64,000 nucleotides of DNA. Origin: Phytohabitans rumicis (GTDB lineage Bacteria > Actinomycetota > Actinomycetes > Mycobacteriales > Micromonosporaceae). Positions 1 through 64,000 of this stretch are shown here, in pieces. The DNA is taken from the NCBI RefSeq assembly GCF_011764445.1, contig NZ_BLPG01000001.1, forward strand, positions 2,108,001 through 2,172,000, given 5' to 3'. Both the position numbers and the translations under genes were made by a program. The number at the start of each line of letters is the position of its first letter. Position 1 is the first letter of the stretch. Below the pieces are notes generated by a model that had not been told where the DNA came from, ran no database searches, and saw nothing but the letters and a program-made list of their open reading frames with translations.

Positions 1-260
1 TCGATGGGGTACGCGCGACCGGGTACGCCCTGGAGGACGGCGAGGCGGCGATCGGCGACGCCGGCGTCGCCGCACCTGTGTTCGACCACACCGGTGAGGT
101 GGTGGGCGCGATCGGGGCGGTCGGGCCGGTCGAGCGGCTACTGGCCGACGACGTCCGGGACGCGCTGGCCGTGTCCGTCCGGGAGACGGCGCGGCACCTG
201 TCCCGCGACCTCGGCGCGGGCCGCCCGGCCACGCGCCGCCGCTGGGCCACCGCCTCCTGA
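1..260 (+). CDS. IclR-family transcriptional regulator, C-terminal end (5' truncated by window)
   Basis: Only the last 86 residues are present; the reading frame enters with position 3 as the first base of a codon and stops at 258-260. The visible part is the end of the IclR effector-binding domain: a stretch resembling R-x-TGYA-L-E-D-G near the left edge, then AAPVFDHTGEVVGAIGAVGP, which is the typical core beta-strand region, and a final helix ending in an Arg-rich tail. IclR proteins are homodimeric winged-helix regulators that bind small metabolites. The gene lies directly upstream of, and codirectional with, the dihydroxyacetone kinase genes, and a perfect 17-bp palindrome sits in the dhaK promoter, so control of dhaKL is the likely job (inference). 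The DNA-binding domain is outside the window. Confidence 0.85.
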   Translation, partial: DGVRATGYALEDGEAAIGDAGVAAPVFDHTGEVVGAIGAVGPVERLLADDVRDALAVSVRETARHLSRDLGAGRPATRRRWATAS

Positions 261-317
261 GTGCAAGGAAGGGCACCCTGTTAACGCTTTCTGCATAGGA
301 GGGGTCCCCTCCTAGCG
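261..317. repeat. GTGCAAGGAAGGG-type intergenic repeat, copy 1 (hairpin, possible terminator)
   Basis: Begins immediately after the regulator's stop codon. Its right part is the palindrome AGGAGGGGTCCCCTCCT at 297-313. An almost identical element lies at 44413-44468, where the palindrome reads AGGAAGGGCCCCTTCCT: a paired, compensatory change that keeps the stem. The left part (GTGCAAGGAAGGGCACC) also recurs at 34819. There is no T-tract, as is usual for actinobacterial terminators. Confidence 0.7.
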
Positions 318-320
318 CTC

Positions 321-350
321 TTGACACATTGCACGCAGCGGGTCTACGGT
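321..350 (+). promoter_or_regulatory. Predicted sigma-70 type promoter of dhaKL operon
   Basis: A consensus -35 hexamer TTGACA at 321-326 and a -10-like TACGGT at 345-350 are separated by 18 bases. The operator palindrome at 360-376 begins ten bases after the -10 box, over the expected transcription start. Confidence 0.6.
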
Positions 351-359
351 CCGAACACA

Positions 360-376
360 GTTCAGTATTACTGAAC
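360..376. promoter_or_regulatory. Perfect 17-bp palindrome, candidate IclR operator
   Basis: GTTCAGTATTACTGAAC: two 8-base arms around a single central T. It lies just downstream of the dhaK promoter and about 90 bases before the dhaK start. Size, AT-rich centre and position fit IclR-family operators, and the adjacent upstream gene is an IclR-family regulator, so repression by blocking initiation is the simplest reading (inference). Confidence 0.65.
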
Positions 377-466
377 GACGTATCGATCATGGTCGACCCA
401 TGGCGCTTCCATCGATCCAGCGCGCACCATCGGAGCCATGCAAGCCACCGCGGAAGGAGCCCGGCC

Positions 467-1465
467 GTGAAGAAATTCATCAACGATGCTGACGCCGTCG
501 TCCGGGAAGCGCTCGCCGGCATCGCCGCCGCCCATCCCGACCTGCGCGTCGACGTCGAGCAACAGATCATCGTACGGGCGGACGCGCCCCGGCCGGGCAA
601 GGTCGGCGTGATCTCCGGCGGTGGTTCCGGGCACGAGCCGCTGCACGGCGGCTTCGTCGGGATGGGCATGCTCGACGCGGCGTGCCCGGGTGAGGTGTTC
701 ACCTCCCCCGTGCCGGACCAGATCCTCGCCGCGACCAAGGCGGTGGACGGCGGTGCCGGCGTCGTCCACATCGTGAAGAACTACACCGGCGACGTCATGA
801 ACTTCCAGATGGCCGCCGAGCTCGCCGGCGACGAGGGCGTCGAGGTGCACTCCGTGCTGGTCGACGACGACGTCGCGGTCGAGGACTCCACCTGGACCGC
901 CGGCCGGCGCGGCACCGGCGCCACCCTGATCGTGGAGAAGGTGGCCGGCGCGCTCGCCGAGACCGGCGCCTCCGCCGCCGCGGTCGCCGCCGCCGGCGCC
1001 CGGGTCAACGAGGCGAGCGCCTCGTTCGCGGTGGCCCTGACCGCGTGCACGACGCCGTCGGCCGGCAAGCCGGGCTTCGAGCTGCCGGAGGACGAGATGG
1101 AGGTCGGGGTCGGCATCCACGGCGAGCCGGGCCGGCGCCGGGAAAAGCTGCTGCCCGCCAAGCAGGTGGTCGCGCTCGCGCTGGACGCGATCCTGAGCGC
1201 CAAGCCGCTGGCCGCCGGCTCCGAGGCCATCGTCCTGGTCAACGGGCTGGGCGGCACCCCGCTCATCGAGCTCTACCTGCTGTACGGCGCGGTCGCGGCC
1301 GGCCTGGAGAAGGCCGGCGTACGGATAGCCCGCAACCTGGTCGGTAACTATGTGACGAGCCTGGATATGGCCGGCATGTCGGTTACCGTGTGTCGGGCCG
1401 ACGCGGAAGTGTTGCGACTGTGGGACGCTCCGGTCCGCACCCCGGCGCTGCGCTGGGGTGCATAG
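467..1465 (+). CDS. dhaK: Dihydroxyacetone kinase subunit DhaK
   Basis: 332 residues, the usual length for the substrate-binding subunit of the PTS-dependent dihydroxyacetone (Dha) kinase, which makes Dha phosphate together with DhaL. The GTG start is preceded by GGAAGGAG at 452-459; an open frame continues upstream to 329 but runs through the operator and lacks family similarity. Key residues fall at the classical E. coli positions: His56 in SGGGSGHEP, Asp109 in NYTGD, and His218 in GIHGEPG, the histidine that binds Dha covalently. First gene of an operon with dhaL (25 bases downstream) and an enzyme I-like gene, under a promoter carrying a palindromic operator. The cytosolic pathway is glycerol/Dha use. 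Confidence 0.95.
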
Positions 1466-1490
1466 CTAGCTGTCTCGCAGGGAGGCCACC

Positions 1491-2107
1491 GTGGACGTCG
1501 CGCTCGCCCGCTCGTGGATCGCCGCCATCGCCGCCGCGGTCGCCGAGCAGGCCGACTACCTCACCCAGCTCGACTCGGCGATCGGCGACGCCGACCACGG
1601 CGTCAACCTGAACCGAGGCTTCACCGCGGTCCTCGCCGCGCTGGACGGCCCGCCCCGGCGACGGTCGGCGAGGTGCTCGTCAAGACCGGCTCGACGCTCA
1701 TCTCCAAGGTGGGCGGCGCGGCCGGACCGCTGTACGGCACGGCGTTCCGGGCGATCGGCAAGGCACTGCCGCCAGACTCCACAGTGGACGTCGCCAGCCT
1801 CGGCCAGGCACTGCGCGCCGGCCTCGCGGCGGTCCAGAAGCTGGGCGCCGCGGTGCCCGGCGACAAGACCATCGTCGACGCGTACGGCCCGGCCGTGGCC
1901 GCGTTCGAGAAGGCGAACGACGAAGGGCTGGGCGCGGCGGCGCGGGCCGCGGCGGAGGCGGCCGCCGAGGGCATGCGGGCCACCACCGCCCTGCAGGCGC
2001 GCAAGGGCCGGGCGTCGTACCTCGGCCCACGCAGCGTCGGCCACCAGGATCCGGGCGCGACGTCGACGTGGCTCATCTTCCAGGCACTGGCGGATATCAC
2101 GACATGA
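1491..2107 (+). pseudogene. dhaL: Dihydroxyacetone kinase subunit DhaL, apparent -1 frameshift
   Basis: DhaL is the ADP/ATP-binding subunit that phosphorylates Dha held by DhaK. The first frame from GTG 1491 reads the family start and the metal-binding motif GDADHG followed by NRGF...VLAALDG. The rest (ATVGEVLVKTGSTLISKVGG, the glycine-rich GPLYGTAF loop, C-terminal GHQDPGATSTW) is in another frame. The switch falls at about 1648-1657 in a C-rich run (GGCCCGCCCCGGCG) and is repaired by one added base, giving a normal protein of about 205 residues. Everything after the switch is well conserved, so recent loss or, more likely, a sequencing error. Good RBS AGGGAGG upstream; the stop overlaps the next start as ATGA at 2104-2107. 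Confidence 0.85.
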
Positions 2108-3633
2108 GGTACGAGGGCGTCGCCGGCTCACCCGGCGTGGGTCTGGGCCGGATCCGGCGGGTCGACCCGGTCGCCGGGACGGCGCCCTCCACCGTGGACG
2201 CGCACGCGGTCGAGGCGGCCTTCGACGCGGTGGCCGCCCTGCTGCGCAAGCGCGCCGACGAACTGCGCGCCGGCGGCCACACCGAGCCGGCGGACATCAT
2301 GGACACCACCGCCCTCATCGCCGACGACCCCGACCTGCGGAGCGCGGCCGTCAGCGAGGTACGCGCCGGCGTGCCCGCCGACCGGGCCGTGACCGCCGCG
2401 GCCGCCCGGTACGCCGGCGTGCTGGCCGCCCTGCCCGACCCGACCCTCGCCGGGCGGGCGGCCGACGTACGGCAGGTGGGGCGGCGGGTGGTGGCCGCGC
2501 TGACCGGCGACACAGGATCCACTGTGGAGGGCCCGGTGGTGCTGGTCGGGCACGAGCTGGGCGCCGACGACCTGCTCGACGCCGCGGACGGGCTGGCCGG
2601 GGCGGTGTCCACACTGGGCGGACCCAACGCGCACGTCGGCATCGTGGCCCGCGCGCTGGGCGTACCACTGGTGTTTGGGATAGAGCCGGCGGCCGCCGGC
2701 GGCGCTCTCGCCATCGTCGACGGGGCGGTCCTGGTCGTCGACCCGACGGCGGACGAGCAGCGGGCCGCGCGGGCGGCGATGCGGGCCGCCGCCGGGCGGC
2801 GGGCCGACCTGGCGGCCGGGCGGACCCTGCCCGCCGTCACCCGCGACGGCCACGCGGTCACGCTGCTGGCCAACGTCGCCACCCCCGGCGAGGCGGCCGC
2901 CGCGGTGGCCGGCGGCGCGGCCGGGGCCGGGCTGGTCCGCACCGAGCTGCCGTTCCTGGCTGCGACGGACTGGCCGGACGAGGCGGCGCACGCGGCCGCG
3001 CTGCGCCCCGTGCTCGCCCCGCTGGCCGGCCGGGTCGCCACCGTCCGCGCGCTCGACTTCGCGCCGGACAAGCTTCCGCCGTTCCTCATCGGACGGTCGG
3101 TGACGCCGCCGCCGGACGCGCTGGCCGCTCAGTTCCGGGCGATCGTGGCGGCCGGCGCCGGCACCGAACTGCGGGTGATGCTGCCGATGGTCGCCTCGGC
3201 CGCCCAGCTGCGCGCGGCCCGTCCCCTGCTGGCCGCCCCGGTGCCGCTCGGCGCGATGGTCGAGCTGGCGGCGGCGGTCGAGGACATCGACGCGCTCGCC
3301 GCGGCGGCCGACTTCCTCTCCATCGGCACGAACGACCTGACCGCCGCCCTGCTCGGCCTGGACCGCCAGGACCCGCGACTGACCCCGGCACGCGCCGCCG
3401 ATCCGGTGGTGCTGCGCGCGATCGCCGCCGTGGTACGCGCCGGCGACCGCCACGGCCGGCCGGTATCGGTGTGCGGCGACGCGGCCGCCGACGCCTCCGT
3501 GATCCCGCTCCTGCTCGGCGTGGGGTGCACGACCCTGTCGGTCACACCGTCCGCTTTGGACGCCGTACGCGCGCTGGTGCGCTCCCTCGACCTGGCGGAG
3601 TGCCGCGCACGGGCCGCCGTCCTGCTGGCATAG
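2104..3633 (+). CDS. PTS enzyme I-like phosphotransferase (PtsI/DhaM-EI-like)
   Basis: 509 residues. The protein resembles PEP-protein phosphotransferase: an N-terminal helical domain, the swivelling phosphohistidine domain with His177 in GGPNAHVGIVARALGVP, then the PEP-binding barrel with RTELPFL, SIGTNDLT and the cysteine loop VCGDAAAD. It is somewhat shorter than housekeeping enzyme I (about 570 residues) and has neither an EIIA-Man (DhaM) nor an HPr domain, whereas E. coli DhaM fuses EIIA-HPr-EI. Its start overlaps the dhaL stop by four bases, so it is almost surely translated with dhaKL and supplies phosphate to the Dha system. A DhaM/HPr partner is not visible in the window. It could alternatively be a second general enzyme I. 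Confidence 0.85.
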   Translation: MRYEGVAGSPGVGLGRIRRVDPVAGTAPSTVDAHAVEAAFDAVAALLRKRADELRAGGHTEPADIMDTTALIADDPDLRSAAVSEVRAGVPADRAVTAAAARYAGVLAALPDPTLAGRAADVRQVGRRVVAALTGDTGSTVEGPVVLVGHELGADDLLDAADGLAGAVSTLGGPNAHVGIVARALGVPLVFGIEPAAAGGALAIVDGAVLVVDPTADEQRAARAAMRAAAGRRADLAAGRTLPAVTRDGHAVTLLANVATPGEAAAAVAGGAAGAGLVRTELPFLAATDWPDEAAHAAALRPVLAPLAGRVATVRALDFAPDKLPPFLIGRSVTPPPDALAAQFRAIVAAGAGTELRVMLPMVASAAQLRAARPLLAAPVPLGAMVELAAAVEDIDALAAAADFLSIGTNDLTAALLGLDRQDPRLTPARAADPVVLRAIAAVVRAGDRHGRPVSVCGDAAADASVIPLLLGVGCTTLSVTPSALDAVRALVRSLDLAECRARAAVLLA

Positions 3634-3637
3634 GGCG

Positions 3638-5218
3638 TCACTGCATCTGCTCGACGACCTCCTCGGCGGTGAGCCGGCCCCGGTCCGGTGCCACGCCCGC
3701 CGCCCGCAGTGCCGTCGCCGCCGGCGGGTTCGGCGGCCGGCGCCAGTGCCAGTCGGAGACGGCCTGGTACGCGGCGACCACCGACAGCAGGCGGTCCTCG
3801 GCGTACGGCTGGCCGCCCAGGATCGCGCCGATCGGCACGCCCGTCGCGGTGAACCCGATCGGGAAGCCGATTTCCGGAAGGCCCAGGATGTCGAACGGCA
3901 CCGGCCCGGTCTGCACGACCACGTCGCACTTCGCGAAGACCTGGTCCAGCACCCGCTCGATGAGCAGCAGCTTGGCGCGCTGCCCGGTGAGGAACTCGTT
4001 CGCGCCCAGCAGCGCGCCCTGCAGCCACCCGGTCACCGAGACGCCGAAGCCCCGCAGATCCGTACGCAGGTACGGCATGAACGGCTCGCTGCGCTCGGGC
4101 AGCCGCACGTTGTTGAACGCCCCGCCGGTCAGCAGGTCCCACTCGTCCGGCACCGGCACGTCCACAAGCGACACACCCGGGATGGCGTCCACAGTGGCCA
4201 GAAACGCCCGGCGCGCCTCAGCCGTTGCGGATGTGCCGTCGGCGTACCCGGGAAGCACGCCGACGCGCGTGTTCCAGCGCGCGCGGACCTTGCCACCGGC
4301 GCGGACCGGCGTGGCCGCGCGCACCAGGTCGGGCACGGCGGGCAGGCCCTGCGTACGCGGGTCGCTCGGGTCCTCCCCCGCCATCGCGGCCAGCATGATG
4401 GCCGCGTCCTTGGCGTCCCGGGCGAGTGGGCCGGGGTGGTCGCGGGTGTAGCTGAGCGGGATGATGCCGTGCAGGGACACCCGGCCCATGGTGGGCTTGA
4501 GCCCGGTCAGGTTCTGCGCGTTGGACGGCGCGGTGATCGAGCCGCCGGTCTGGGTCCCCGTGCCGGACGCCGCCATCCGGCCGGCCACCGACGTGGCGGT
4601 GCCGGTCGACGAGCCACCCGGGTCGGTGCCGGGCACGGTCGGCGTCCACGCGTTGACCGTGGTGATGACGCCGGCCGGCGTGGTGGCGCGGGTGGTCGCC
4701 AGCGGACCCATCTGCGTCTTGCCGAGCACGATCGCGCCGCCCGCCTTGAGCCGCGCCACGGCCGTGGCGTCGTACGGCGGCACGAAGTCCTGGAAGAGAA
4801 AGGAGTTCGCGGTCGTCCGCACGCCGGCGGTGTAGTAGTTGTCCTTGATGGCCAGCGGGATGCCGTGCAGCGGCCCGCGGCCGGTCCGGCGTCCGGCGGC
4901 CTTGGCGGCGGCCCGCGCCTCGTCGGCGAGCACCGTGTTGAACGCCTGATACGTGGACTCGTACGCGGCGATCCGCGCCAGGTACGCCTCCACCAACTCG
5001 GTCGGCGAGAGCTTGCGGTTGCGGATCATCCAGGCGGCTTCGGCGAGGGTCAGCTCGGTCGGGTCGGCGAGGGCCTCGGGGCGCGGCTTCGTGTAGGCAT
5101 CGTCCGAAAAGGACGGTGGCCCCGCCAGCGCGGCGGTCGGGGCGAGCACGGCACCGGCGGCCAGCGCCGTGCTGTGGGCGAGGAACGTGCGGCGGGCAAG
5201 AGGGTTCACTTCCGCCAC
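3638..5218 (-). CDS. Amidase-signature family hydrolase with Tat signal
   Basis: 526 residues. The N-terminus has the twin-arginine pattern ARRTFLAHSTALAAGAVLAP, so export by Tat is predicted. The Ser-cisSer-Lys triad of amidase-signature enzymes is present: Lys125 in PLAIKDNYY, the GGSS loop around 203, and nucleophile Ser227 in GTQTGGSITAPS. These enzymes cleave carboxamides; the substrate cannot be told from sequence, although exported relatives act on peptide or acyl amides. The gene is convergent with the Dha operon (four bases apart, no terminator seen) and its start lies inside the end of the small gene upstream (13-base overlap), implying translational coupling. Codon use is typical of the window. 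Confidence 0.9.
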   Translation of the reverse strand: MAEVNPLARRTFLAHSTALAAGAVLAPTAALAGPPSFSDDAYTKPRPEALADPTELTLAEAAWMIRNRKLSPTELVEAYLARIAAYESTYQAFNTVLADEARAAAKAAGRRTGRGPLHGIPLAIKDNYYTAGVRTTANSFLFQDFVPPYDATAVARLKAGGAIVLGKTQMGPLATTRATTPAGVITTVNAWTPTVPGTDPGGSSTGTATSVAGRMAASGTGTQTGGSITAPSNAQNLTGLKPTMGRVSLHGIIPLSYTRDHPGPLARDAKDAAIMLAAMAGEDPSDPRTQGLPAVPDLVRAATPVRAGGKVRARWNTRVGVLPGYADGTSATAEARRAFLATVDAIPGVSLVDVPVPDEWDLLTGGAFNNVRLPERSEPFMPYLRTDLRGFGVSVTGWLQGALLGANEFLTGQRAKLLLIERVLDQVFAKCDVVVQTGPVPFDILGLPEIGFPIGFTATGVPIGAILGGQPYAEDRLLSVVAAYQAVSDWHWRRPPNPPAATALRAAGVAPDRGRLTAEEVVEQMQ

Positions 5219-5505
5219 TCCAGGCTGATCGAGGGGTAGAGCATCGGCGCGGCCTGCTGTGACAGCGCGGCCGCGTGGGCCGGGTTGCTGCCCGCTGGCG
5301 CCGGAAGCTGGTACGCGGCGAGCGCCGTCACGGTTCCCCGGACGAACGAGCGCAGCGAAGCGAGCACGGAGTCCCGCCCCGGCGAGCCGGTGACCGGGTC
5401 AGCGGCGGTGCCGGGCGGCAGTTGGTCGAGGTCGATACCGATGGAGGCCAGCCGAGCCCTGATCATCACGTCCAGCTCGGCGTCCGTGGGTGGGGTGGGA
5501 GCCAT
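5206..5505 (-). CDS. Small conserved-looking protein coupled to the amidase, function unknown
   Basis: 99 residues from ATG 5505, with a purine-rich AAGAG about ten bases upstream; a GTG seven codons further up (5526) is the alternative start. There is no signal peptide or membrane segment. The N-terminal part (PPTDAELDVMIRARLASIGID) looks helical and acidic, followed by a Pro/Gly linker and a second helical stretch ending in SISLEWRK. Its stop lies within the start of the amidase gene, so the two form a transcription unit; a chaperone or inhibitor role for the amidase is possible but unproven. I do not recognise the family. Confidence 0.65.
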   Translation of the reverse strand: MAPTPPTDAELDVMIRARLASIGIDLDQLPPGTAADPVTGSPGRDSVLASLRSFVRGTVTALAAYQLPAPAGSNPAHAAALSQQAAPMLYPSISLEWRK

Positions 5506-5664
5506 GGCAGCCACTCTTGGCGCCACCTGTGTCGTCCCCGTGTCCCCAAGATCACGTCCAGGTGTCTTATCAAATCGCTACTCATCAATGTCTGATTGCC
5601 GACGCATCAGTGCATCGATCGACGGCTCTGTATCAACATGCATTCAGCCTCACGAAGGAGTGCC

Positions 5665-6738
5665 ATGGCAGGTCAGATGCGAAGAATCGGCATTGGGCTC
5701 GCGGTCGTGCTGGCCGCGGTCCTCGGCGCGGCGCAGCCGGCCCACGCGGCCGTGCCGGACGGCCACGGGTTCGTGCTCTGGAACGGCGCCGCCACGGTGC
5801 CGTCCGGCACGTGGCCGCCGGCCACCACGGTGACCCCCGGCGGCGGGGGCCTCTACCGGATCGTCTTCCCCGGCCAGGCGGCCAGGGGCGGCGTCGTCCA
5901 CATCACCGCGATCAACGAGCGTCCGATCTGGTGCCAGGCGCTCAGGTGGGGCCCGTCGGGCGCCGACGAGATCGCGTACGTCCGCTGCTACCGGCCCGGC
6001 GGCTTCGGCTACGACACGCCGTTCACCGCGGTCTTCGCGAGCAGCTCACCGCCCGACGGCATTCCCGGCCATTACGGGTACGTCCACGCGCTCGCCAACG
6101 GCACGATCGTCAGCGAGTACAACTCGCAGATCGGCACCGGCAACGTCGTCGCGCCGACCGGCTCGCCGGGCGAGTGGGTCGTGCGCTTCCCGATGCTGGG
6201 CACGCCCGGCCCGTTCGACGGGAGCCTGCAGGCCACGGCCGTCAACACGAGCGTCGGGGCGCACTGCGAGATCGCGAAGTGGAGCTCCAACGTGTGGTCG
6301 CAGGACGTGGTCGTGTTCTGCTTCGACGGGGTCGGTGCCAAGTTCGACACCGATTTCACGCTGACGTACCAGTATCGGCGGGCGCTCTACGGTCCCGCGA
6401 TCCCGCCGAAGTACTTCGGGTACCTCTGGAACATGCCGCCGCCCCCGGTGCCCAACATCGGGCCGGCGTCGACCAACTTCAACTCGGTGTTCGGACCCGG
6501 CGCGAACGCCATCGCGTCGTCCGGCCCCGGCCTGTCGCTGGTCGTCTTCCGCGGTCTCGCCCAGCGGCCGGACACCGTCCAGGTGACGGCGGTCGGGCAG
6601 CGCGGTGAGTTCTGCAACCTCCAGTGGTACTGGGCGTACATCGGCACGGACGTGTACGTCCGCAACGTCGCCTGCTACACCCCGCTCGGCGCCCGCGTCG
6701 ACTCGGGCTCCTTCACCAGCTACAACTCCGAGTTCTAA
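5665..6738 (+). CDS. Secreted protein of unknown function
   Basis: 357 residues from ATG 5665, preceded by GAAGGAG. A classical Sec signal is visible: basic MRRIGIG, a hydrophobic core (LAVVLAAVLGAA), and a signal-peptidase site after AHA. The mature part is rich in Gly, Pro, Tyr and Trp and contains two similar halves: each has a phrase like FVLWNGAA/...IVFPGQAARGGVVHITAI followed by WCQALRWG...YVRCY, and later VQVTAVGQRGEFCNLQWYW...VRNVACY. Paired cysteines in each half suggest disulfides. The internal repeat suggests tandem beta domains, perhaps binding a surface polymer (inference). A catalytic motif is not seen. It stands alone, ending at a 56-bp palindrome shared with gltD. Confidence 0.8.
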   Translation: MAGQMRRIGIGLAVVLAAVLGAAQPAHAAVPDGHGFVLWNGAATVPSGTWPPATTVTPGGGGLYRIVFPGQAARGGVVHITAINERPIWCQALRWGPSGADEIAYVRCYRPGGFGYDTPFTAVFASSSPPDGIPGHYGYVHALANGTIVSEYNSQIGTGNVVAPTGSPGEWVVRFPMLGTPGPFDGSLQATAVNTSVGAHCEIAKWSSNVWSQDVVVFCFDGVGAKFDTDFTLTYQYRRALYGPAIPPKYFGYLWNMPPPPVPNIGPASTNFNSVFGPGANAIASSGPGLSLVVFRGLAQRPDTVQVTAVGQRGEFCNLQWYWAYIGTDVYVRNVACYTPLGARVDSGSFTSYNSEF

Positions 6739-6740
6739 CC

Positions 6741-6796
6741 CGTGATCAAGGCGTCCTTCAAGTCGTCCGGACGACTTGAAGGACGCCTTGATCACG
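6741..6796. terminator. 56-bp perfect palindrome between convergent genes
   Basis: Two 28-base arms with no loop, from CGTGATCAAGGCGTCC at 6741 to GGACGCCTTGATCACG ending at 6796. It sits two bases after the secreted-protein stop and 14 bases before the gltD stop. Probable bidirectional terminator; no T-tract. Confidence 0.75.
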
Positions 6797-6809
6797 GAAG
6801 GGGGTTGGG

Positions 6810-8277
6810 CTACGCGGAGAGGGCTACCGCGGCGGGAGTTACCGGGGCGGGGAGGACGCCCGCGCCGCCCACGTACGAGTGGATCGCGGCGGCGGCGGCG
6901 CGGCCCTCGGCGATGGCCCACACGATGAGCGAGGCGCCGCGGTGCATGTCGCCGGCCACGAACACGCCGTCGGTCGACGTCTGCCAGTCGGAGCGCGAGT
7001 CGATCGCGCCGCGCCGGTTGCGCGCCACGCCCAACTGCTCCAGCAGCGGCTGCTCCTCGGTGCCGTCGAACCCGATCGCCAGCAGCACCAGGTCGGCGGG
7101 CAGCTCCCGCTCCGAGCCCGGCACGTAGGTGAGGATCCGCTGGCCGTCCCGCTTCTCGACGCTGACCTCGGCGATGCGTACGGCGCGGACGTTGCCCTCG
7201 CCGTCGTCGACGAACTCGCGCACCGCGACCGCGAACACCCGGCCGCCGCCCTCCTCGTGGGCCGCGTAGTTACGCAGGATCCACGGCCACGTCGGCCACG
7301 GGTCGCGCTCCTCGTCGCGGGCGTCCGGCGGCTGCGGGTACAGGTCGAGCTGGTGGATGCCGGCCGCGCCCTGGCGGTGAGCGACGCCGAGGCAGTCCGC
7401 CGCCGTGTCGCCGCCGCCGATGATGACCACGTGCTTGCCCGCCGCGTCGATGGGAGTCGAGTCCTGCAAGCCGGCGACCATCCGGTTGGCCGGCACCAGG
7501 TGGTCCATCGCCAGGTGTACGCCGCGAAGCTGCCGCCCCGGGGTGGCCGGGGTGTCCCGGCTGGCGAGCGCGCCGCAGGCCAGCAGGACCGCGTCATGCG
7601 AAGCGCGCAGCGATTCCGCCGTCACGTCCACGCCCACGTTCACCGACGTACGGAAGCGCACGCCCTCGGCCGCCATCTGGTCCAGCCGCCGGTCGATGTG
7701 CCCCTTCTCCAGCTTGAAGTCGGGGATGCCGTACCGCATGAGGCCGCCGATGGCGTCGTCCCGCTCGTACACGGTGACCTCGTGGCCGGCGCGGGCGAGC
7801 TGCTGCGCGGCGGCGAGCCCGGCGGGCCCGGAGCCGACGACGGCGACGCTCTTGCCGGACGGCGGCGGCACCGCCTGCGGGGTGACGTGACCGAGGTCGA
7901 AGGCCCGGTTGATGATCTCGACCTCGACCTGCTTGATGGTGACCGGCTCACCGCCGGCGATGCCCAGCACGCAGGCCGCCTCGCACGGCGCCGGGCACAG
8001 CCGCCCGGTGAACTCCGGGAAGTTGTTGGTGGCGTGCAGCGACTCGATGGCCGCGGCCCAGTTGCCGGTGCGGACCAGGTCGTTCCAGTCCGGGATGCGG
8101 TTGCCCAGCGGGCAGCCGTCGTGGCAGAACGGGATGCCGCAGTCCATGCACCGGGTGGCCTGCTCGCGGATCAGCCCGTCCTCGGCCTGCGGGTACACCT
8201 CGCGCCAGTCCTGGATGCGCACCGGCACCGGGCGCCGGCTCGGCAGCCGGCGCCCGTACCGAAGAAAGCCCTGAGCA

Positions 8278-8285
<8 letters not shown>
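6810..8285 (-). CDS. gltD: Glutamate synthase (NADPH) small subunit
   Basis: 491 residues, full length for GltD. The subunit takes electrons from NADPH and passes them through FAD and 4Fe-4S clusters to the large subunit for Glu synthesis. Visible are the N-terminal cysteine clusters [17 protein letters not shown] and [12 protein letters not shown], the FAD motif [20 protein letters not shown], and the NADPH motif [11 protein letters not shown], ending with [19 protein letters not shown]. Its ATG at 8285 overlaps the end of gltB by eight bases (8278-8285), so the two subunits are translationally coupled. Ends before the shared 56-bp palindrome. Confidence 0.97.
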
Positions 8286-12846
<4,561 letters not shown>

Positions 12847-12968
12847 CGGGCCTCCTTGTCGTCGCTCGCGCGTTTACACACGGAAAGGTCGGGACGACGT
12901 CGGCCCTGCTGAGTCCTTCGAGTCTACGTTAGGGGTTCCTGTACTCCACCAGCGGAGATTGATCACAC

Positions 12969-13795
12969 GTGCCTGAACTATTTGACAGGTTAGAGCGCTT
13001 TTACGATGCCGTACCCCGCGACGGCGCGCATACCGAGATTTTCGGGGGCTGGTGCTCTTTGTCCGGAACGGCGCTGGTTGGCCCTTTTATGCGCGTCCGC
13101 GGCTGGGCGCCGCCGAGCCACCATCCGCCGCGGACATTACCGCGGCCCGGGCCCGGCAGCGCGAGCTCGGCGCGCCCGAGGCGTTCGAGTGGGTGCACGA
13201 GACCACCCCCGACCTGCTCGCCGTGGCGCGGTCGGCGGGGCTGACGGTGCTCGAGGCGCCCCTGCTGGTGCTGGATCCGGCCGCCCTGGTCAAGCCCTCC
13301 CGCGTACCAGTGCGTCTTATCGATCCGGCGGCGCCCAGCTTCGCCGCGGACATCGCGGTGCGGCGGGCCGTGGGTGCGGTCGGGTTCGGCGCGCCCGGCA
13401 CGGGCGCCGGCCCGGCGGGTCCCGCGGAACGCGACGCGGCGGTGTTCGAGGTGGCCGAGGAGGAGTTGGCCGACGAGCGGCGGGCGACCGGAGCGGGCCG
13501 GCGGGCGTCGGCGCTGGCCGAGGACCCCGAGCTCGGCGTGGTGGCCAGCGGCATCCTGCAACGGGTGGACGACGTGGCCGAGATCGCCGGGGTGGCGACG
13601 CTGCCGGCGGCCCGGCACCGGGGCTTCGGCGCGGCGGTCACCGCGGCGCTCGCCCGGCACGCGCTGGACCAGGGCGTCGACGTGGTGTTCCTGTCCGCGG
13701 GCAGCGAGGACATCGCGCGGGTCTACACGCGCGTCGGCTTCCGCCGCATCGGTACCGCTTGCATCGGCTCTCCCTCGATTTTCCCCACCGTCTAG
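12969..13795 (+). pseudogene. GNAT-family N-acetyltransferase, apparent -1 frameshift
   Basis: The protein begins at GTG 12969 with PELFDRLERFYDAVPRDGAH, continues to EIFG at about 13046, and then must shift frame to read LVLFVRNGAGWPFYARPRLG onward to 13795. The joint is a run of five G at 13044-13048; one more G gives FGGLVLF and a continuous protein of about 275 residues. The C-terminal half is a GNAT fold: GVVASGILQRV..., the acetyl-CoA loop region ATLPAARHRGFGAAVTAALARHA, and final IARVYTRVGFRRIG. The substrate is unknown. Both halves look well conserved, so a base-calling error is more likely than decay. Divergent from gltB across about 120 bases. Confidence 0.8.
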
Positions 13796-13800
13796 AGCGG

Positions 13801-13870
13801 TTTTGGGGCCGGGGTGCCCTGCGAAGACATCAAGCCTGACGGGCTTCGCAGGGCACCCTGGCCCCCAAAA
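13801..13870. terminator. Large imperfect hairpin between convergent genes
   Basis: The left arm starts TTTTGGGG and contains GGTGCCCTGCGAAG; the right arm is CTTCGCAGGGCACC and ends CCCCCAAAA. The loop is about 18 bases. The oligo-T and oligo-A ends give a T-tract for transcripts from either side, fitting a bidirectional terminator for the acetyltransferase and AfsR-like genes. Confidence 0.75.
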
Positions 13871-13885
13871 CCCAAGCCCAACCCC

Positions 13886-16816
13886 CTAGGCCGGAACGGC
13901 GAAGCCGAGAGCCGCGGCCGTAGCCTCGACATCCGCGCGCTCGCAGGCCGGGACGGGCGCGCCGATCTCGGTGCGGATCTGGCCCGCGTCGGCCAGCAGC
14001 TGGGCCGCCCGCTCCGGGTCGTCCTGGCGGTGCACCTCGGCGAGCGCCTCCAGCACGCTGGCGGTGCGCCACCGGTCGCCGACCTTGCGGTGGGTGGCCA
14101 GGCTCAGCGCCAGGTGCTCCCCGGCCCGGTCGGTGCGCCCGCCGCGCAGCTCGACGAGGCCGCGCAGGTTGTGCACCCAGCCGACGCCCTCCGGGAAGCC
14201 GAGCGCGGCGTACCGCTCCAGGGCGGCGTCCAGCAGCGACGTCGCCCGGTCGGTGTCGCCGCGGTAGAGAGCGACCGCGCCCAGGTTCATCAGCGCGGAG
14301 GCGGCCGCCTCCGCGTCGCCGAGCCGCTCGAACCACCGCCGGCCCGCCCGCAGCCGCAACTCGGCCCGGTCCAGGTCGCCGGCCAGCCAGGCGGTGAAGC
14401 CGCGCAGCAGCACCGCGCGCGCCTCGCCCAGCTCGTCGCCGCACTCCACGTAGATGGCGGCCGCCTTGTCCAGGTGCGCGGCGGACTCCTCGTACTCGGC
14501 ACGCTCCCGGGCGACCGAGCCGAGGATCATCTCCACCCGCGCCTGGGCGCGCTGGTCCCCGACCGCCCGGTACGCCACCCGGGCCACCTCGGCGTACTCG
14601 GCGGCGGCCGGATAGTCGCACAGCAGCATCGCGAGCATGGCGGCGTCGGCCGCGGCGGCGGCGCGCAGCAGCTTGGGCGCCCGGGGGTGCCGGGCCAGGG
14701 CGGCCGCCAGCCAGTCCAGGGCCTCCCGGTAGTGCCCCTCGATCCGGCAGAACATCGCCAGCGCGGTGGCGAGCCGCAGATCGCCGTACGGGATGGCGCT
14801 GGGCCGCGCCTCGCCGAGCCAGGCCATCGCGGCACGCAGGTTGGCCGCCTCGGCGCGCAGCCGGGCCAACCCAGCCTCCTGGCCGTGCCCGCGCAGGTCG
14901 GCGTCGGCGGACTCGGCGACCGACAGGTAGTGCGCCGCGTGGGCCGTACGGGCAACCGGCGCGTCACCGTACAGCCGGGCGAGCGCGTGCCGGCGGATCG
15001 GCATGAGCATCCGGTAGCGGCCGGTGTTCGCCTCGACCAGGGACGCGTCGACCAGCAGGTCGAGTGCCTCGGGGCCGGCACCGCCGCGGACCGCGTCGGC
15101 GGCACCCCGGTCGAAGCCGCCCACGAAGACCGCCAACCGGTCGAAGTACGCCTGGACCTGCGCGTCGAGCTGCTCCAGGCTGGACTCGACGGCGGCGGCC
15201 ACGGTGCGGTGCCGCGGCGGCGCGGTCGGGTCGGGGCTGTGCAGCAGGCGCTGGTCGGTGCGCAGCCGGGCCACGATCTCCGACACGCTCAGCAGCGGGG
15301 TACGCGCCGCGGCCAGCTCGATGGCCAGCGGCAGCCCGTCCAGTTCCAGGCAGAGCTGGGCGACCGCGTCGGCGCTGCCCTCCGGCACCGGCCGGCCGGA
15401 ACGCGCCTGCGCCCGCTCCAGGAAGAGCCGGGTCGCGGCGTGGTTGGCCAGCTCGGCGAGGGTGAGCCCGGCCGTCGAGGCGGGCAGCGTCAGCGGCGGT
15501 ACCGGCACGATCGCCTCGCCGTCCGCCCGCAGCGGCGCCCGGCTGGTGGCCAGCACGCGCAGCCCCGGGCACGCCGCCAGCAGCCGGCCCGCCAGCTCGC
15601 CGCACCCCGCCACCAGGTGCTCGCAGTTGTCGAGCACGAGCAGGACGTCGTGGTCCCCGACCTCTTCGGCGATGGCGTCGATCGACTCCTTGCCCGGCTC
15701 CTCGCGCAGGCCCAGCGCCTCGGCGACGGCCGCCGGCACCCGTACCGGCCGGTCCACCGCGCTCAGGTCGACGAACCAGGCCAGCGGCCTGCCGGCCCCG
15801 CCCGCCGCGGCGATCGCCAGCCGGGTCTTGCCGGCGCCGCCCGGCCCGACCAGCGTCACCAGGCGGTGCGTCCCGAGCCGGGCGCCGATCTCGTCCAGCA
15901 GCGTCTCGCGCCCCAGCAGGCTGGTCAGCGGCACCGGCGGCGCGGCCACCTGCCGCGGCAGCCGGGGCATCGGGGGCGGCGGTGGCGCCGGCGGCTCCGC
16001 CAGGTCGCCCCGCTCGGCGGCCGCGGCCAGTGCCCGCAGCCGCTCCCCCGGCTCGACGCCGAGCTGCTCGGCGAAGGTGCGCCGGGCCCGCTCGTACACC
16101 GACCGGGCGGCCCCTCGGCCGGCGCTCACCAAGGTGGCGGTCAGCAGCAGCTCCCACCGGCGCTCGCGCAGCGGATGCCTGGCCACCCCCGCCTCCAGCT
16201 CGGCGGCCGCCACCGCGGCGACCTTCGCCGCCTCGATGCCCGCGGCCACCGCCGCGCGATCGGCCACCGGCGCGCCGCTCGCCCGCACCGCCGCGCCAGC
16301 CAGCCGGAGTACGCAGTCCCAGCGGTCCTCGCGGGCCCGCGAACGACTCTCGGCCAGCCGCTTCGCCTCGGCAACCGCCCAACCGGACAGCACCATCCCG
16401 GCGAGCGGCGTGTCGGACCGCCACCGCGCCAGCGCCCGGTCGTAGAGCGCGATCGCGGCGTGCAGCTCGCCCGCGGCCCGCTGCGCCAGCGCCCGGCGCA
16501 GGTCATCCTGGAAGAGACGGGCATCGACGTACCGCCCGGCGAGCCGGAACCCGGACGCCCGGGTCTGCAAGGCGCCACGCAGCCCGCACCGGGTCAGCGC
16601 GCCGGCGAGGGCGGCGGCGTCACGATCGAGGGAGTCGGTGGCCAGGCCGGTCGCGGCGAGCTGCGCCCACCCCACGATCTCCCCGGCCCGCAACCCGAGC
16701 ACGGCCAGCAGCCTGCGCGCGCCGGTGGCCAGCGGGATAGCGCCCTCGGCCCCGGCCAACTCCACCGGGCCCAGAAGGCGCACCTGCCCTGGGCGAACGC
16801 GTAGGCCATTCGTCAT
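13886..16816 (-). CDS. AfsR/SARP-like regulator (BTAD + NB-ARC ATPase + TPR)
   Basis: 976 residues. Residues 1-90 resemble the OmpR-like DNA-binding domain of SARP regulators, though divergent; about 95-265 is the bacterial transcriptional activator domain, containing an unusual Ala-rich insertion near 180-210. A Pro-rich linker (277-296) leads to an NB-ARC/STAND ATPase with Walker A GPGGAGKTR at 324-332, a Walker B-like VLLVLDNCEHL, and GLPLAIELAAARTPLLS. The C-terminal third is TPR-like helical pairs. Such proteins act as nucleotide-gated activators of secondary-metabolite or morphogenesis genes. No biosynthetic cluster adjoins it; only a FAD monooxygenase gene lies upstream on the same strand, so its target is open. 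Start ATG 16816; GAGGGGGA lies upstream but rather far away. Confidence 0.88.
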   Translation of the reverse strand: MTNGLRVRPGQVRLLGPVELAGAEGAIPLATGARRLLAVLGLRAGEIVGWAQLAATGLATDSLDRDAAALAGALTRCGLRGALQTRASGFRLAGRYVDARLFQDDLRRALAQRAAGELHAAIALYDRALARWRSDTPLAGMVLSGWAVAEAKRLAESRSRAREDRWDCVLRLAGAAVRASGAPVADRAAVAAGIEAAKVAAVAAAELEAGVARHPLRERRWELLLTATLVSAGRGAARSVYERARRTFAEQLGVEPGERLRALAAAAERGDLAEPPAPPPPPMPRLPRQVAAPPVPLTSLLGRETLLDEIGARLGTHRLVTLVGPGGAGKTRLAIAAAGGAGRPLAWFVDLSAVDRPVRVPAAVAEALGLREEPGKESIDAIAEEVGDHDVLLVLDNCEHLVAGCGELAGRLLAACPGLRVLATSRAPLRADGEAIVPVPPLTLPASTAGLTLAELANHAATRLFLERAQARSGRPVPEGSADAVAQLCLELDGLPLAIELAAARTPLLSVSEIVARLRTDQRLLHSPDPTAPPRHRTVAAAVESSLEQLDAQVQAYFDRLAVFVGGFDRGAADAVRGGAGPEALDLLVDASLVEANTGRYRMLMPIRRHALARLYGDAPVARTAHAAHYLSVAESADADLRGHGQEAGLARLRAEAANLRAAMAWLGEARPSAIPYGDLRLATALAMFCRIEGHYREALDWLAAALARHPRAPKLLRAAAAADAAMLAMLLCDYPAAAEYAEVARVAYRAVGDQRAQARVEMILGSVARERAEYEESAAHLDKAAAIYVECGDELGEARAVLLRGFTAWLAGDLDRAELRLRAGRRWFERLGDAEAAASALMNLGAVALYRGDTDRATSLLDAALERYAALGFPEGVGWVHNLRGLVELRGGRTDRAGEHLALSLATHRKVGDRWRTASVLEALAEVHRQDDPERAAQLLADAGQIRTEIGAPVPACERADVEATAAALGFAVPA

Positions 16817-16876
16817 TGCGCGTAGTGTCCCCCTCGCGCGCTGCGATGGTCAGCCCCCCATTCGGCTCCATTTCCC

Positions 16877-16981
16877 GCGTCGATCAAGGGCTTTCCCGTC
16901 GATCAAGGGCGTATGGCCGTGCTTTGATCTCCGATCCACGACCGTTTGCCCTTGATCGACGCGGAAGTCCTTGATCGGCGC
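16877..16981. repeat. Compound hairpin repeat, copy A
   Basis: Inner arms: GTCGATCAAGGGC at 16898 and GCCCTTGATCGAC ending 16960, extended inward by GTATGGCCGTG/CACGACCGTTT; the loop contains TTTGATCTCC. An outer pair (CGATCAAGGGCTTTCC / GGAAGTCCTTGATCG) flanks it. A tract of about 85 bases of almost pure G and C with repeated GCGGC words follows to 17066, just before the monooxygenase stop. The same layout occurs at copies B and E. Confidence 0.8.
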
Positions 16982-17111
16982 GGCGCGGGCGCGGCGGCGC
17001 GGCGGCGCGGCACCGCGAGCGGGGGCGGCGCGGCGCGGCGCGGAGGGCGGGGCGCGCGGGAGGGTTAGGCCGGGGGTTTCCAGGCGGCGGCGGCCGTGGC
17101 GGCGCTGCCCA

Positions 17112-18260
17112 TCAGGCGGGGCTGATCGTGCCCAGCGCGGCGTCTCGCGCGCGCAGCGCCAGCCGGCCGCGCGCCTGCAACACCGCCGACATGCGCCGGG
17201 TCTGGCGTACGACGGTGGCCGCCCGGGGCCGGCGCAACCGGGAGTACGCCGCCACCGCCTCGGACACCTGCCGGCCGGGGACCGCCTCGCGCAGCAGGGA
17301 CTGCAACGTCGCCGCGTCTTCCAGTGCCAGGCACGCGCCCTGCCCGAGGTGGTGCGGCATGGCGTGGGCCGCGTCGCCGAGCAGCACGAAGCCGCCCGGA
17401 CCGGCCGGGAAGCCGTACTCCCGGGGGAGCGGGCGCAGCTCGCGTACCTCCTGCTGGACCAGGTCGTCGGGCTCGGTGGCGGCGAGCAGGTCCCCGATCG
17501 GCGCGTGCCAGCGGGCGAACCACCGCCGGAGCAGGACGAGCTGGGTCTCCGGCGACTCCGGGCGGGGCGCCCCGGCGGCGGTCGCCACCCAGTAGATGCC
17601 GCCCCGCGTGGAGGATCCGGCCGAGCCGCGCTGCCCGAGCTGGGCGGCCACGAAGCGGTAGCCGGCGCCGAGGGTCTCCCCCACGACCGGCCGCCCGTCG
17701 TTGAGCGGCGGCACCCGGTACCAGGGGATGACCGCCCGCCACGCCGCGCAGCCCGAACTGACCACGGTGGACCCGGGCGCGAGCCGCTGGCGTACCGCGC
17801 TGTCGATGCCGTCGGCGGCGACCACCACGTCCGCCTCGTACGTCGTCCGGCCGTCACTCACCGCCGGCCGGTCGTCGGGCGACACGCGCGTGGACCGGAC
17901 GGTGACGCCGGTGCGGATCTCCACCCGGTCGCCGAGCCCCGCCACGAGCGTGTCGTGCAGGTCTTCCCGGTGCACGATCACCGGCACGCGCGTGGCCCCC
18001 GGCCGGGGCTGCACGAGCCACTGGCCGTCGGGACGCCGTACGCCACTGTCGGGCAGCGGGGTGGCGATCGCCGCCAGCCCGCCGGCCAGGCCGAGGGCGT
18101 CGAGCGCCTTGACCCCGTTCGGCCAGAGGATCAGCGCGGTCTGGTCACCCCGCACCCGGTCGCCGCGTTCCAGGACGGTCACCTGCCAGCCGGAGCGCGC
18201 CAACGCGCCCGCCACGGCCAAGCCGCCGATGCCCGCCCCAACGACGACAGCCGTACGCAT
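17112..18260 (-). CDS. FAD-dependent monooxygenase (PHBH-type)
   Basis: 382 residues. Single-component flavoprotein hydroxylase: the FAD-binding VVGAGIGGLAVAGALARSGW at the N-terminus, the ADGIDSAVRQ (DG) motif midway, and the GD motif GFVLLGDAAHAMPHHLGQGA followed by LEDAATL near the C-terminus. These enzymes use NAD(P)H and O2 to hydroxylate or epoxidise aromatic or polyene substrates; which one is not visible. The ATG at 18260 has GAGGAG upstream and lies 23 bases after the lgt stop on the same strand, so it may be cotranscribed with lgt. Ends close to repeat A. Confidence 0.9.
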   Translation of the reverse strand: MRTAVVVGAGIGGLAVAGALARSGWQVTVLERGDRVRGDQTALILWPNGVKALDALGLAGGLAAIATPLPDSGVRRPDGQWLVQPRPGATRVPVIVHREDLHDTLVAGLGDRVEIRTGVTVRSTRVSPDDRPAVSDGRTTYEADVVVAADGIDSAVRQRLAPGSTVVSSGCAAWRAVIPWYRVPPLNDGRPVVGETLGAGYRFVAAQLGQRGSAGSSTRGGIYWVATAAGAPRPESPETQLVLLRRWFARWHAPIGDLLAATEPDDLVQQEVRELRPLPREYGFPAGPGGFVLLGDAAHAMPHHLGQGACLALEDAATLQSLLREAVPGRQVSEAVAAYSRLRRPRAATVVRQTRRMSAVLQARGRLALRARDAALGTISPA

Positions 18261-18283
18261 GGGTGGCGCTCCTCGCTCTTGGG

Positions 18284-19405
18284 TCAGCGATCGTCGGTGG
18301 TCCGGACGCTGCCGTCCGGTTCGCCGTCGTCGCCATTGTCGCCGCCGCCGTCCGGCTCGGAGTCGGACGAGGCGTCCGCCTCCGCGCCGCCGGGCGCGTC
18401 GCCGGGCAGCTCCCCGGTTTCCCGGTACGCCAGGTATTGCTCCTCGCTCACCGTCCGGTAGCCCGAGGGCCGGGTGGCCGCCGCCTTGGCCGCGGAGCCG
18501 GACACGTCCCGCTGGGACACGTCGCTGTCCGCGCCCACCGTCACGGGCACCGGCGCGCCGTCGATCGGCACCAGGAACTCCTGCGGCCCCTTGACGCGCA
18601 GGAAGTACGCGAGCGCGCCCAGGAACACCAGCACCGACACCCACACGTTCACCCGCGCCCCGAGGATCACGTTGGCCTCGTCGGTACGCATCAGTTCGAT
18701 CCAGAACCGCCCGGCGGTGTAGCCCATGACGTACAGGGCGAACGCCCGGCCGCGGCCCAGCTTCCAGCGGCGGTCGACCAGGTAGACCATGGCGGCCACG
18801 CCGACGTTCCACAGCCCTTCGTACAGGAACGCCGGGTGGTAGAGCCCGGGTTCGAGGATCGGGTCGCCGTTCTGGTCGCGCAGCGCGTGTCCCGGGTTGT
18901 CCGGATCCATCTGGTGGATCTTCAGGCCCCACGGGAGCGTGGTCTGGCCGCCGTACAGCTCGTTGTTGAACCAGTTGCCGACCCGGCCCACCGCCTGCGC
19001 CAGGGGCAGCGCCGGCGCGACCGCGTCCGCGACCACCCGCAGCGGGAGACCGAGCTGCCGGCAGGCGAGCCAACCGCCGAACACGCCACCGGCCACCGCG
19101 CCCCAGACGCCGAGGCCACCCTCCCAGATCTTGAACGCGTCGAGCGGGTGCCCGCCCTCGCCGAAGTAGTCCTGCGGCGACGTGATCACGTGGTAGATCC
19201 GCGACCCGACGATCCCGAACGGCACCGCCCACACCGCGATGTCCAGGACCACCCACGGCGGCCCGCCCCGCTGGCGCAGCCGATACTCGGTCACCAGGCA
19301 GGCGACCGCGATGCCGAGGACGATGCAGAGGGCGTACGCCCGGATCGGGATCGGACCGAGCTGCCAGACGGCGGAGCTGGGGCTCGGGATTGCGGCGATT
19401 GTCAC
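18284..19405 (-). CDS. lgt: Prolipoprotein diacylglyceryl transferase
   Basis: 373 residues. Seven-helix inner-membrane enzyme that moves diacylglycerol from phosphatidylglycerol to the lipobox cysteine of prolipoproteins. Visible: IPIRAYALCIVLGI in helix 1, GSRIYHVI, the signature GRVGNWFNNELYGGQTTLPWG, and YHPAFLYEGLWN. The last 80 or so residues form a hydrophilic acidic tail (Asp/Glu/Gly-rich), common in actinobacterial Lgt and not needed for catalysis. The GTG start at 19405 has TAGCGT (19414-19419 on this strand) eight bases upstream and no Shine-Dalgarno, so a leaderless message is likely. It sits downstream of the trp genes, as in many actinobacteria. Confidence 0.96.
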   Translation of the reverse strand: MTIAAIPSPSSAVWQLGPIPIRAYALCIVLGIAVACLVTEYRLRQRGGPPWVVLDIAVWAVPFGIVGSRIYHVITSPQDYFGEGGHPLDAFKIWEGGLGVWGAVAGGVFGGWLACRQLGLPLRVVADAVAPALPLAQAVGRVGNWFNNELYGGQTTLPWGLKIHQMDPDNPGHALRDQNGDPILEPGLYHPAFLYEGLWNVGVAAMVYLVDRRWKLGRGRAFALYVMGYTAGRFWIELMRTDEANVILGARVNVWVSVLVFLGALAYFLRVKGPQEFLVPIDGAPVPVTVGADSDVSQRDVSGSAAKAAATRPSGYRTVSEEQYLAYRETGELPGDAPGGAEADASSDSEPDGGGDNGDDGEPDGSVRTTDDR

Positions 19406-19469
19406 GGGTGCACACGCTACCGCCGCCGGGCCGACCCGCGTTAGCCCGGGGTTTGGCAGCCCGGCATGG

Positions 19470-19498
19470 CTGACTTCTCGTTTACCCAGTCGTACGCT
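19470..19498 (+). promoter_or_regulatory. Predicted leaderless promoter of Nudix gene
   Basis: CTGACT at 19470-19475 and TACGCT at 19493-19498 are 17 bases apart. The ATG at 19507 lies eight bases beyond the -10 box, where transcription would start, and no ribosome-binding site is present. Confidence 0.45.
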
Positions 19499-19506
19499 TT
19501 TTGTCC

Positions 19507-20001
19507 ATGAGCTCTTTGACCTCCGCGGTCGCCGCCGTCATCACCGACGCCGCAGGCCGCGTGCTGCTCTGTCAGCAGAGCCAAGGACATCGACTGTGGT
19601 GCCTTCCCGGGGGCCGGATCCGCCAAGCGGAGAGCCCCGTCCACGCCGCGATCCGCGACATCCGCGAGGAAACCGGCCTGGAGACCCACATGGTGGAAAT
19701 CGTGGGTCTGTACCAGCTGAGCGGCAACTCCTGCGGCGAAGACATGCCAGACGTGCTGAAGTACGTCTTCCGCGGCCAGATCGACGGCGGCGAGGCGAGC
19801 GTCAACTCGCCCGGGAAGATCTCCCGGCTGTCCTGGCACGACCCGGACGCCCTGCCCAGCCCGTTGACGCCCATCACGCGGGTCGCGATCGCCGACGCCG
19901 TGGCCGGGCGGTCGGGCGTGCTGCGCGAGGTGCAGCGGGACGCCGAACCGGACATCCCCGACGCCGCCGACTCCGAGCCCCTCGTCGCGGCCGCCACCTA
20001 G
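19507..20001 (+). CDS. Nudix hydrolase
   Basis: 164 residues. The Nudix box is complete: GGRIRQAESPVHAAIRDIRE followed by ETGLE, giving the G-x5-E-x7-REUxEExGU pattern that binds Mg and cleaves nucleoside diphosphate derivatives. The N-terminus (TSAVAAVITDAAGRVLLCQQS) is the first strand of the fold. The remaining 40 residues form an acidic tail. The substrate cannot be assigned. The gene lies alone, divergent from lgt and convergent with trpA, from which it is separated by a hairpin. Confidence 0.9.
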   Translation: MSSLTSAVAAVITDAAGRVLLCQQSQGHRLWCLPGGRIRQAESPVHAAIRDIREETGLETHMVEIVGLYQLSGNSCGEDMPDVLKYVFRGQIDGGEASVNSPGKISRLSWHDPDALPSPLTPITRVAIADAVAGRSGVLREVQRDAEPDIPDAADSEPLVAAAT

Positions 20002-20019
20002 CACGACGGCCCGCCCCGT

Positions 20020-20068
20020 GGATCTAGACGAGAAAAGGTCAGCTCAGAGCCCTAACTCGTCTAGATCC
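20020..20068. terminator. Hairpin between Nudix gene and trpA
   Basis: Arms GGATCTAGACGAG (20020-20032) and CTCGTCTAGATCC (20056-20068) are perfectly complementary around a 23-base loop, followed by AAAATT. Likely bidirectional terminator for two convergent genes. Confidence 0.7.
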
Positions 20069-20164
20069 AAAATTCAGAGCTACCGCGACGACCGTCGCGG
20101 TGCGGACCGCTGCTCCCGCGGCCTCACCCGCCGCGGTTCACACCCACCCCACCCGCGTCGATCC

Positions 20165-20942
20165 TCAGCGTGTAGCGGTTCGGACGCCCCGGGCCAGGTC
20201 GGCGCTCAGTTCCCGGAGTGCGGCCAGCCCGGCCGCCTCGTCGGGCGCGTCCAGCACGCACCGGACCAGCGCGCTACCCACGATCACGCCGTCCGCGTAC
20301 CCGCCGACCTCGGCGGCCTGGGCCCCGTCGCGTACGCCCAGGCCAACGCCCACCGGCAGGTCGGTGACCGGACGGATCCGGGCGACCAGCTCGGGCGCGG
20401 CCGACGACGTCTGCTCCCGGGCACCCGTCACGCCCATGATCGCGGTCGCGTACACGAAGCCGCGGCAGTGCGCCACGGTCATCGCGACCCGCGCGTCCGT
20501 CGACGAGGGCGAGACGAGGAACGTCCGGTCCAGCTGGTACGCGTCGGAGGCGGCCAGCCACTCGTCGGCCTCGTCCGGGATCAGGTCGGGCGTGATCATG
20601 CCGGTGGCCCCGGCGCCGGCCAGGTCCCGGGCGAACGCGTCCACGCCGTACTTCTCGATCGGGTTCCAGTAGGTCATCAGCACGACCGGTACGCCGGTCG
20701 ACGCCACCGCCTCGATGATCCGCAGCGTGTCCCGGGTGCGTACGCCCCCGGCGAGCGCGATCTCGCTGGCCTGCTGGATGACCGGCCCGTCCATGACCGG
20801 GTCCGAGTACGGCAGCTCCACCTCGATGACGTCGACGCCGCCCGCGGCCATCGCCTTCATCGACTCGATGCTGCCCTCGACCGTGGGGAAGCCGGCCGGC
20901 ATGCAGCCGACCACCAGCGCCCGGCCCTCGGCCCGTGCCTTC

Positions 20943-20965
<23 letters not shown>
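20165..20965 (-). CDS. trpA: Tryptophan synthase alpha chain
   Basis: 266 residues. Cleaves indole-3-glycerol phosphate to indole within the alpha2-beta2 complex. Catalytic Glu and Asp are in [19 protein letters not shown]; the phosphate-binding end is [15 protein letters not shown]...[12 protein letters not shown]. The GTG start at 20965 shares the sequence GTGA with the expected trpB stop, so alpha and beta chains are translationally coupled once the frameshift at the end of trpB is corrected. Last gene of the trpC-B-A unit, followed by the hairpin at 20020-20068. Confidence 0.96.
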
Positions 20966-22174
<1,209 letters not shown>

Positions 22175-22178
<4 letters not shown>

Positions 22179-23043
22179 CGCACGGGCCGGGGGTAGCCGG
22201 GTGGTTACCCGCGTTGACCAGCTCGGCGACCGCGTCGCGCGGGCTCTTCTTGGTCACCAGACCCTCGCCCACCAGGACCGCGTCGGCACCCGCCGAGGCG
22301 TACCGGATGAGGTCGTGCGGACCCCGCACGCCCGACTCGGCGATCTTGACGACGTTGTTCGGCAGTCCGGGCGCGATCCGCTCGAACACCGACCGGTCCA
22401 CCTCCAGCGTCCGCAGGTTGCGGGCGTTGACCCCGATGACCTGCGCACCCGCCTCCAGGGCCCGGTCGGCCTCTTCCTCGGTGTGCACCTCGACCAGCGC
22501 GGTCATGCCCAGCGACTCGATCCGCTCCAGCAGACCCACCAGCACCTTCTGCTCCAGCGCCGCCACGATCAGCAGCACCAGGTCGGCCCCGTGCGCCCGG
22601 GCCTCGTGCACCTGGTAGCTGGAGACCACGAAGTCCTTGCGCAGGACTGGCACCTGCACGGCGGCCCGCACCGACACCAGGTCGTCCAGGGACCCGCCGA
22701 ACCACCGGCCCTCGGTCAGCACGCTGATGCACCGGGCACCGCCCGCGGCGTACTCCGTGGCCAGGTCAGCCGGGTCCGGGATCTCGGCGAGCTGCCCCTT
22801 GGACGGGGACGACCGCTTGACCTCCGCGATCACCCCGACGCCCGGCTTGCGCAACGCCGCGTACGCGTCGAGCGCGGGCGGGGCGGCCGCCGCGAGTTCC
22901 TTGACCCGTTCCAGCGAGACCCGCTGTTGTCGCAGCTCGACGTCCTCGCGCACGCCGGCGAGGATCTCGTCGAGCACACTCACGGCTGCCCCGGCGGCGG
23001 GCCTGCCGCCGTCGTCCTCCGCGTTCGCATGCTCAGCAGTCAC
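22175..23043 (-). pseudogene. trpC: Indole-3-glycerol phosphate synthase, apparent frameshift at C-terminus
   Basis: TIM-barrel enzyme closing the indole ring. Typical features: [32 protein letters not shown], and [12 protein letters not shown] with [10 protein letters not shown]. As read, the frame does not stop after [12 protein letters not shown] but runs on through trpB in a wrong frame. One extra base in the run of five G at 22190-22194 (plus strand) gives PATPRPVR and a TGA overlapping the trpB ATG as ATGA. The GTG at 23043 is chosen for its RBS AAAGGGGAG; a GTG at 22983 (SVLDEIL) is nearer the usual family start but lacks one. About 290 residues when corrected. Confidence 0.9.
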
Positions 23044-23264
23044 CAACGGACTCCCCTTTCCGGGTGTCATTCGCCCGATGCTAGGGGGCGCCACGGAGGT
23101 GTCGGAGTCCGGGGTATGGCACGCCTCACGGGTTGGACTCGGGCATAATGCGCGCCCGACGCTGAATACTTGACGGGCAGGTCATCCCCTGGAAACACCC
23201 GCAGGCAGCATCGTTGTCGGGCAAACTGGTCGACGGTGCCCCTGAGCGACCCGGAGCAAATGCC

Positions 23265-23543
23265 ATGAGCACACCTGAGAACGGCCTCGTCGCGATCCCA
23301 CGTACCGTCCTGTCGGTGGCCGTGGGGGTCATCGACACGGTGGAGCGTGTCGTGGTCGGCGACGACCGGGTCCGTACCGCCCGCCGCAACGCGTGGGAGG
23401 CCGTCTGCGCCGACCGCGCCCGCGCCGACCGGCAGGACGAGGTGCGCCGGCAGGTCAGTCAGCTCAAGGTGGGGTCGTCGCCCCGGTCCAGGGCGTCCCA
23501 GGCCGCCGTCGGCCCGTCGCCCGAGCGCGTGGCGCGCTCGTAG
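23265..23543 (+). CDS. Small protein of unknown function, antisense to end of trpM
   Basis: 92 residues from ATG 23265, with GGAG nine bases upstream. It begins with an amphipathic segment (LVAIPRTVLSVAVGVIDTVERVVVG) and continues with a strongly charged helix rich in Arg, Asp and Glu. The last 85 bases (23459-23543) overlap the 3' end of the membrane-protein gene on the other strand. It lies in the otherwise gene-free gap between trpM and trpC. A TTGACG at 23170-23175 could be its -35 box. I do not recognise a family; the coherent composition and the RBS argue that it is real. Confidence 0.5.
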   Translation: MSTPENGLVAIPRTVLSVAVGVIDTVERVVVGDDRVRTARRNAWEAVCADRARADRQDEVRRQVSQLKVGSSPRSRASQAAVGPSPERVARS

Positions 23544-23953
23544 CGCGTACCCAGGCTCGGCCAACGCAGCCCGCGCACGGCGACGAGAGCGCCGCCGGCG
23601 GCGATCAACAAACCGCCTGCTATGCAGGCCAACGGCCATCCGGTGGCCCAGGTCAGACCGTGAGCTCCGCCACCCGCCACACCGGCTCCAAGGCACAGCA
23701 GGAGTACGCCCAGCACCTGGCGCACCCGGCCGCGGGTGGCCACGATGGCCCCTGCACCGGCGAGTCCCACCACGGCGAGCGGCGGCAGCCACTGGATCAG
23801 TTCCCCGCCGGTGTGCTTGTCGGCGCCCGGTCCGAACGGCACCGGCCGGTAGAGCTCGGTCACCGACCAGGTCCGGGTCGCCGCGAAGAGCGCCAGCCCG
23901 GCCCCCGCCAGGCACGCGAGCACCGCCAACGCCAGCTCTCTGCCGGTCCTCAT
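23459..23953 (-). CDS. Trp-biosynthesis-associated membrane protein (TIGR02234 type)
   Basis: 164 residues with four predicted membrane helices: LALAVLACLAGAGLALFAAT, PPLAVVGLAGAGAIVAT, VLGVLLLCLGAGVAGG, and WPLACIAGGLLIAAGGALVAV. The C-terminal 25 residues are hydrophilic. Actinobacteria have such a protein between trpE and trpC; its role is not established. Its ATG overlaps the trpE stop (23950-23953, ATGA), so it is made together with anthranilate synthase. A transporter or assembly role in tryptophan synthesis would be inference only. Confidence 0.85.
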   Translation of the reverse strand: MRTGRELALAVLACLAGAGLALFAATRTWSVTELYRPVPFGPGADKHTGGELIQWLPPLAVVGLAGAGAIVATRGRVRQVLGVLLLCLGAGVAGGGAHGLTWATGWPLACIAGGLLIAAGGALVAVRGLRWPSLGTRYERATRSGDGPTAAWDALDRGDDPTLS

Positions 23954-25485
23954 CGCGCGGGCCGCAGGGTCTCGGCGGCGGCGATCGCCGCGAGCACGGC
24001 GGCGGCCTTGTTCTGGGTCTCCCGCTCCTCGGCGGCCGGATCCGAGTCGGCCACGATCCCGGCGCCGGCCTGCACATACGCCCGCCCGCCGCGGATCAGC
24101 GCGGTGCGGATCGCGATGGCCATGTCCATGTCGCCGCCGAAGCCGAAGTAGCCCACCGTGCCGCCGTAGAGCCCCCGGCGGGTCGGCTCCAGCTCCTCGA
24201 TGATCTCCATGGCGCGCACCTTCGGGGCGCCCGAGAGCGTGCCGGCAGGAAACGTCGCGGCCAGCGCGTCGAACGCCGTCTGGTCGTCGCGCAGCTCACC
24301 CACCACGGTCGAGACGATGTGCATCACATGGCTGTACCGCTCGATGGTGGCGAACTCCGGCACCTCGACCGTCCCCGGCCGGCAGACCCGGCCGAGGTCG
24401 TTGCGGCCCAGGTCGACCAGCATGACGTGCTCGGCCCGCTCCTTGGGGTCGGTGATCAGCTCGGCGGCCAGCCCGGCGTCCTGCTCCGGCGTGCCGCCGC
24501 GCGGCCGGGTGCCGGCAATGGGATGAAGCAGTGCCCGCCGCGCCGTTTCCCGAGGCCCGCCGGTGACCTTGAGGTGCGCCTCCGGCGACGACCCCACGAT
24601 GTCGAAGTCGTCGAACCGCAGCAGGTACATGTACGGGCTCGGGTTGGTGGTGCGCAGCACCCGGTAGACGTCCAGCGGGTCCGCCGTGGTGGCCCGCTCG
24701 AACCGCTGCGCCACCACGATCTGGAAGCACTCCCCGGCCCGGATCGCCTCCTTGGCCGCCTCGACCGCCTTGGGGTACGCCCCGGGCTCGGTCCGGCTGA
24801 CGATCTCCCCCAGGGGCGCGCGGTCCACTGTGGAAATCATCGGCGGGATCGGCCGGGACAGCGCCGTGGTCATCGCGTCCAGCCGGCCGATCGCGTGGTG
24901 GTACGCCGCCGCCACGCTTCCTTGATCATCGATGATGGCGTTGGCCACCAGGATGGCCGCGCCCTCGTAGTGATCCAGCACCACCAGGTCGGTCGCCAGC
25001 ATCATGCCCAGCTCGGGCAGCCCGATGTCGTCCTCGGCGAGGGTGGGCAGCCGCTCGAACCGGCGTACCAGGTCGTAGCCCAGATAGCCGACCATGCCGC
25101 CGGTCAGGGGTGGCATGCCCTCGTCGTCCGGCGCGTCCCCGGTCAGCGCCTCGATGGTTTTTTGGAGCACCGCGATCGGGTCGCCATCGGCCGGCACCCC
25201 GGCCGGCGGCGTGCCCAGCCAGGCCGCCCGCCCATCCCGTTCCACCAGCGTGGCCGCGCTGCGCACCCCGATGAAGGAGTACCGCGACCAAGCGGTGCCG
25301 GCCGGACCGGCGCCCTGCTCGGCCGACTCCAGCAGGAAGGTGCCGGGCCCGCCGGCCAGCTTCCGGTACACCCCGATCGGCGTCTCGCCGTCCGCCAGCA
25401 GCCGCCGGATCACCGGTACGACCCGGCGGGTGGCCGCCCGCGCGCGAAACGTGGCCTCGTCCGGGCTGACCGCACCGGTCGTCAT
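23950..25485 (-). CDS. trpE: Anthranilate synthase component I
   Basis: 511 residues, full length. Converts chorismate to anthranilate with ammonia supplied by the TrpG amidotransferase, which is not in this window. The chorismate-binding core has [46 protein letters not shown] and the final [14 protein letters not shown]. The N-terminal LLES-like segment (FLLESAEQG) that usually carries tryptophan feedback control is present. The ATG overlaps the hisI stop by four bases, and the stop overlaps the following membrane-protein start, making a tightly coupled hisI-trpE-trpM unit. Confidence 0.97.
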
Positions 25486-25853
25486 CGCGTCTCTCCCTTG
25501 ACCGGAAGCTCATCGAAGAAGCACGTGCGGCTGCCGGTGTGGCACGCCGCGCCCACCTGCTCCACGCTCACCAGCACAGTGTCGCCGTCACAGTCCAGCG
25601 CCACCGACTTGACGTACTGGTGATGCCCCGACGTGGCCCCCTTCACCCAGTACTCCTGGCGGCTGCGCGACCAGTACGTCGCCCGACCCGTCGTCAGCGT
25701 CCGGTGCAGGGCCTCGTCGTCCATCCAGGCCATCATCAACACGTCACCCGACTGGTACTCCCGCACGATCGCGGCCACCAGTCCGGCCGAGTCGCGTTTT
25801 AGCCGGGCGGCTATTGCCGGGTCGAGGTCGGAGGGTCGTACGGCTGCTTCCAC
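25482..25853 (-). CDS. hisI: Phosphoribosyl-AMP cyclohydrolase
   Basis: 123 residues. Third step of histidine synthesis. The metal-binding residues are visible: DCDGD for Mg, and the zinc cysteines of DCDGD...[22 protein letters not shown] and [19 protein letters not shown] are standard. The GTG at 25853 is chosen because the homologous region starts here; upstream frame to 26291 is low-complexity. There is no Shine-Dalgarno, but an AT-rich AACAAT lies about eight bases before the start, so translation may be leaderless. It heads the trpE operon and is separated from the other his genes by about 18.6 kb. Confidence 0.93.
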
Positions 25854-26088
25854 CTGTCCGATTGTTCCGTACGGGTTGCGACGCCTGCCTGGGGGCTGTG
25901 CTCGGGGCGGCTTGACGGTAGGTTGTCGGTGCGCCGCCTGGGGTCTCCGGCGGGTCGCAACGAATCGACGCGACGCCCGACGCTGTTGCGCGGCGACTGG
26001 GTGGCGACGCCGAAGATCCACGCACGGGCGCACCGGGCCCACCGGCATCCGCTCGCCGGGGCCCAGCCGAGCGGACGGAGGACACTCA

Positions 26089-28701
26089 ATGCAGCCCACT
26101 CCCACACCCAGCCCCGACCCGGCCGACACCGACACGACGGCCGCCATCCCCCTTCCCGGCGGCATCCTGCGCGGACCCCTCAGCGCCGTGCCACCGGCGG
26201 CCGGAGCGCTCCTACCCGGCCAGCGCCCGCCGTCGGACCAGCCCGTGCTCAACGAGCCCACCAGCGAGCTGCCGGTGATCGTCCCGCGCACCGACCAAGG
26301 CCACAGCCCGCTCCCCCCGTACGCCTCCGAACTGATCGACTCCCCGCCCGCCGACCAGGTCTACGCCGCCACCGAGCCGGACGTCCTCACCGACCCGGTC
26401 GCGGACCCGGACCTCGACACAGCACCCTCCGCCGAGTCGGCACCCTCCCTGGACGCTGACGCTCCCGCAGACACCTCTGTGGACACGGACGCCTCCGCGG
26501 CCGCTCCCGCGGACGCCTCCGTGGACGCGGACGCCTCCGTAGACGCGGACATTGACGCCGATGCTCTCGCCGTGGCGGACGTCGAGACCGGCGCGGAGCC
26601 TTCCGTCGAGTCGGACCTTGAGGCCGACGCGGAGTTGGAGCTTGACGCGGAGGCTTCTCCCGGCGCAGCGGATTCCCCTGACGCGGTCGCTTCCGTTGAC
26701 ACGGAGGATTCCCCTGATGCAGAGGCTTCCGTCGACGTGGCCGAGGCGCTCACCGGTGCCGAAGCGGAGCCGGACGTCGCCCCCGCGGCCGACGCTGACA
26801 CCGAGGCCGAGACCTTCGCGGAGCCCGACGCCACGCTTGTCACCGACACCGACGACGTAGTCGCGGAGCCGGACACCGACGCGGAAGCCGAGCCCGACGC
26901 GCTCGCGGAGACGGACGACACCGAGGCTCAGCTAGACGCGGAAGCGGATGCCGACGACGCCGAGACCGAGACCGACACCCCGCCTGTCGCCGCAGCGGAC
27001 GAGGCCGATGCCGACGAAGACATCGAGCCCGACGCGGTAGCCGAGGCCGACGCCGACGCCACGCTTGACACCGACGACGCCGCGGTCGTGGACGAGGAGG
27101 CCGAGGCCGTCGCGGCGCCCGACCCGACCGACGACCCCGACGCCCTGGTCGCGACCGACGACAGCACCGAGGCCGACGCGGACCTGGCCGAGCCGGACGC
27201 CGCACTCGTCAGCGACTCCGAGGAGTCCCTTCTCGACGAAGGGGCGGAGGCCGACGCGGCCAGCGCGGACGCCGAAGCCTTGGTGGAGACCGACGACGCC
27301 GAGGTCGAGGACGACGCGGAGCCGGAAGCCGCCACCGAGCCAGCCGCGGCGGACACCGAGCCCGTAACCGATCCCGAGGCCGACCTAACCGGCGAAGACG
27401 CCGAGGCCGATCCCGACGCCGCAACCGATGCGGACGCCGACCTCGACGCCGCAGCGTTGACGGGGCCGGACGCCGAGGCGGACACGGCCCTCGACCCCGA
27501 CGCCGTGGTGGAGGCCGACGACGTCGAGGCTATGGCTGACCCGGACACCGAGTCTGTTACCGACTCAGCAGCCGCCCTGGACGCCGACACCGCCCTGGAC
27601 GCCGACACCGCGCTGGCCGCCGACACCGCGCTGGACGCTGTAACCGCCCTCGACGCCGACAGCGCACTCGACGCGGAGGCCGACAGCATCGACGCGGCCG
27701 AAGCCGACGCCGGCGCGACCGACCCGGATGCCGAGCCCGACGCCGACGACGTGGCGGCCGAGCCCTCCGCCGCCGTCGCCGCGTTCGAGGCCACCGAGGA
27801 AGAGGTCGACGCCGAGCCCGAGGCCGCCGCGGAGGTGGACTCCGTGCCCGAGGCGGCAGCGTCCGAAGCCGACTCCGAAGCGGACTCCGACACCGCGGAC
27901 GAGCCGGACGCGACGATCGAGCCCGAGGCCGCAGTCGTCGAGGAGGCCGAGGACGTCGCCGCGCCCGAAGGCGCCGAGGAGCCCGAGGCGGACGTAGAGC
28001 CGGACGCGACTGCGGAGCCGGAAACCGTCGCCGAGGCGGACGAGGAAGACGCTGCCACCGAAGCCGACGCGGTCATCGCGCCTGACGCCGCCGACGAGCC
28101 GGCCGACGTCGGCATCAACGGCGCGGCCATCAGTGAAGCCTGGGCGGGCCCCACCGAACAACCGACCCACGAGCCCCTCATCGAGGAGGACATCATCCAA
28201 CCGATCGACGAAATAGAAGAGCAGGAGGCCGCGCCGGAGAAGTCCGCCGACGCGTTCGACAACGACTGGTCGAGCGACAAACTGGGCACCGCCGAGCCAG
28301 CCGCGGACAAGGGACCGGACGGGGGCGACGACCACGACTGGGGCGTCCCGCCGGCCGACGACGAGTCGACCACCGTCGAGGTGGTGCCCGTAGCCGCCGC
28401 CGCACCGCTCAAGCCGGGTGACATCGCCGAGGCGCCGATCGCGATCTGGAGCGAGGAAGCCGCGGACCGGTTCCGCGAGGACTGGCACCAGGTGAAGGCG
28501 TTGTTCGTCGACGAGCCCGAGGCCGCCGTGGCCCAGGCGCAGGCCCTGGTCGCGAACGCGGTGAACACGCTCGCCGAGCGTCTGCTGGCAGAGCAGGTCG
28601 ATCTCGACCCGCGCCGGCAGGCCGAGAGCCCCGACACCGAGGCCCTGCGGATGGCGATGCGCCGCTACCGCGACTTCCTCGACCGGGTGCTCGCCCTCTG
28701 A
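26089..28701 (+). CDS. Giant Ala/Asp/Glu low-complexity acidic protein with conserved-looking C-terminal domain
   Basis: 870 residues from ATG 26089 (GGAGG at 26076-26080). Residues 1-110 are Pro/Thr-rich. About 110-680 is almost only Ala, Asp, Glu, Val, Thr, Ser and Pro in irregular DADA/EAD units, with a clear block of six 18-base tandem repeats at 27574-27681 ([36 protein letters not shown]). There is virtually no Lys or aromatic residue there. The last 95 residues are different: [25 protein letters not shown]...[13 protein letters not shown]...[16 protein letters not shown], a helical domain. No signal peptide or membrane helix. The protein must be highly negatively charged and largely disordered. 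Function unknown; DNA mimicry, polyvalent cation binding or an entropic spacer are only ideas. Divergent from hisI. Confidence 0.85.
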
Positions 28702-28717
28702 CCCACCGCGCCGCAGC

Positions 28718-28769
28718 GATCGTGGTGACTAATTGCCCCTCCAAGGGCAGCTAGTCACCACGATCCTTT
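28718..28769 (+). terminator. Hairpin plus T-tract after acidic-protein gene
   Basis: Arms GATCGTGGTGACTA (28718-28731) and TAGTCACCACGATC (28752-28765), with an inner GCCCT/AGGGC pairing, followed by TTTT. A classical intrinsic terminator shape, unusual in this window because it has a T-tract. Confidence 0.75.
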
Positions 28770-28820
28770 TGTGCCGAGATCCTTTTGCGCCAAGGACAGC
28801 CTCTGAGCCGCCACGGCCTC

Positions 28821-28906
28821 GCCGATCAAGGCATTCCACGTCGATCAAGGGCAACCGGCCGTGGAAAAGAGATCAAAGCACGACCCTTCGCCCTTGATCG
28901 ACGGAA
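28821..28906. repeat. Compound hairpin repeat, copy B
   Basis: Arms GTCGATCAAGGGC (28840) and GCCCTTGATCGAC (ending 28903); the loop contains GAGATCAAAG, i.e. inverted relative to copies A, C and D. A G-rich tract of about 90 bases (GGGGCCGGGA-like words) follows to 29003. The element's arm supplies the stop codon of the nucleotidyltransferase gene. Confidence 0.75.
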
Positions 28907-29807
28907 AGAGGCGGTCTGCTCGACGGACGAGGGGCCGGGAAGAGGGCCGGGACGAGGGGCACGGGGGACGGCTAGAAGGCGGGGACGGGGGAGGGGTGGG
29001 GGTTAGTTGGGAGAGGTAGCGCGGGAGGCGGCCGTCCAGCAGGGCGCCAGCCAGGTCCTCGCCCGCGGTCGGGGCCAGCTGGTTGGCGTACGGGCGGATC
29101 AGGGTGACCGTGCCGGTGACCAGGCGGCGGGCGGCGGCGTACACCTGGAAGGGTGCGGCTGCCGCGAGCCCGAGGCAGGTCAGCATGTCGTCGCGGTAGC
29201 CCGCGGGCGCGACCCGGAAGCCCAGCGCGGCGTCGAGCGCCGACCGGCGGCCGGCGACGGTGACCGCGGGGTTGGCGAGCCGGAGTACGGACGGGCAGAG
29301 CCGGGCCAGGTCGGTGGCCGCGAAGCGGGCGCCGAGGTCGTCCCCGGCGGCGTACGCGCCGGCGACCTTGCCCAGGCCGGCGACGAGGTCTTCCAGCGCG
29401 GGGTCGCCGGCGGGCTGGCGGATCTCGGTGACGTCGAGCCGGTCGCGCCACTCCTCGGCGGCCCACAGCAGGCGGGCCGGCGCGACCACGGGCAGGCCGA
29501 ACGCCCAGTCGGCGGGCGCGGACACGTGCGCGTACCAGCTGGTGGTGTCGCTGACCGCGACGGACAGGTGCACCAGCCGCCCGCCGGCCTCCACCAGGTA
29601 CGCCGGGTACGACTGCCGCGGCGGGCCGTCCACCAGCACGTCGAGGTCGACGTCGCTGTAGGTGGTGGCCTCGTCCCGGGCGTAGCTGCCACGCAGGAGG
29701 ACGCCTACGACGGGTGGACCGGTTGACGTCCGCAACCGGTCCACCCAGTCTCCCAGGAACCCGGTGTCGAGCACGGGCAGTTCGATCACCGCGTCATCGT
29801 GCCGCAT
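28845..29807 (-). CDS. Nucleotidyltransferase-fold protein with repeat-derived C-terminal tail
   Basis: 320 residues as read. The N-terminal domain has the polymerase-beta-type motif GSYARDEATTYSDVDLDVLV (GS...D-x-D), typical of small nucleotidyltransferases including antibiotic-modifying and toxin-like MNT proteins; residues 90-270 are helical and Ala-rich. Homologous-looking sequence ends around RLPRYLSQLT (residue 270). The last 50 residues come from the Pro/Ser-coding GC tract and hairpin copy B and end SIKGEGSCFDLFSTAGCP, so the natural C-terminus has probably been extended by the repeat. Start ATG 29807; GTG 29789 is an alternative. The target is unknown. It lies 24 bases after the aldo-keto reductase stop on the same strand. 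Confidence 0.75.
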   Translation of the reverse strand: MRHDDAVIELPVLDTGFLGDWVDRLRTSTGPPVVGVLLRGSYARDEATTYSDVDLDVLVDGPPRQSYPAYLVEAGGRLVHLSVAVSDTTSWYAHVSAPADWAFGLPVVAPARLLWAAEEWRDRLDVTEIRQPAGDPALEDLVAGLGKVAGAYAAGDDLGARFAATDLARLCPSVLRLANPAVTVAGRRSALDAALGFRVAPAGYRDDMLTCLGLAAAAPFQVYAAARRLVTGTVTLIRPYANQLAPTAGEDLAGALLDGRLPRYLSQLTPTPPPSPPSSRPPCPSSRPSSRPLVRRADRLFPSIKGEGSCFDLFSTAGCP

Positions 29808-29831
29808 GCCCGATCCGGTGGCAATGCATCC

Positions 29832-30830
29832 TCAGTGTCCGATGAATCGCATTGCTGCCTCAGCGTACCGTTCTCCGGCAACCGCGCCAGTGGGCACCGC
29901 GGCCGACAACCGCGCGAGCTGCGACGGCGTCAGCGAAACAGCGGCGGCCGCGGCGTTCTCCTCCAGGTAGCGCACGCGCTTGGTACCGGGAATCGCCACC
30001 ACGTCCGCACCCTGCGCCAGCACCCAGGCGAGCGCGGCCTGCGCGGGCGTGCAGCCGATCTCCGCGGCCGCCGCGCGGACCTCTTCGACGAGGGCGAGGT
30101 TCGCGGGCAGGTTCTCCGCCGAGAAGCGCGGCGCGCCGGTGGCGCGATAATCCCCCGCGCCCAGCTGCGCGGTACCGGAGATCGTGCCGGTGAGCAGGCC
30201 GCGACCGACCGGGGAGTACGCGACGAGCGCGACCCCCAGTTCCCGGCAGGTGGCCAGCATCTCGCCCTCGACGTCGCGGCTGAACAGCGAGTACTCCATC
30301 TGCACCGCCGCGATCGGGTGTACGGCGTGGGCCGCCCGCAGCGTCGCCGGGCTCACCTCGGACAGGCCCAGGTGGCGCACCTTGCCGGCCGCGACGAGCG
30401 CCGCCATCGCGCCGACGGTGTCCTCGATCGGGGTCTCGGGGTCGCGCCGGTGCAGGTAGTACAGGTCGATGGTGTCGATGCCGAGCCGGCCGAGGGAGGC
30501 GTCGCAGGCTTGCGCGGCCCATCCGGGGCTGCTGTCGACCCGTACGCCGGGCACCGCCGAGTGGGTCGCGCCGGGTGGCATCCGGATGCCGAACTTGGTG
30601 GCCAGGTACACCTCGCCGCGCCGGGCCCGCACGACCGGGGCGAGCAGCCGCTCGTTGGCGCCCGCGCCGTACGCGTCGGAGGTGTCCAGGTGGTTGACGC
30701 CCAGGTCGAGCGCCCGGTGCAGGGTGCGGGTCGACTCGGCGTCGTCGGCCGGGCCGTACGCGATGCTCATGCCCATGCACCCGAGGCCGACCGCGGCGAC
30801 CTGGGCGTCGGCGATCCGGCGGGTCAGCAC
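29832..30830 (-). CDS. Aldo/keto reductase
   Basis: 332 residues. NADPH-dependent (beta/alpha)8 reductase. The catalytic tetrad can be read: Asp and Tyr in HLDTSDAYG, Lys in LATKFG, His in DLYYLHRRD. The C-terminal cofactor-binding part has [19 protein letters not shown]. It closely resembles the actinobacterial group that follows a MerR regulator, which acts on aldehydes or aromatic ketones. The GTG at 30830 overlaps the end of the merR gene by seven bases, so both belong to one operon driven by the MerR-type promoter at 31199-31229. Confidence 0.92.
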
Positions 30831-31186
30831 AGCTCCTGCTCCATCTTCCCGTACACGTCGATCTTGTAGTTGAGGACCTTGAGGTCCTCCTCCAGCTCGG
30901 CGATCCGGGTAAGTACCCGGTCCCGGTGCTGCTCGAAGAGCCTGCGGCGGGCACCGAGCGTGCCGTCGCCCTCCCGGGCCAGCTCGGCATAGCGACGCAT
31001 GTCACGCACCGGCATCCCGGTACGGCGCAGCCGGGTGAGCAGGAGCAGCCAGTCCACGTCCTGCTGGGTGTAGCGGCGGCGCCCGGCCGAGTCCCGCCCG
31101 ACCGGCTCGACCAGCCCTTCCTGCTCGTACCAGCGCAGCGTGTAGGTGGTGAGTCCGACCTGCCCCGCCGCTTCGCTCACGGTCAT
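30824..31186 (-). CDS. MerR-family regulator of the aldo/keto reductase
   Basis: 120 residues. N-terminal winged helix [25 protein letters not shown] followed by [24 protein letters not shown], then a dimerising coiled coil ([29 protein letters not shown]). There are no metal-binding cysteines, apart from a terminal one, so it is probably a small-molecule or stress sensor. ATG 31186 is preferred over 31192 because GGAGG then lies seven bases upstream. It most likely controls its own operon through the dyad in the 19-base spacer upstream. Confidence 0.9.
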
Positions 31187-31198
31187 CGTCATGCCTCC

Positions 31199-31229
31199 AG
31201 AGTTCCAGTTCGAGCGCACTCGAAGTCAA
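31199..31229 (-). promoter_or_regulatory. MerR-type promoter/operator with 19-bp spacer
   Basis: On the minus strand a -35 TTGACT (31229-31224) and a weak -10 AACTCT (31204-31199) are 19 bases apart. The spacer carries the dyad TTCGAGTGCGCTCGAA (31224-31209). Overlong spacers with a central dyad are the hallmark of MerR-activated promoters, and the first gene downstream encodes the MerR protein itself. Confidence 0.75.
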
Positions 31230-31237
31230 GCCTGACG

Positions 31238-31276
31238 TTGCCCACGGACAAGATTTCATCTAGCGTTGAGTTCAAC
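31238..31276 (+). promoter_or_regulatory. ABC-operon promoter with GTTGAGTTCAAC operator
   Basis: TTGCCC at 31238-31243, 17 bases, then TAGCGT at 31261-31266. The perfect 12-bp palindrome GTTGAGTTCAAC at 31265-31276 overlaps the -10 end and the start site. The third gene of the operon encodes a TetR repressor, the likely ligand (inference). Confidence 0.6.
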
Positions 31277-31314
31277 GGGTGATGAGTTTCTTCGGAGGCC
31301 CAGAGGAGGGCACC

Positions 31315-32034
31315 ATGACCAGTGCGATCGAGGTACGGGACCTCGTCGTCGAGCGCGGAAAAAGAACCGTCCTGCACGGGCTCTCCTGCACGATCCCGCG
31401 CGGCAGCGTGACCGGGCTGCTCGGTCCGAGCGGCAGCGGCAAGACCACCCTCATGCGCGCCATCGTGGGCGTGCAGATCGTCAAGTCCGGGTCGATCACC
31501 GTGCTCGGCCTGCCGGCCGGGGCGCCGCCGCTGCGCCGCACGGTGGGCTACCTGACCCAGGCGCCGAGCGTGTACGCGGACCTGACCGTCCGGGAGAACG
31601 CGCGCTACTTCGCCGCGCTGTACGGCTACGGCGCCGACGTCGCCGACCGCGCGATCGCCGACGTCGGGCTGGCCAAGGCGGCCGGCCAGCTGGTCGGCAC
31701 CCTCTCCGGCGGCCAGCGCAGCCGGGCGTCGCTGGCCTGCGCGATCCTCGGCAAGCCGGAGGTGCTGGTCCTGGACGAGCCGACCGTCGGACAGGACCCG
31801 GTGCTGCGCGACGAGTTGTGGCGGCAGTTCCACGAGCTGGCGGCGGCCGGCACCACGATCCTGGTCTCCAGCCACGTGATGGACGAGGCCGGCCGGTGCG
31901 AGCGGCTGCTGCTGATCCGGGAGGGCCGGCTCATCGCCGACGACACCCCCGCGGAGGTACGGGCGTCCGCCGGCACCGACGACCTCGACGAGGCGTTCCT
32001 GCGCCTGATCCGGGCCCAGGAGGTGCCGGCGTGA
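31315..32034 (+). CDS. ABC transporter ATP-binding protein (ABC-2 type)
   Basis: 239 residues. Walker A GPSGSGKTT, Q-loop YLTQAPS, signature LSGGQRSR, Walker B VLVLDEPT and switch SSHVMDE are all intact. The ATG is preceded by GAGGAGGG. It is followed without a gap by a membrane partner (GTGA overlap at 32031-32034) and a TetR gene, the pattern of a drug- or lipid-export ABC-2 system under substrate-inducible repression. The substrate is unknown. Confidence 0.93.
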   Translation: MTSAIEVRDLVVERGKRTVLHGLSCTIPRGSVTGLLGPSGSGKTTLMRAIVGVQIVKSGSITVLGLPAGAPPLRRTVGYLTQAPSVYADLTVRENARYFAALYGYGADVADRAIADVGLAKAAGQLVGTLSGGQRSRASLACAILGKPEVLVLDEPTVGQDPVLRDELWRQFHELAAAGTTILVSSHVMDEAGRCERLLLIREGRLIADDTPAEVRASAGTDDLDEAFLRLIRAQEVPA

Positions 32035-32768
32035 ACGCGCGCATCCTCGCCGTCACCACCACCCGCATCCTGCGGCAGCTCTCGCACGACCGGCGCACGA
32101 TCGGCCTGCTGATCGGCGTACCGCTGCTGCTGCTGACGCTGCTCTACTTCATGTTCGACGACCAGCCGCCCGTCTTCGACCGGATCGCGCTGATCATGCT
32201 CGGGGTCTTCCCGTTCATCGTGATGTTCCTGGTGACCAGCATCGCGATGCTGCGCGAGCGCACCACGGGCACGCTGGAGCGGCTGCTGACCACTCCGCTG
32301 GGCAAGGTGGACCTGCTCTTCGGGTACGGGATCGCGTTCGGCCTCGCGGCCGCCCTCCAAGCGGCGGTGGCGGCGGGCGTCTCGTACTGGCTGTTCGGGT
32401 TGGACACCCGGGGCAGCGCCGGGCTCGTCATCCTGATCGCGGTGATCAACGCCGTGCTCGGCGTGGCGCTCGGCCTGCTCTGCAGCGCTTTCGCGCAGAC
32501 TGAGTTCCAGGCCGTACAGTTCTTGCCGGTCGTGGCGTTCCCGCAGATCATGCTCTGCGGTCTGTTCGTGGCTCGGGATCAGATGGTGGGCTGGCTGGAG
32601 GCGATCAGTAACGTGCTGCCGCTGTCGTACGCGGTGGAGGCGCTCCAAGAGGTCGGCGTGCACTCCGATCCCACCGGCACCATGTGGCGGGACGTGGCGG
32701 TCGTCGGGGGCTGCGTGCTGGTGGCGCTCGTCCTGGCCGCCGCCACGCTCCGGCGGCGCACGGCCTGA
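32031..32768 (+). CDS. ABC-2 type transporter permease
   Basis: 245 residues with six predicted membrane helices: IGLLIGVPLLLLTLLYFMF, MLGVFPFIVMFLVTSIAML, the region around YGIAFGLAAALQAAVAAGV, VILIAVINAVLGVALGLLC, VQFLPVVAFPQIMLCGLFV, and the C-terminal VLVALVLAAATL. RERTTGTLERLLTTPL is the standard cytoplasmic ABC-2 coupling motif. GTG start overlaps the ATPase stop. Probably works as a homodimer with two ATPase subunits. Confidence 0.92.
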   Translation: MNARILAVTTTRILRQLSHDRRTIGLLIGVPLLLLTLLYFMFDDQPPVFDRIALIMLGVFPFIVMFLVTSIAMLRERTTGTLERLLTTPLGKVDLLFGYGIAFGLAAALQAAVAAGVSYWLFGLDTRGSAGLVILIAVINAVLGVALGLLCSAFAQTEFQAVQFLPVVAFPQIMLCGLFVARDQMVGWLEAISNVLPLSYAVEALQEVGVHSDPTGTMWRDVAVVGGCVLVALVLAAATLRRRTA

Positions 32769-32789
32769 CGTACTCGGGTAGGGGCGCAC

Positions 32790-33392
32790 ATGGCACGACG
32801 GACCGGGCGGCGGCCCGGCAACCCGGACACCCGCGAAGCGATCCTTGGCGCGGCCCGCGAGGCGTTCGCGGAGCGCGGGTTCGACGCGGCCTCGATCCGC
32901 GCCATCGCGACCAGCGCCGGGGTCGACCCGGCGCTGGTCCACCACTACTTCGGTACGAAGGAACAGCTCTTCAAGGCGTGCATGAACTTCCCGATCGACC
33001 CGGCCGAGGTCTTTCCCAAGCTGCTCGCCGACGGCCCGGACGGGCTCGGCGAGCGGCTGGTGCGGACGTTCCTGGCCATATGGGACTCGCCGGCCGGCGT
33101 CCCCGCGGTGGCGCTGATGCGCTCCGCGCTGACCAACGAGTGGACCGCGCGGCTGATGCGGGAGTTCGTCGCCACCCAGCTGATCCGGTACGTGCTGCCC
33201 CGGCTCGACATGGACCCCGCCGAGGCACCGCTGCGGGCCAGCCTGGTCGCGACGCAGATGGCCGGGCTGGCCATGATCCGGTACGTCCTGAAGCTCCAGC
33301 CGCTCGCCTCCGCGCCGCCCGAGGTGGTCGTCGCGGCGATCGGCCCGACCGTGCAGCGCTACGTGACCGGTGACATCGGTCAGCGCGAGTAG
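32790..33392 (+). CDS. TetR-family repressor
   Basis: 200 residues. The helix-turn-helix [20 protein letters not shown]...[20 protein letters not shown] is typical of the TetR family and is followed by KEQLFKA. The C-terminal ligand domain carries the TetR_C-like [17 protein letters not shown] region. It lies 21 bases after the permease stop, third in the operon; the 12-bp palindrome at 31265-31276 is its probable operator. Its last 13 bases overlap the convergent rpsD gene. Confidence 0.92.
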
Positions 33393-33991
33393 AACTCCAC
33401 GACCAGCTGCTCGTCGCAGATGATCGGGATCTCCTTGCGCTCCGGTTCGCGGATCAGCGTGGTGGTGAGCTCCGACAGCGCCGTGGACAGGTACGGCGCG
33501 GTCGGCCCGTCACCGGCGTGCGCACCGGCGGCGGCGAGCAGGAACGGCGGCTTCTGCCGGCTGGCCGGCTTGACCTGGACGACCTGTCCGGGCTTGAGCC
33601 GGTACGACGGCCGATCCACCTTCAGACCGTCCACTGTGAAGTGTCCATGCGCGACGAGCTGCCGCGCCTGGTAGATGGTGCGGGCGAGGCCGGCGCGTGC
33701 CACCACCGCGTCGAGCCGGCGCTCCAGCAGCGTGACGAGCCGCTCGCCGGTCTTGCCGGTGCTGCGGTGCGCCTCGTCGAAGACCCGCCGGAGCTGACCC
33801 TCACGGATGTTGTACTGGAACCGCAGGCGCTGCTTCTCCAGCAGCCGCACCTGGTAGTCGGACGTCTTGCGGCGGGACCGCCCATGCATGCCCGGCGGGT
33901 ACGGCCGGCGCTCGAAGTACTTGGTGTCCTTGCGGGTCAGCGGGATGCCGAGCGCGCGGGAGATTCGAGCCTTGGGTCTGGCCTGGTTCAC
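33380..33991 (-). CDS. rpsD: 30S ribosomal protein S4 (stand-alone, Cys-free type)
   Basis: 203 residues, standard S4 length. Contains [26 protein letters not shown], the S4 RNA-binding domain ([22 protein letters not shown]...HFTVDG) and the C-terminal [17 protein letters not shown]. It is not in a rpsM-rpsK-rpoA setting, and resembles the lone S4 gene known from Streptomyces; a second copy in the main ribosomal cluster may exist elsewhere. GTG start with GGAGG seven bases upstream. Its promoter region is shared with a DUF2470 gene and contains iron-box-like sites. It overlaps the 3' end of the tetR gene by 13 bases. Confidence 0.93.
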
Positions 33992-34010
33992 GTAGACGCC
34001 TCCAGTTGAG

Positions 34011-34043
34011 TAGGTTAGCCTGCCCTTAGTTAGCTTAACCTAA
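34011..34043. promoter_or_regulatory. Two overlapping iron-box-like sites (DtxR/IdeR/DmdR type)
   Basis: TAGGTTAGCCTGCCCTTAG at 34011-34029 and CTTAGTTAGCTTAACCTAA at 34025-34043 each resemble the 19-bp iron-box consensus TTAGGTTAGGCTAACCTAA; the second matches at about 14 positions. IdeR/DmdR proteins bind as paired dimers to such overlapping boxes. The region lies between the divergent starts of rpsD (33991) and the DUF2470 gene (34063). Confidence 0.6.
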
Positions 34044-34062
34044 CCCGCCGGAGGTCCGCGTC

Positions 34063-34818
34063 ATGCATCCCAGTCCCGCCGAGGTCGCCCGCACGCTGGC
34101 CGCCGGCCGCCTCCGCGGCAGCGCGCACATCGCCTGCCGACCTGGCCCCCACCAGGTGCGTCACGCCACCGACGCGGGGGGACGGGTGCTGCTGCTCGTA
34201 CCGGTGGACAGCGACATCGCCCGCGCGCTGCGCCCCGCGGACGACGCCGAGGACGTGGCCCTGGTGCTCGACGTCCTGGACGTGCCCCCGGTCGCCGGCG
34301 CGCCCTCGCTCGGCCGGGTCTGGGTGTCGGGGTGGGCGGCCCCGCTGGCCGGCACCGAGGCGCGCCAGGCCGCGCTGGACTTCGTCGACATCGACCCCAC
34401 CGGCGACCTGCTCGACGTCGGGCGCGGCCAGGTCATCTTCCGCATGGCCGCCGAGGAGGTCCGGCTGGAGCGCGGCGGCGCGCTCATCGACATCGACCCC
34501 GACGAGTACGCTGCGGCGGAGCCCGATCCGCTGCACGCCATCGAGTGGGACCTGCTGACGGATCTCGCCGACCACCACGTGCCGGAGATGGCCGACTACA
34601 TCCACCGCCAACTCACCGAGGCCGGCCACACCCAGCCGCCCGGCGCCCAGCCGCGGGTCGTCCGCCTGGACCGCTACGGCTTCGTCGTCGCCCTGGGCAC
34701 GCCGGGCCGGGAGTACCGCGCCCGTCTGGCGTTCCCCCGCCCGGTCGCCGACCGCGCGGACCTGGCCCGCCTCCTGCACCCGGTGCTGTGCCGCCACTGC
34801 GGTGTGGCCGCCGCCTGA
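34063..34818 (+). CDS. DUF2470-domain protein, probably iron-regulated
   Basis: 251 residues, ATG with GGAGG nine bases upstream. Residues 1-155 resemble the pyridoxamine-oxidase-like split-barrel region found with DUF2470 (IACRPGPHQVRHATDAGGRVLLLVP...VSGWAAPL). Residues 160-245 are the DUF2470 part: DLADHHVPEMADYIHRQL...RLDRYGFVVALG...RARLAFPRPVADRADLARLL. It ends HPVLCRHCG. DUF2470 occurs in haem-utilisation (HugZ-like) proteins. With the iron boxes directly upstream, a role in haem or iron handling is likely (inference). It ends at a perfect hairpin. Confidence 0.85.
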   Translation: MHPSPAEVARTLAAGRLRGSAHIACRPGPHQVRHATDAGGRVLLLVPVDSDIARALRPADDAEDVALVLDVLDVPPVAGAPSLGRVWVSGWAAPLAGTEARQAALDFVDIDPTGDLLDVGRGQVIFRMAAEEVRLERGGALIDIDPDEYAAAEPDPLHAIEWDLLTDLADHHVPEMADYIHRQLTEAGHTQPPGAQPRVVRLDRYGFVVALGTPGREYRARLAFPRPVADRADLARLLHPVLCRHCGVAAA

Positions 34819-34877
34819 GTGCATGGAAGGGCACCTTGTTATGCAAAAAGCGATAACAAGGTGCCCTTCCATGCACT
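34818..34877. terminator. Perfect hairpin, GTGCAAGGAAGGG-family copy 2
   Basis: Arms of 25 bases: AGTGCATGGAAGGGCACCTT... from 34818 and its complement ending ...CCTTCCATGCACT at 34877, with a loop of about ten bases. The arm sequence matches the left part of the repeats at 261 and 44413. It overlaps the 3' end of the convergent ABC gene at 34876. Confidence 0.75.
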
Positions 34878-36627
34878 AGCGGGTTTGCTCTAGCCAGGAG
34901 GCGTACAGCTTCGCGTACACAGACCCACGCTCCGCGACCAACGTGGCATGTGCCCCGCGCTGCACGATGCGACCCTTGTCGACCACGATCACCTCGTCGG
35001 CCGCCTGCGCCGTGGAGAGGCGGTGGGCGATCGCCACCGTCGTACGCCCACGGGTCACGGCGTCGAGGGTGCGCTGCAGGCGTACCTCGGTCGCCGGGTC
35101 GACGGCGCTCGTCGCCTCGTCCAGCACGAGCAGGTCGGGGTCCGCCACGTACGCCCGGGCCAGCGCGACCAGCTGCCGCTCGCCCACGCTCAGCGCCTCG
35201 CCGCGCTCCCCCACCGGCGTCGCCAGCCCCATCGGCAGGCCCTCGACCCAGTCGGCCAGGCCCAGTTCGGCGAACGCCAGCGCGAGCCCGTCCGCGCCCA
35301 GTCCCGGCCGCCCGAAGCGCACGTTGTCGGCCACCGTCGCGTCGAAGAGGAAGCCGTCCTGCGGGACCATCACCACCCGGCTGCGCAGCGAACCGAACCG
35401 CACCTGGGGAAGCGGTACGCCGGACAGCAGCACCTCCCCGGTCGACGGGTCCATCAGGCGGGTCAGCAGCTTGGCGAACGTCGTCTTGCCGCTCCCCGTC
35501 TCGCCCACCACCGCGACCCGGGTCTTGGCCGGAATCTCCAGGTCCACATCGGACAGCACGGTGGGCCCGTCGGGATAGGCGTACGAGACACCGGCGAAGC
35601 GGATCTCCAACGGCCCGCGCGGCAGGTCGACGCCGTCGGTGGCCGGGTCGGCGACGTCCGGCTCCAGGTCGAGCACGTCCAGCACACGCCGCCAGCCGGC
35701 GACCGCGTTCTGCGCCTCGTTGAGCACCTCGGTGGCGATCTGCACCGGCTGTACGAAGAGCGTCACCAGGAACAGGAACGCGGTGAGCTGCCCGATCGTC
35801 AGCGCGCCGTCGGCACCGAGCCGCACGCCGATCACCACGACCGAGGCCAGCGCCAGCCCGGACGCGAGCTCACCGGTGGAGAAGCTGGTCACGGCGAGCC
35901 GCAGCCCGCGGCTCTGGGCCCGCCGCTGGGCCTCGATCGTCCGGTCCAGCTTGATCGCGGTACGTCCGGACACGCCGTACGCCCGGATGACCGTGGCGCC
36001 GACCACGCTCTCGGAGATGGCGGCGAGCATGGCGGCCATCCGCTCACGCACCACCGCGTACGCCTGGGCGAGCCGCTTCTGGAACGCCCGGATCACCACG
36101 ACGGCGGGCAGGAACGCGCCGAACACCACCAGCGTCAGCTGCCACGAGTAGACCGTCATCACGATCGCGGTCACCGCCACCTGGCCGAAGCTGACCAGCA
36201 GGATCACGCCGCCCCACTGCAGGAACTGGGTGATCTGGTCCACGTCGCTGGTCACCCGGGACACCAGCGACCCGCGCCGCTCGGCCTGCTGGTGCAGCAT
36301 CGACAGGTCGTGCACGTGGCGGAACGTCCGCACGCGTACCCCGGCCAGCGCGGTCTCGCTGACCGTGAAGAGCCGGCGCATCATCAGGTACCCGCACAGC
36401 GTGGTCACCGCGAGCACCGCCACGGTCAGCGCGACGATGCCGGCGACCAGCCCCAGGTCGGGCCCGCCCGGGGCGCGCAGCCCGCGGTCGATGCCCTGCT
36501 GGATGGCGACCGGTACGGCGGCCCGCCCGATCATCGACACGATGGCGAGCCCGAGCGTGCCGGCGAGGCCGGTGCGCAGCTCGGGAGACAGCGCGAGCCC
36601 GCGTCTGAGGGTGGCGAGGGCGCTCAC
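34876..36627 (-). CDS. Heterodimeric ABC exporter, subunit with non-consensus signature
   Basis: 583 residues: six-helix type-IV exporter domain (about 1-320) and ATPase domain. Walker A GETGSGKTT and Walker B LLVLDEATSAVD are consensus with the catalytic Glu, but the signature reads LSVGERQL instead of LSGGQ. The partner gene upstream has the opposite pattern. Together they would form one canonical and one degenerate nucleotide site, as in heterodimeric exporters such as BmrCD or TM287/288. GTG start overlaps the partner's stop by four bases (36624-36627). The substrate is unknown; drug or lipid export is usual. Confidence 0.93.
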   Translation of the reverse strand: MSALATLRRGLALSPELRTGLAGTLGLAIVSMIGRAAVPVAIQQGIDRGLRAPGGPDLGLVAGIVALTVAVLAVTTLCGYLMMRRLFTVSETALAGVRVRTFRHVHDLSMLHQQAERRGSLVSRVTSDVDQITQFLQWGGVILLVSFGQVAVTAIVMTVYSWQLTLVVFGAFLPAVVVIRAFQKRLAQAYAVVRERMAAMLAAISESVVGATVIRAYGVSGRTAIKLDRTIEAQRRAQSRGLRLAVTSFSTGELASGLALASVVVIGVRLGADGALTIGQLTAFLFLVTLFVQPVQIATEVLNEAQNAVAGWRRVLDVLDLEPDVADPATDGVDLPRGPLEIRFAGVSYAYPDGPTVLSDVDLEIPAKTRVAVVGETGSGKTTFAKLLTRLMDPSTGEVLLSGVPLPQVRFGSLRSRVVMVPQDGFLFDATVADNVRFGRPGLGADGLALAFAELGLADWVEGLPMGLATPVGERGEALSVGERQLVALARAYVADPDLLVLDEATSAVDPATEVRLQRTLDAVTRGRTTVAIAHRLSTAQAADEVIVVDKGRIVQRGAHATLVAERGSVYAKLYASWLEQTR

Positions 36628-38420
36628 ACGCTTTCCCGTTCGAGTTCCCGCTCGGCTTCGGCCTTCTCGTACGCGGTGACCAGGTCGGCGTACCCGGAGA
36701 CGGTGGCCAGCAGCTCGGTGTGGGTGCCGTGCGCGACCACCCGGCCCTGCTCGATGTAGACCACCTCGTCGGCGAGTGCGATCGTCGCCCGGCGGTACGC
36801 GACGATGAGGATCGACGCGGGCGGCTCGGCGGACCGCAGCGAGCCGAGGATGGCCGCCTCCACCCGCGGGTCGACGGCGCTGGTGGCGTCGTCGAGTACG
36901 AGCAGGTCGGGCCGGCCGGCGAGCGCCCGCGCGAGGGTCAGCCGCTGCCGCTGCCCGCCGGACAGCGTGGCGCCGCGCTCGCCCACGTGCGTGTCCAGCC
37001 CGTCGGGCAGCCGCGCCACGAACCCTTCGGCCTGGGCCAGCCGCAGCGCCGCCCAGACGTCCTCATCGGACACTCCGGGCCGGTCGAGGGTCACGTTGGC
37101 GCGTACGGAGTCGTCGAAGACGAACGGCAACTGCGCCACCAGCGCGGCCGTGCCGGCGAGGGACTCGGCGGTCAGCGAGGGCAGGTCGTCTTCGTCGAAG
37201 AAGACCGTGCCGGACCCCGGGTCCACCAGCCGTACCGACAAGGAGGCGATCGTGGACTTGCCGGAGCCGGTCGGTCCGACCAGCGCCACGATACGGCCGG
37301 CGGGCACGGTGAAGGAGACGTCGTGGAGGACGTCCGATGAGTCGTACCCGAAACTGACGCCCTCGAAGCGCAAGCTCGCTGGCGTGCCCTGACCCGCGCG
37401 CGACCTCGCGCCGTAGGGCATCTCGCCGGTGGCGGTCAGGACGCGCTGCACCCGGTCCCAGCCGGCGACGCTGCGCGGCAGCTCGGCGAGCACCCAGCCG
37501 ATCGCCCGCACCGGGAACGCCAGCACGGTGAACAGGAACGCGACGCTCACCAGCTCGGTGACGGTGACCGCGCCCTGCCGCAGCCGCCAGGCGCCGACCA
37601 GCAGCACCGCGAGCGTGCCGAGGCTGGGCAGCGTGTCGAGCATCGGGTCGAAGATCCCGCGGAGGCGGCCGACCGAGATGAGCGCGTCGCGCAGTTCGGC
37701 GGCGCGGGTGGCGAAGCGGGCGGTCTCCTCGGCCTCGCGGCCCATCGTCTTGACCACCAGCGCGCCGTCGAAGCTCTCGTGCGCGATCGCGCTGACCTCG
37801 CCGCGCAGGGCCTGGGCGCGGGCCTGGCGGGGCGCCATCCGGCGCGAGTAAATCACGTTGAGCGCGAAGAGCGCCGGGAAGATGGCGGCGCCGACCAGGG
37901 CCAACACCCAGTCGGTGGCGAACAGCGACACGAACGCGCCGACCAGCATCACCACCGTCCCGACCGCGAACGGCAACGGCGCGATCGGGAACCAGGCGGC
38001 CTCCACATCGGAGTTCGCGTTGGACAGCAGCGTGCCGGTGGCGTTGCGCTGATGCCATGCGACCGGCAGCTCCAGGTAGCGGCGGGTCACCCGGCGCCGG
38101 AACGTGGCCTGCAGCCGGAACTGCATCCACCCGGCCCCCAGCCGCCGGGCGAAGATGCCGCCCACCTTCAGGACGCTGAGCCCGATCAGCGCGGCGGCGG
38201 CGAGGGCGAGCAGGCCGGCGTCGACGCGCCCGTCCTCCAGCGACGGCACCACGATGTGGCCCACGATCGCGCCCACGAGGTAGGCGCCGCCGATCGTCAG
38301 CAGGCCGAACAGCGAACTGCCGACGACGCCGACGGTGAATATGCGGGGTTCCTCCCGGATCGCGTGACCGAGGACGCGCAGGCCCCTGCCCAGCACGTCC
38401 CGGCTGGTACTGTCCGCCAC
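36624..38420 (-). CDS. Heterodimeric ABC exporter, subunit lacking the catalytic glutamate
   Basis: 598 residues. Membrane domain with about six helices, then an ATPase with Walker A GPTGSGKST, consensus signature LSGGQRQRLTLARAL, and Walker B LLVLDDATSAVD in which Asp replaces the catalytic Glu. The degenerate site is completed by the altered signature of the downstream subunit, so the two proteins are complementary. Start GTG 38420 at MADSTSRD. A gap of about 110 bases separates it from the divergent TIGR03085 gene. Confidence 0.93.
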   Translation of the reverse strand: MADSTSRDVLGRGLRVLGHAIREEPRIFTVGVVGSSLFGLLTIGGAYLVGAIVGHIVVPSLEDGRVDAGLLALAAAALIGLSVLKVGGIFARRLGAGWMQFRLQATFRRRVTRRYLELPVAWHQRNATGTLLSNANSDVEAAWFPIAPLPFAVGTVVMLVGAFVSLFATDWVLALVGAAIFPALFALNVIYSRRMAPRQARAQALRGEVSAIAHESFDGALVVKTMGREAEETARFATRAAELRDALISVGRLRGIFDPMLDTLPSLGTLAVLLVGAWRLRQGAVTVTELVSVAFLFTVLAFPVRAIGWVLAELPRSVAGWDRVQRVLTATGEMPYGARSRAGQGTPASLRFEGVSFGYDSSDVLHDVSFTVPAGRIVALVGPTGSGKSTIASLSVRLVDPGSGTVFFDEDDLPSLTAESLAGTAALVAQLPFVFDDSVRANVTLDRPGVSDEDVWAALRLAQAEGFVARLPDGLDTHVGERGATLSGGQRQRLTLARALAGRPDLLVLDDATSAVDPRVEAAILGSLRSAEPPASILIVAYRRATIALADEVVYIEQGRVVAHGTHTELLATVSGYADLVTAYEKAEAERELERESV

Positions 38421-38531
38421 CGCACTCCCGCCGTAAGCCCTTGTTGGCCATCCTTATCCTTACCGAAGGAAAGCGCCGCTGACGACCGGTTAACCGCTGT
38501 GTCTGCGATCACACGAGTTACTGTTGGGCGC

Positions 38532-39161
38532 ATGCCCGGGTACGCCCAGCGCGAACGGCAAGCCATCGCCGACCTCTTCCTCACGGTCGGCCCCGACGCG
38601 CCCACACTGTGCGAGGGCTGGACCGCCCGCGACCTCGCCGCCCACCTCGTCATGCGGGAACGCCGCCCGGACGCCGCCGCCGGCATCATGCTCGGGGCGC
38701 TACGCGGCCACTCCGAGCGGGTCCGCCGGGCGCTGGCCGCCACGTCGTACCCGAAGCTGGTCGCCATGGTCCGCGCGGCGCCGTGGTGGAGCCCGGTCAG
38801 CAACCCGGTCACCGACGGCGCGGTCAACACCCTGGAGTTCTTCATCCACCACGAGGACGTCCGCCGGGCCCAGCCCGAGTGGGTCCCGCGCGAACTGCCG
38901 CACGACCACCAGGAAGCCCTGTGGCGGCGGGCGCAGGGGACGGCCAAGCTCGCGCTGCGCCGCGTGCGCGCCGCCGTGCAGGTGCAGGCTCCCGGGTACG
39001 GCGAGCTGACAGCCGGCGCCGGCGGCGATCCGGTACGACTGGTCGGCGCGCCCGGGGAGCTCGCGCTCTTCCTGAGCGGGCGCCAGCGCGCGGCCCGCGT
39101 CCAGGTAGACGGCCCACCCGCCGTGGCCGGCTTTCTGCGCACCGCCAAACTGGGCCTGTGA
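38532..39161 (+). CDS. TIGR03085-family protein (DinB/maleylpyruvate isomerase fold)
   Basis: 209 residues. Has the mycothiol-dependent maleylpyruvate-isomerase-like start AQRERQAIADLFLTVGPDAPTLCEGWTARDLAAHLVMRERRPD, with the metal-binding His of the DinB fold in AAHL, a second in FFIHHEDVRRAQPEW, and the sterol-carrier-like tail LALFLSGRQRAARVQVDG. Actinobacterial members are predicted metal-binding proteins, possibly mycothiol transferases; the substrate is not known. No Shine-Dalgarno is obvious before ATG 38532, so a leaderless message is possible. Single gene between divergent ABC and codirectional ligase genes. Confidence 0.82.
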   Translation: MPGYAQRERQAIADLFLTVGPDAPTLCEGWTARDLAAHLVMRERRPDAAAGIMLGALRGHSERVRRALAATSYPKLVAMVRAAPWWSPVSNPVTDGAVNTLEFFIHHEDVRRAQPEWVPRELPHDHQEALWRRAQGTAKLALRRVRAAVQVQAPGYGELTAGAGGDPVRLVGAPGELALFLSGRQRAARVQVDGPPAVAGFLRTAKLGL

Positions 39162-39254
39162 GTCGCTCCATTTCCCGCAGCGCCACGTACCCGCTTGGAC
39201 ACGCAGGGCTTGGCGCAGCGGCACCTCTTCAATACTCTTCGGTAACACCACTTT

Positions 39255-39274
39255 AACGTGACCGCGGTCACGTT
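39255..39274. promoter_or_regulatory. Perfect 20-bp palindrome upstream of acyl-CoA ligase gene
   Basis: AACGTGACCGCGGTCACGTT, 25 bases before the ligase start. Symmetry and position suggest a repressor operator; TetR-type fatty-acid regulators use palindromes of this kind, but the binding protein is not in the window. Confidence 0.6.
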
Positions 39275-39298
39275 GGCATACCGTAAGGCGGCCCTCGC

Positions 39299-41128
39299 AT
39301 GGCTCTTGACGTTCCCTACCGGTCCATACCTGACATGTTCCTCAAACGCATCGCGTCCACCCCCGATCGGGACGCGTTCGCCAGGCCCGCGCCCGGTGAC
39401 GCCGGACCGCCGGAGTGGCTCACCTGGGGAAAGATCGGCGAGCAGGCGAAGGCGCTCGCCGCCGGCCTGCGAGGTCTCGGCGTCGAAACCGAGGACCGGG
39501 TCGCGATCATCTCCAACACGCGGCTGGAATGGGTCATCGCCGACCTCGGCATCATGTGCGCGGGCGCCGCGACCACGACGGTCTACCCCACGACCGAGCC
39601 GGAGGACGTGGCGTTCATCGTGGGCGACTCGGGCTCGAAGGTCCTCATCGCCGAAAACGCGGCCCAGGCAGCCAAGCTGGCCGGGGCGACCGTGCCGGCG
39701 CTGACCCACGTCGTACTCATCGATGGTCCGGCCGACCCGGCCGCCAGCCCGCCGCAGGTCACGCTGGACGACCTGGAGGTCGCCGGCGCGGAGCGGCTCG
39801 CGGCCGAGCCGGACCTGATCGAGAAGATCTCCGAGGGCATCGGCCCGGACAACCTGGCCACGCTGATCTACACCTCGGGTACGACCGGCCGGCCCAAGGG
39901 CGTCGAGCTGCTGCACGGCGGCTGGTGCTGGGAGGCCGTCGCCCAGTCCGGGCCGGGTCTGATGGAGGCGGAGGACCTGCAGTATCTGTGGCTGCCGCTG
40001 TCGCACTCGTTCGGCAAGACGCTGCTCTCCGGCGTGATCCACATCGGCATGCCGACGTACGTCGACGGCCGGATCGACAAGCTCGTCGACAACCTGTCGG
40101 TCGTGCGCCCGACCCTGATGTGCGGCGCACCGCGCATCTACGAGAAGGTCTACAACCGCGCGGTGTCGTCGGCGATGGACGCGGGCGGCGCCAAGGCCAA
40201 GATCTTCGCCTGGGCGGTGCGCACCGGCAAGGAGAAGGTGGCCCTGGAGCAGGCCGGCAAGCCGGTGCCGGGGACCCTCGCGCTGCGCTACTCGGTGGCC
40301 AACAAGCTGGTCTTCAGCAAGCTGCAGGCCCGGCTCGGCGGCCGGATCCGCAAGCTGGTCTCCGGCTCGGCGAAGCTGTCGGTGCCGATCGCGGAGTTCT
40401 TCGCGGCGGCGGGCATCCCGGTCGGTGAGGGGTACGGCCTGACCGAGACCAGCGCGGGCAACTTCGTCAACCGCTTCGACCGCCTCAAGATCGGCACGTG
40501 TGGGCCGCCGCTCGGCGACCTGGAAGTCAAGATCGCGGAGGACGGCGAGGTGCTGCTGCGCGGCGCCCCGGTCATGCGCGGCTACCACAACCTGCCCGAG
40601 GAGACAGCCGCCGCGTTCACCGAGGACGGCTTCTTCCGCACCGGTGACATCGGCGAACTGGACGACGAAGGCTTCCTGACCATCACCGACCGCAAGAAGG
40701 ACCTGGTCAAGACGTCCGGCGGCAAGTACATCGCGCCGTCGTACATCGAGGGCCAGTTCAAGGCGCTGTGCCCGTACTCGTCGCAGGCGGTCATCGTCGC
40801 GCAGGGGCGCAACTACAGCACGATGCTGGTCACGCTCGACCCGGACGCGGTCGTCGGGTGGGCCGCCGGCGGGCCACTCGAGGGCAAGTCGTACGCGGAG
40901 ATCGTCTCGTCGCCGGAGGCGGAGGCGATGGTCGCCGGGTACGTCAAGGAGCTGAACGCCAAGCTCAACCGCTGGGAGACGGTCAAGAAGTTCACCATCC
41001 TGCACCGCGACCTGACCATCGAGGACGGCGAGATGACGCCGTCCATGAAGATCAAGCGGCGCTCGGTCGAGGCCAACTTCGCCGGTGAGATCGACAAGAT
41101 GTACGAGGGCACCCTCGCGGAGATCTGA
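39299..41128 (+). CDS. Long-chain fatty acid--CoA ligase (FadD15-like)
   Basis: 609 residues. AMP-forming ligase of the long-chain type: YTSGTTGRPKGVELLH (P-loop), PLSHSFGKTL, the YGLTETSAGNFVNR region, GDIGELDDEGFLTITDRKKDLVKTSGGKYIAPS, and the catalytic lysine region GEMTPSMKIKRR at the C-terminus. It activates fatty acids to acyl-CoA for beta-oxidation or lipid synthesis. ATG 39299 has AAGGCGG eight bases upstream, and a 20-bp palindrome precedes it. The gene is followed by hairpin repeat C, shared with the convergent DUF1349 gene. Confidence 0.93.
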   Translation: MALDVPYRSIPDMFLKRIASTPDRDAFARPAPGDAGPPEWLTWGKIGEQAKALAAGLRGLGVETEDRVAIISNTRLEWVIADLGIMCAGAATTTVYPTTEPEDVAFIVGDSGSKVLIAENAAQAAKLAGATVPALTHVVLIDGPADPAASPPQVTLDDLEVAGAERLAAEPDLIEKISEGIGPDNLATLIYTSGTTGRPKGVELLHGGWCWEAVAQSGPGLMEAEDLQYLWLPLSHSFGKTLLSGVIHIGMPTYVDGRIDKLVDNLSVVRPTLMCGAPRIYEKVYNRAVSSAMDAGGAKAKIFAWAVRTGKEKVALEQAGKPVPGTLALRYSVANKLVFSKLQARLGGRIRKLVSGSAKLSVPIAEFFAAAGIPVGEGYGLTETSAGNFVNRFDRLKIGTCGPPLGDLEVKIAEDGEVLLRGAPVMRGYHNLPEETAAAFTEDGFFRTGDIGELDDEGFLTITDRKKDLVKTSGGKYIAPSYIEGQFKALCPYSSQAVIVAQGRNYSTMLVTLDPDAVVGWAAGGPLEGKSYAEIVSSPEAEAMVAGYVKELNAKLNRWETVKKFTILHRDLTIEDGEMTPSMKIKRRSVEANFAGEIDKMYEGTLAEI

Positions 41129-41143
41129 CCAGGCATTTTTCCT

Positions 41144-41226
41144 GTCGATCAAGGGCGAACGGCCGTGGTTCGATCTCCGATCCACGACCGTTTGCCCTTG
41201 ATCGACGGAATGGTCCTTGATCGGCG
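41144..41226. repeat. Compound hairpin repeat, copy C
   Basis: Arms GTCGATCAAGGGCGAACGG (41144-41162) and CCGTTTGCCCTTGATCGAC (41188-41206), loop with GATCTCC, then the outer word GTCCTTGATCGGCG to 41226. Unlike copies A, B, D and E it has no GC tract beside it; the DUF1349 stop is 11 bases away. Confidence 0.75.
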
Positions 41227-41237
41227 GCGTCCGGGTG

Positions 41238-41795
41238 TCAGGCGCCGCTGCGCATGTCGGCCAGGCGTTCGGGGACGAAGGCGATCTGGTCGAAGGAGAC
41301 CGCGCAGCCCTCGCCCACCGGCGACTGGGCGACGAAGCCGACCTGCACCGGTGCCGCGCCCTCGCCCAGCGCGAAGTGCCGGACGAAGTGCCAGTGCGCG
41401 CCGTCGGTGCTGGCGTGGAAGGCCCAGTTGGGGCCGAGCCGGGACACTCGCAGCCACAGCGGGTCGCCGGTCGGCACGGTAAAGCTGTTCGCGTCGTCGG
41501 ACAGGCCGCGGGTCACCACGGACACCGCCATCGTCTCGCCCTGCGGGGAGCGCTCGAAGCAGAGCTTGCCCCAGGTGCGCTCGTCGACCCACACCAGCAG
41601 CGCCCCGGCGTCGTACGTCCCGGCGAACTCGACCCGCACCCGCGCGGAGAGCTGGAAGGGCCCGTCCGGCGGGGTGCCCAGCAGCCGGGTGGCGTTGAGC
41701 GTCGGCTCAGCCCCGCCCGGGTCGACGAAGATGTCGGTGCGCGGCGGCGCGGTCAGCAGGATCTCGGCGGGCAGGTCCGAGATGGACAACGTCAT
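41238..41795 (-). CDS. DUF1349 (beta-jelly-roll) protein
   Basis: 185 residues. Concanavalin-like fold of the DUF1349/YesU type: FQLSARVRVEFAGTYDAGALLVWVDERTWGKLCFERS, then SFTVPTGDPLWLRVSRLG, WAFHASTDGAHWHFVRHF and VQVGFVAQSPVGEGC. No signal peptide, so cytosolic. Its ATG overlaps the stop of the MocR gene (ATGA at 41792-41795), so it is probably produced with that regulator. DUF1349 proteins occur near carbohydrate genes; why one is tied to a MocR regulator here is unclear. Confidence 0.88.
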   Translation of the reverse strand: MTLSISDLPAEILLTAPPRTDIFVDPGGAEPTLNATRLLGTPPDGPFQLSARVRVEFAGTYDAGALLVWVDERTWGKLCFERSPQGETMAVSVVTRGLSDDANSFTVPTGDPLWLRVSRLGPNWAFHASTDGAHWHFVRHFALGEGAAPVQVGFVAQSPVGEGCAVSFDQIAFVPERLADMRSGA

Positions 41796-43252
41796 GCGAT
41801 CACCGCAGGCTCTCTCCACTGTGGACGACGGGTGCGATCAAGATCGTAGCGGACCGCGGCGAGCCGCTTCACCGCGTCTTCGAGGTCGGCCGCCGGCAGC
41901 GTGAACGGCAGCCGCAGGAACCGCTCCAGCGTCCCGTCCACCCCGAAGCGCGGGCCGGGCGCGAGCCGTACCCCGACCTCCTCGGCGGCACGCGAGAGCG
42001 CGCTCGAGATCGGCCCGTCCAGCTCGACCCACAGCGTCACGCCGCCGCGCGGCACCGTCACCCGCCACTCGGGCAGCTCCCGCTCCATGGCCACGACCAG
42101 CGCGTCGCGCTGCTCGGCCAGCTGCGCCCGCCGCGCCGGCACGATGACGTCCGCCCGCTCCAGCAGGTGTACGGCGACCAACTGGTCGAGCACGGGGCTG
42201 GCCATGTCGACCCCGACCCGCAGGGCGGCCAGCCGCTGCACGAGCGGCGCCGACGCGCGTACCCACCCGATCCGCAGCCCGCCCCAGTACGGCTTGCTCA
42301 TCCCGCCGATCGACACCACCCGGGAGTGCCGGTCGTGCACGGCCACCGGCGCCGGCACCTCCGTCCCGTCCAGCGGGAGGTCCACAAAGGACTCGTCGAT
42401 GACCAGGTCGGTGCCGCTCGCGTGCGCCGCCGCCACGACCCGCTCGCGCAGCGCGGCCGGCATCAGGTGGCCGGTCGGGTTCTGGAACTCGGGGATCAGG
42501 TACGCCAGCCGCGGCCGCGTCTGCCGCAGGCCGTCCAGGAGCAGGTCCGCGTCCCAACCGTCGCCGCCGCCCGTGTCGATGCCGTGCGTGGCGATGCGTG
42601 CCCGCCGCGCGGACAGCGCGGCCAGCGCGTTCGGATAGGTGGGCGACTCCACGAGTACGGGGGCACCGGCCGGCACGCTCAACCGGAGGACCAGATCGAG
42701 GGCGTGCTGCGTGCCGCTGGTCACCATGATCTGATCGGGGCTCGTGGTGAGCCCGCGCTCGGTGTACCCCTGCGCCACCGCCTCGCGCAGCTCGATGATG
42801 CCGGTCGGGTGGTAGCCGGCCCCCTGCAGGTAGCGGGGCAGGTCCTCGGCGGCGGCGCGGGCGGCCGTCACGAGCTCGGCCGGCGCGGCGAGCGCGGCGC
42901 AGCCAAGATCGATCATGTCCAGGTCGTCCTGCGGGGTCCACAGGCCGGAGCTGGCGACCCGGTGACCGTTGGGCAGGGTGGTCCAGCTCCCCGCGCCCCG
43001 CCGGCTGGTGAGGTGGCCGGTCTCGCGCAGCTCCCGGTAGGCCGCGGTCACCGTGGTGCGGCTCACCTTGAGCGCCTCGGCCAGCTCCCGCTCGGCCGCG
43101 AGGCGTACCCCCAAGGGCAGGCGCCCGTCGGAGAGCAGGCCCCGGATGGCGCCCGCGAGCGCGGCGTAGTCCGGGCTCCGCCGGCGGCCCGGCAGCGAAT
43201 GCCAATGGCCGAGCAGACGGGCAAGCTGGCTACCTCGCACGGTGCTGGTCAT
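41792..43252 (-). CDS. MocR-type (GntR-HTH + aminotransferase fold) regulator, YczR-like
   Basis: 486 residues. N-terminal GntR winged helix (YAALAGAIRGLLSDGRLPLGVRL...ELAEALKVSRTTVTAAYRELRE), a short linker, and a fold-type I aminotransferase domain with PLP lysine in SIGGMSKPYWGGLRIGW. MocR proteins use PLP as a sensory cofactor. It is divergent from a YczE-like membrane gene, the known YczR/YczE pairing in actinobacteria and Bacillus. ATG 43252 has GGGAGGG upstream. The 58-base intergenic region carries direct repeats likely to be its operator. Confidence 0.92.
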   Translation of the reverse strand: MTSTVRGSQLARLLGHWHSLPGRRRSPDYAALAGAIRGLLSDGRLPLGVRLAAERELAEALKVSRTTVTAAYRELRETGHLTSRRGAGSWTTLPNGHRVASSGLWTPQDDLDMIDLGCAALAAPAELVTAARAAAEDLPRYLQGAGYHPTGIIELREAVAQGYTERGLTTSPDQIMVTSGTQHALDLVLRLSVPAGAPVLVESPTYPNALAALSARRARIATHGIDTGGGDGWDADLLLDGLRQTRPRLAYLIPEFQNPTGHLMPAALRERVVAAAHASGTDLVIDESFVDLPLDGTEVPAPVAVHDRHSRVVSIGGMSKPYWGGLRIGWVRASAPLVQRLAALRVGVDMASPVLDQLVAVHLLERADVIVPARRAQLAEQRDALVVAMERELPEWRVTVPRGGVTLWVELDGPISSALSRAAEEVGVRLAPGPRFGVDGTLERFLRLPFTLPAADLEDAVKRLAAVRYDLDRTRRPQWREPAVIA

Positions 43253-43266
43253 GCCACCCTCCCAAG

Positions 43267-43294
43267 ATTGGCTCTTTGTACCTTACCAATTGGC
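43267..43294. promoter_or_regulatory. Direct repeats, candidate MocR operator
   Basis: ATTGGC at 43267-43272 and again at 43289-43294, 22 bases (two helical turns) apart; each is preceded by CCAA, giving CCAAGATTGGC and CCAATTGGC. MocR regulators typically bind such same-orientation repeats. Located between the divergent MocR and YczE genes. Confidence 0.6.
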
Positions 43295-43310
43295 CTGCAA
43301 AGTGGCACCT

Positions 43311-43943
43311 ATGATCACTCGCAGGCTCACTCAGCTCTACGCCGGACTCGTCCTGTACGGGCTGAGCATGGCCCTGATGGTCGAGTCGACGCTGGGCCTG
43401 GATCCGTGGGACGTCTTTCACCAGGGACTTTCCGAGGTGACCGGGCTCCGCTTCGGCCTGATCGTGATCATCACGGGCGCGGCGGTCCTGCTGCTGTGGA
43501 TCCCGCTGCGCCAGCGTCCCGGCCTCGGCACGGTATCCAATGTCGTGGTGATCGGCCTGGCCGTGGACGGCGCGATCGCGCTCCTGCCCACCGTCGAGCC
43601 GATGGCCGCGCGGCTGGCGTTCCTGATCTCCGGCATCCTGCTCAACGGGGTCGCCACCGGCCTGTACATCGGCGCCCGCCTCGGCCCGGGTCCCCGGGAC
43701 GGCCTGATGACCGGATTCGTGGCGCGGCGGCCCGGTCGGTCGATCCGGGTCGTCCGTACGGTCATCGAGGTGACCGTACTTTCGGTCGGCTGGCTCCTCG
43801 GTGGCACAGTGGGCCTCGGCACCATCGCGTACGCCCTGGCGATCGGGCCGCTGGCACACGCGTTCATCCCGCTCTTCACCGTCCGACCGACAGAGTCCAT
43901 TATGGACGGTAAGGGTGAACGGATCGATGCGCCAGCATTTTGA
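43311..43943 (+). CDS. YczE-like integral membrane protein
   Basis: 210 residues from ATG 43311, with five predicted membrane helices: LYAGLVLYGLSMALMVESTLGL, LRFGLIVIITGAAVLLLWI, VSNVVVIGLAVDGAIALL, LAFLISGILLNGVATGLYIGA, and the region VIEVTVLSVGWLLGGTVGLG. The phrases DPWDVFHQGLSE and GPGPRDGLMTG are typical of YczE. Probably a transporter, but the substrate has not been established. Regulated by the divergent MocR gene (inference from the conserved pairing). Confidence 0.87.
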   Translation: MITRRLTQLYAGLVLYGLSMALMVESTLGLDPWDVFHQGLSEVTGLRFGLIVIITGAAVLLLWIPLRQRPGLGTVSNVVVIGLAVDGAIALLPTVEPMAARLAFLISGILLNGVATGLYIGARLGPGPRDGLMTGFVARRPGRSIRVVRTVIEVTVLSVGWLLGGTVGLGTIAYALAIGPLAHAFIPLFTVRPTESIMDGKGERIDAPAF

Positions 43944-43997
43944 TCCGGAAATCACAACCGCTACCCGGAGGCGGCTCGATCAAGGCAATATTGCGCC

Positions 43998-44411
43998 ATG
44001 GCGGACGCGGATTGGGCCCGGAGCGACGCGTGGATCTTCGTTTCGGTGGTCATCGGCGGCGGCTCCGGGCGGCACCTCAGGTCCCCGAACACCCGGCGCC
44101 CCGAGGGCGTACCGCTGGCCGAGGTGCTGGCCACCGCCGAGCACCTGCACCAGTCCATCCCCGGGCGTGACGAGGTGGAGACCGCGATCCGTCGGCTGCT
44201 CGGCGCCGGGCTGGTCTCCGTGACGGAAGGCTTCTTCCGCCTCACCCCGACCGGCGAGACGCTCTGGCGCACCCGCCCCCGCTCCGGCCTGTCCAGCACG
44301 GTCGACACGATGCTGGGCATCCTGAACAGGTCCCGCCAGCCCGGCACGGCAACCTGGTCGCTGAGCGAGGACGACTACGGCGCCGCCGTCCGCTCCGCCT
44401 TCGCCCCCTGA
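43998..44411 (+). CDS. Hypothetical protein with winged-helix-like region
   Basis: 137 residues from ATG 43998; no clear Shine-Dalgarno, but an AATATT stretch just upstream suggests a leaderless start. VPLAEVLATAEHLHQSIPGRDEVETAIRRLLGAGLVSVTEGFFRLTPTGETLWR reads like a winged helix (two helices and a beta-wing) of the kind that predicts whether a small two-state DNA-binding or adaptor protein is present. The N-terminus (ADWARSDAWIFVSVVIGGG) is moderately hydrophobic. I cannot assign a family. It stands alone between the YczE gene and the his operon and ends at a repeat. Confidence 0.7.
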   Translation: MADADWARSDAWIFVSVVIGGGSGRHLRSPNTRRPEGVPLAEVLATAEHLHQSIPGRDEVETAIRRLLGAGLVSVTEGFFRLTPTGETLWRTRPRSGLSSTVDTMLGILNRSRQPGTATWSLSEDDYGAAVRSAFAP

Positions 44412-44412
44412 G

Positions 44413-44468
44413 GTGCAAGGAAGGGCACCCTGTTAACGCTTTCTGCATAGGAAGGGCCCCTTCCTAAC
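44413..44468. repeat. GTGCAAGGAAGGG-type intergenic repeat, copy 3
   Basis: Same sequence as copy 1 apart from changes within the stem: here AGGAAGGGCCCCTTCCT at 44449-44465. It fills the gap between the hypothetical gene and the convergent hisF, so a bidirectional terminator role is plausible. Confidence 0.75.
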
Positions 44469-44471
44469 CGC

Positions 44472-45230
44472 TCAGCGGACCTCGACACCTGCGGAGCGCA
44501 GGGTCTGCTTGACGTCGCTGATGGTCAGCTCGCCGAAGTGGAAGACGCTGGCGGCGAGCACCGCGTCGGCGCCCGCCTCGACCGCGGGCGGGAAGTCGCC
44601 CAACGCGCCCGCACCCCCGCTGGCGATCACCGGGATGTCCACCGCCGCCCGTACCGCCCGGATCAGCTCCAGGTCGAAACCGGCCTTGGTGCCGTCGGCG
44701 TCCATCGAGTTGAGCAGGATCTCGCCGGCACCCAGCTCGGCACCGCGCGCGGCCCACTCGACCGCGTCGATGCCGGTGCCCCGGCGCCCACCGTGCGTGG
44801 TGACCTCGAAGCCGCTCGCCGTCGCCCCGCGCCGTACGTCCAGGGACAGCACCAGCACCTGGTTGCCGAACCGGTCGGCGATCTCCGCGATGAGCGCCGG
44901 CCGGGCGATCGCCGCAGTGTTGACGCCCACCTTGTCGGCACCGGCGCGCAGCAGCACGTCGACGTTGGCCACCGAACGCACTCCCCCGCCCACGGTGAGC
45001 GGGATGAAGACCGACTCGGCGGTACGGCGTACCACGTCGAGCATCGTGCCCCGGTCGTCCGAGGACGCCGTCACGTCGAGGAAGGTCAGCTCGTCGGCGC
45101 CGGCCGCGTCGTACGCCGCCGCCAACTCGACCGGGTCGCCGGCGTCCCGCAGGTCGAGGAAGTTCACGCCCTTGACCACCCGCCCGGCGTCCACGTCGAG
45201 GCAGGGGATCACGCGTACGGCCACGGTCAT
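44472..45230 (-). CDS. hisF: Imidazole glycerol phosphate synthase subunit HisF
   Basis: 252 residues. Cyclase barrel that uses ammonia from HisH to make imidazole glycerol phosphate and AICAR. Catalytic Asp in [14 protein letters not shown], the second in SLDVRRG, and phosphate-binding VGGGVRS and ASGGAG loops. ATG 45230 overlaps the hisA stop by four bases (45227-45230). Last gene of the his operon before the GTGCAAGG repeat; hisI, which often follows, is 18.6 kb away. Confidence 0.97.
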
Positions 45231-45946
45231 GCGAGTGCCGCCAGCGCCTGCGGAACGGTGAACGCGCCCGCGTACAGCGCCTTGCCGACGATGACGCCCT
45301 CCACGCCGTCCGCCTCCAGTGTGGTCAGCGCGCGCAGGTCGTCCAGGGTGGACACCCCGCCGCTGGCGATGACCGGCTTGTCGGTGCGCGCGCACACCTC
45401 GCGCAGCAGGTCCAGGTTGGGGCCGGTGAGCGTGCCGTCGCGGTGCACGTCGGTCACCACGTACCGCTGGCAGCCGGCCTTCTCCAGGCGCTCCAGCACC
45501 TCGAAGAGGTCGCCGCCGTCGCGGGTCCAGCCGCGCGCGGACAGCGTGTGCCCGCGTACGTCGAGCCCTATCGCGACCTGGTCGCCGTACTCGCCAACCA
45601 CCCGGTCGCACCACTGCGGGTCCTCGAGGGCGGCGGTGCCGATGTTGACCCGGGCCGCCCCGGTGGCGAGCGCCCGGCGCAGCGACTCGTCGTCGCGGAT
45701 GCCGCCGGACAGTTCCACCTGGACGTCCAGCCGGGCGACCACGTCGGCCAGTTGGGCGGCGTTGGAGCCCCGGCCGAACGCGGCGTCCAGGTCGACCAGG
45801 TGCACCCAGGAGGCGCCGTCGCGCTGCCAGGCCAGTGCCGCGTCGAGCGGGTCGCCGTACACGGTCTCGCTGCCGGCGGCGCCCTGGACCAGGCGGACGG
45901 CCTGGCCGTCGGCGACGTCGACGGCGGGGAGGAGGACGAGGCTCAC
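45227..45946 (-). CDS. priA: ProFAR isomerase HisA / PriA (probably bifunctional His and Trp)
   Basis: 239 residues. (beta/alpha)8 isomerase with [18 protein letters not shown] at the N-terminus, VNIGTAAL and [12 protein letters not shown] in the middle, and [11 protein letters not shown]. In actinobacteria this enzyme, PriA, performs both the HisA reaction and the TrpF reaction. No trpF is seen among the trp genes here, which agrees with a dual role. Annotated PriA on that basis; the specificity itself is not readable from sequence. Confidence 0.92.
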
Positions 45947-45958
45947 AACAACTCCAAT

Positions 45959-46375
45959 TCAGGTGCGCCGGCCGAACGCGATCACCACGACGGCCGGGAG
46001 GACGAGCACGAGCAGGGCGATCAGCGCCAGCCGCAGCGCGATGGGGTCAACGAACAGCCAGACCGCGACGAGCAGCACCACGGTCACCGCGACGATGCCG
46101 GCCCGCTCGAAGCGACTGCGCCGGGCGAGGAGCCGGCCGGTACGGCGGCGGCGCGGCAACGAGGGCTTCAACCGGCGCAGGGCAGCCCGGCGCCGGCGGC
46201 GACGCTCGGCCGCGGCCCGCTCCTTCGCGGCCAGGGCTTCGCGCTCCGCCCGCCGCCGCGCCCGCTCCTTAGCCACGCCGGCCGCCGGGAGGATCGAGTT
46301 GATCAGGGACCAGCTCTCTCGGCGCGCCGCAAAACGCCCGAGCCACTCCCTGATCACCGGGGGATCGGGGGTCAT
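45959..46375 (-). CDS. Small basic membrane protein within the his operon
   Basis: 138 residues, starting at ATG 46375 in an ATGA overlap with the hisH stop (46372-46375). The N-terminal 85 residues are hydrophilic, with a strongly basic stretch ([30 protein letters not shown] in part). Two adjacent C-terminal membrane helices follow, roughly [18 protein letters not shown] and [21 protein letters not shown]. Position and coupling imply production with histidine enzymes, but a function is not known. The basic stretch would face the cytoplasm and could bind RNA or acidic lipid (inference). Confidence 0.8.
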
Positions 46376-46977
46376 AGGGAGCCGACCCAGTTGCGGAGCA
46401 GGGTGGCGCCGGCGTCGCCGGACTTCTCCGGGTGGAACTGGCAGGCGGAGACCGCGGCGCGTTCGATCGCGGCCAGGAAGGGGGCACCGTGCGTGCAGGT
46501 CGTCACGCCTGGGCCGGTGGTGTTGGCGGCGTAGGAGTGGACGAAGTAGAAGCGCGTCCCGGGCGGCAGGCCGGCGAAGAGGGTCGAGCCGGGGGCCGGA
46601 TCGACCGTGTTCCACCCGATGTGCGGCAGCCGCTTGGCGGGCAGCCGGGTCACGCCGCCCGGAAACAGGCCCAGTCCTTTGGTGACGGTGCCGTGCTCAT
46701 CGCCGTACTCGAAAAGGATCTGCGCCCCGACGCAGATGCCGAGGACCGGGCGCCCGGCGGCGGCCCGTTCGGCGATGACCGGGCCGGCGCCCAGCGCGTC
46801 GACGCCGGCCATGCAGGCGGCGTAGGCGCCGACGCCCGGCACGACGAGCCCGTCGGCGGCGGCCGCGGCGTCGAGGTCGGGGGTGACCGTGACGTCGCCG
46901 CCGGCCCGGGCGAGCGCCCGCTCGGCGGACCGCATGTTGCCCGACCCGTAGTCGAGGATGACCACCCGGGGGGCCAT
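46372..46977 (-). CDS. hisH: Imidazole glycerol phosphate synthase amidotransferase subunit HisH
   Basis: 201 residues. Class I glutamine amidotransferase: LDYGSGNMRSAERAL at the N-terminus, oxyanion loop VPGVGAYAACM, nucleophile Cys in GICVGAQILFE, and the His-x-Glu pair in CQFHPEKSGDAG. Supplies ammonia to HisF. Its ATG overlaps the stop of the 56-residue membrane protein upstream by one base (TGATG), and its stop overlaps the next membrane-protein start, so it is bracketed by two small membrane proteins. Confidence 0.96.
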   Translation of the reverse strand: MAPRVVILDYGSGNMRSAERALARAGGDVTVTPDLDAAAAADGLVVPGVGAYAACMAGVDALGAGPVIAERAAAGRPVLGICVGAQILFEYGDEHGTVTKGLGLFPGGVTRLPAKRLPHIGWNTVDPAPGSTLFAGLPPGTRFYFVHSYAANTTGPGVTTCTHGAPFLAAIERAAVSACQFHPEKSGDAGATLLRNWVGSL

Positions 46978-47147
46978 CAGCCGTCTCCGGGGATCAGCCA
47001 GAGCACGCCGCCGCCGACCGCGAGCGCGGCGAGCACCGCGACCAGCCCGATGGCGCCCTTCGCGGCGCCCTGCTTGTGCATCGACCAGGCACCCCCGACG
47101 AGCACTCCGGCGAGCGCGAACAGCACGACCGGAATTGCGCTGCTCAT
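46977..47147 (-). CDS. 56-residue membrane protein between hisB and hisH
   Basis: Starts at ATG 47147 with a perfect AGGAGG five bases upstream. Two membrane helices: IPVVLFALAGVLVGGAWSM and GAIGLVAVLAALAVGGGVLWLI, joined by the short basic loop HKQGAAK. The stop shares one base with the hisH ATG, so it is tightly coupled. The strong RBS, perfect hydrophobic pattern and operon location make a real gene likely. Function unknown; no family recognised. Confidence 0.75.
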   Translation of the reverse strand: MSSAIPVVLFALAGVLVGGAWSMHKQGAAKGAIGLVAVLAALAVGGGVLWLIPGDG

Positions 47148-47158
47148 GATTCCTCCTG

Positions 47159-47272
47159 GTGAGCTCGCTCCGCGGCGCCTTTAGGCGGCGCTTGGATCGG
47201 CCCGACCTGGTCAGGCGAGTCGGTGGTCACCCGGGCCGATCCAAGCGCCGCCGCGCCACGGAGCGAGCTCAC
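47159..47272. repeat. Long intra-operon hairpin between hisB and the 56-residue gene
   Basis: The left arm starts GTGAGCTCGCTCCG at 47159 and continues to about 47203 with GGCGCTTGGATCGGCCC; the right arm GGGCCGATCCAAGCGCC runs to CGGAGCGAGCTCAC at 47272. The arms are around 40 bases with a few mismatches, enclosing a loop of about 30 bases. It covers the last bases of hisB (stop 47269) and ends 12 bases before the next start codon. It may attenuate or stabilise the distal his message. Confidence 0.75.
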
Positions 47273-47880
47273 AACATCCCCTTGGTGCTGGGCACCGCGC
47301 CGGCCACGCGCGGGTCGAGCGCGGTCGCCTCGCGCAGCGCCCGAGCGACCGCCTTGAACTGCCCCTCGACCACGTGGTGCGCGTCGGGGTGGCCGCCGGG
47401 GCGCGCGGCCCGCAGCACCGTCACGTGCAGCGTGACGCGCGCGGCCTGGCCGAACGACTCCCAGATGTGCCGGGTCATGCTGGTCGGGTAGACCGGCCCG
47501 ATGTACGGGGCCAGGAGCGGCTCGTCGTGCACCACGTAGGGCCGGCCGGACAGGTCGACCGCCGCCTGCACCAGGACCTCGTCCATGGGTACGACGGCCG
47601 AGCCGTACCGCCGGATGCCGGCCTTGTCGCCGAGCGCCTCCGCGAAGGCCGCGCCCAGCGCGAGCGCGGTGTCCTCCATGGTGTGATGGGCGTCGATCTC
47701 CAGGTCGCCGACCGTGTGCACGGTCAGGTCGAAGCCGCCGTGCCGGGCGATCTGGTTCAGCATGTGGTCGTAGAAGCCGACCCCGGTGCTGATGTCGCCC
47801 TTGCCGGTGCCGTCGAGGTCGACCTCGACCAGCACCTTGGTTTCCTTGGTGGTGCGTTCGATCCGGGCCGTGCGACTCAC
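47269..47880 (-). CDS. hisB: Imidazoleglycerol-phosphate dehydratase
   Basis: 203 residues, monofunctional type (no phosphatase domain). Metal-binding duplicated motifs [14 protein letters not shown] and [18 protein letters not shown] are visible, plus [23 protein letters not shown] 47880 overlaps the hisC stop as GTGA. The stop lies inside a large hairpin, after which the operon continues with a small membrane-protein gene. Confidence 0.97.
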
Positions 47881-48935
47881 AGCGACTCCATCGACGATAG
47901 GAAGGCGTCCGTTTCGGCAGGCGTGCCCGCGGTGACCCGCAGCCAGCCGGGCAACCCGACGTCGCGCACGAGCACACCACGGTCGAGCAGCGCCCGCCAG
48001 CTCTTTTTCTGGTCCGGTTGGGTCTGGAAGAGCACGAAGTTGGCGTCGCTGTCCGCGACGCGCATGCCCCGTTCGCGCAGGACGCTGACGATCCGGTCGC
48101 GCTGCTCCTTGATCGCCTCGACCGTGGCGAGCAGGGCGTCGCGGTGGGCCAGCGCCGCGCGCGCCGCGGCCTGCGTCAGCGACGACAGGTGGTACGGCAG
48201 GCGGACGAGCTGCACGGCGTCGACGACCGCGGGGTCGGCCGCGAGGTAGCCCAACCGGCCGCCGGCGAACCCGAACGCCTTGCTCATCGTGCGGGTCACC
48301 ACCAGCCGCTGGTTGCCCGGCAGCACGCCGAGCGCGCTGGGCGTGCCCGCGCGGGCGAACTCCGCGTACGCCTCGTCGACCACCACCATGCCGGGCGCGG
48401 CGTCGAGCACCGCGGTCACCACCGCCGGGTCGAGGGCGGTGCCGGTCGGGTTGTTGGGCGAGCAGAGGAAGACGAGGTCGGGCCGGTGCCGCTCGATCTG
48501 CTCCACCGCGTGCGCGGCGGTGAGCCCGAAGTCCGCCGCCCGGTAGCCGTCCACCCAAGCGGTGCCGGTGCCAACGGCGAGGAGCGGATGCATCGAGTAC
48601 GCCGGCGTGAAGCCCAGCGCAATGCGCCCCGGCCCGGCGAACGCCTGCAGCAGCTGCTGCTGGATCTCGTTGGAGCCGTTCGCGGCCCACACCTGGTCCG
48701 TGGTGAGGTCGTGCCCGAGGTACGCGGCCAGGTCGGTACGCAGCGCCACCGCGTCCCGGTCCGGGTAGCGGTTGAGGTCGCGCAGCTCGGCCTGCAGCGC
48801 CTTGCCGAGCGCCTCCACCACGGCGTCCGGCACCGGGTACGAGTTCTCGTTGGTGTTCAGCCGGACGGGTACGTCGAGCTGCGGCGCGCCGTACGCGGTC
48901 AGTCCCCGCAGGTCGTCACGGATCGGGAGGGTCAC
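47877..48935 (-). CDS. hisC: Histidinol-phosphate aminotransferase
   Basis: 352 residues. Fold-type I PLP enzyme; [51 protein letters not shown], and PLP lysine in [17 protein letters not shown] are all present. GTG 48935 overlaps the hisD stop (GTGA). The open frame upstream belongs to a shadow of hisD. Confidence 0.97.
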
Positions 48936-50221
48936 GCGAACCTCACCGACACCGCTTCGCCGTGCGCCGGCAGGTCCTCCACGTTGGCGAGCGTGACCAC
49001 ATGGCCGGCCACGTCGCGCAGCGCCGCCTCGTCGTAGTCGACGATGTGGATGCCGCGCAGGAACGTCTGCACCGACAGCCCCGACGAGTGCCGCGCGCAG
49101 CCGCCGGTGGGCAGCACATGGTTGGACCCGGCGCAGTAGTCGCCGAGCGACACCGGCGAGTACGCCCCGACGAAGACCGCGCCCGCGTTGCGTACCCGCA
49201 TGGCCCACTCCCGGGCGTCCACGGTCTGGATCTCCAGGTGCTCGGCCGCGTACGCGTCGACCACCCGCAGCCCGGCCGCCAGGTCGTCGACCAGCACCGC
49301 GCCCGACTGGGGGCCGGTCAGCGCCTCGGTGATCCGGGCACTGTGCTTGGTCGCGGCCACCTGCCGGGTCAGCTCCCGCTCCACCGCCTCGACCAGCGCC
49401 TGCGACGGCGTGACCAGCACGCTCGCGGCGAGCGGGTCGTGCTCGGCCTGGCTGATCAGGTCGGCGGCGACGTGCACCGGGTCGGCCGTGTCGTCGGCCA
49501 GGATCGCGATCTCGGTCGGGCCGGCCTCGGCGTCGATGCCCACCACGCCGCGCAGCAGCCGCTTGGCCGCGGTGACCCAGATGTTGCCCGGCCCGGTGAC
49601 CATGTCGACGGGCCGGCACTCCTCCGCCCCGTACGCGAGCATCGCGATCGCCTGGGCGCCGCCGACCGCGTACACCTCCTCGACGCCGAGCAGCGCGCAG
49701 GCGGCGAGGACCCGGGCGTCCGGCAGGCCGCCGTTGTCGACCTGGGGCGGGCTCGCGATGACCAGCGAATCGACGCCCGCCACCTGGGCGGGGACGACGT
49801 TCATGACCACGGTCGAGGGGTACATGGCAAGGCCACCCGGCACGTACAGCCCGACGCGCGACACCGGGACCCAGCGCTCGGTGACGCTGCCACCCGGCAC
49901 CACCTGGGTGGTCACCTCGGCCCGCCGCTGGTCGGCGTGCACCTTGCGTACCCGGGTGATCGCCTCGGTCAGGGCCGCCCGCACCTCGGGGTCGAGCGTG
50001 TCGGCCGCGGCCGCGATCGCCTCGGCCGGCACCCGGAGCCGCTCCAGCCGCACGCCGTCGAACCGTTCGGTCGCCTCCCGGATCGCGGCGAACCCATGCT
50101 CCCGTACCGCCTCGACGACCGGGCGGATCTTGTCGACCGCGACGGAGACGTCGAGCTGGGCACGGGGCAACAGGCCGCGCGGGTCCGTGGCGCTGCCGCG
50201 CAGGTCGATCCGGTTCAACAC
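48932..50221 (-). CDS. hisD: Histidinol dehydrogenase
   Basis: 429 residues from GTG 50221. Zinc enzyme for the last two oxidations of histidine synthesis. [34 protein letters not shown], and the C-terminal [15 protein letters not shown] with metal-binding His are present. A TAGACT box on this strand (50234-50229) ends seven bases before the GTG, so the first gene of the his operon seems to be leaderless. A longer open frame to 50284 would cross this box. Confidence 0.96.
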
Positions 50222-50310
50222 GCCACCGAGTCTATTCGGGCCCGTGGGACCGCCCAGCCGCGCCCATCTGGCCGGTCCAGGCACTGAGATTGACCCGATA
50301 AGCTCTGTAG

Positions 50311-50994
50311 ATGAGTCCGCGGCTGCCGGTGTTTCCGCTGGGGACGGTGCTTTTCCCCGGTCTGGTGTTGCCGCTGCACATCTTCGAGGACCGCTATCGC
50401 GAGCTGGTCCGCCACCTGGTCGCCCAGCCCGAGGACACCCCGCGCGAGTTCGGCGTGGTGGCCATCCGGCGCGGCTGGGAGGCGGCCTCCGCCGAGGTCA
50501 GCCTCCACGACATCGGGTGTACGGCGGAGCTGCGCCAGGTGACCGAGCTGGACGACGGGCGCTTCGACATCGTCACCGTGGGCCGCCGCCGCTTCCGCCT
50601 CACCGGCGTCGACGCCGAGTCCCGGCCCTACCTCACCGGCGAGGTCGAATGGCTGCCCGAGCCCAGCGGGCAGGAAGACCTCGCCGAGCTGCTGGCCCCG
50701 CGCGTGCTGGCCGTGTTCCGCCGGTACCTGCGGCTGATGCGCACCGGCGGCGAGGCCGTGGACGTCGAGCTCACCGAGCAGCTGCCCGAGGACCCGACCG
50801 TCCTGTCCCACCTGGTCGCGGCCACCGCGGCGCTCACCGTCGAGGACCGCCAGGAGCTCCTGGCCGCCGACGACACCGCGATCCGGCTGCGCAACGAGCT
50901 GCGCCTGCTCAGTCGCGAGGCGGCGCTGCTGGGTCAGGTACGGGCGGTGCCGGTGCCTCTGTCGGAGCTTGCGGTGCCGGTGAGCGCGAACTGA
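50311..50994 (+). CDS. LON substrate-binding-domain protein
   Basis: 227 residues. Stand-alone Lon N-terminal (LON/SSB) domain: [29 protein letters not shown] is the typical start; the beta-barrel ends around [17 protein letters not shown] and a helical part follows. There is no ATPase or protease domain, so it probably serves as a substrate adaptor or binder (inference). A TAAGCT-like -10 lies six bases before ATG 50311 and no RBS is present, so it appears leaderless. The final 86 bases overlap the DUF2567 gene on the other strand. Confidence 0.9.
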
Positions 50995-51832
50995 CGTCAC
51001 CGTTCGGCTCGGCCGGCGGGGTCGCCCACGGCCCCGCACCGGGCATGGTGTCGTTGGTCGGCCCCGGCCCACCGTCGATCCCGGCGCCGTTGATCTGCCA
51101 CGGTCCCCGGTCGGGCACCGGCGAGCCGGTCGCCGGCGTGGGGCGCGACCACGTCGCGGCCTGCCACTCGGCCGCCGGGCGCGGGCCGAAGACCGCCGGC
51201 TCGGCGTCCAACTCCGGCTCCTGCTCGGGCACCAGCGTCGCGTACCGCGACCAGCCGGCCATCAAGGTGTACGTCACGACCGCCCCGAACGCGGGCAGCA
51301 GCACGTCACCGCGCAGCGTGGGGATGAAGCCGTACACCCACTCGAACCCGCCCGCCCGCAGCTCCGGCGGCTGGCTCACCGTCGTACCGACCGGCGCGCT
51401 GGCGACCAGCCGCTCGAACGCGTCCTGCCCCAGCCGGCTCCCCAGCCACCAGGCGATGAGCGCGGCCCCGACCGTCCCGACCGCCACGGCGAGCAGGGTC
51501 ACCGGCCCCCGGTAGCGCCGCAGCAGCACCCACACGGCGATCGCCGCCAGCACCCCGAACCCGAGGCCCAGCAGGCTGTACCACCCGTCCGCCGCCACGA
51601 ACTGCTCCGGCTGCGGCTCGGTGAGCTGCATGCCGTTCGCCGTCTTGACAAGCGGAACGTCCGGGGCGAACGCCGACCACAGCCAGCCCAGCGGCGCACC
51701 GAGCGCGGCCAGCACCACCGCCGTCCCTAGCCCGACAGCCGCCACCCGCCCCGCTCGCGGGGATTCGGGTACCGGGTGCGGCTCCTGGGGGTGCGAGTTG
51801 ACCACCTCGCCGCCGTCCATCGTCCCGCTCAC
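50909..51832 (-). CDS. DUF2567-family membrane protein
   Basis: 307 residues with about four membrane helices: VAAVGLGTAVVLAALGAPLGWLW, YSLLGLGFGVLAAIAVWVLL, VTLLAVAVGTVGAALIAWWLG, and one near VLLPAFGAVVTYTLMA. Between helices 1 and 2 is an extracellular loop, and the C-terminal 90 residues are Pro/Gly/Thr-rich cytoplasmic sequence. DUF2567 proteins are actinobacterial and of unknown function. The 3' end overlaps the LON-domain gene tail to tail by 86 bases. A start near GTG/ATG 51832 is assumed (MSGTMDGGEV); ATG 51820 is an alternative. Confidence 0.85.
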   Translation of the reverse strand: MSGTMDGGEVVNSHPQEPHPVPESPRAGRVAAVGLGTAVVLAALGAPLGWLWSAFAPDVPLVKTANGMQLTEPQPEQFVAADGWYSLLGLGFGVLAAIAVWVLLRRYRGPVTLLAVAVGTVGAALIAWWLGSRLGQDAFERLVASAPVGTTVSQPPELRAGGFEWVYGFIPTLRGDVLLPAFGAVVTYTLMAGWSRYATLVPEQEPELDAEPAVFGPRPAAEWQAATWSRPTPATGSPVPDRGPWQINGAGIDGGPGPTNDTMPGAGPWATPPAEPNGDVSSRSPAPQAPTEAPAPPVPDPAAPPRD

Positions 51833-51990
51833 CCCCCGATCCTCTCAGGCCGACCCCCTTTTGCATGCCTCGGGCCCCGCCCGTCGATCAAGCCTTCCCC
51901 CGCCTCCCCGCCTTTCCCGCCCGTTTCCGCCTCCCCGCTCCCGCGCCGCTTCCGCTTCCCCGCCGTTTCCGCCCCGTTCTCGCGCTTTCT

Positions 51991-52078
51991 GCGTCGATCA
52001 AGGGCATATGGTCGTGCTTTGATCTCCAAACCACGACCATATGCCCTTGATCGACGCGAAAGTCCTTGATCGACGCGG
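51991..52078. repeat. Compound hairpin repeat, copy D
   Basis: Arms GTCGATCAAGGGCATATGG (from 51993) and CCATATGCCCTTGATCGAC (ending 52054) are perfectly paired; loop with TTTGATCTCC; then the outer word GTCCTTGATCGACGC. A C/T-rich tract of about 100 bases lies on its left, mirroring the G-rich tract to the right of copy E. Confidence 0.8.
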
Positions 52079-52181
52079 CGCCTGGGCTCCAGCGCGGCCG
52101 GTTTGACCGTCGCCGAGCCGGCGAGGCGCGCCGCGCCCAGCGGGCCACCAGGCGCGATGCCCACGCCCGCTCGGCCAGCCC

Positions 52182-52242
52182 CGTGACTGGAACACCAGTG
52201 CTGTTATGGCGACGCTGATACAGCACTGGTGTTCCAGTCACG
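52182..52242. repeat. Perfect 23-bp-arm hairpin
   Basis: Arms CGTGACTGGAACACCAGTGC... (52182-52204) and its exact complement (52220-52242) around a 15-base loop. No T-tract; not adjacent to any gene end. Confidence 0.75.
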
Positions 52243-52437
52243 GCCCGAGCTACCCGACGACGCGTACCCGTCCACGCCCGGCACCGCGGCCCGCGCCCGG
52301 CCCGCCGCTCAGTGCAGGACCGCGCCCGGTCCGCCGCTCTGTCCACGGCCGCGCCCTGTCTGCGGCTCCGTGCACGGCCGCGCCCGCCTGCGGCTCCGTG
52401 CAAGGCCCGCACCGAACCGCGGACCCCCGCCGGGCCC

Positions 52438-52523
52438 GTCGATCAAGGAAAACATCGTCGATCAAGGGCATATGGTCGCGGTTTGGAGATCAAAGCACGA
52501 CCATATGCCCTTGATCGACGCGG
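52438..52523. repeat. Compound hairpin repeat, copy E (inverted)
   Basis: Outer word GTCGATCAAGG at 52438, arms GTCGATCAAGGGCATATGG (52457) and CCATATGCCCTTGATCGAC (ending 52519). The loop GTTTGGAGATCAAAG is the reverse complement of that in copy D, so the whole unit is inverted. A G-rich tract follows to 52617, next to the dnaE stop. Confidence 0.8.
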
Positions 52524-52625
52524 CGTCGCGGCGCGGGGCCGCAGGCGCGGCCTCGCGCGCACGGCGCGGGGCGGGGCCACGCACGGCGCGGGGCGCGGGC
52601 GGCGTCGCGGCGCGAAGAGATGGGG

Positions 52626-55600
52626 TTAGCCGGCGACCGCGCTCGGGCCCAGGAGGGCCTTCAGGTCGGCCATCAGGGCCGTGGTCGGGTTGACCCGGGT
52701 CGGGCCCAGGCGCAGCAGGGTCGAGCGGGACCCGTTCACCAGCTTGATGTGCACCTCGGCCGAGCCGGGGTGGCTGGTGAGCACCTCGCGCAGCCGTTCG
52801 ACCAGCGGCGGGGTGCAGCGCGACGGGGGCAGTGCCAGCACCACGGGCTTGACCTCGTCGGCGGCGGTGATCTCGGGCAGGGACATGTCCATCGCCATCA
52901 GCCGCGGCTGGTCGTCGCGCCGGTCGACCCGGCCCTTGACCACCACGATCGCGTCTTCGGCGATGTACTGCCCGACCACCTCGTACGTGTTGGGGAAGAA
53001 GAGCACCTCGACCGCGCCGCCGAGGTCCTCCAGCGTGGCCGACGCCCAGGCGCGGCCCTGCTTGGTGATCCGCCGCTGTACGCCGGACAGGATGCCGGCC
53101 AGCGTGACGACCTGGCCGTCGGAGACCGAGCCATCCTCGGCGAGCGCGGAGATGGACATGTCGGCGGCCGCGCTCAGTACGTGCTCGACGCCGAAGAGCG
53201 GGTGGTCCGAGACGTACAGCCCGAGCATCTCGCGCTCGAACGTCAGCAGGTCGGCCTTGTCCCACTCGCCGGTGGGGATGGGCGGGGTCACCTCGATGGG
53301 CGCGCCCCCGATGTCGCCGCCGCCGAAGAGGTCGAACTGGCCGACCGCCTCGTTGCGCTTGGTGTCGAGGAACGAGTCGATCGCGTCGGTGTGCACGGCG
53401 AGCAGCCCTTTGCGGGTGTGCCCCATGGAGTCGAACGCGCCGGCCTTGATCAGCGATTCGATGGTCTTCTTGTTGCAGGCCACCGCGTCGACCTTGCGCA
53501 GGAAGTCGTAGAAGTCGGTGTAGGCGCCCTTTTCCTTGCGGCACCGCCGGATCGCCTCGACCACGTTGGTGCCGACGTTGCGTACGGCGGCGAGGCCGAA
53601 CCGGATGTCCTCCCCGACGGCGGCGAAGCGGGCCATCGACGCGTTGACGTCCGGCGGCAGCACCTTGATGCCCATGCGCCGGCACTCGGCGAGGTAGACG
53701 GCCGACTTGTCCTTGTCGTCGCCGACCGAGGTGAGCAGGCCGCCCATGTACTCGGCCGGGTAGTTGGCCTTGAGGAACGCGGTCCAGTACGACACCACGC
53801 CGTACGCCGCGCTGTGTGCCTTGTTGAACGCGTAGTCGGAGAACGGGACCAGGATGTCCCACAGCGTCTTGATCGCCGCGTCGGAGTAGCCGTTGGCCTT
53901 CATGCCGGCGGCGAACGGCTCGAACTCCTTGTCGAGGATCTCCTTCTTCTTCTTGCCCATGGCCCGGCGCAGCAGGTCCGCGGCGCCGAGCGAGTAGCCG
54001 GCCACCTTCTGCGCGATCGCCATGACCTGCTCCTGGTAGACGATCAGCCCGTAGGTGTCGCCCAGGATGTCCTTCAGTGAGTCGGCCAGCTCGGGGTGGA
54101 TCGGGACCACCGGCTTGCGGTTGTTCTTCCGGTCCGCGTACTCGTTGTGGGCGTTGGCGCCCATCGGTCCGGGGCGGTAGAGCGCGCCCACGGCGGAGAT
54201 GTCCTCGAAGTTGTCCGGGACCATCGAGCGCAGCAGCGCCCGCATCGGGCCGCCGTCGAACTGGAAGACACCCAGCGTGTCGCCGCGGGCCAGCAGCTCG
54301 TACGTCGCCTTGTCGTCCAGCGGCAGGTCCTCGAGCACGAGGTCGGTGCCCCGGTTGTCGCGGATGGAGTCGAGGCAGTCGTCGAGGATGGTCAGGTTGC
54401 GCAGGCCCAGGAAGTCCATCTTGAGCAGGCCGATGGACTCGCAGGCGCCCATGTCCCACTGCGTGATGATCGCGCCGTCCTGCTCGCGCTTTTGGATCGG
54501 CAGGACGTCGACGAGGGGGTCGCGGGACAGGATGACGCCGGCCGCGTGCACGCCCCACTGCCGCTTGAGCCCTTCGAGGCCCTTGGCGGTGTCGACGATC
54601 TTCTGCACCTCGGCGTCGGACTCGTACAGCTGGCGGAACTCCACCGCCTCGGGGTAGCGCGCGTGGTTGGGGTCGAAGATGCCGCCGAGCGGGATGTCCT
54701 TGCCCATGACGGCCGGCGGCATCGCCTTGGTGATCCGGTCGCCCATCGCGAACGGGTAGCCGAGCACCCGGGCCGCGTCCTTGATCGCGGCCTTGGCCTT
54801 GATCGTGCCGTACGTGATGATCTGGGCGACCCGCTCCTCGCCGTACTTCTCCGTGGCGTAGCGGATCATGTCGCCGCGCCGGCGTTCGTCGAAGTCCATG
54901 TCGATGTCGGGCATCGAGATGCGGTCGGGGTTGAGGAACCGCTCGAACAGCAGGCCGTGCTGCATCGGGTCGAGCTCGGTGATGCCCAGCGCGTACGCGA
55001 TCAGGGCGCCCGCGGCCGAGCCACGCCCCGGGCCGACCCGGATGCCCTCGCGCTTGGCGTACGCCACCAGGTCGGCGGTCACCAGGAAGTAGCCCGGGAA
55101 CCCCATCTTGAGGATGACGTCCAGCTCGTACTCGGCCTGCTGGCGCCGGTCGTCGGGCACCCCGTTGGGGAAGCGCCGCTCCAGGCCCCGCAGGACCTCC
55201 TTGCGCAGGAACGACTCCTCGCTCTCCCCCGCCGGCACCGGGAACTGCGGCATCAGGTTGCGCGCCTTGAACAGCTCCGCGTAGTCGCCGATCTTCTCCG
55301 CGATCTCCAGCGTGTTGTCGCAGGCACCGGGCACCTCGGCGTCCCACAGCTTGCGCATCTCGGCCGGCGACTTGAGGTAGAAGTCGCGCGCGTCGAACCT
55401 GAACCGCTTCGGGTCGGCCATCGTCGAGCCGGACTGCACGCACAGCAGCACCTCGTGCGCGTCGGCGTCCTTGTCGTACGTGTAGTGCAGGTCGTTGGTG
55501 GCCACCGGCTTGAGGTTGAGCCGCTTGCCGAGGCGGATCAGGTCCGCGCGGATCCGGGTCTCGATGTCGAGCCCGTGGTCCATCAACTCCAGATAGAAGT

Positions 55601-56147
55601 TGTCCGGGCCGAAGATGTCGCGGAACTCGGCCGCCGACTCGCACGCCTTCTCGAAATTGCCGATGCGCAGCCAGGTCTGCACCTCGCCGGACGGGCAGCC
55701 GGTCGTGGCGATGAGGCCCTTCGCGTGCTGGTGGAGCAGCTCGCGGTCGGCGCGCGGCTTGTAGAAGTAGCCCTCCAGGCTCGCGAACGACCCGAGCCGG
55801 AACAGGTTTTGCAGGCCCACGGCGTCGGCGGCCAGCATCGTCATGTGCGTGTACGCGCCGCCGCCGGAAACGTCGTTTTCCCCGCCATCGGCCCAGCGCA
55901 CCCTGGTCCGGTCGCGGCGGTCGGTGCCGGGTGTGAGGTACGCCTCGAGGCCGATGATCGGCTTGATGCCCGCGCCGGTCGCCTGCTTGAAGAAGTCGTA
56001 CGCCCCGAAGAGGTTGCCGTGGTCGGTCATCGCGAGGGCCGGCATCTCCAGCCGGTTGGCCTCGCTGAAAAGCTCCTTGAGCCGGGCGGCGCCGTCGAGC
56101 ATCGAATACTCGGTGTGCACGTGCAGGTGCACGAACGAGTCAGACAC
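52626..56147 (-). CDS. dnaE: DNA polymerase III alpha subunit
   Basis: 1173 residues from GTG 56147 (AGGGGG seven bases upstream); frame continues 19 codons further but starts at the conserved [20 protein letters not shown]. Domains: PHP ([19 protein letters not shown]), palm with [10 protein letters not shown] and catalytic aspartates in [12 protein letters not shown], fingers ([24 protein letters not shown]), a helix-hairpin region, and C-terminal OB fold ([15 protein letters not shown]). This is the replicative DnaE1 type by length. The 3' end lies beside hairpin repeat E and its GC tract. Confidence 0.97.
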
Positions 56148-56223
56148 CCTCAGGCCCCCTCTCCCTTGACTGCCGGCCACGAGCCTAGCCCGCAGGTATG
56201 ACACGCGGCAGGGGGGACACGCG

Positions 56224-57666
56224 TCAGCGGACGAACGGCTCCAGCATCACCGATGCCGCCTTGAGCCAGGACTCCCGCGTCTCGGGTTGCAGTTGGGCGT
56301 ACTCGATGGACGAGCCGGTCTCCAGGGCCGGGTCGTACGGGACGATCGCGACCGCCCGGGTACGCGTCGCGAAGTGCCGCGCTAGGTCGTCCAGCAGCGG
56401 CGAATGCCCCGGCGTCGGGCAGGACAGCAGGGTGACCGCGTTGGCCGCCAGCTCGCCCATGCCGACCTCGTCGAGCAGGTCGAGCATCCAGTCGGCGGTG
56501 AACGCGGCGTCCTCCCGCGGCACCGTCGTGATCACGAGCTGGTCGGCGGCCTGCAGCACGGTCTGCCAGTTCGCGCTCTCCACGTTGTTGCCGGTGTCCA
56601 CACAGATCACGTCGTGGGTACGGCGCAGCAGCTCCAGCACCCGCCGGACGGTGTACTGGTCGAGGCGCTGGGCGAACCGCGGGCTCTCCTCGCCGGCCAG
56701 CACGTCGTACGAGCCGTCGGAGGCGTGCCGCAGGTAGTCGTCGAGCTCTTCCTTGAGCTCCAGGCCGTGCCGCGCCTCGACGTCGGCGAGGTCGGCGATC
56801 AGGTGCCGGATGGTGCGCGCGTGCCGGGCGCTGCCGGCCCGCAGCCCGAGTGTGCCGCGCAGCTCGTTGTCGTCCCAGGCGAGCACCCCGCGCCCGCGTA
56901 CGCTGCCGACGGTCGCCGCGGCGAGCACGGTCGCGGTGGTCTTGTGCACGCCACCCTTGGGGTTGGCGAACGCGAGCACCTTGGGCGTGCCCAGGTCGCG
57001 GCGCAGCACGCTGACCGCGCGCTCCACCTCGGCGTCCGGCCGGGTCTGCCGGAACTCGACCTGCGCGACCGGGTTGTACCCGTTGTCCCTCACCGGCGGG
57101 GCCGGTGGCGGCGGTGGGGGTGGTGGCTGCGGGGGTGGCGGCTGCCAGCCACCTTCGAGCTCGGACCAGCGGCTGTACCCGCCGGGAGCCGACGGTTGCG
57201 GCTCGTACCGGCGCTCGGGGTAGCGCGGCTCGGCGTACCCGGGCTCCGCGTACCCAGGCTCGGCGTAGCGGGCGTCCGGCGGGTAGCCGTCCTCCGGGTA
57301 GCCGACCGGGCTGCCGTACGCCTCCGGGCCGGGATAGGCGGGCGGACGGGCCCGCCCGTTGGACCCACGGGGCCGAGGCGGCGGACCCTCGAAGGGCGGT
57401 TCGTCGAAGCCACGGGAGCCGTTGAAGGACGACCCGCGCGGCTCGTCGTCCCAGCCACCGTCCAGCGACCGGGGCGGCGGCAGGTCGAACGCGGGGCCGT
57501 CGTCGTCGGGGCGACCGTCGAGCGGGCTCGGCACCCGCCGTGGCCGGCCCCTCGGGTCGACCGCGGGTTGCTCACCGGTACGGCCGCCGCGGGCACGGTC
57601 GAGCAGCGCCCGCCAACGCGGCGCTGGTTCCGCAGGCCGGCCCCAGCCGGTCTCGGTGCCCTCCAC
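56224..57666 (-). CDS. ParA/MinD-like ATPase with proline-rich N-terminal region
   Basis: 480 residues. Residues 1-200 are disordered: Asp/Gly/Pro-rich, with [23 protein letters not shown] repeats (in part) and a poly-proline run ([16 protein letters not shown]). From about 205 a SIMIBI ATPase domain follows, with the deviant-like P-loop [20 protein letters not shown] (235-254), a Walker B-type [14 protein letters not shown], and a final YDPALETG region. Actinobacterial proteins of this design occur near type VII secretion, cell-wall and chromosome-segregation systems, but no such genes lie beside it. GTG 57666 has GGGAGGG seven bases upstream. The role is probably positional or secretory (inference). 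Confidence 0.85.
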
Positions 57667-57844
57667 GGCTCGTCCCTCCCAGCGCCATATAGGTCCCGCC
57701 CTGACAGGCTACGAACAAATCCTTATTCAGACCACACCATCGGCCCCACAAGCGAACAACGCCCACATCACCCCGATCTGGACACGGGCCAGGCTCGTCA
57801 ACGGTTCAACGCACTTCGACACACAGGGATGCTGGCGGCCGGCA

Positions 57845-58858
57845 TCAGGTGCCCGTTGAGGGCGTACCGGCGGGTTCGGTGGTGGGCGCCGAGGAGGGCG
57901 CTGGGCTCTGCGTCGGGTCGGTGGTGGGCACGCCGTCGGACGGGCTCGGCTCGGTCGACGGCGCCGGTTCGGGCTGGGCGGAAGGGCTAGCCGAGCCGGG
58001 GTCCGCAGCATACGTGGCCGGCGCGGACACCTCCGGCGAGGGCAGCCCGGTATCGGCCGGCGGGTGCACGATGTCGTCCTGCTCGGGCAGCGGCGGCAGG
58101 AACACCGCGCGGTCGAGCCGCTGCACCTCGGGAGCCGGGTCCACGGCCCGCACCTCGGGGCGCGCGGAGATCTGGTCCAGCGCGACCGGTGTGGCACGAA
58201 TCACCGCCGCGTACACGCATGAACAGGACGACCGGTAGGCGGTCGCCTCCGCCGCGGCGATGGCCGCACCCGTGTCGTACACCTGCCGGAGCTCGCGCTC
58301 GCGGGCGCTCTGGCCGGTGAGTTTGCGGCTCAGCTCGCGGTACTCGCGGGCCTCCGCCTCCTTGCGATCGGCGACCGCCGCCATGCCGGCGACGACGTCG
58401 GTCGGGATGCGATTCGCGGGAATGTGCACTATCTGGGTTTGTGCGTCGGCGAGCGGCACCCGGCCGAGCACCTCGGCGACCGCGACCCCACCCAGCAGGG
58501 GGGTCAGCCGATCGGGCGCCAGATACGCCGAAAGCGTGACCAACGCGTACGTCTCGCCCGGCCCGGACGGGGGCGTCGCCAGCAGGCCGGCCAGCTCTTC
58601 GCGGCTCGACGCGACGTAGCCGGGGATCGACTGGCCCTCGAACACGCCGACCCGCACGACCTCACCGACGGTGGGATCTCCGGCCGGCTGCCGGTCCACG
58701 GCCCACACCGCGGTCAGCAACACCGCGGTAGCGGACAGCAACGCGGCACCGGTCAGGACCCGCATCCGAGTGCGCCCCTGGGCCAGTTTGGACATGGCGT
58801 GCGCCAGTGGCGGCAACAACCGGCTGTCCAACCGGCGCAGCAGGTCGCCAGCGCGCAC
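57845..58858 (-). CDS. Membrane-anchored exported protein, function unknown
   Basis: 337 residues, GTG 58858 with GGGAGAG eight bases upstream. A single N-terminal membrane helix (VLTGAALLSATAVLLTAVWAV, about 33-53) after a basic cytoplasmic head. The middle part has GEVVRVGVFEGQSIPGYVASSREELAGLL...GETYALVTLSAYLAPDRLTPLLGGVAV, reminiscent of a SAF/beta-clip assembly domain, then a helical, charged stretch (VADRKEAEAREYRELSRKL) and a pair of cysteines in SSCSCVYAAVIR. The last 80 residues are Pro/Ser/Thr/Glu-rich, as in cell-wall spanning tails. It lies between rluD and the ParA-like gene on the same strand; a 178-base gap separates it from the latter. Family not recognised. Confidence 0.75.
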   Translation of the reverse strand: MRAGDLLRRLDSRLLPPLAHAMSKLAQGRTRMRVLTGAALLSATAVLLTAVWAVDRQPAGDPTVGEVVRVGVFEGQSIPGYVASSREELAGLLATPPSGPGETYALVTLSAYLAPDRLTPLLGGVAVAEVLGRVPLADAQTQIVHIPANRIPTDVVAGMAAVADRKEAEAREYRELSRKLTGQSARERELRQVYDTGAAIAAAEATAYRSSCSCVYAAVIRATPVALDQISARPEVRAVDPAPEVQRLDRAVFLPPLPEQDDIVHPPADTGLPSPEVSAPATYAADPGSASPSAQPEPAPSTEPSPSDGVPTTDPTQSPAPSSAPTTEPAGTPSTGT

Positions 58859-58885
58859 GGCGTTGCTCTCCCTTGAGTCGTCTGG

Positions 58886-59815
58886 TCACGCGGCGTCACG
58901 GAGGATGGCCAACGCCTGCGCCAGGTCATCAGGGTAGTCGCTGACGAAGCGAACTTCTTCCCCCGTACGGGGGTGCAGGAAGCTGAGCGCACGGGCGTGT
59001 AACCACTGCCTGGACAGCTTCAACCTGGCCGCGAGTGTCGGGTCCGCACCATACGTCAGGTCACCGACGCATGGGTGCCGCATGGCCGAGAAGTGGACCC
59101 GGATCTGGTGCGTACGGCCGGTTTCCAGCCGCACATCGACAAGACTTGCCGCCGGAAAGGCTTCCAGCGTGTCGTAGTGCGTGACGCTGGGTTTGCCGCC
59201 CGACATCACCGCCCACTTGTAGTCGTGTGTCGGGTGCCGGTCGATCGGCGCGTCGACCGTACCCCGTAGTGGATCGAGATGGCCCTGCACGACGGCGTGG
59301 TAGCGCTTGTCGACCTCGCGCTCCTTGAACGCGCGCTTGAGCGCGCTGTAAGCGTGCTCGCTCTTGGCCACCACCATCACGCCGGTGGTGCCGACGTCGA
59401 GGCGGTGCACGATGCCCTGCCGCTCGGCGGCGCCGCTGGTGGAGATCCGGTGCCCGACCGCGGCGAGCCCGCCGATGACGGTCGGTCCGCTCCACCCCGG
59501 ACTGGGATGCGCGGCCACACCGACCGGCTTGTCGACCACGACGATGTCGTCGTCCGCGTAGATGACGCGGAGTCCTGGCACGGCCTGCGGGACCACCTCG
59601 ATCGCGGCCGGCGGCGCGGGCAGCGTGACCTCCAGCCACGAGCCGGCGCTGACCTTGTCGGCCTTCGGCCGCGGGAAGCCGTCGACGAGCGCGTCACCGG
59701 CCTCGACCAGGGCCGCGGCGGCCGTCCGGGACAGCCCGAACAGCCGCGACACCGCCTGGTCCAGGCGCAGCCCGTCGAGCCCGTCGGGCACCGGCAGCGA
59801 CCGTGTGTCACTCAC
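58886..59815 (-). CDS. Ribosomal large subunit pseudouridine synthase RluD-like
   Basis: 309 residues. N-terminal S4 RNA-binding domain ([25 protein letters not shown]) and a pseudouridine synthase domain with catalytic Asp140 in [18 protein letters not shown], then [11 protein letters not shown] and [23 protein letters not shown]. Modifies uridines in 23S rRNA; the exact sites are not deducible. GTG 59815 overlaps the lspA stop as GTGA; the lspA-rluD pair is common in bacteria. Confidence 0.94.
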
Positions 59816-60375
59816 TTCTTAAGACTCCGAACCCGGGTGCCGTCCCGCTGCCGCCCGGTGAACTCCAGCCCGACCGCCAGCAGCACGCCACACACCAGCG
59901 CGCTGTCGGCCACGTTGAAGATCGGCCAAACCTGGCCGCGCGGATCGAAGAGGCTGACCATGTCGACCACGTGCCCGACCAGGAAGCCGGGCGCCCGGAA
60001 GATCCGGTCCACCACGTTGCCCAGCGCACCGCCGAGCACCAGGCCCAGCGCGACGCCCCACGGCACCGACCGCAGGCGCAGCGCCATCCACGCGATCCAC
60101 CCGATGACCGCCGACGTGATCAGCGGAAACACGAACGTGTAGTCGCTGCCCAGGCTGAACGCCGCCCCGCTGTTGCGGGTCAGGCTCAGGTAGACCGCGC
60201 CGCCCAGCAGGCGTACCGGATCGCCGTCCTCGAGATGGGACAGCGCGAGCTGCTTCGTGACCTGGTCGATCGCGACCGCGACAGCGGCGGTGGCGACCAG
60301 AATCAGGACCGCTGGTCGCCGTGCCGGCGCCGGCCGTTCATCGACGGCCGGCGCGTCCGAAGCCGTAGCACTCAG
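59812..60375 (-). CDS. lspA: Signal peptidase II (lipoprotein)
   Basis: 187 residues from a proposed CTG start. Four-helix aspartic protease cleaving lipoprotein signal peptides. Asp123 in [10 protein letters not shown] and Asp157 in FNVADSAL are the catalytic pair; [12 protein letters not shown] is the third conserved box. Start choice: GGAGGAAAGG lies just upstream, and CTG 60375 would overlap the preceding stop as CTGA, the same arrangement as other coupled genes here. The next in-frame ordinary start, GTG 60408, has no RBS and overlaps the upstream gene by 37 bases. The first 22 residues are hydrophilic in either case. Confidence 0.9.
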
Positions 60376-60791
60376 CGCCTTTCCTCCAACTGCTTGCAGG
60401 TCACACACAACGTCGCGGACGGGAACGCGGCGAGCCGCTCCACCGGAATGGGGTTGCCGCACCGCTCACACCAGCCGTAGCTGCCCTCGTCGAGCCGCTC
60501 CAGCGCACGCTCCACCTGGCTGATCCGCTCCAGGATGCCATTCGCGAGAGAGATCTCCTGCTCCCGCTCGAACGTCTTGGTGCCCGTATCGGCCTGGTCG
60601 TCCCCGGCCGAGTCGGTCAGCCGCTCGCGCTGCAACTCGGTAATCTCGCTCAGCGTCTGATCGTACTCGTCGCGCAACTCGTCCCGGCGCGCCGCCAGGG
60701 CGGCCCGGATCTTCTCGGTCTCCGCGGCGCTGCGGGTCCCCTTCGCCGGCTTGCGGCTCGTGGCGGTCTTGGTGTCGGCTGGCTTCGCCAT
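60372..60791 (-). other. Possible internal translation start giving stand-alone DksA/TraR protein
   Basis: ATG 60791 is in frame within the long gene and has AAGGGAG at the proper distance upstream. The product, MAKPADTKTATSRKPAKG... to the C-terminus, is 139 residues, the usual size for a free-standing TraR/DksA protein. Shown separately because it may be a second product of the same gene. Confidence 0.5.
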
Positions 60792-61916
60792 CGTCGCTCC
60801 CTTGGCCGCGGTCTCCGCGGCGATCGGCGGGGCCTGGGTGGCCGCGGTCGGTGTGGTGGTGCTTGCAGCGCCGCCGGCGGGTTGCGCCGGAGCCGCTGGA
60901 GCGGCGGTCGCCGCCCTTTCGGGCGGCCTGGGGGCCACAAGGGCCTCCGCCGGCGCCGTCGTCGGTGCCGGTGTCTGCGGTCGCGCACTCTTGCGCGGTG
61001 GTTCAGCTTCCTTTTCGAGTACGCCGGAGCGCTGAGCCGGTGTGGTCTGCGCGGCTCGGGCCGGCGCCCTCTTGCCTGCCTTGGTCGGGGCGGCCTTGGT
61101 AGCTTTTACCCCCTTCGCCGGGGCCGCCTTCTTGCCCGCCTTGGTGGTGCTCGCCTTGGCGGCCTTCGCCGGGGCCACGGTTGCGGCCTTCGCTGGGGCC
61201 ACGGCCTTGGTGGCCCTCGCCGGGGCCGCCTTCTTGGCCGGCGCTGCCTTGGTAGTGCTCGCCTTGGCCGGCGCTGCCTTGGCGGTACTCGCCTTGACCG
61301 CGCTCGCCTTCGCGGCGCTCGCCTTGGTGGTACTCGCCTTGGCGGGGGCCTTCGTCGCCGCGGTCTTCGTCGCGGGCGCCTTCTTGGCCGGGGCCTGGCT
61401 CGCCGCTGCCGCCTTGGCCGGCGCCTTCTTCGCCTTGGTGGCCCTCGCTGGCACGGCCTTCCCCGCCGCCGCCTTCTTCGCGGTCGCCTTGGCCGGCGCG
61501 GTCGCCTTGGCCGGCGCGGTCGCCTTGGCCGGCGCTGCGGTGGTCACGGCCTTGCCCGGCGCGGTCGCCTTGGCCGGCGCTGCGGTGGTCACGGCCTTGC
61601 CCGGCGCGGCCTTCCTCGCCGTACTCTTCGCGGGCGCGGTCGCCTTCGCGGACTTCGCTGGCGCGGCCTTGGCCGGCGGCGTTGTGGCCTTCTTGACCGC
61701 GGTCTTGTTGGCGGCCTTCTTCGCGGCCGGGGTGGCGCCGGTCTTGCGGGCCGGTCCGGACCCCGCCTTGCGTGCCGGGGCGGCCTTCTTACCCGCCGGC
61801 GCCTTGGTCGCGGGCACGGTCGCGGCGCGGTTAGCCGCGGCCCGAGCCCCCACGGCGCGCGTGGACGCACCGCTCTTCGATGCCGCCTTGCGCGCGGCGT
61901 TCGCCCGCTCGGCCAT
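60372..61916 (-). CDS. Histone H1-like Lys/Ala/Pro repeat region fused to DksA/TraR zinc-finger protein
   Basis: 514 residues. Residues 1-320 are KA, KAAPAK and KATAPAK repeats, like eukaryotic H1 tails and bacterial H1-type nucleoid proteins; a duplicated block AKATAPGKAVTTAAP is visible at about 61540-61600. A Pro/Thr/Ala linker follows. From Met376 the sequence is a normal TraR/DksA-like protein: coiled coil RAALAARRDELRDEYDQTL...ISLANGILERISQVERALERL, then zinc site CERCGNPIPVERLAAFPSATLCVTC (CX2CX17CX2C). ATG 60791 (Met376) has AAGGGAG six bases upstream, so a 139-residue DksA form could be made separately. Promoter at 61977-62005. Upstream of and coupled to lspA. Confidence 0.85.
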   Translation of the reverse strand: MAERANAARKAASKSGASTRAVGARAAANRAATVPATKAPAGKKAAPARKAGSGPARKTGATPAAKKAANKTAVKKATTPPAKAAPAKSAKATAPAKSTARKAAPGKAVTTAAPAKATAPGKAVTTAAPAKATAPAKATAPAKATAKKAAAGKAVPARATKAKKAPAKAAAASQAPAKKAPATKTAATKAPAKASTTKASAAKASAVKASTAKAAPAKASTTKAAPAKKAAPARATKAVAPAKAATVAPAKAAKASTTKAGKKAAPAKGVKATKAAPTKAGKRAPARAAQTTPAQRSGVLEKEAEPPRKSARPQTPAPTTAPAEALVAPRPPERAATAAPAAPAQPAGGAASTTTPTAATQAPPIAAETAAKGATMAKPADTKTATSRKPAKGTRSAAETEKIRAALAARRDELRDEYDQTLSEITELQRERLTDSAGDDQADTGTKTFEREQEISLANGILERISQVERALERLDEGSYGWCERCGNPIPVERLAAFPSATLCVTCKQLEERR

Positions 61917-61976
61917 CGTGTCCCCCACTTGCAAAACGGGCGCGCGGCGGGACGCCGCGCACTCCGGTGGCTGGCA

Positions 61977-62005
61977 AGAATACGGAACGTGAGGACGTCC
62001 GACAA
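61977..62005 (-). promoter_or_regulatory. Promoter of H1-like/DksA gene
   Basis: On the minus strand TTGTCG (62005-62000), a 17-base spacer, and TATTCT (61982-61977), close to the sigma-70 consensus and the best -10 box seen in the window. The ATG at 61916 lies about 55 bases downstream. Confidence 0.65.
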
Positions 62006-62135
62006 CATGCCGCACCGTTCGTACCCAATTCAGAGGCTGCTAAACCCGCAAACCGGGCGAAAGCCACTCTAGATCAATAATTCCTCACTCGCGGGCGTAC
62101 TCCCTCATCCATCACCAATGCCACATCATGCCCGC

Positions 62136-62212
62136 CCTCGCGCGGTGATCATGGAGTTAGCGTCGGCGAGAGCGCTCCATTTTGACGCTAACTTCATGAT
62201 CACCGCGCGAGG
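62136..62212. terminator. Large hairpin between antiporter and DksA-fusion genes
   Basis: Arms of 29 bases: CCTCGCGCGGTGATCATGGA... (62136-62164) and ...TTCATGATCACCGCGCGAGG (62184-62212), one mismatch, loop of 19 bases. It ends seven bases before the antiporter stop codon, so it is a likely terminator of the antiporter transcript and insulates the DksA-fusion promoter. Confidence 0.75.
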
Positions 62213-62218
62213 CGGTGT

Positions 62219-63724
62219 TTATGCGTCGCGGTCGTCGCCGTACTCGGAGAACCAGCGCGCCAGCCGGCCACGGCGGCTGACCGCGCGCAGCCGGCGCTCG
62301 GTGGCGTCCCGGACCTGGGCGGTGGCGACGATCAGGAGGCTGTCGCCGACCTTGAGCCGGGTGTCCGGCCGGGGCACGAAGCCCACGCCGTCGCGCAGCA
62401 CCAGGGTCACCGCCGCGCCGACCGGCAGCCGCAGTTCGTCCAGGTGTACGCCGGCCAGCCGGGAGCCCGGTGGCACCTCGAGCTGGAGCAGGTCGGCCTG
62501 CATCCGGTCGAGCGGGGCGGTCTCCACCCTGATCTCGGCGGCCTCGGCCGGCGCGGTGATCCCCAGCAGGCGCGCCACCGGGCCCAGGGTGGACGCCTGC
62601 ACCAGCGTGAAGATCACGACCAGCACGAACACCACGTCGAACAGCCGCGTCGCGCCCGGCACCTGCGCCGACAGCGGGACGGTGGCGAGCACGATCGGGA
62701 CCGCACCGCGCAGCCCGGCCCAGGACAGGAACGCCTGGTCGCGCAGGCCCACCCGGAACGGCGTCGCCGACACGACCACCGACAGCGGCCGGGCGAGCAG
62801 CACGAGCGCCAGCCCGGCGACGATGGCCGGCAGCACCGCCTCGTCCAGGCGTTCCGGCGAGGCGAGCAGGCCGAGCAGGACGAAGAGCCCGATCTGCGCC
62901 AGCCAGGCCAGCCCGTCCGCGAAGCCGAGGATGGCCTGCCGGTGCGGCAGCCGGGCGTTGCCGAGCACGACGCCGGCGACGTACACGGCGAGGAAGCCGG
63001 ACGCGTGGGCCACGGCGCCGGCCGCGTACGCCAGGACGGTCAGGCCCACCGCCGCGATCGGGTAGAGCCCGGCCGATGGGAGGGCGGCCCGGCGCAGGCC
63101 CCACTTCCCGGCCATCCCGACCACGAAACCGATCGCCGCGCCGGCCACCAGTTCGTACGCGACGACGAGCACCTCGTACCACCAGGGGTGGCCGCCGCCG
63201 ACCGGGGTGCTGGAGAGCAGGACGACCAGCAGCACGGCGGGGGCGTCGTTCATGCCGGACTCGGCCTCGAGGGTGGCCACCAGTCGGGGCGGGAGGCGCA
63301 GCCGGCGCAGCGTCGCGAAGACGGCCGCGGCGTCGGTGGAGGAGAGCACCGCGCCGTACAGCAGGGCGACGCGCCAGTCCTCGTCGAACGCGACGTACAC
63401 GGCGACGCCGACGACCACCGAGCTGATCAGGACGCCGACCGTGGCGAGGGTGGCCGACTCGCCCAACACCGGACGCAGCGTCGCCCACCGGGCGGTCAGC
63501 CCGCCCTCCGCGATGATCACGATGAGCGCGCAGAACCCGAGGACGCGGGTCAGCTCCGCGTTCTCGAAGTCGATGCCGAGCCCGGACTCGCCGATCGCCA
63601 CCCCGAGCGCCAGGTAGACCAGGAGGCTGGGGACGCCGAGTCGGGTGGACAGCCGTACCGCGCCGACGGCGACGAGCAGGACCGCGGCTCCGATGAGGAG
63701 CGCGACGTCCAGCCCGTCGCTCAT
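62219..63724 (-). CDS. Potassium (or sodium)/proton antiporter, CPA1/NhaP type
   Basis: 501 residues. Twelve or so membrane helices over residues 1-390, with the ion-site motif region SSTDAAAVFATL and ESGMNDAPAVLLVVLL characteristic of CPA1 antiporters (ND motif). The last 100 residues form a cytoplasmic TrkA-C-like domain (LDELRLPVGAAVTLVLRDGVGFVPRPDTRLKVGDSLLIVAT), found in K+/H+ antiporters of the CvrA/NhaP2 group and likely gating the channel by a nucleotide. ATG 63724 overlaps the DUF167 stop by four bases. The ion specificity is inference. Confidence 0.92.
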   Translation of the reverse strand: MSDGLDVALLIGAAVLLVAVGAVRLSTRLGVPSLLVYLALGVAIGESGLGIDFENAELTRVLGFCALIVIIAEGGLTARWATLRPVLGESATLATVGVLISSVVVGVAVYVAFDEDWRVALLYGAVLSSTDAAAVFATLRRLRLPPRLVATLEAESGMNDAPAVLLVVLLSSTPVGGGHPWWYEVLVVAYELVAGAAIGFVVGMAGKWGLRRAALPSAGLYPIAAVGLTVLAYAAGAVAHASGFLAVYVAGVVLGNARLPHRQAILGFADGLAWLAQIGLFVLLGLLASPERLDEAVLPAIVAGLALVLLARPLSVVVSATPFRVGLRDQAFLSWAGLRGAVPIVLATVPLSAQVPGATRLFDVVFVLVVIFTLVQASTLGPVARLLGITAPAEAAEIRVETAPLDRMQADLLQLEVPPGSRLAGVHLDELRLPVGAAVTLVLRDGVGFVPRPDTRLKVGDSLLIVATAQVRDATERRLRAVSRRGRLARWFSEYGDDRDA

Positions 63725-64000
63725 GAGTCCATGATCAGCGCGAGCCGGCTGGGCAGATCCGCGGCGCCGGTGACCACGAAGAGCTTGTCGCGGCTGGCCG
63801 CCCCGGCGCGGAGGGTCACGTGCGCCGGCCGTACGCCGAGCGCCTCGGCCAGCGCCCGCCGCGCGGCCTCGGTGGCCCGCCCGTCAACCGCCGGGGCGTT
63901 GACGGCGACGATCAGCGCCGCCCCGTACGGGCCGTCGTGCCGCCCACCCACCCGGGCTCGGGCGGAGCCGGGCTTGACCCGTACCGGTACGGACAGCGAG
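63721..64000 (-). CDS. DUF167 (YggU-like) protein, N-terminus outside window
   Basis: The frame enters from the right edge reading SLSVPVRVKPGSARARVGGRHDGPYGAALIVAV (in part), then VDGRATEAARRALAEALGVRPAHVTLRAGAASRDKLFVV: the characteristic order of the DUF167/YggU fold (VxVxPG-SxxxxVGG ... NxAAxxxLAxxLgv ... v-Gxxsr-K). Function is not established. A GTG at 63951 is an internal start only. The stop overlaps the antiporter ATG, so the two are cotranscribed. Confidence 0.88.
   Translation of the reverse strand, partial: SLSVPVRVKPGSARARVGGRHDGPYGAALIVAVNAPAVDGRATEAARRALAEALGVRPAHVTLRAGAASRDKLFVVTGAADLPSRLALIMDS

Follow-up and report, generated by a model that had tools for sequence, protein, structure and literature searches.

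The locus described here raises two questions: whether a reading frame that encodes a very long, strongly acidic low-complexity region is a real gene, and what kind of protein it makes. Very long disordered regions in bacterial proteins have received little study. The genome of Phytohabitans rumicis comprises 10.7 Mb in 3 contigs, and the stretch of 64,000 nucleotides that was analysed (the window) lies on contig C1 at 2108001-2172000. Its plus strand carries an open reading frame of 870 aa at 26089-28701, with the ATG at 26089 and a stop codon ending at 28701; the coordinates, strand and length given in a preliminary description of this DNA are all correct. This region contains 0 stops in its own frame, whereas the two remaining forward frames have 15 and 13 and the three reverse ones 4, 3, and 14. 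Since the reverse frames of such G+C-rich sequence have few stops, the long antisense reading frames opposite the acidic gene are unremarkable.

The encoded protein has four parts. A Pro-rich N-terminal segment (residues 1-94, 26089..26370, plus strand) aligns to relatives. It is followed by a polyanionic low-complexity spacer (residues 95-680, 26371..28128, plus strand) that consists of 28.7% A, 21.2% D, 14.5% E, 7.3% V, 7.7% T, and 7.5% P, with D+E at 36% and K and R at 0. These six letters account for about 87% of the 586 residues, in line with the preliminary count of more than 550 residues made almost solely of them, and the longest run free of K and R extends over residues 68-717 (650 aa). 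The spacer appears disordered from its composition and the charge-hydropathy rule, by which residues 1-94 and the C-terminal domain do not fall on the disordered side. A match of the whole protein to the NCBIfam ClfA model (E 0.049, with 11 bits where the cut-off is 1150) is ascribed to low complexity. The pre-C segment (residues 681-775, INGAAI...IIQP...DDHDW, 28129..28413, plus strand) is common to Phytohabitans relatives and is less extreme in composition than the spacer. The C-terminal domain occupies residues 773-870 (28405..28698, plus strand).

Within the spacer, 73% of codons are GNN, and an 18-bp tandem array is found at 27572..27674 on the plus strand (5.7 copies, 84% matches, TRF score 136). 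The tandem units noted earlier therefore exist, but they carry less weight than was given to them: the mean top score of 200 codon shuffles of the spacer is 69 and 1 of the 200 reaches 136, so the array is modestly above chance. The repeats are a side feature of the low-complexity region. Elsewhere in the window, a 29-bp tandem array with the score 136 is present at 52291-52407 (4.1 copies). The window also contains a basic counterpart of the acidic protein, a polycationic reading frame of 547 residues on the minus strand at 60372-62015, with a long Ala/Lys/Pro/Thr-rich low-complexity region and a terminal dksA/traR C4 zinc finger (PF01258, E 1.8e-13).

The C-terminal domain comprises about 85 residues and is labelled here the FVD domain, the acidic protein having its motif FVDxP ... 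TExLR ... YR. In an alignment of 23 domains the mean column identity is 53%; F, P, and two A are invariant, and W, D, D, L, T, E, R, R, and L nearly so. The AlphaFold2 model built on this 23-row alignment (pLDDT 87.3) has helices at residues 789-808, 810-838, and 850-869, and a three-helix bundle is predicted. The distinct helical C-terminal domain of about 95 residues proposed earlier is thus present and conserved, its helices being a prediction. Profile comparison reveals homology between the domain and the C-terminal half of membrane-anchored proteins, a family for which the label RFGPEYDR was coined here (hhalign probability 98.8, E 6.9e-17; RFGPEYDR model pLDDT 93). The RFGPEYDR proteins differ in having a strongly hydrophobic N-terminus (best 19-mer 2.81), no acidic tail, and an extra stretch inserted between two motifs shared with the FVD domain.

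No Pfam family matches the whole acidic protein or its C-terminal domain at E<=1, and the window FVD domain is unrecognised by all four libraries searched (Pfam, NCBIfam, PADLOC, and PHROGs). One of the 23 aligned members matches Pfam CwsA at E 0.0094, and no other family was found among the 23. The membrane and paralogous proteins give sub-threshold matches only, e.g., CwsA (E 0.025), Rv1476 (E 0.26), and 4hydrxCoA_A (E 0.0029). Foldseek against the PDB gives 0 matches at E<=0.001 for the FVD and RFGPEYDR models; the best VIA-align Z among 66 chains is 6.2, a level common for helical bundles, and the best hmmsearch hit of the domain in the PDB is RNA polymerase alpha, which is not significant (E 0.036). 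No name or structure for the FVD family was found in the family libraries, the PDB, or the literature searched, and a literature search for 'RFGPEYDR' found nothing. The accessible parts of the literature on Micromonosporaceae and intrinsically disordered proteins hold nothing on the acidic gene, nor do the listings of further literature searches. In those annotated plasmid records that were opened, five in number, RFGPEYDR carries no annotation beyond 'hypothetical protein'.

The first question is answered by the relatives. The divergent neighbour at 25482..25868 on the minus strand is hisI (phosphoribosyl-AMP cyclohydrolase, PF01502, E 4.6e-35; start codon provisional), which bears out the arrangement described before. 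The neighbour on the other side (28845-29807, minus strand) encodes a nucleotidyltransferase whose substrate-binding domain is of the Ant-IIb type (PF18280, E 2.6e-32). Both hisI and the FVD domain are found in 8 of 12 relative stretches that were fetched (L036-L042, L045); of the other four, L035 is cut by a contig end, and L043, L044, and L046 contain different copies. When 84,980 species genomes were scanned with a 7-row alignment, 117 encoding stretches emerged, the best 80 of which were kept; in 37 of these the copy has hisI as its divergent neighbour, in another 37 it adjoins a membrane-protein gene, and 6 are unplaced. Among the 37 named hisI-divergent orthologues in the best 80 of 117, the frame is open to within 700 nt of hisI in 33, and the acidic reading frame is therefore a real protein-coding gene in a hisI-linked branch of an actinobacterial family. 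The preliminary view of an independent, translated gene is upheld, and looking for relatives without the domain or for an untranslated frame turned up nothing that refutes it, although within the taxonomic family 18 of the 81 genomes searched have no FVD copy at E<=1e-4.

The four orthologues without an open frame are two Phytohabitans (broken), Dactylosporangium roseum, and Actinoplanes sp. TFC3 (a run of N). In the Phytohabitans stretches L036 and L038 the frame breaks at C-runs near the same place, and in L037 the N-terminus is out of frame with its C-terminus. A programmed frameshift was considered for these three, and sequencing error is taken as likeliest, with real slippage as the alternative; in L036 and L038, but not in L037, trpE is split as well.

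Several sequence elements flank the gene. A promoter-like element, GGGGGCTGTGC ... TAGGTT (25891..25924, plus strand), has similar counterparts in the intergenic regions of orthologues in an alignment by eye; the pattern, which was fitted after viewing the sequences, matches 18 and misses 19 of the 37 hisI-linked loci (best 80 of 117), and a sigma-70 scan found no site. The 5' leader contains an inverted repeat (26049..26074, plus strand) that is near-identical in Phytohabitans relatives and is followed by GGAGGA at 26077, and a leader string of the GAGCGGACGGA type occurs in 14 of the 37 loci (best 80 of 117). The leader hairpin folds no better than shuffles (z -0.45, 61 of 200 shuffles as good), and no Rfam family reaches its gathering score in the whole window, so the leader repeat does not count as a sign of a riboswitch; two sub-threshold Rfam matches lie nearby (M23, E 0.066; asX6, E 1.1). 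Downstream, the terminator of the preliminary description is borne out by a real and strong hairpin at 28718..28765 on the plus strand. Folding of 28710-28775 yields -38.9 kcal/mol (z -8.7), which 0 of 200 shuffles equal. The tail of the hairpin is CCUUUUG only, and a simple terminator scan listed no site there.

The FVD domain has a wider distribution than the acidic gene. In a domain tree (95 columns, 35 open forks), the hisI-linked proteins (38 rows including the window) and the membrane-paired ones (37 rows) are split by one branch with an SH-aLRT of 100. The window gene groups with the hisI branch and not with the membrane-paired subfamily; no RFGPEYDR gene lies beside it, and no membrane-protein gene adjoins it in the 64-kb window. 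Elsewhere, the RFGPEYDR gene adjoins an FVD paralogue with a shorter tail. The same genome has two such copies, both with an RFGPEYDR gene next to them: the copy on C1 has 196 aa, and that on the 1.03-Mb contig C2 has 241 aa. Near the pair on C2 (L158, 3959-7659) are an IS3-like transposase (integrase core) and a CorA transporter.

Among 81 genomes of the taxonomic family, the FVD domain is present in 63 and the full-length RFGPEYDR protein (E <1e-40) in 54; every one of the 54 belongs to the 63, which leaves nine with the domain alone and 18 without either. Some of the nine domain-only assemblies are incomplete, and hisI linkage was seen in three of them (G007, G010, and G013). The existence of such genomes indicates that the membrane partner is dispensable. 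Across the phylum, 38 of 296 sampled Actinomycetota genomes match, some through the membrane protein's own domain, and the RFGPEYDR protein occurs in 12 of 72,556 plasmid records, including one from the alphaproteobacterium Qipengyuania. Within the fetched stretches of the 37 membrane-paired loci (best 80 of 117), a NIT-type histidine kinase match is present in 33 and DUF742 in 21. In two loci inspected gene by gene, of a kind that includes L157 and L118, a conservon-like set of kinase, roadblock, DUF742, and GTPase genes is divergent to the RFGPEYDR/FVD pair. Other neighbours are CorA and a transglycosylase-associated protein (L158), BrkB (L159), and YihY, GlsB, and VanZ on one Streptomyces plasmid. 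These neighbourhoods hint at an envelope or stress connection.

The second question, that of the protein's role, turns on the tail. In the 33 open frames of the 37 hisI-linked orthologues (best 80 of 117), tail length ranges from 109 to 1702 aa; the values are approximate because start codons were picked by a simple rule, which in L085 sets the start too far upstream (1447 aa, where the aligned start gives 1370 aa). With a cut-off for acidic tails of D+E >=20% and K+R <3%, 24 of these 33 (best 80 of 117) are acidic, with tails of 109-1351 aa, and nine are not. On the hisI branch of the tree, 10 of 38 proteins lie outside the acidic group, and 8 of them cluster (Catenuloplanes and seven of the Actinoplanes branch). 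Six of the seven Actinoplanes-branch tails are readable, and they contain 40-50% P+G+S+Q, 8-14% D+E, and 6-11% K+R. This branch keeps the same FVD domain and hisI locus despite a nearly neutral tail. Most hisI-linked copies thus have polyanionic tails, and the Actinoplanes branch Pro/Gly/Ser/Gln-rich ones. Short motifs near the tail ends are confined to certain lineages: an EPTSELP-type motif near the N-terminus occurs in 6 of the 37 orthologues, and the INGA motif of the pre-C segment in 3 of the 37, all Phytohabitans (both best 80 of 117). The constants are thus the domain and the locus, and what varies is the length and chemistry of the tail.

Because the folded end and the place in the genome are kept while the floppy part varies in length and chemistry, the gene looks like one for a scaffold or spacer. 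The explanation that we prefer, tentatively, is a helical interaction domain that carries a selected but replaceable disordered spacer, a build like that of PopZ. The FVD domain would serve as an interaction or oligomerisation module, either associating with itself or binding another helical protein, which may be the membrane-anchored RFGPEYDR protein where it exists. The long tail would behave as an expanded like-charged polymer and form a repulsive spacer, brush, or scaffold, and it possibly bears short binding motifs close to its ends. Among the roles suggested in the preliminary description, the phase-separating spacer is the best fit, with phase separation itself putative. A broader scheme, a novel bacterial scaffold system, is doubtful: FVD homo- or hetero-assemblies would be docked to the membrane by RFGPEYDR in many Actinomycetota, lineage-specific tails would set charge, spacing, and phase behaviour, and the hisI-linked gene would be a freed version in the cytoplasm, whose tails reach about 1700 residues.

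It is rather unlikely that the polyanion is the function proper, with a tail that binds basic proteins or cations (as DNA mimic, counter-ion buffer, or nucleoid-protein chaperone) and a domain that acts as its handle. Such a role is consistent with the 36% D+E and the lack of K and R over 586 residues, and with the substitutions between species. Four acidic pairs with about 802 Ala, 680 Glu, and 370 Asp sites have 69 Ala-Thr, 0 Glu-Lys, and 4 Asp-Asn exchanges by single-base A/G changes at the first codon position, and the Ala-Thr rate scaled to sites predicts about 58 Glu-Lys and about 32 Asp-Asn exchanges; base context differs between these codons and the alignments are of low complexity, and the contrast is large nonetheless. 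Two non-acidic pairs have 1 and 2 changes between D/E and K/R. Negative charge therefore looks selected within the acidic lineages, for which the statement that charge matters stands, and exact sequence and length do not look selected. Tail charge also varies with domain charge (rho -0.54, p 0.001, 34 rows, related rows counted as independent). The six Dactylosporangium rows (L098, L106, L108, L109, L110, and L112) combine the most acidic tails (36-44% D+E) with a C-terminal domain of net +4 to +7, whereas the domain is net negative in all other 28 rows compared, and the correlation is probably an effect of this one genus. The six readable Actinoplanes-branch tails argue against the polyanion, as domain and locus are kept there without its charge. 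DNA-mimic proteins have conserved negative charge as the basis of their function and bind a DNA-binding protein; here the charge is kept in the four acidic pairs and is absent in those six tails, which speaks against the class. With 10 of 38 proteins non-acidic, DNA mimicry or cation storage, both raised in the preliminary description, is disfavoured as the core role of the family, and the apparently selected charge in the four acidic pairs is what stands of that proposal.

A mostly passive filler is also unlikely; in this case slippage would lengthen and shorten the tail of a protein from a G+C-rich genome, and only the domain, and perhaps the ends, would matter. The range of tail lengths, the GNN codons, the tandem arrays, and the replacement of the tail in one clade would all agree with it. 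However, the frame is open in 33 of 37 orthologues, charge-reversing changes are absent in the four acidic pairs, and the dN/dS of the tail in six species pairs is 0.33-0.57 and not near 1, against 0.02-0.16 for the domain (Nei-Gojobori count, computed on alignments of low-complexity sequence). It is improbable that the acidic protein is the soluble partner of the RFGPEYDR protein in an envelope or stress function, their domains pairing with each other: domain homology, the presence of the domain in 54 of 54 family genomes with the full membrane protein, the NIT kinase match in 33 of 37 membrane-paired loci (best 80 of 117), and the CorA, BrkB, or YihY/GlsB/VanZ neighbours of single loci point that way, but 9 of 81 genomes have the domain only, the hisI-linked branch is separate on the tree and its gene in the window lacks an adjacent membrane gene, and neighbourhoods vary between lineages.

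The family has a wider interest. In Micromonosporaceae, one folded domain and one locus stay fixed against a more than tenfold range of tail lengths and, in a single clade, a switch of tail chemistry, so the FVD tails form a natural experiment on the effect of charge and length of a disordered region. The family reaches many Actinomycetota and one alphaproteobacterial plasmid.

Three known systems were compared. The conservon protein CvnF8 came into question since a conservon-like kinase is frequent at membrane-paired loci; in the accessible text it is a GAF-domain protein of the conservon itself (PMC13343842), and a conservon accessory (CvnF) was rejected on that ground. The RFGPEYDR/FVD pair is divergent to the conservon in the two loci inspected. 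SspA of Actinoplanes missouriensis is likewise a predicted disordered protein from Micromonosporaceae, and is described in the available part of its report as a spore-surface protein of 191 aa with a signal peptide and a sortase signal (PMC13293333). Compared by this description it has a different build and was rejected, the acidic protein having no 19-mer above a hydropathy of 1.02.

A disordered polymer joined to a helical domain is a known kind of build, although the domain family itself is uncharacterised. The sequence family of PopZ (Pfam DUF2497) has no match at E<=1 in the whole acidic protein or its C-terminal domain. In the accessible part of one study, PopZ, the polar scaffold of Caulobacter, consists of a helical oligomerisation domain and a disordered region with a mean acidic fraction of 0.29, and the two parts have opposing effects that set condensate properties (PMC9512792). 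The acidic protein resembles it in combining an acidic disordered region with a C-terminal helical domain, and in a composition that is kept as the sequence drifts; its residues 95-680 have 36% D+E against that mean, with disorder here judged from composition (PMC9512792). The PopZ region is short, with 23% Pro and a narrow spread of lengths in Caulobacterales, whereas the tails here range over 109-1702 aa, more than tenfold, with variable chemistry (PMC9512792). PopZ is reported to trade the length of this region against its charge, unlike the FVD proteins, in which longer tails do not have lower D+E (rho 0.13, p 0.46, 34 rows) (PMC9512792). PopZ oligomerises through its helical domain, and oligomerisation of the FVD domain is putative (PMC9512792). 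The acidic protein would thus work like PopZ without being a PopZ.
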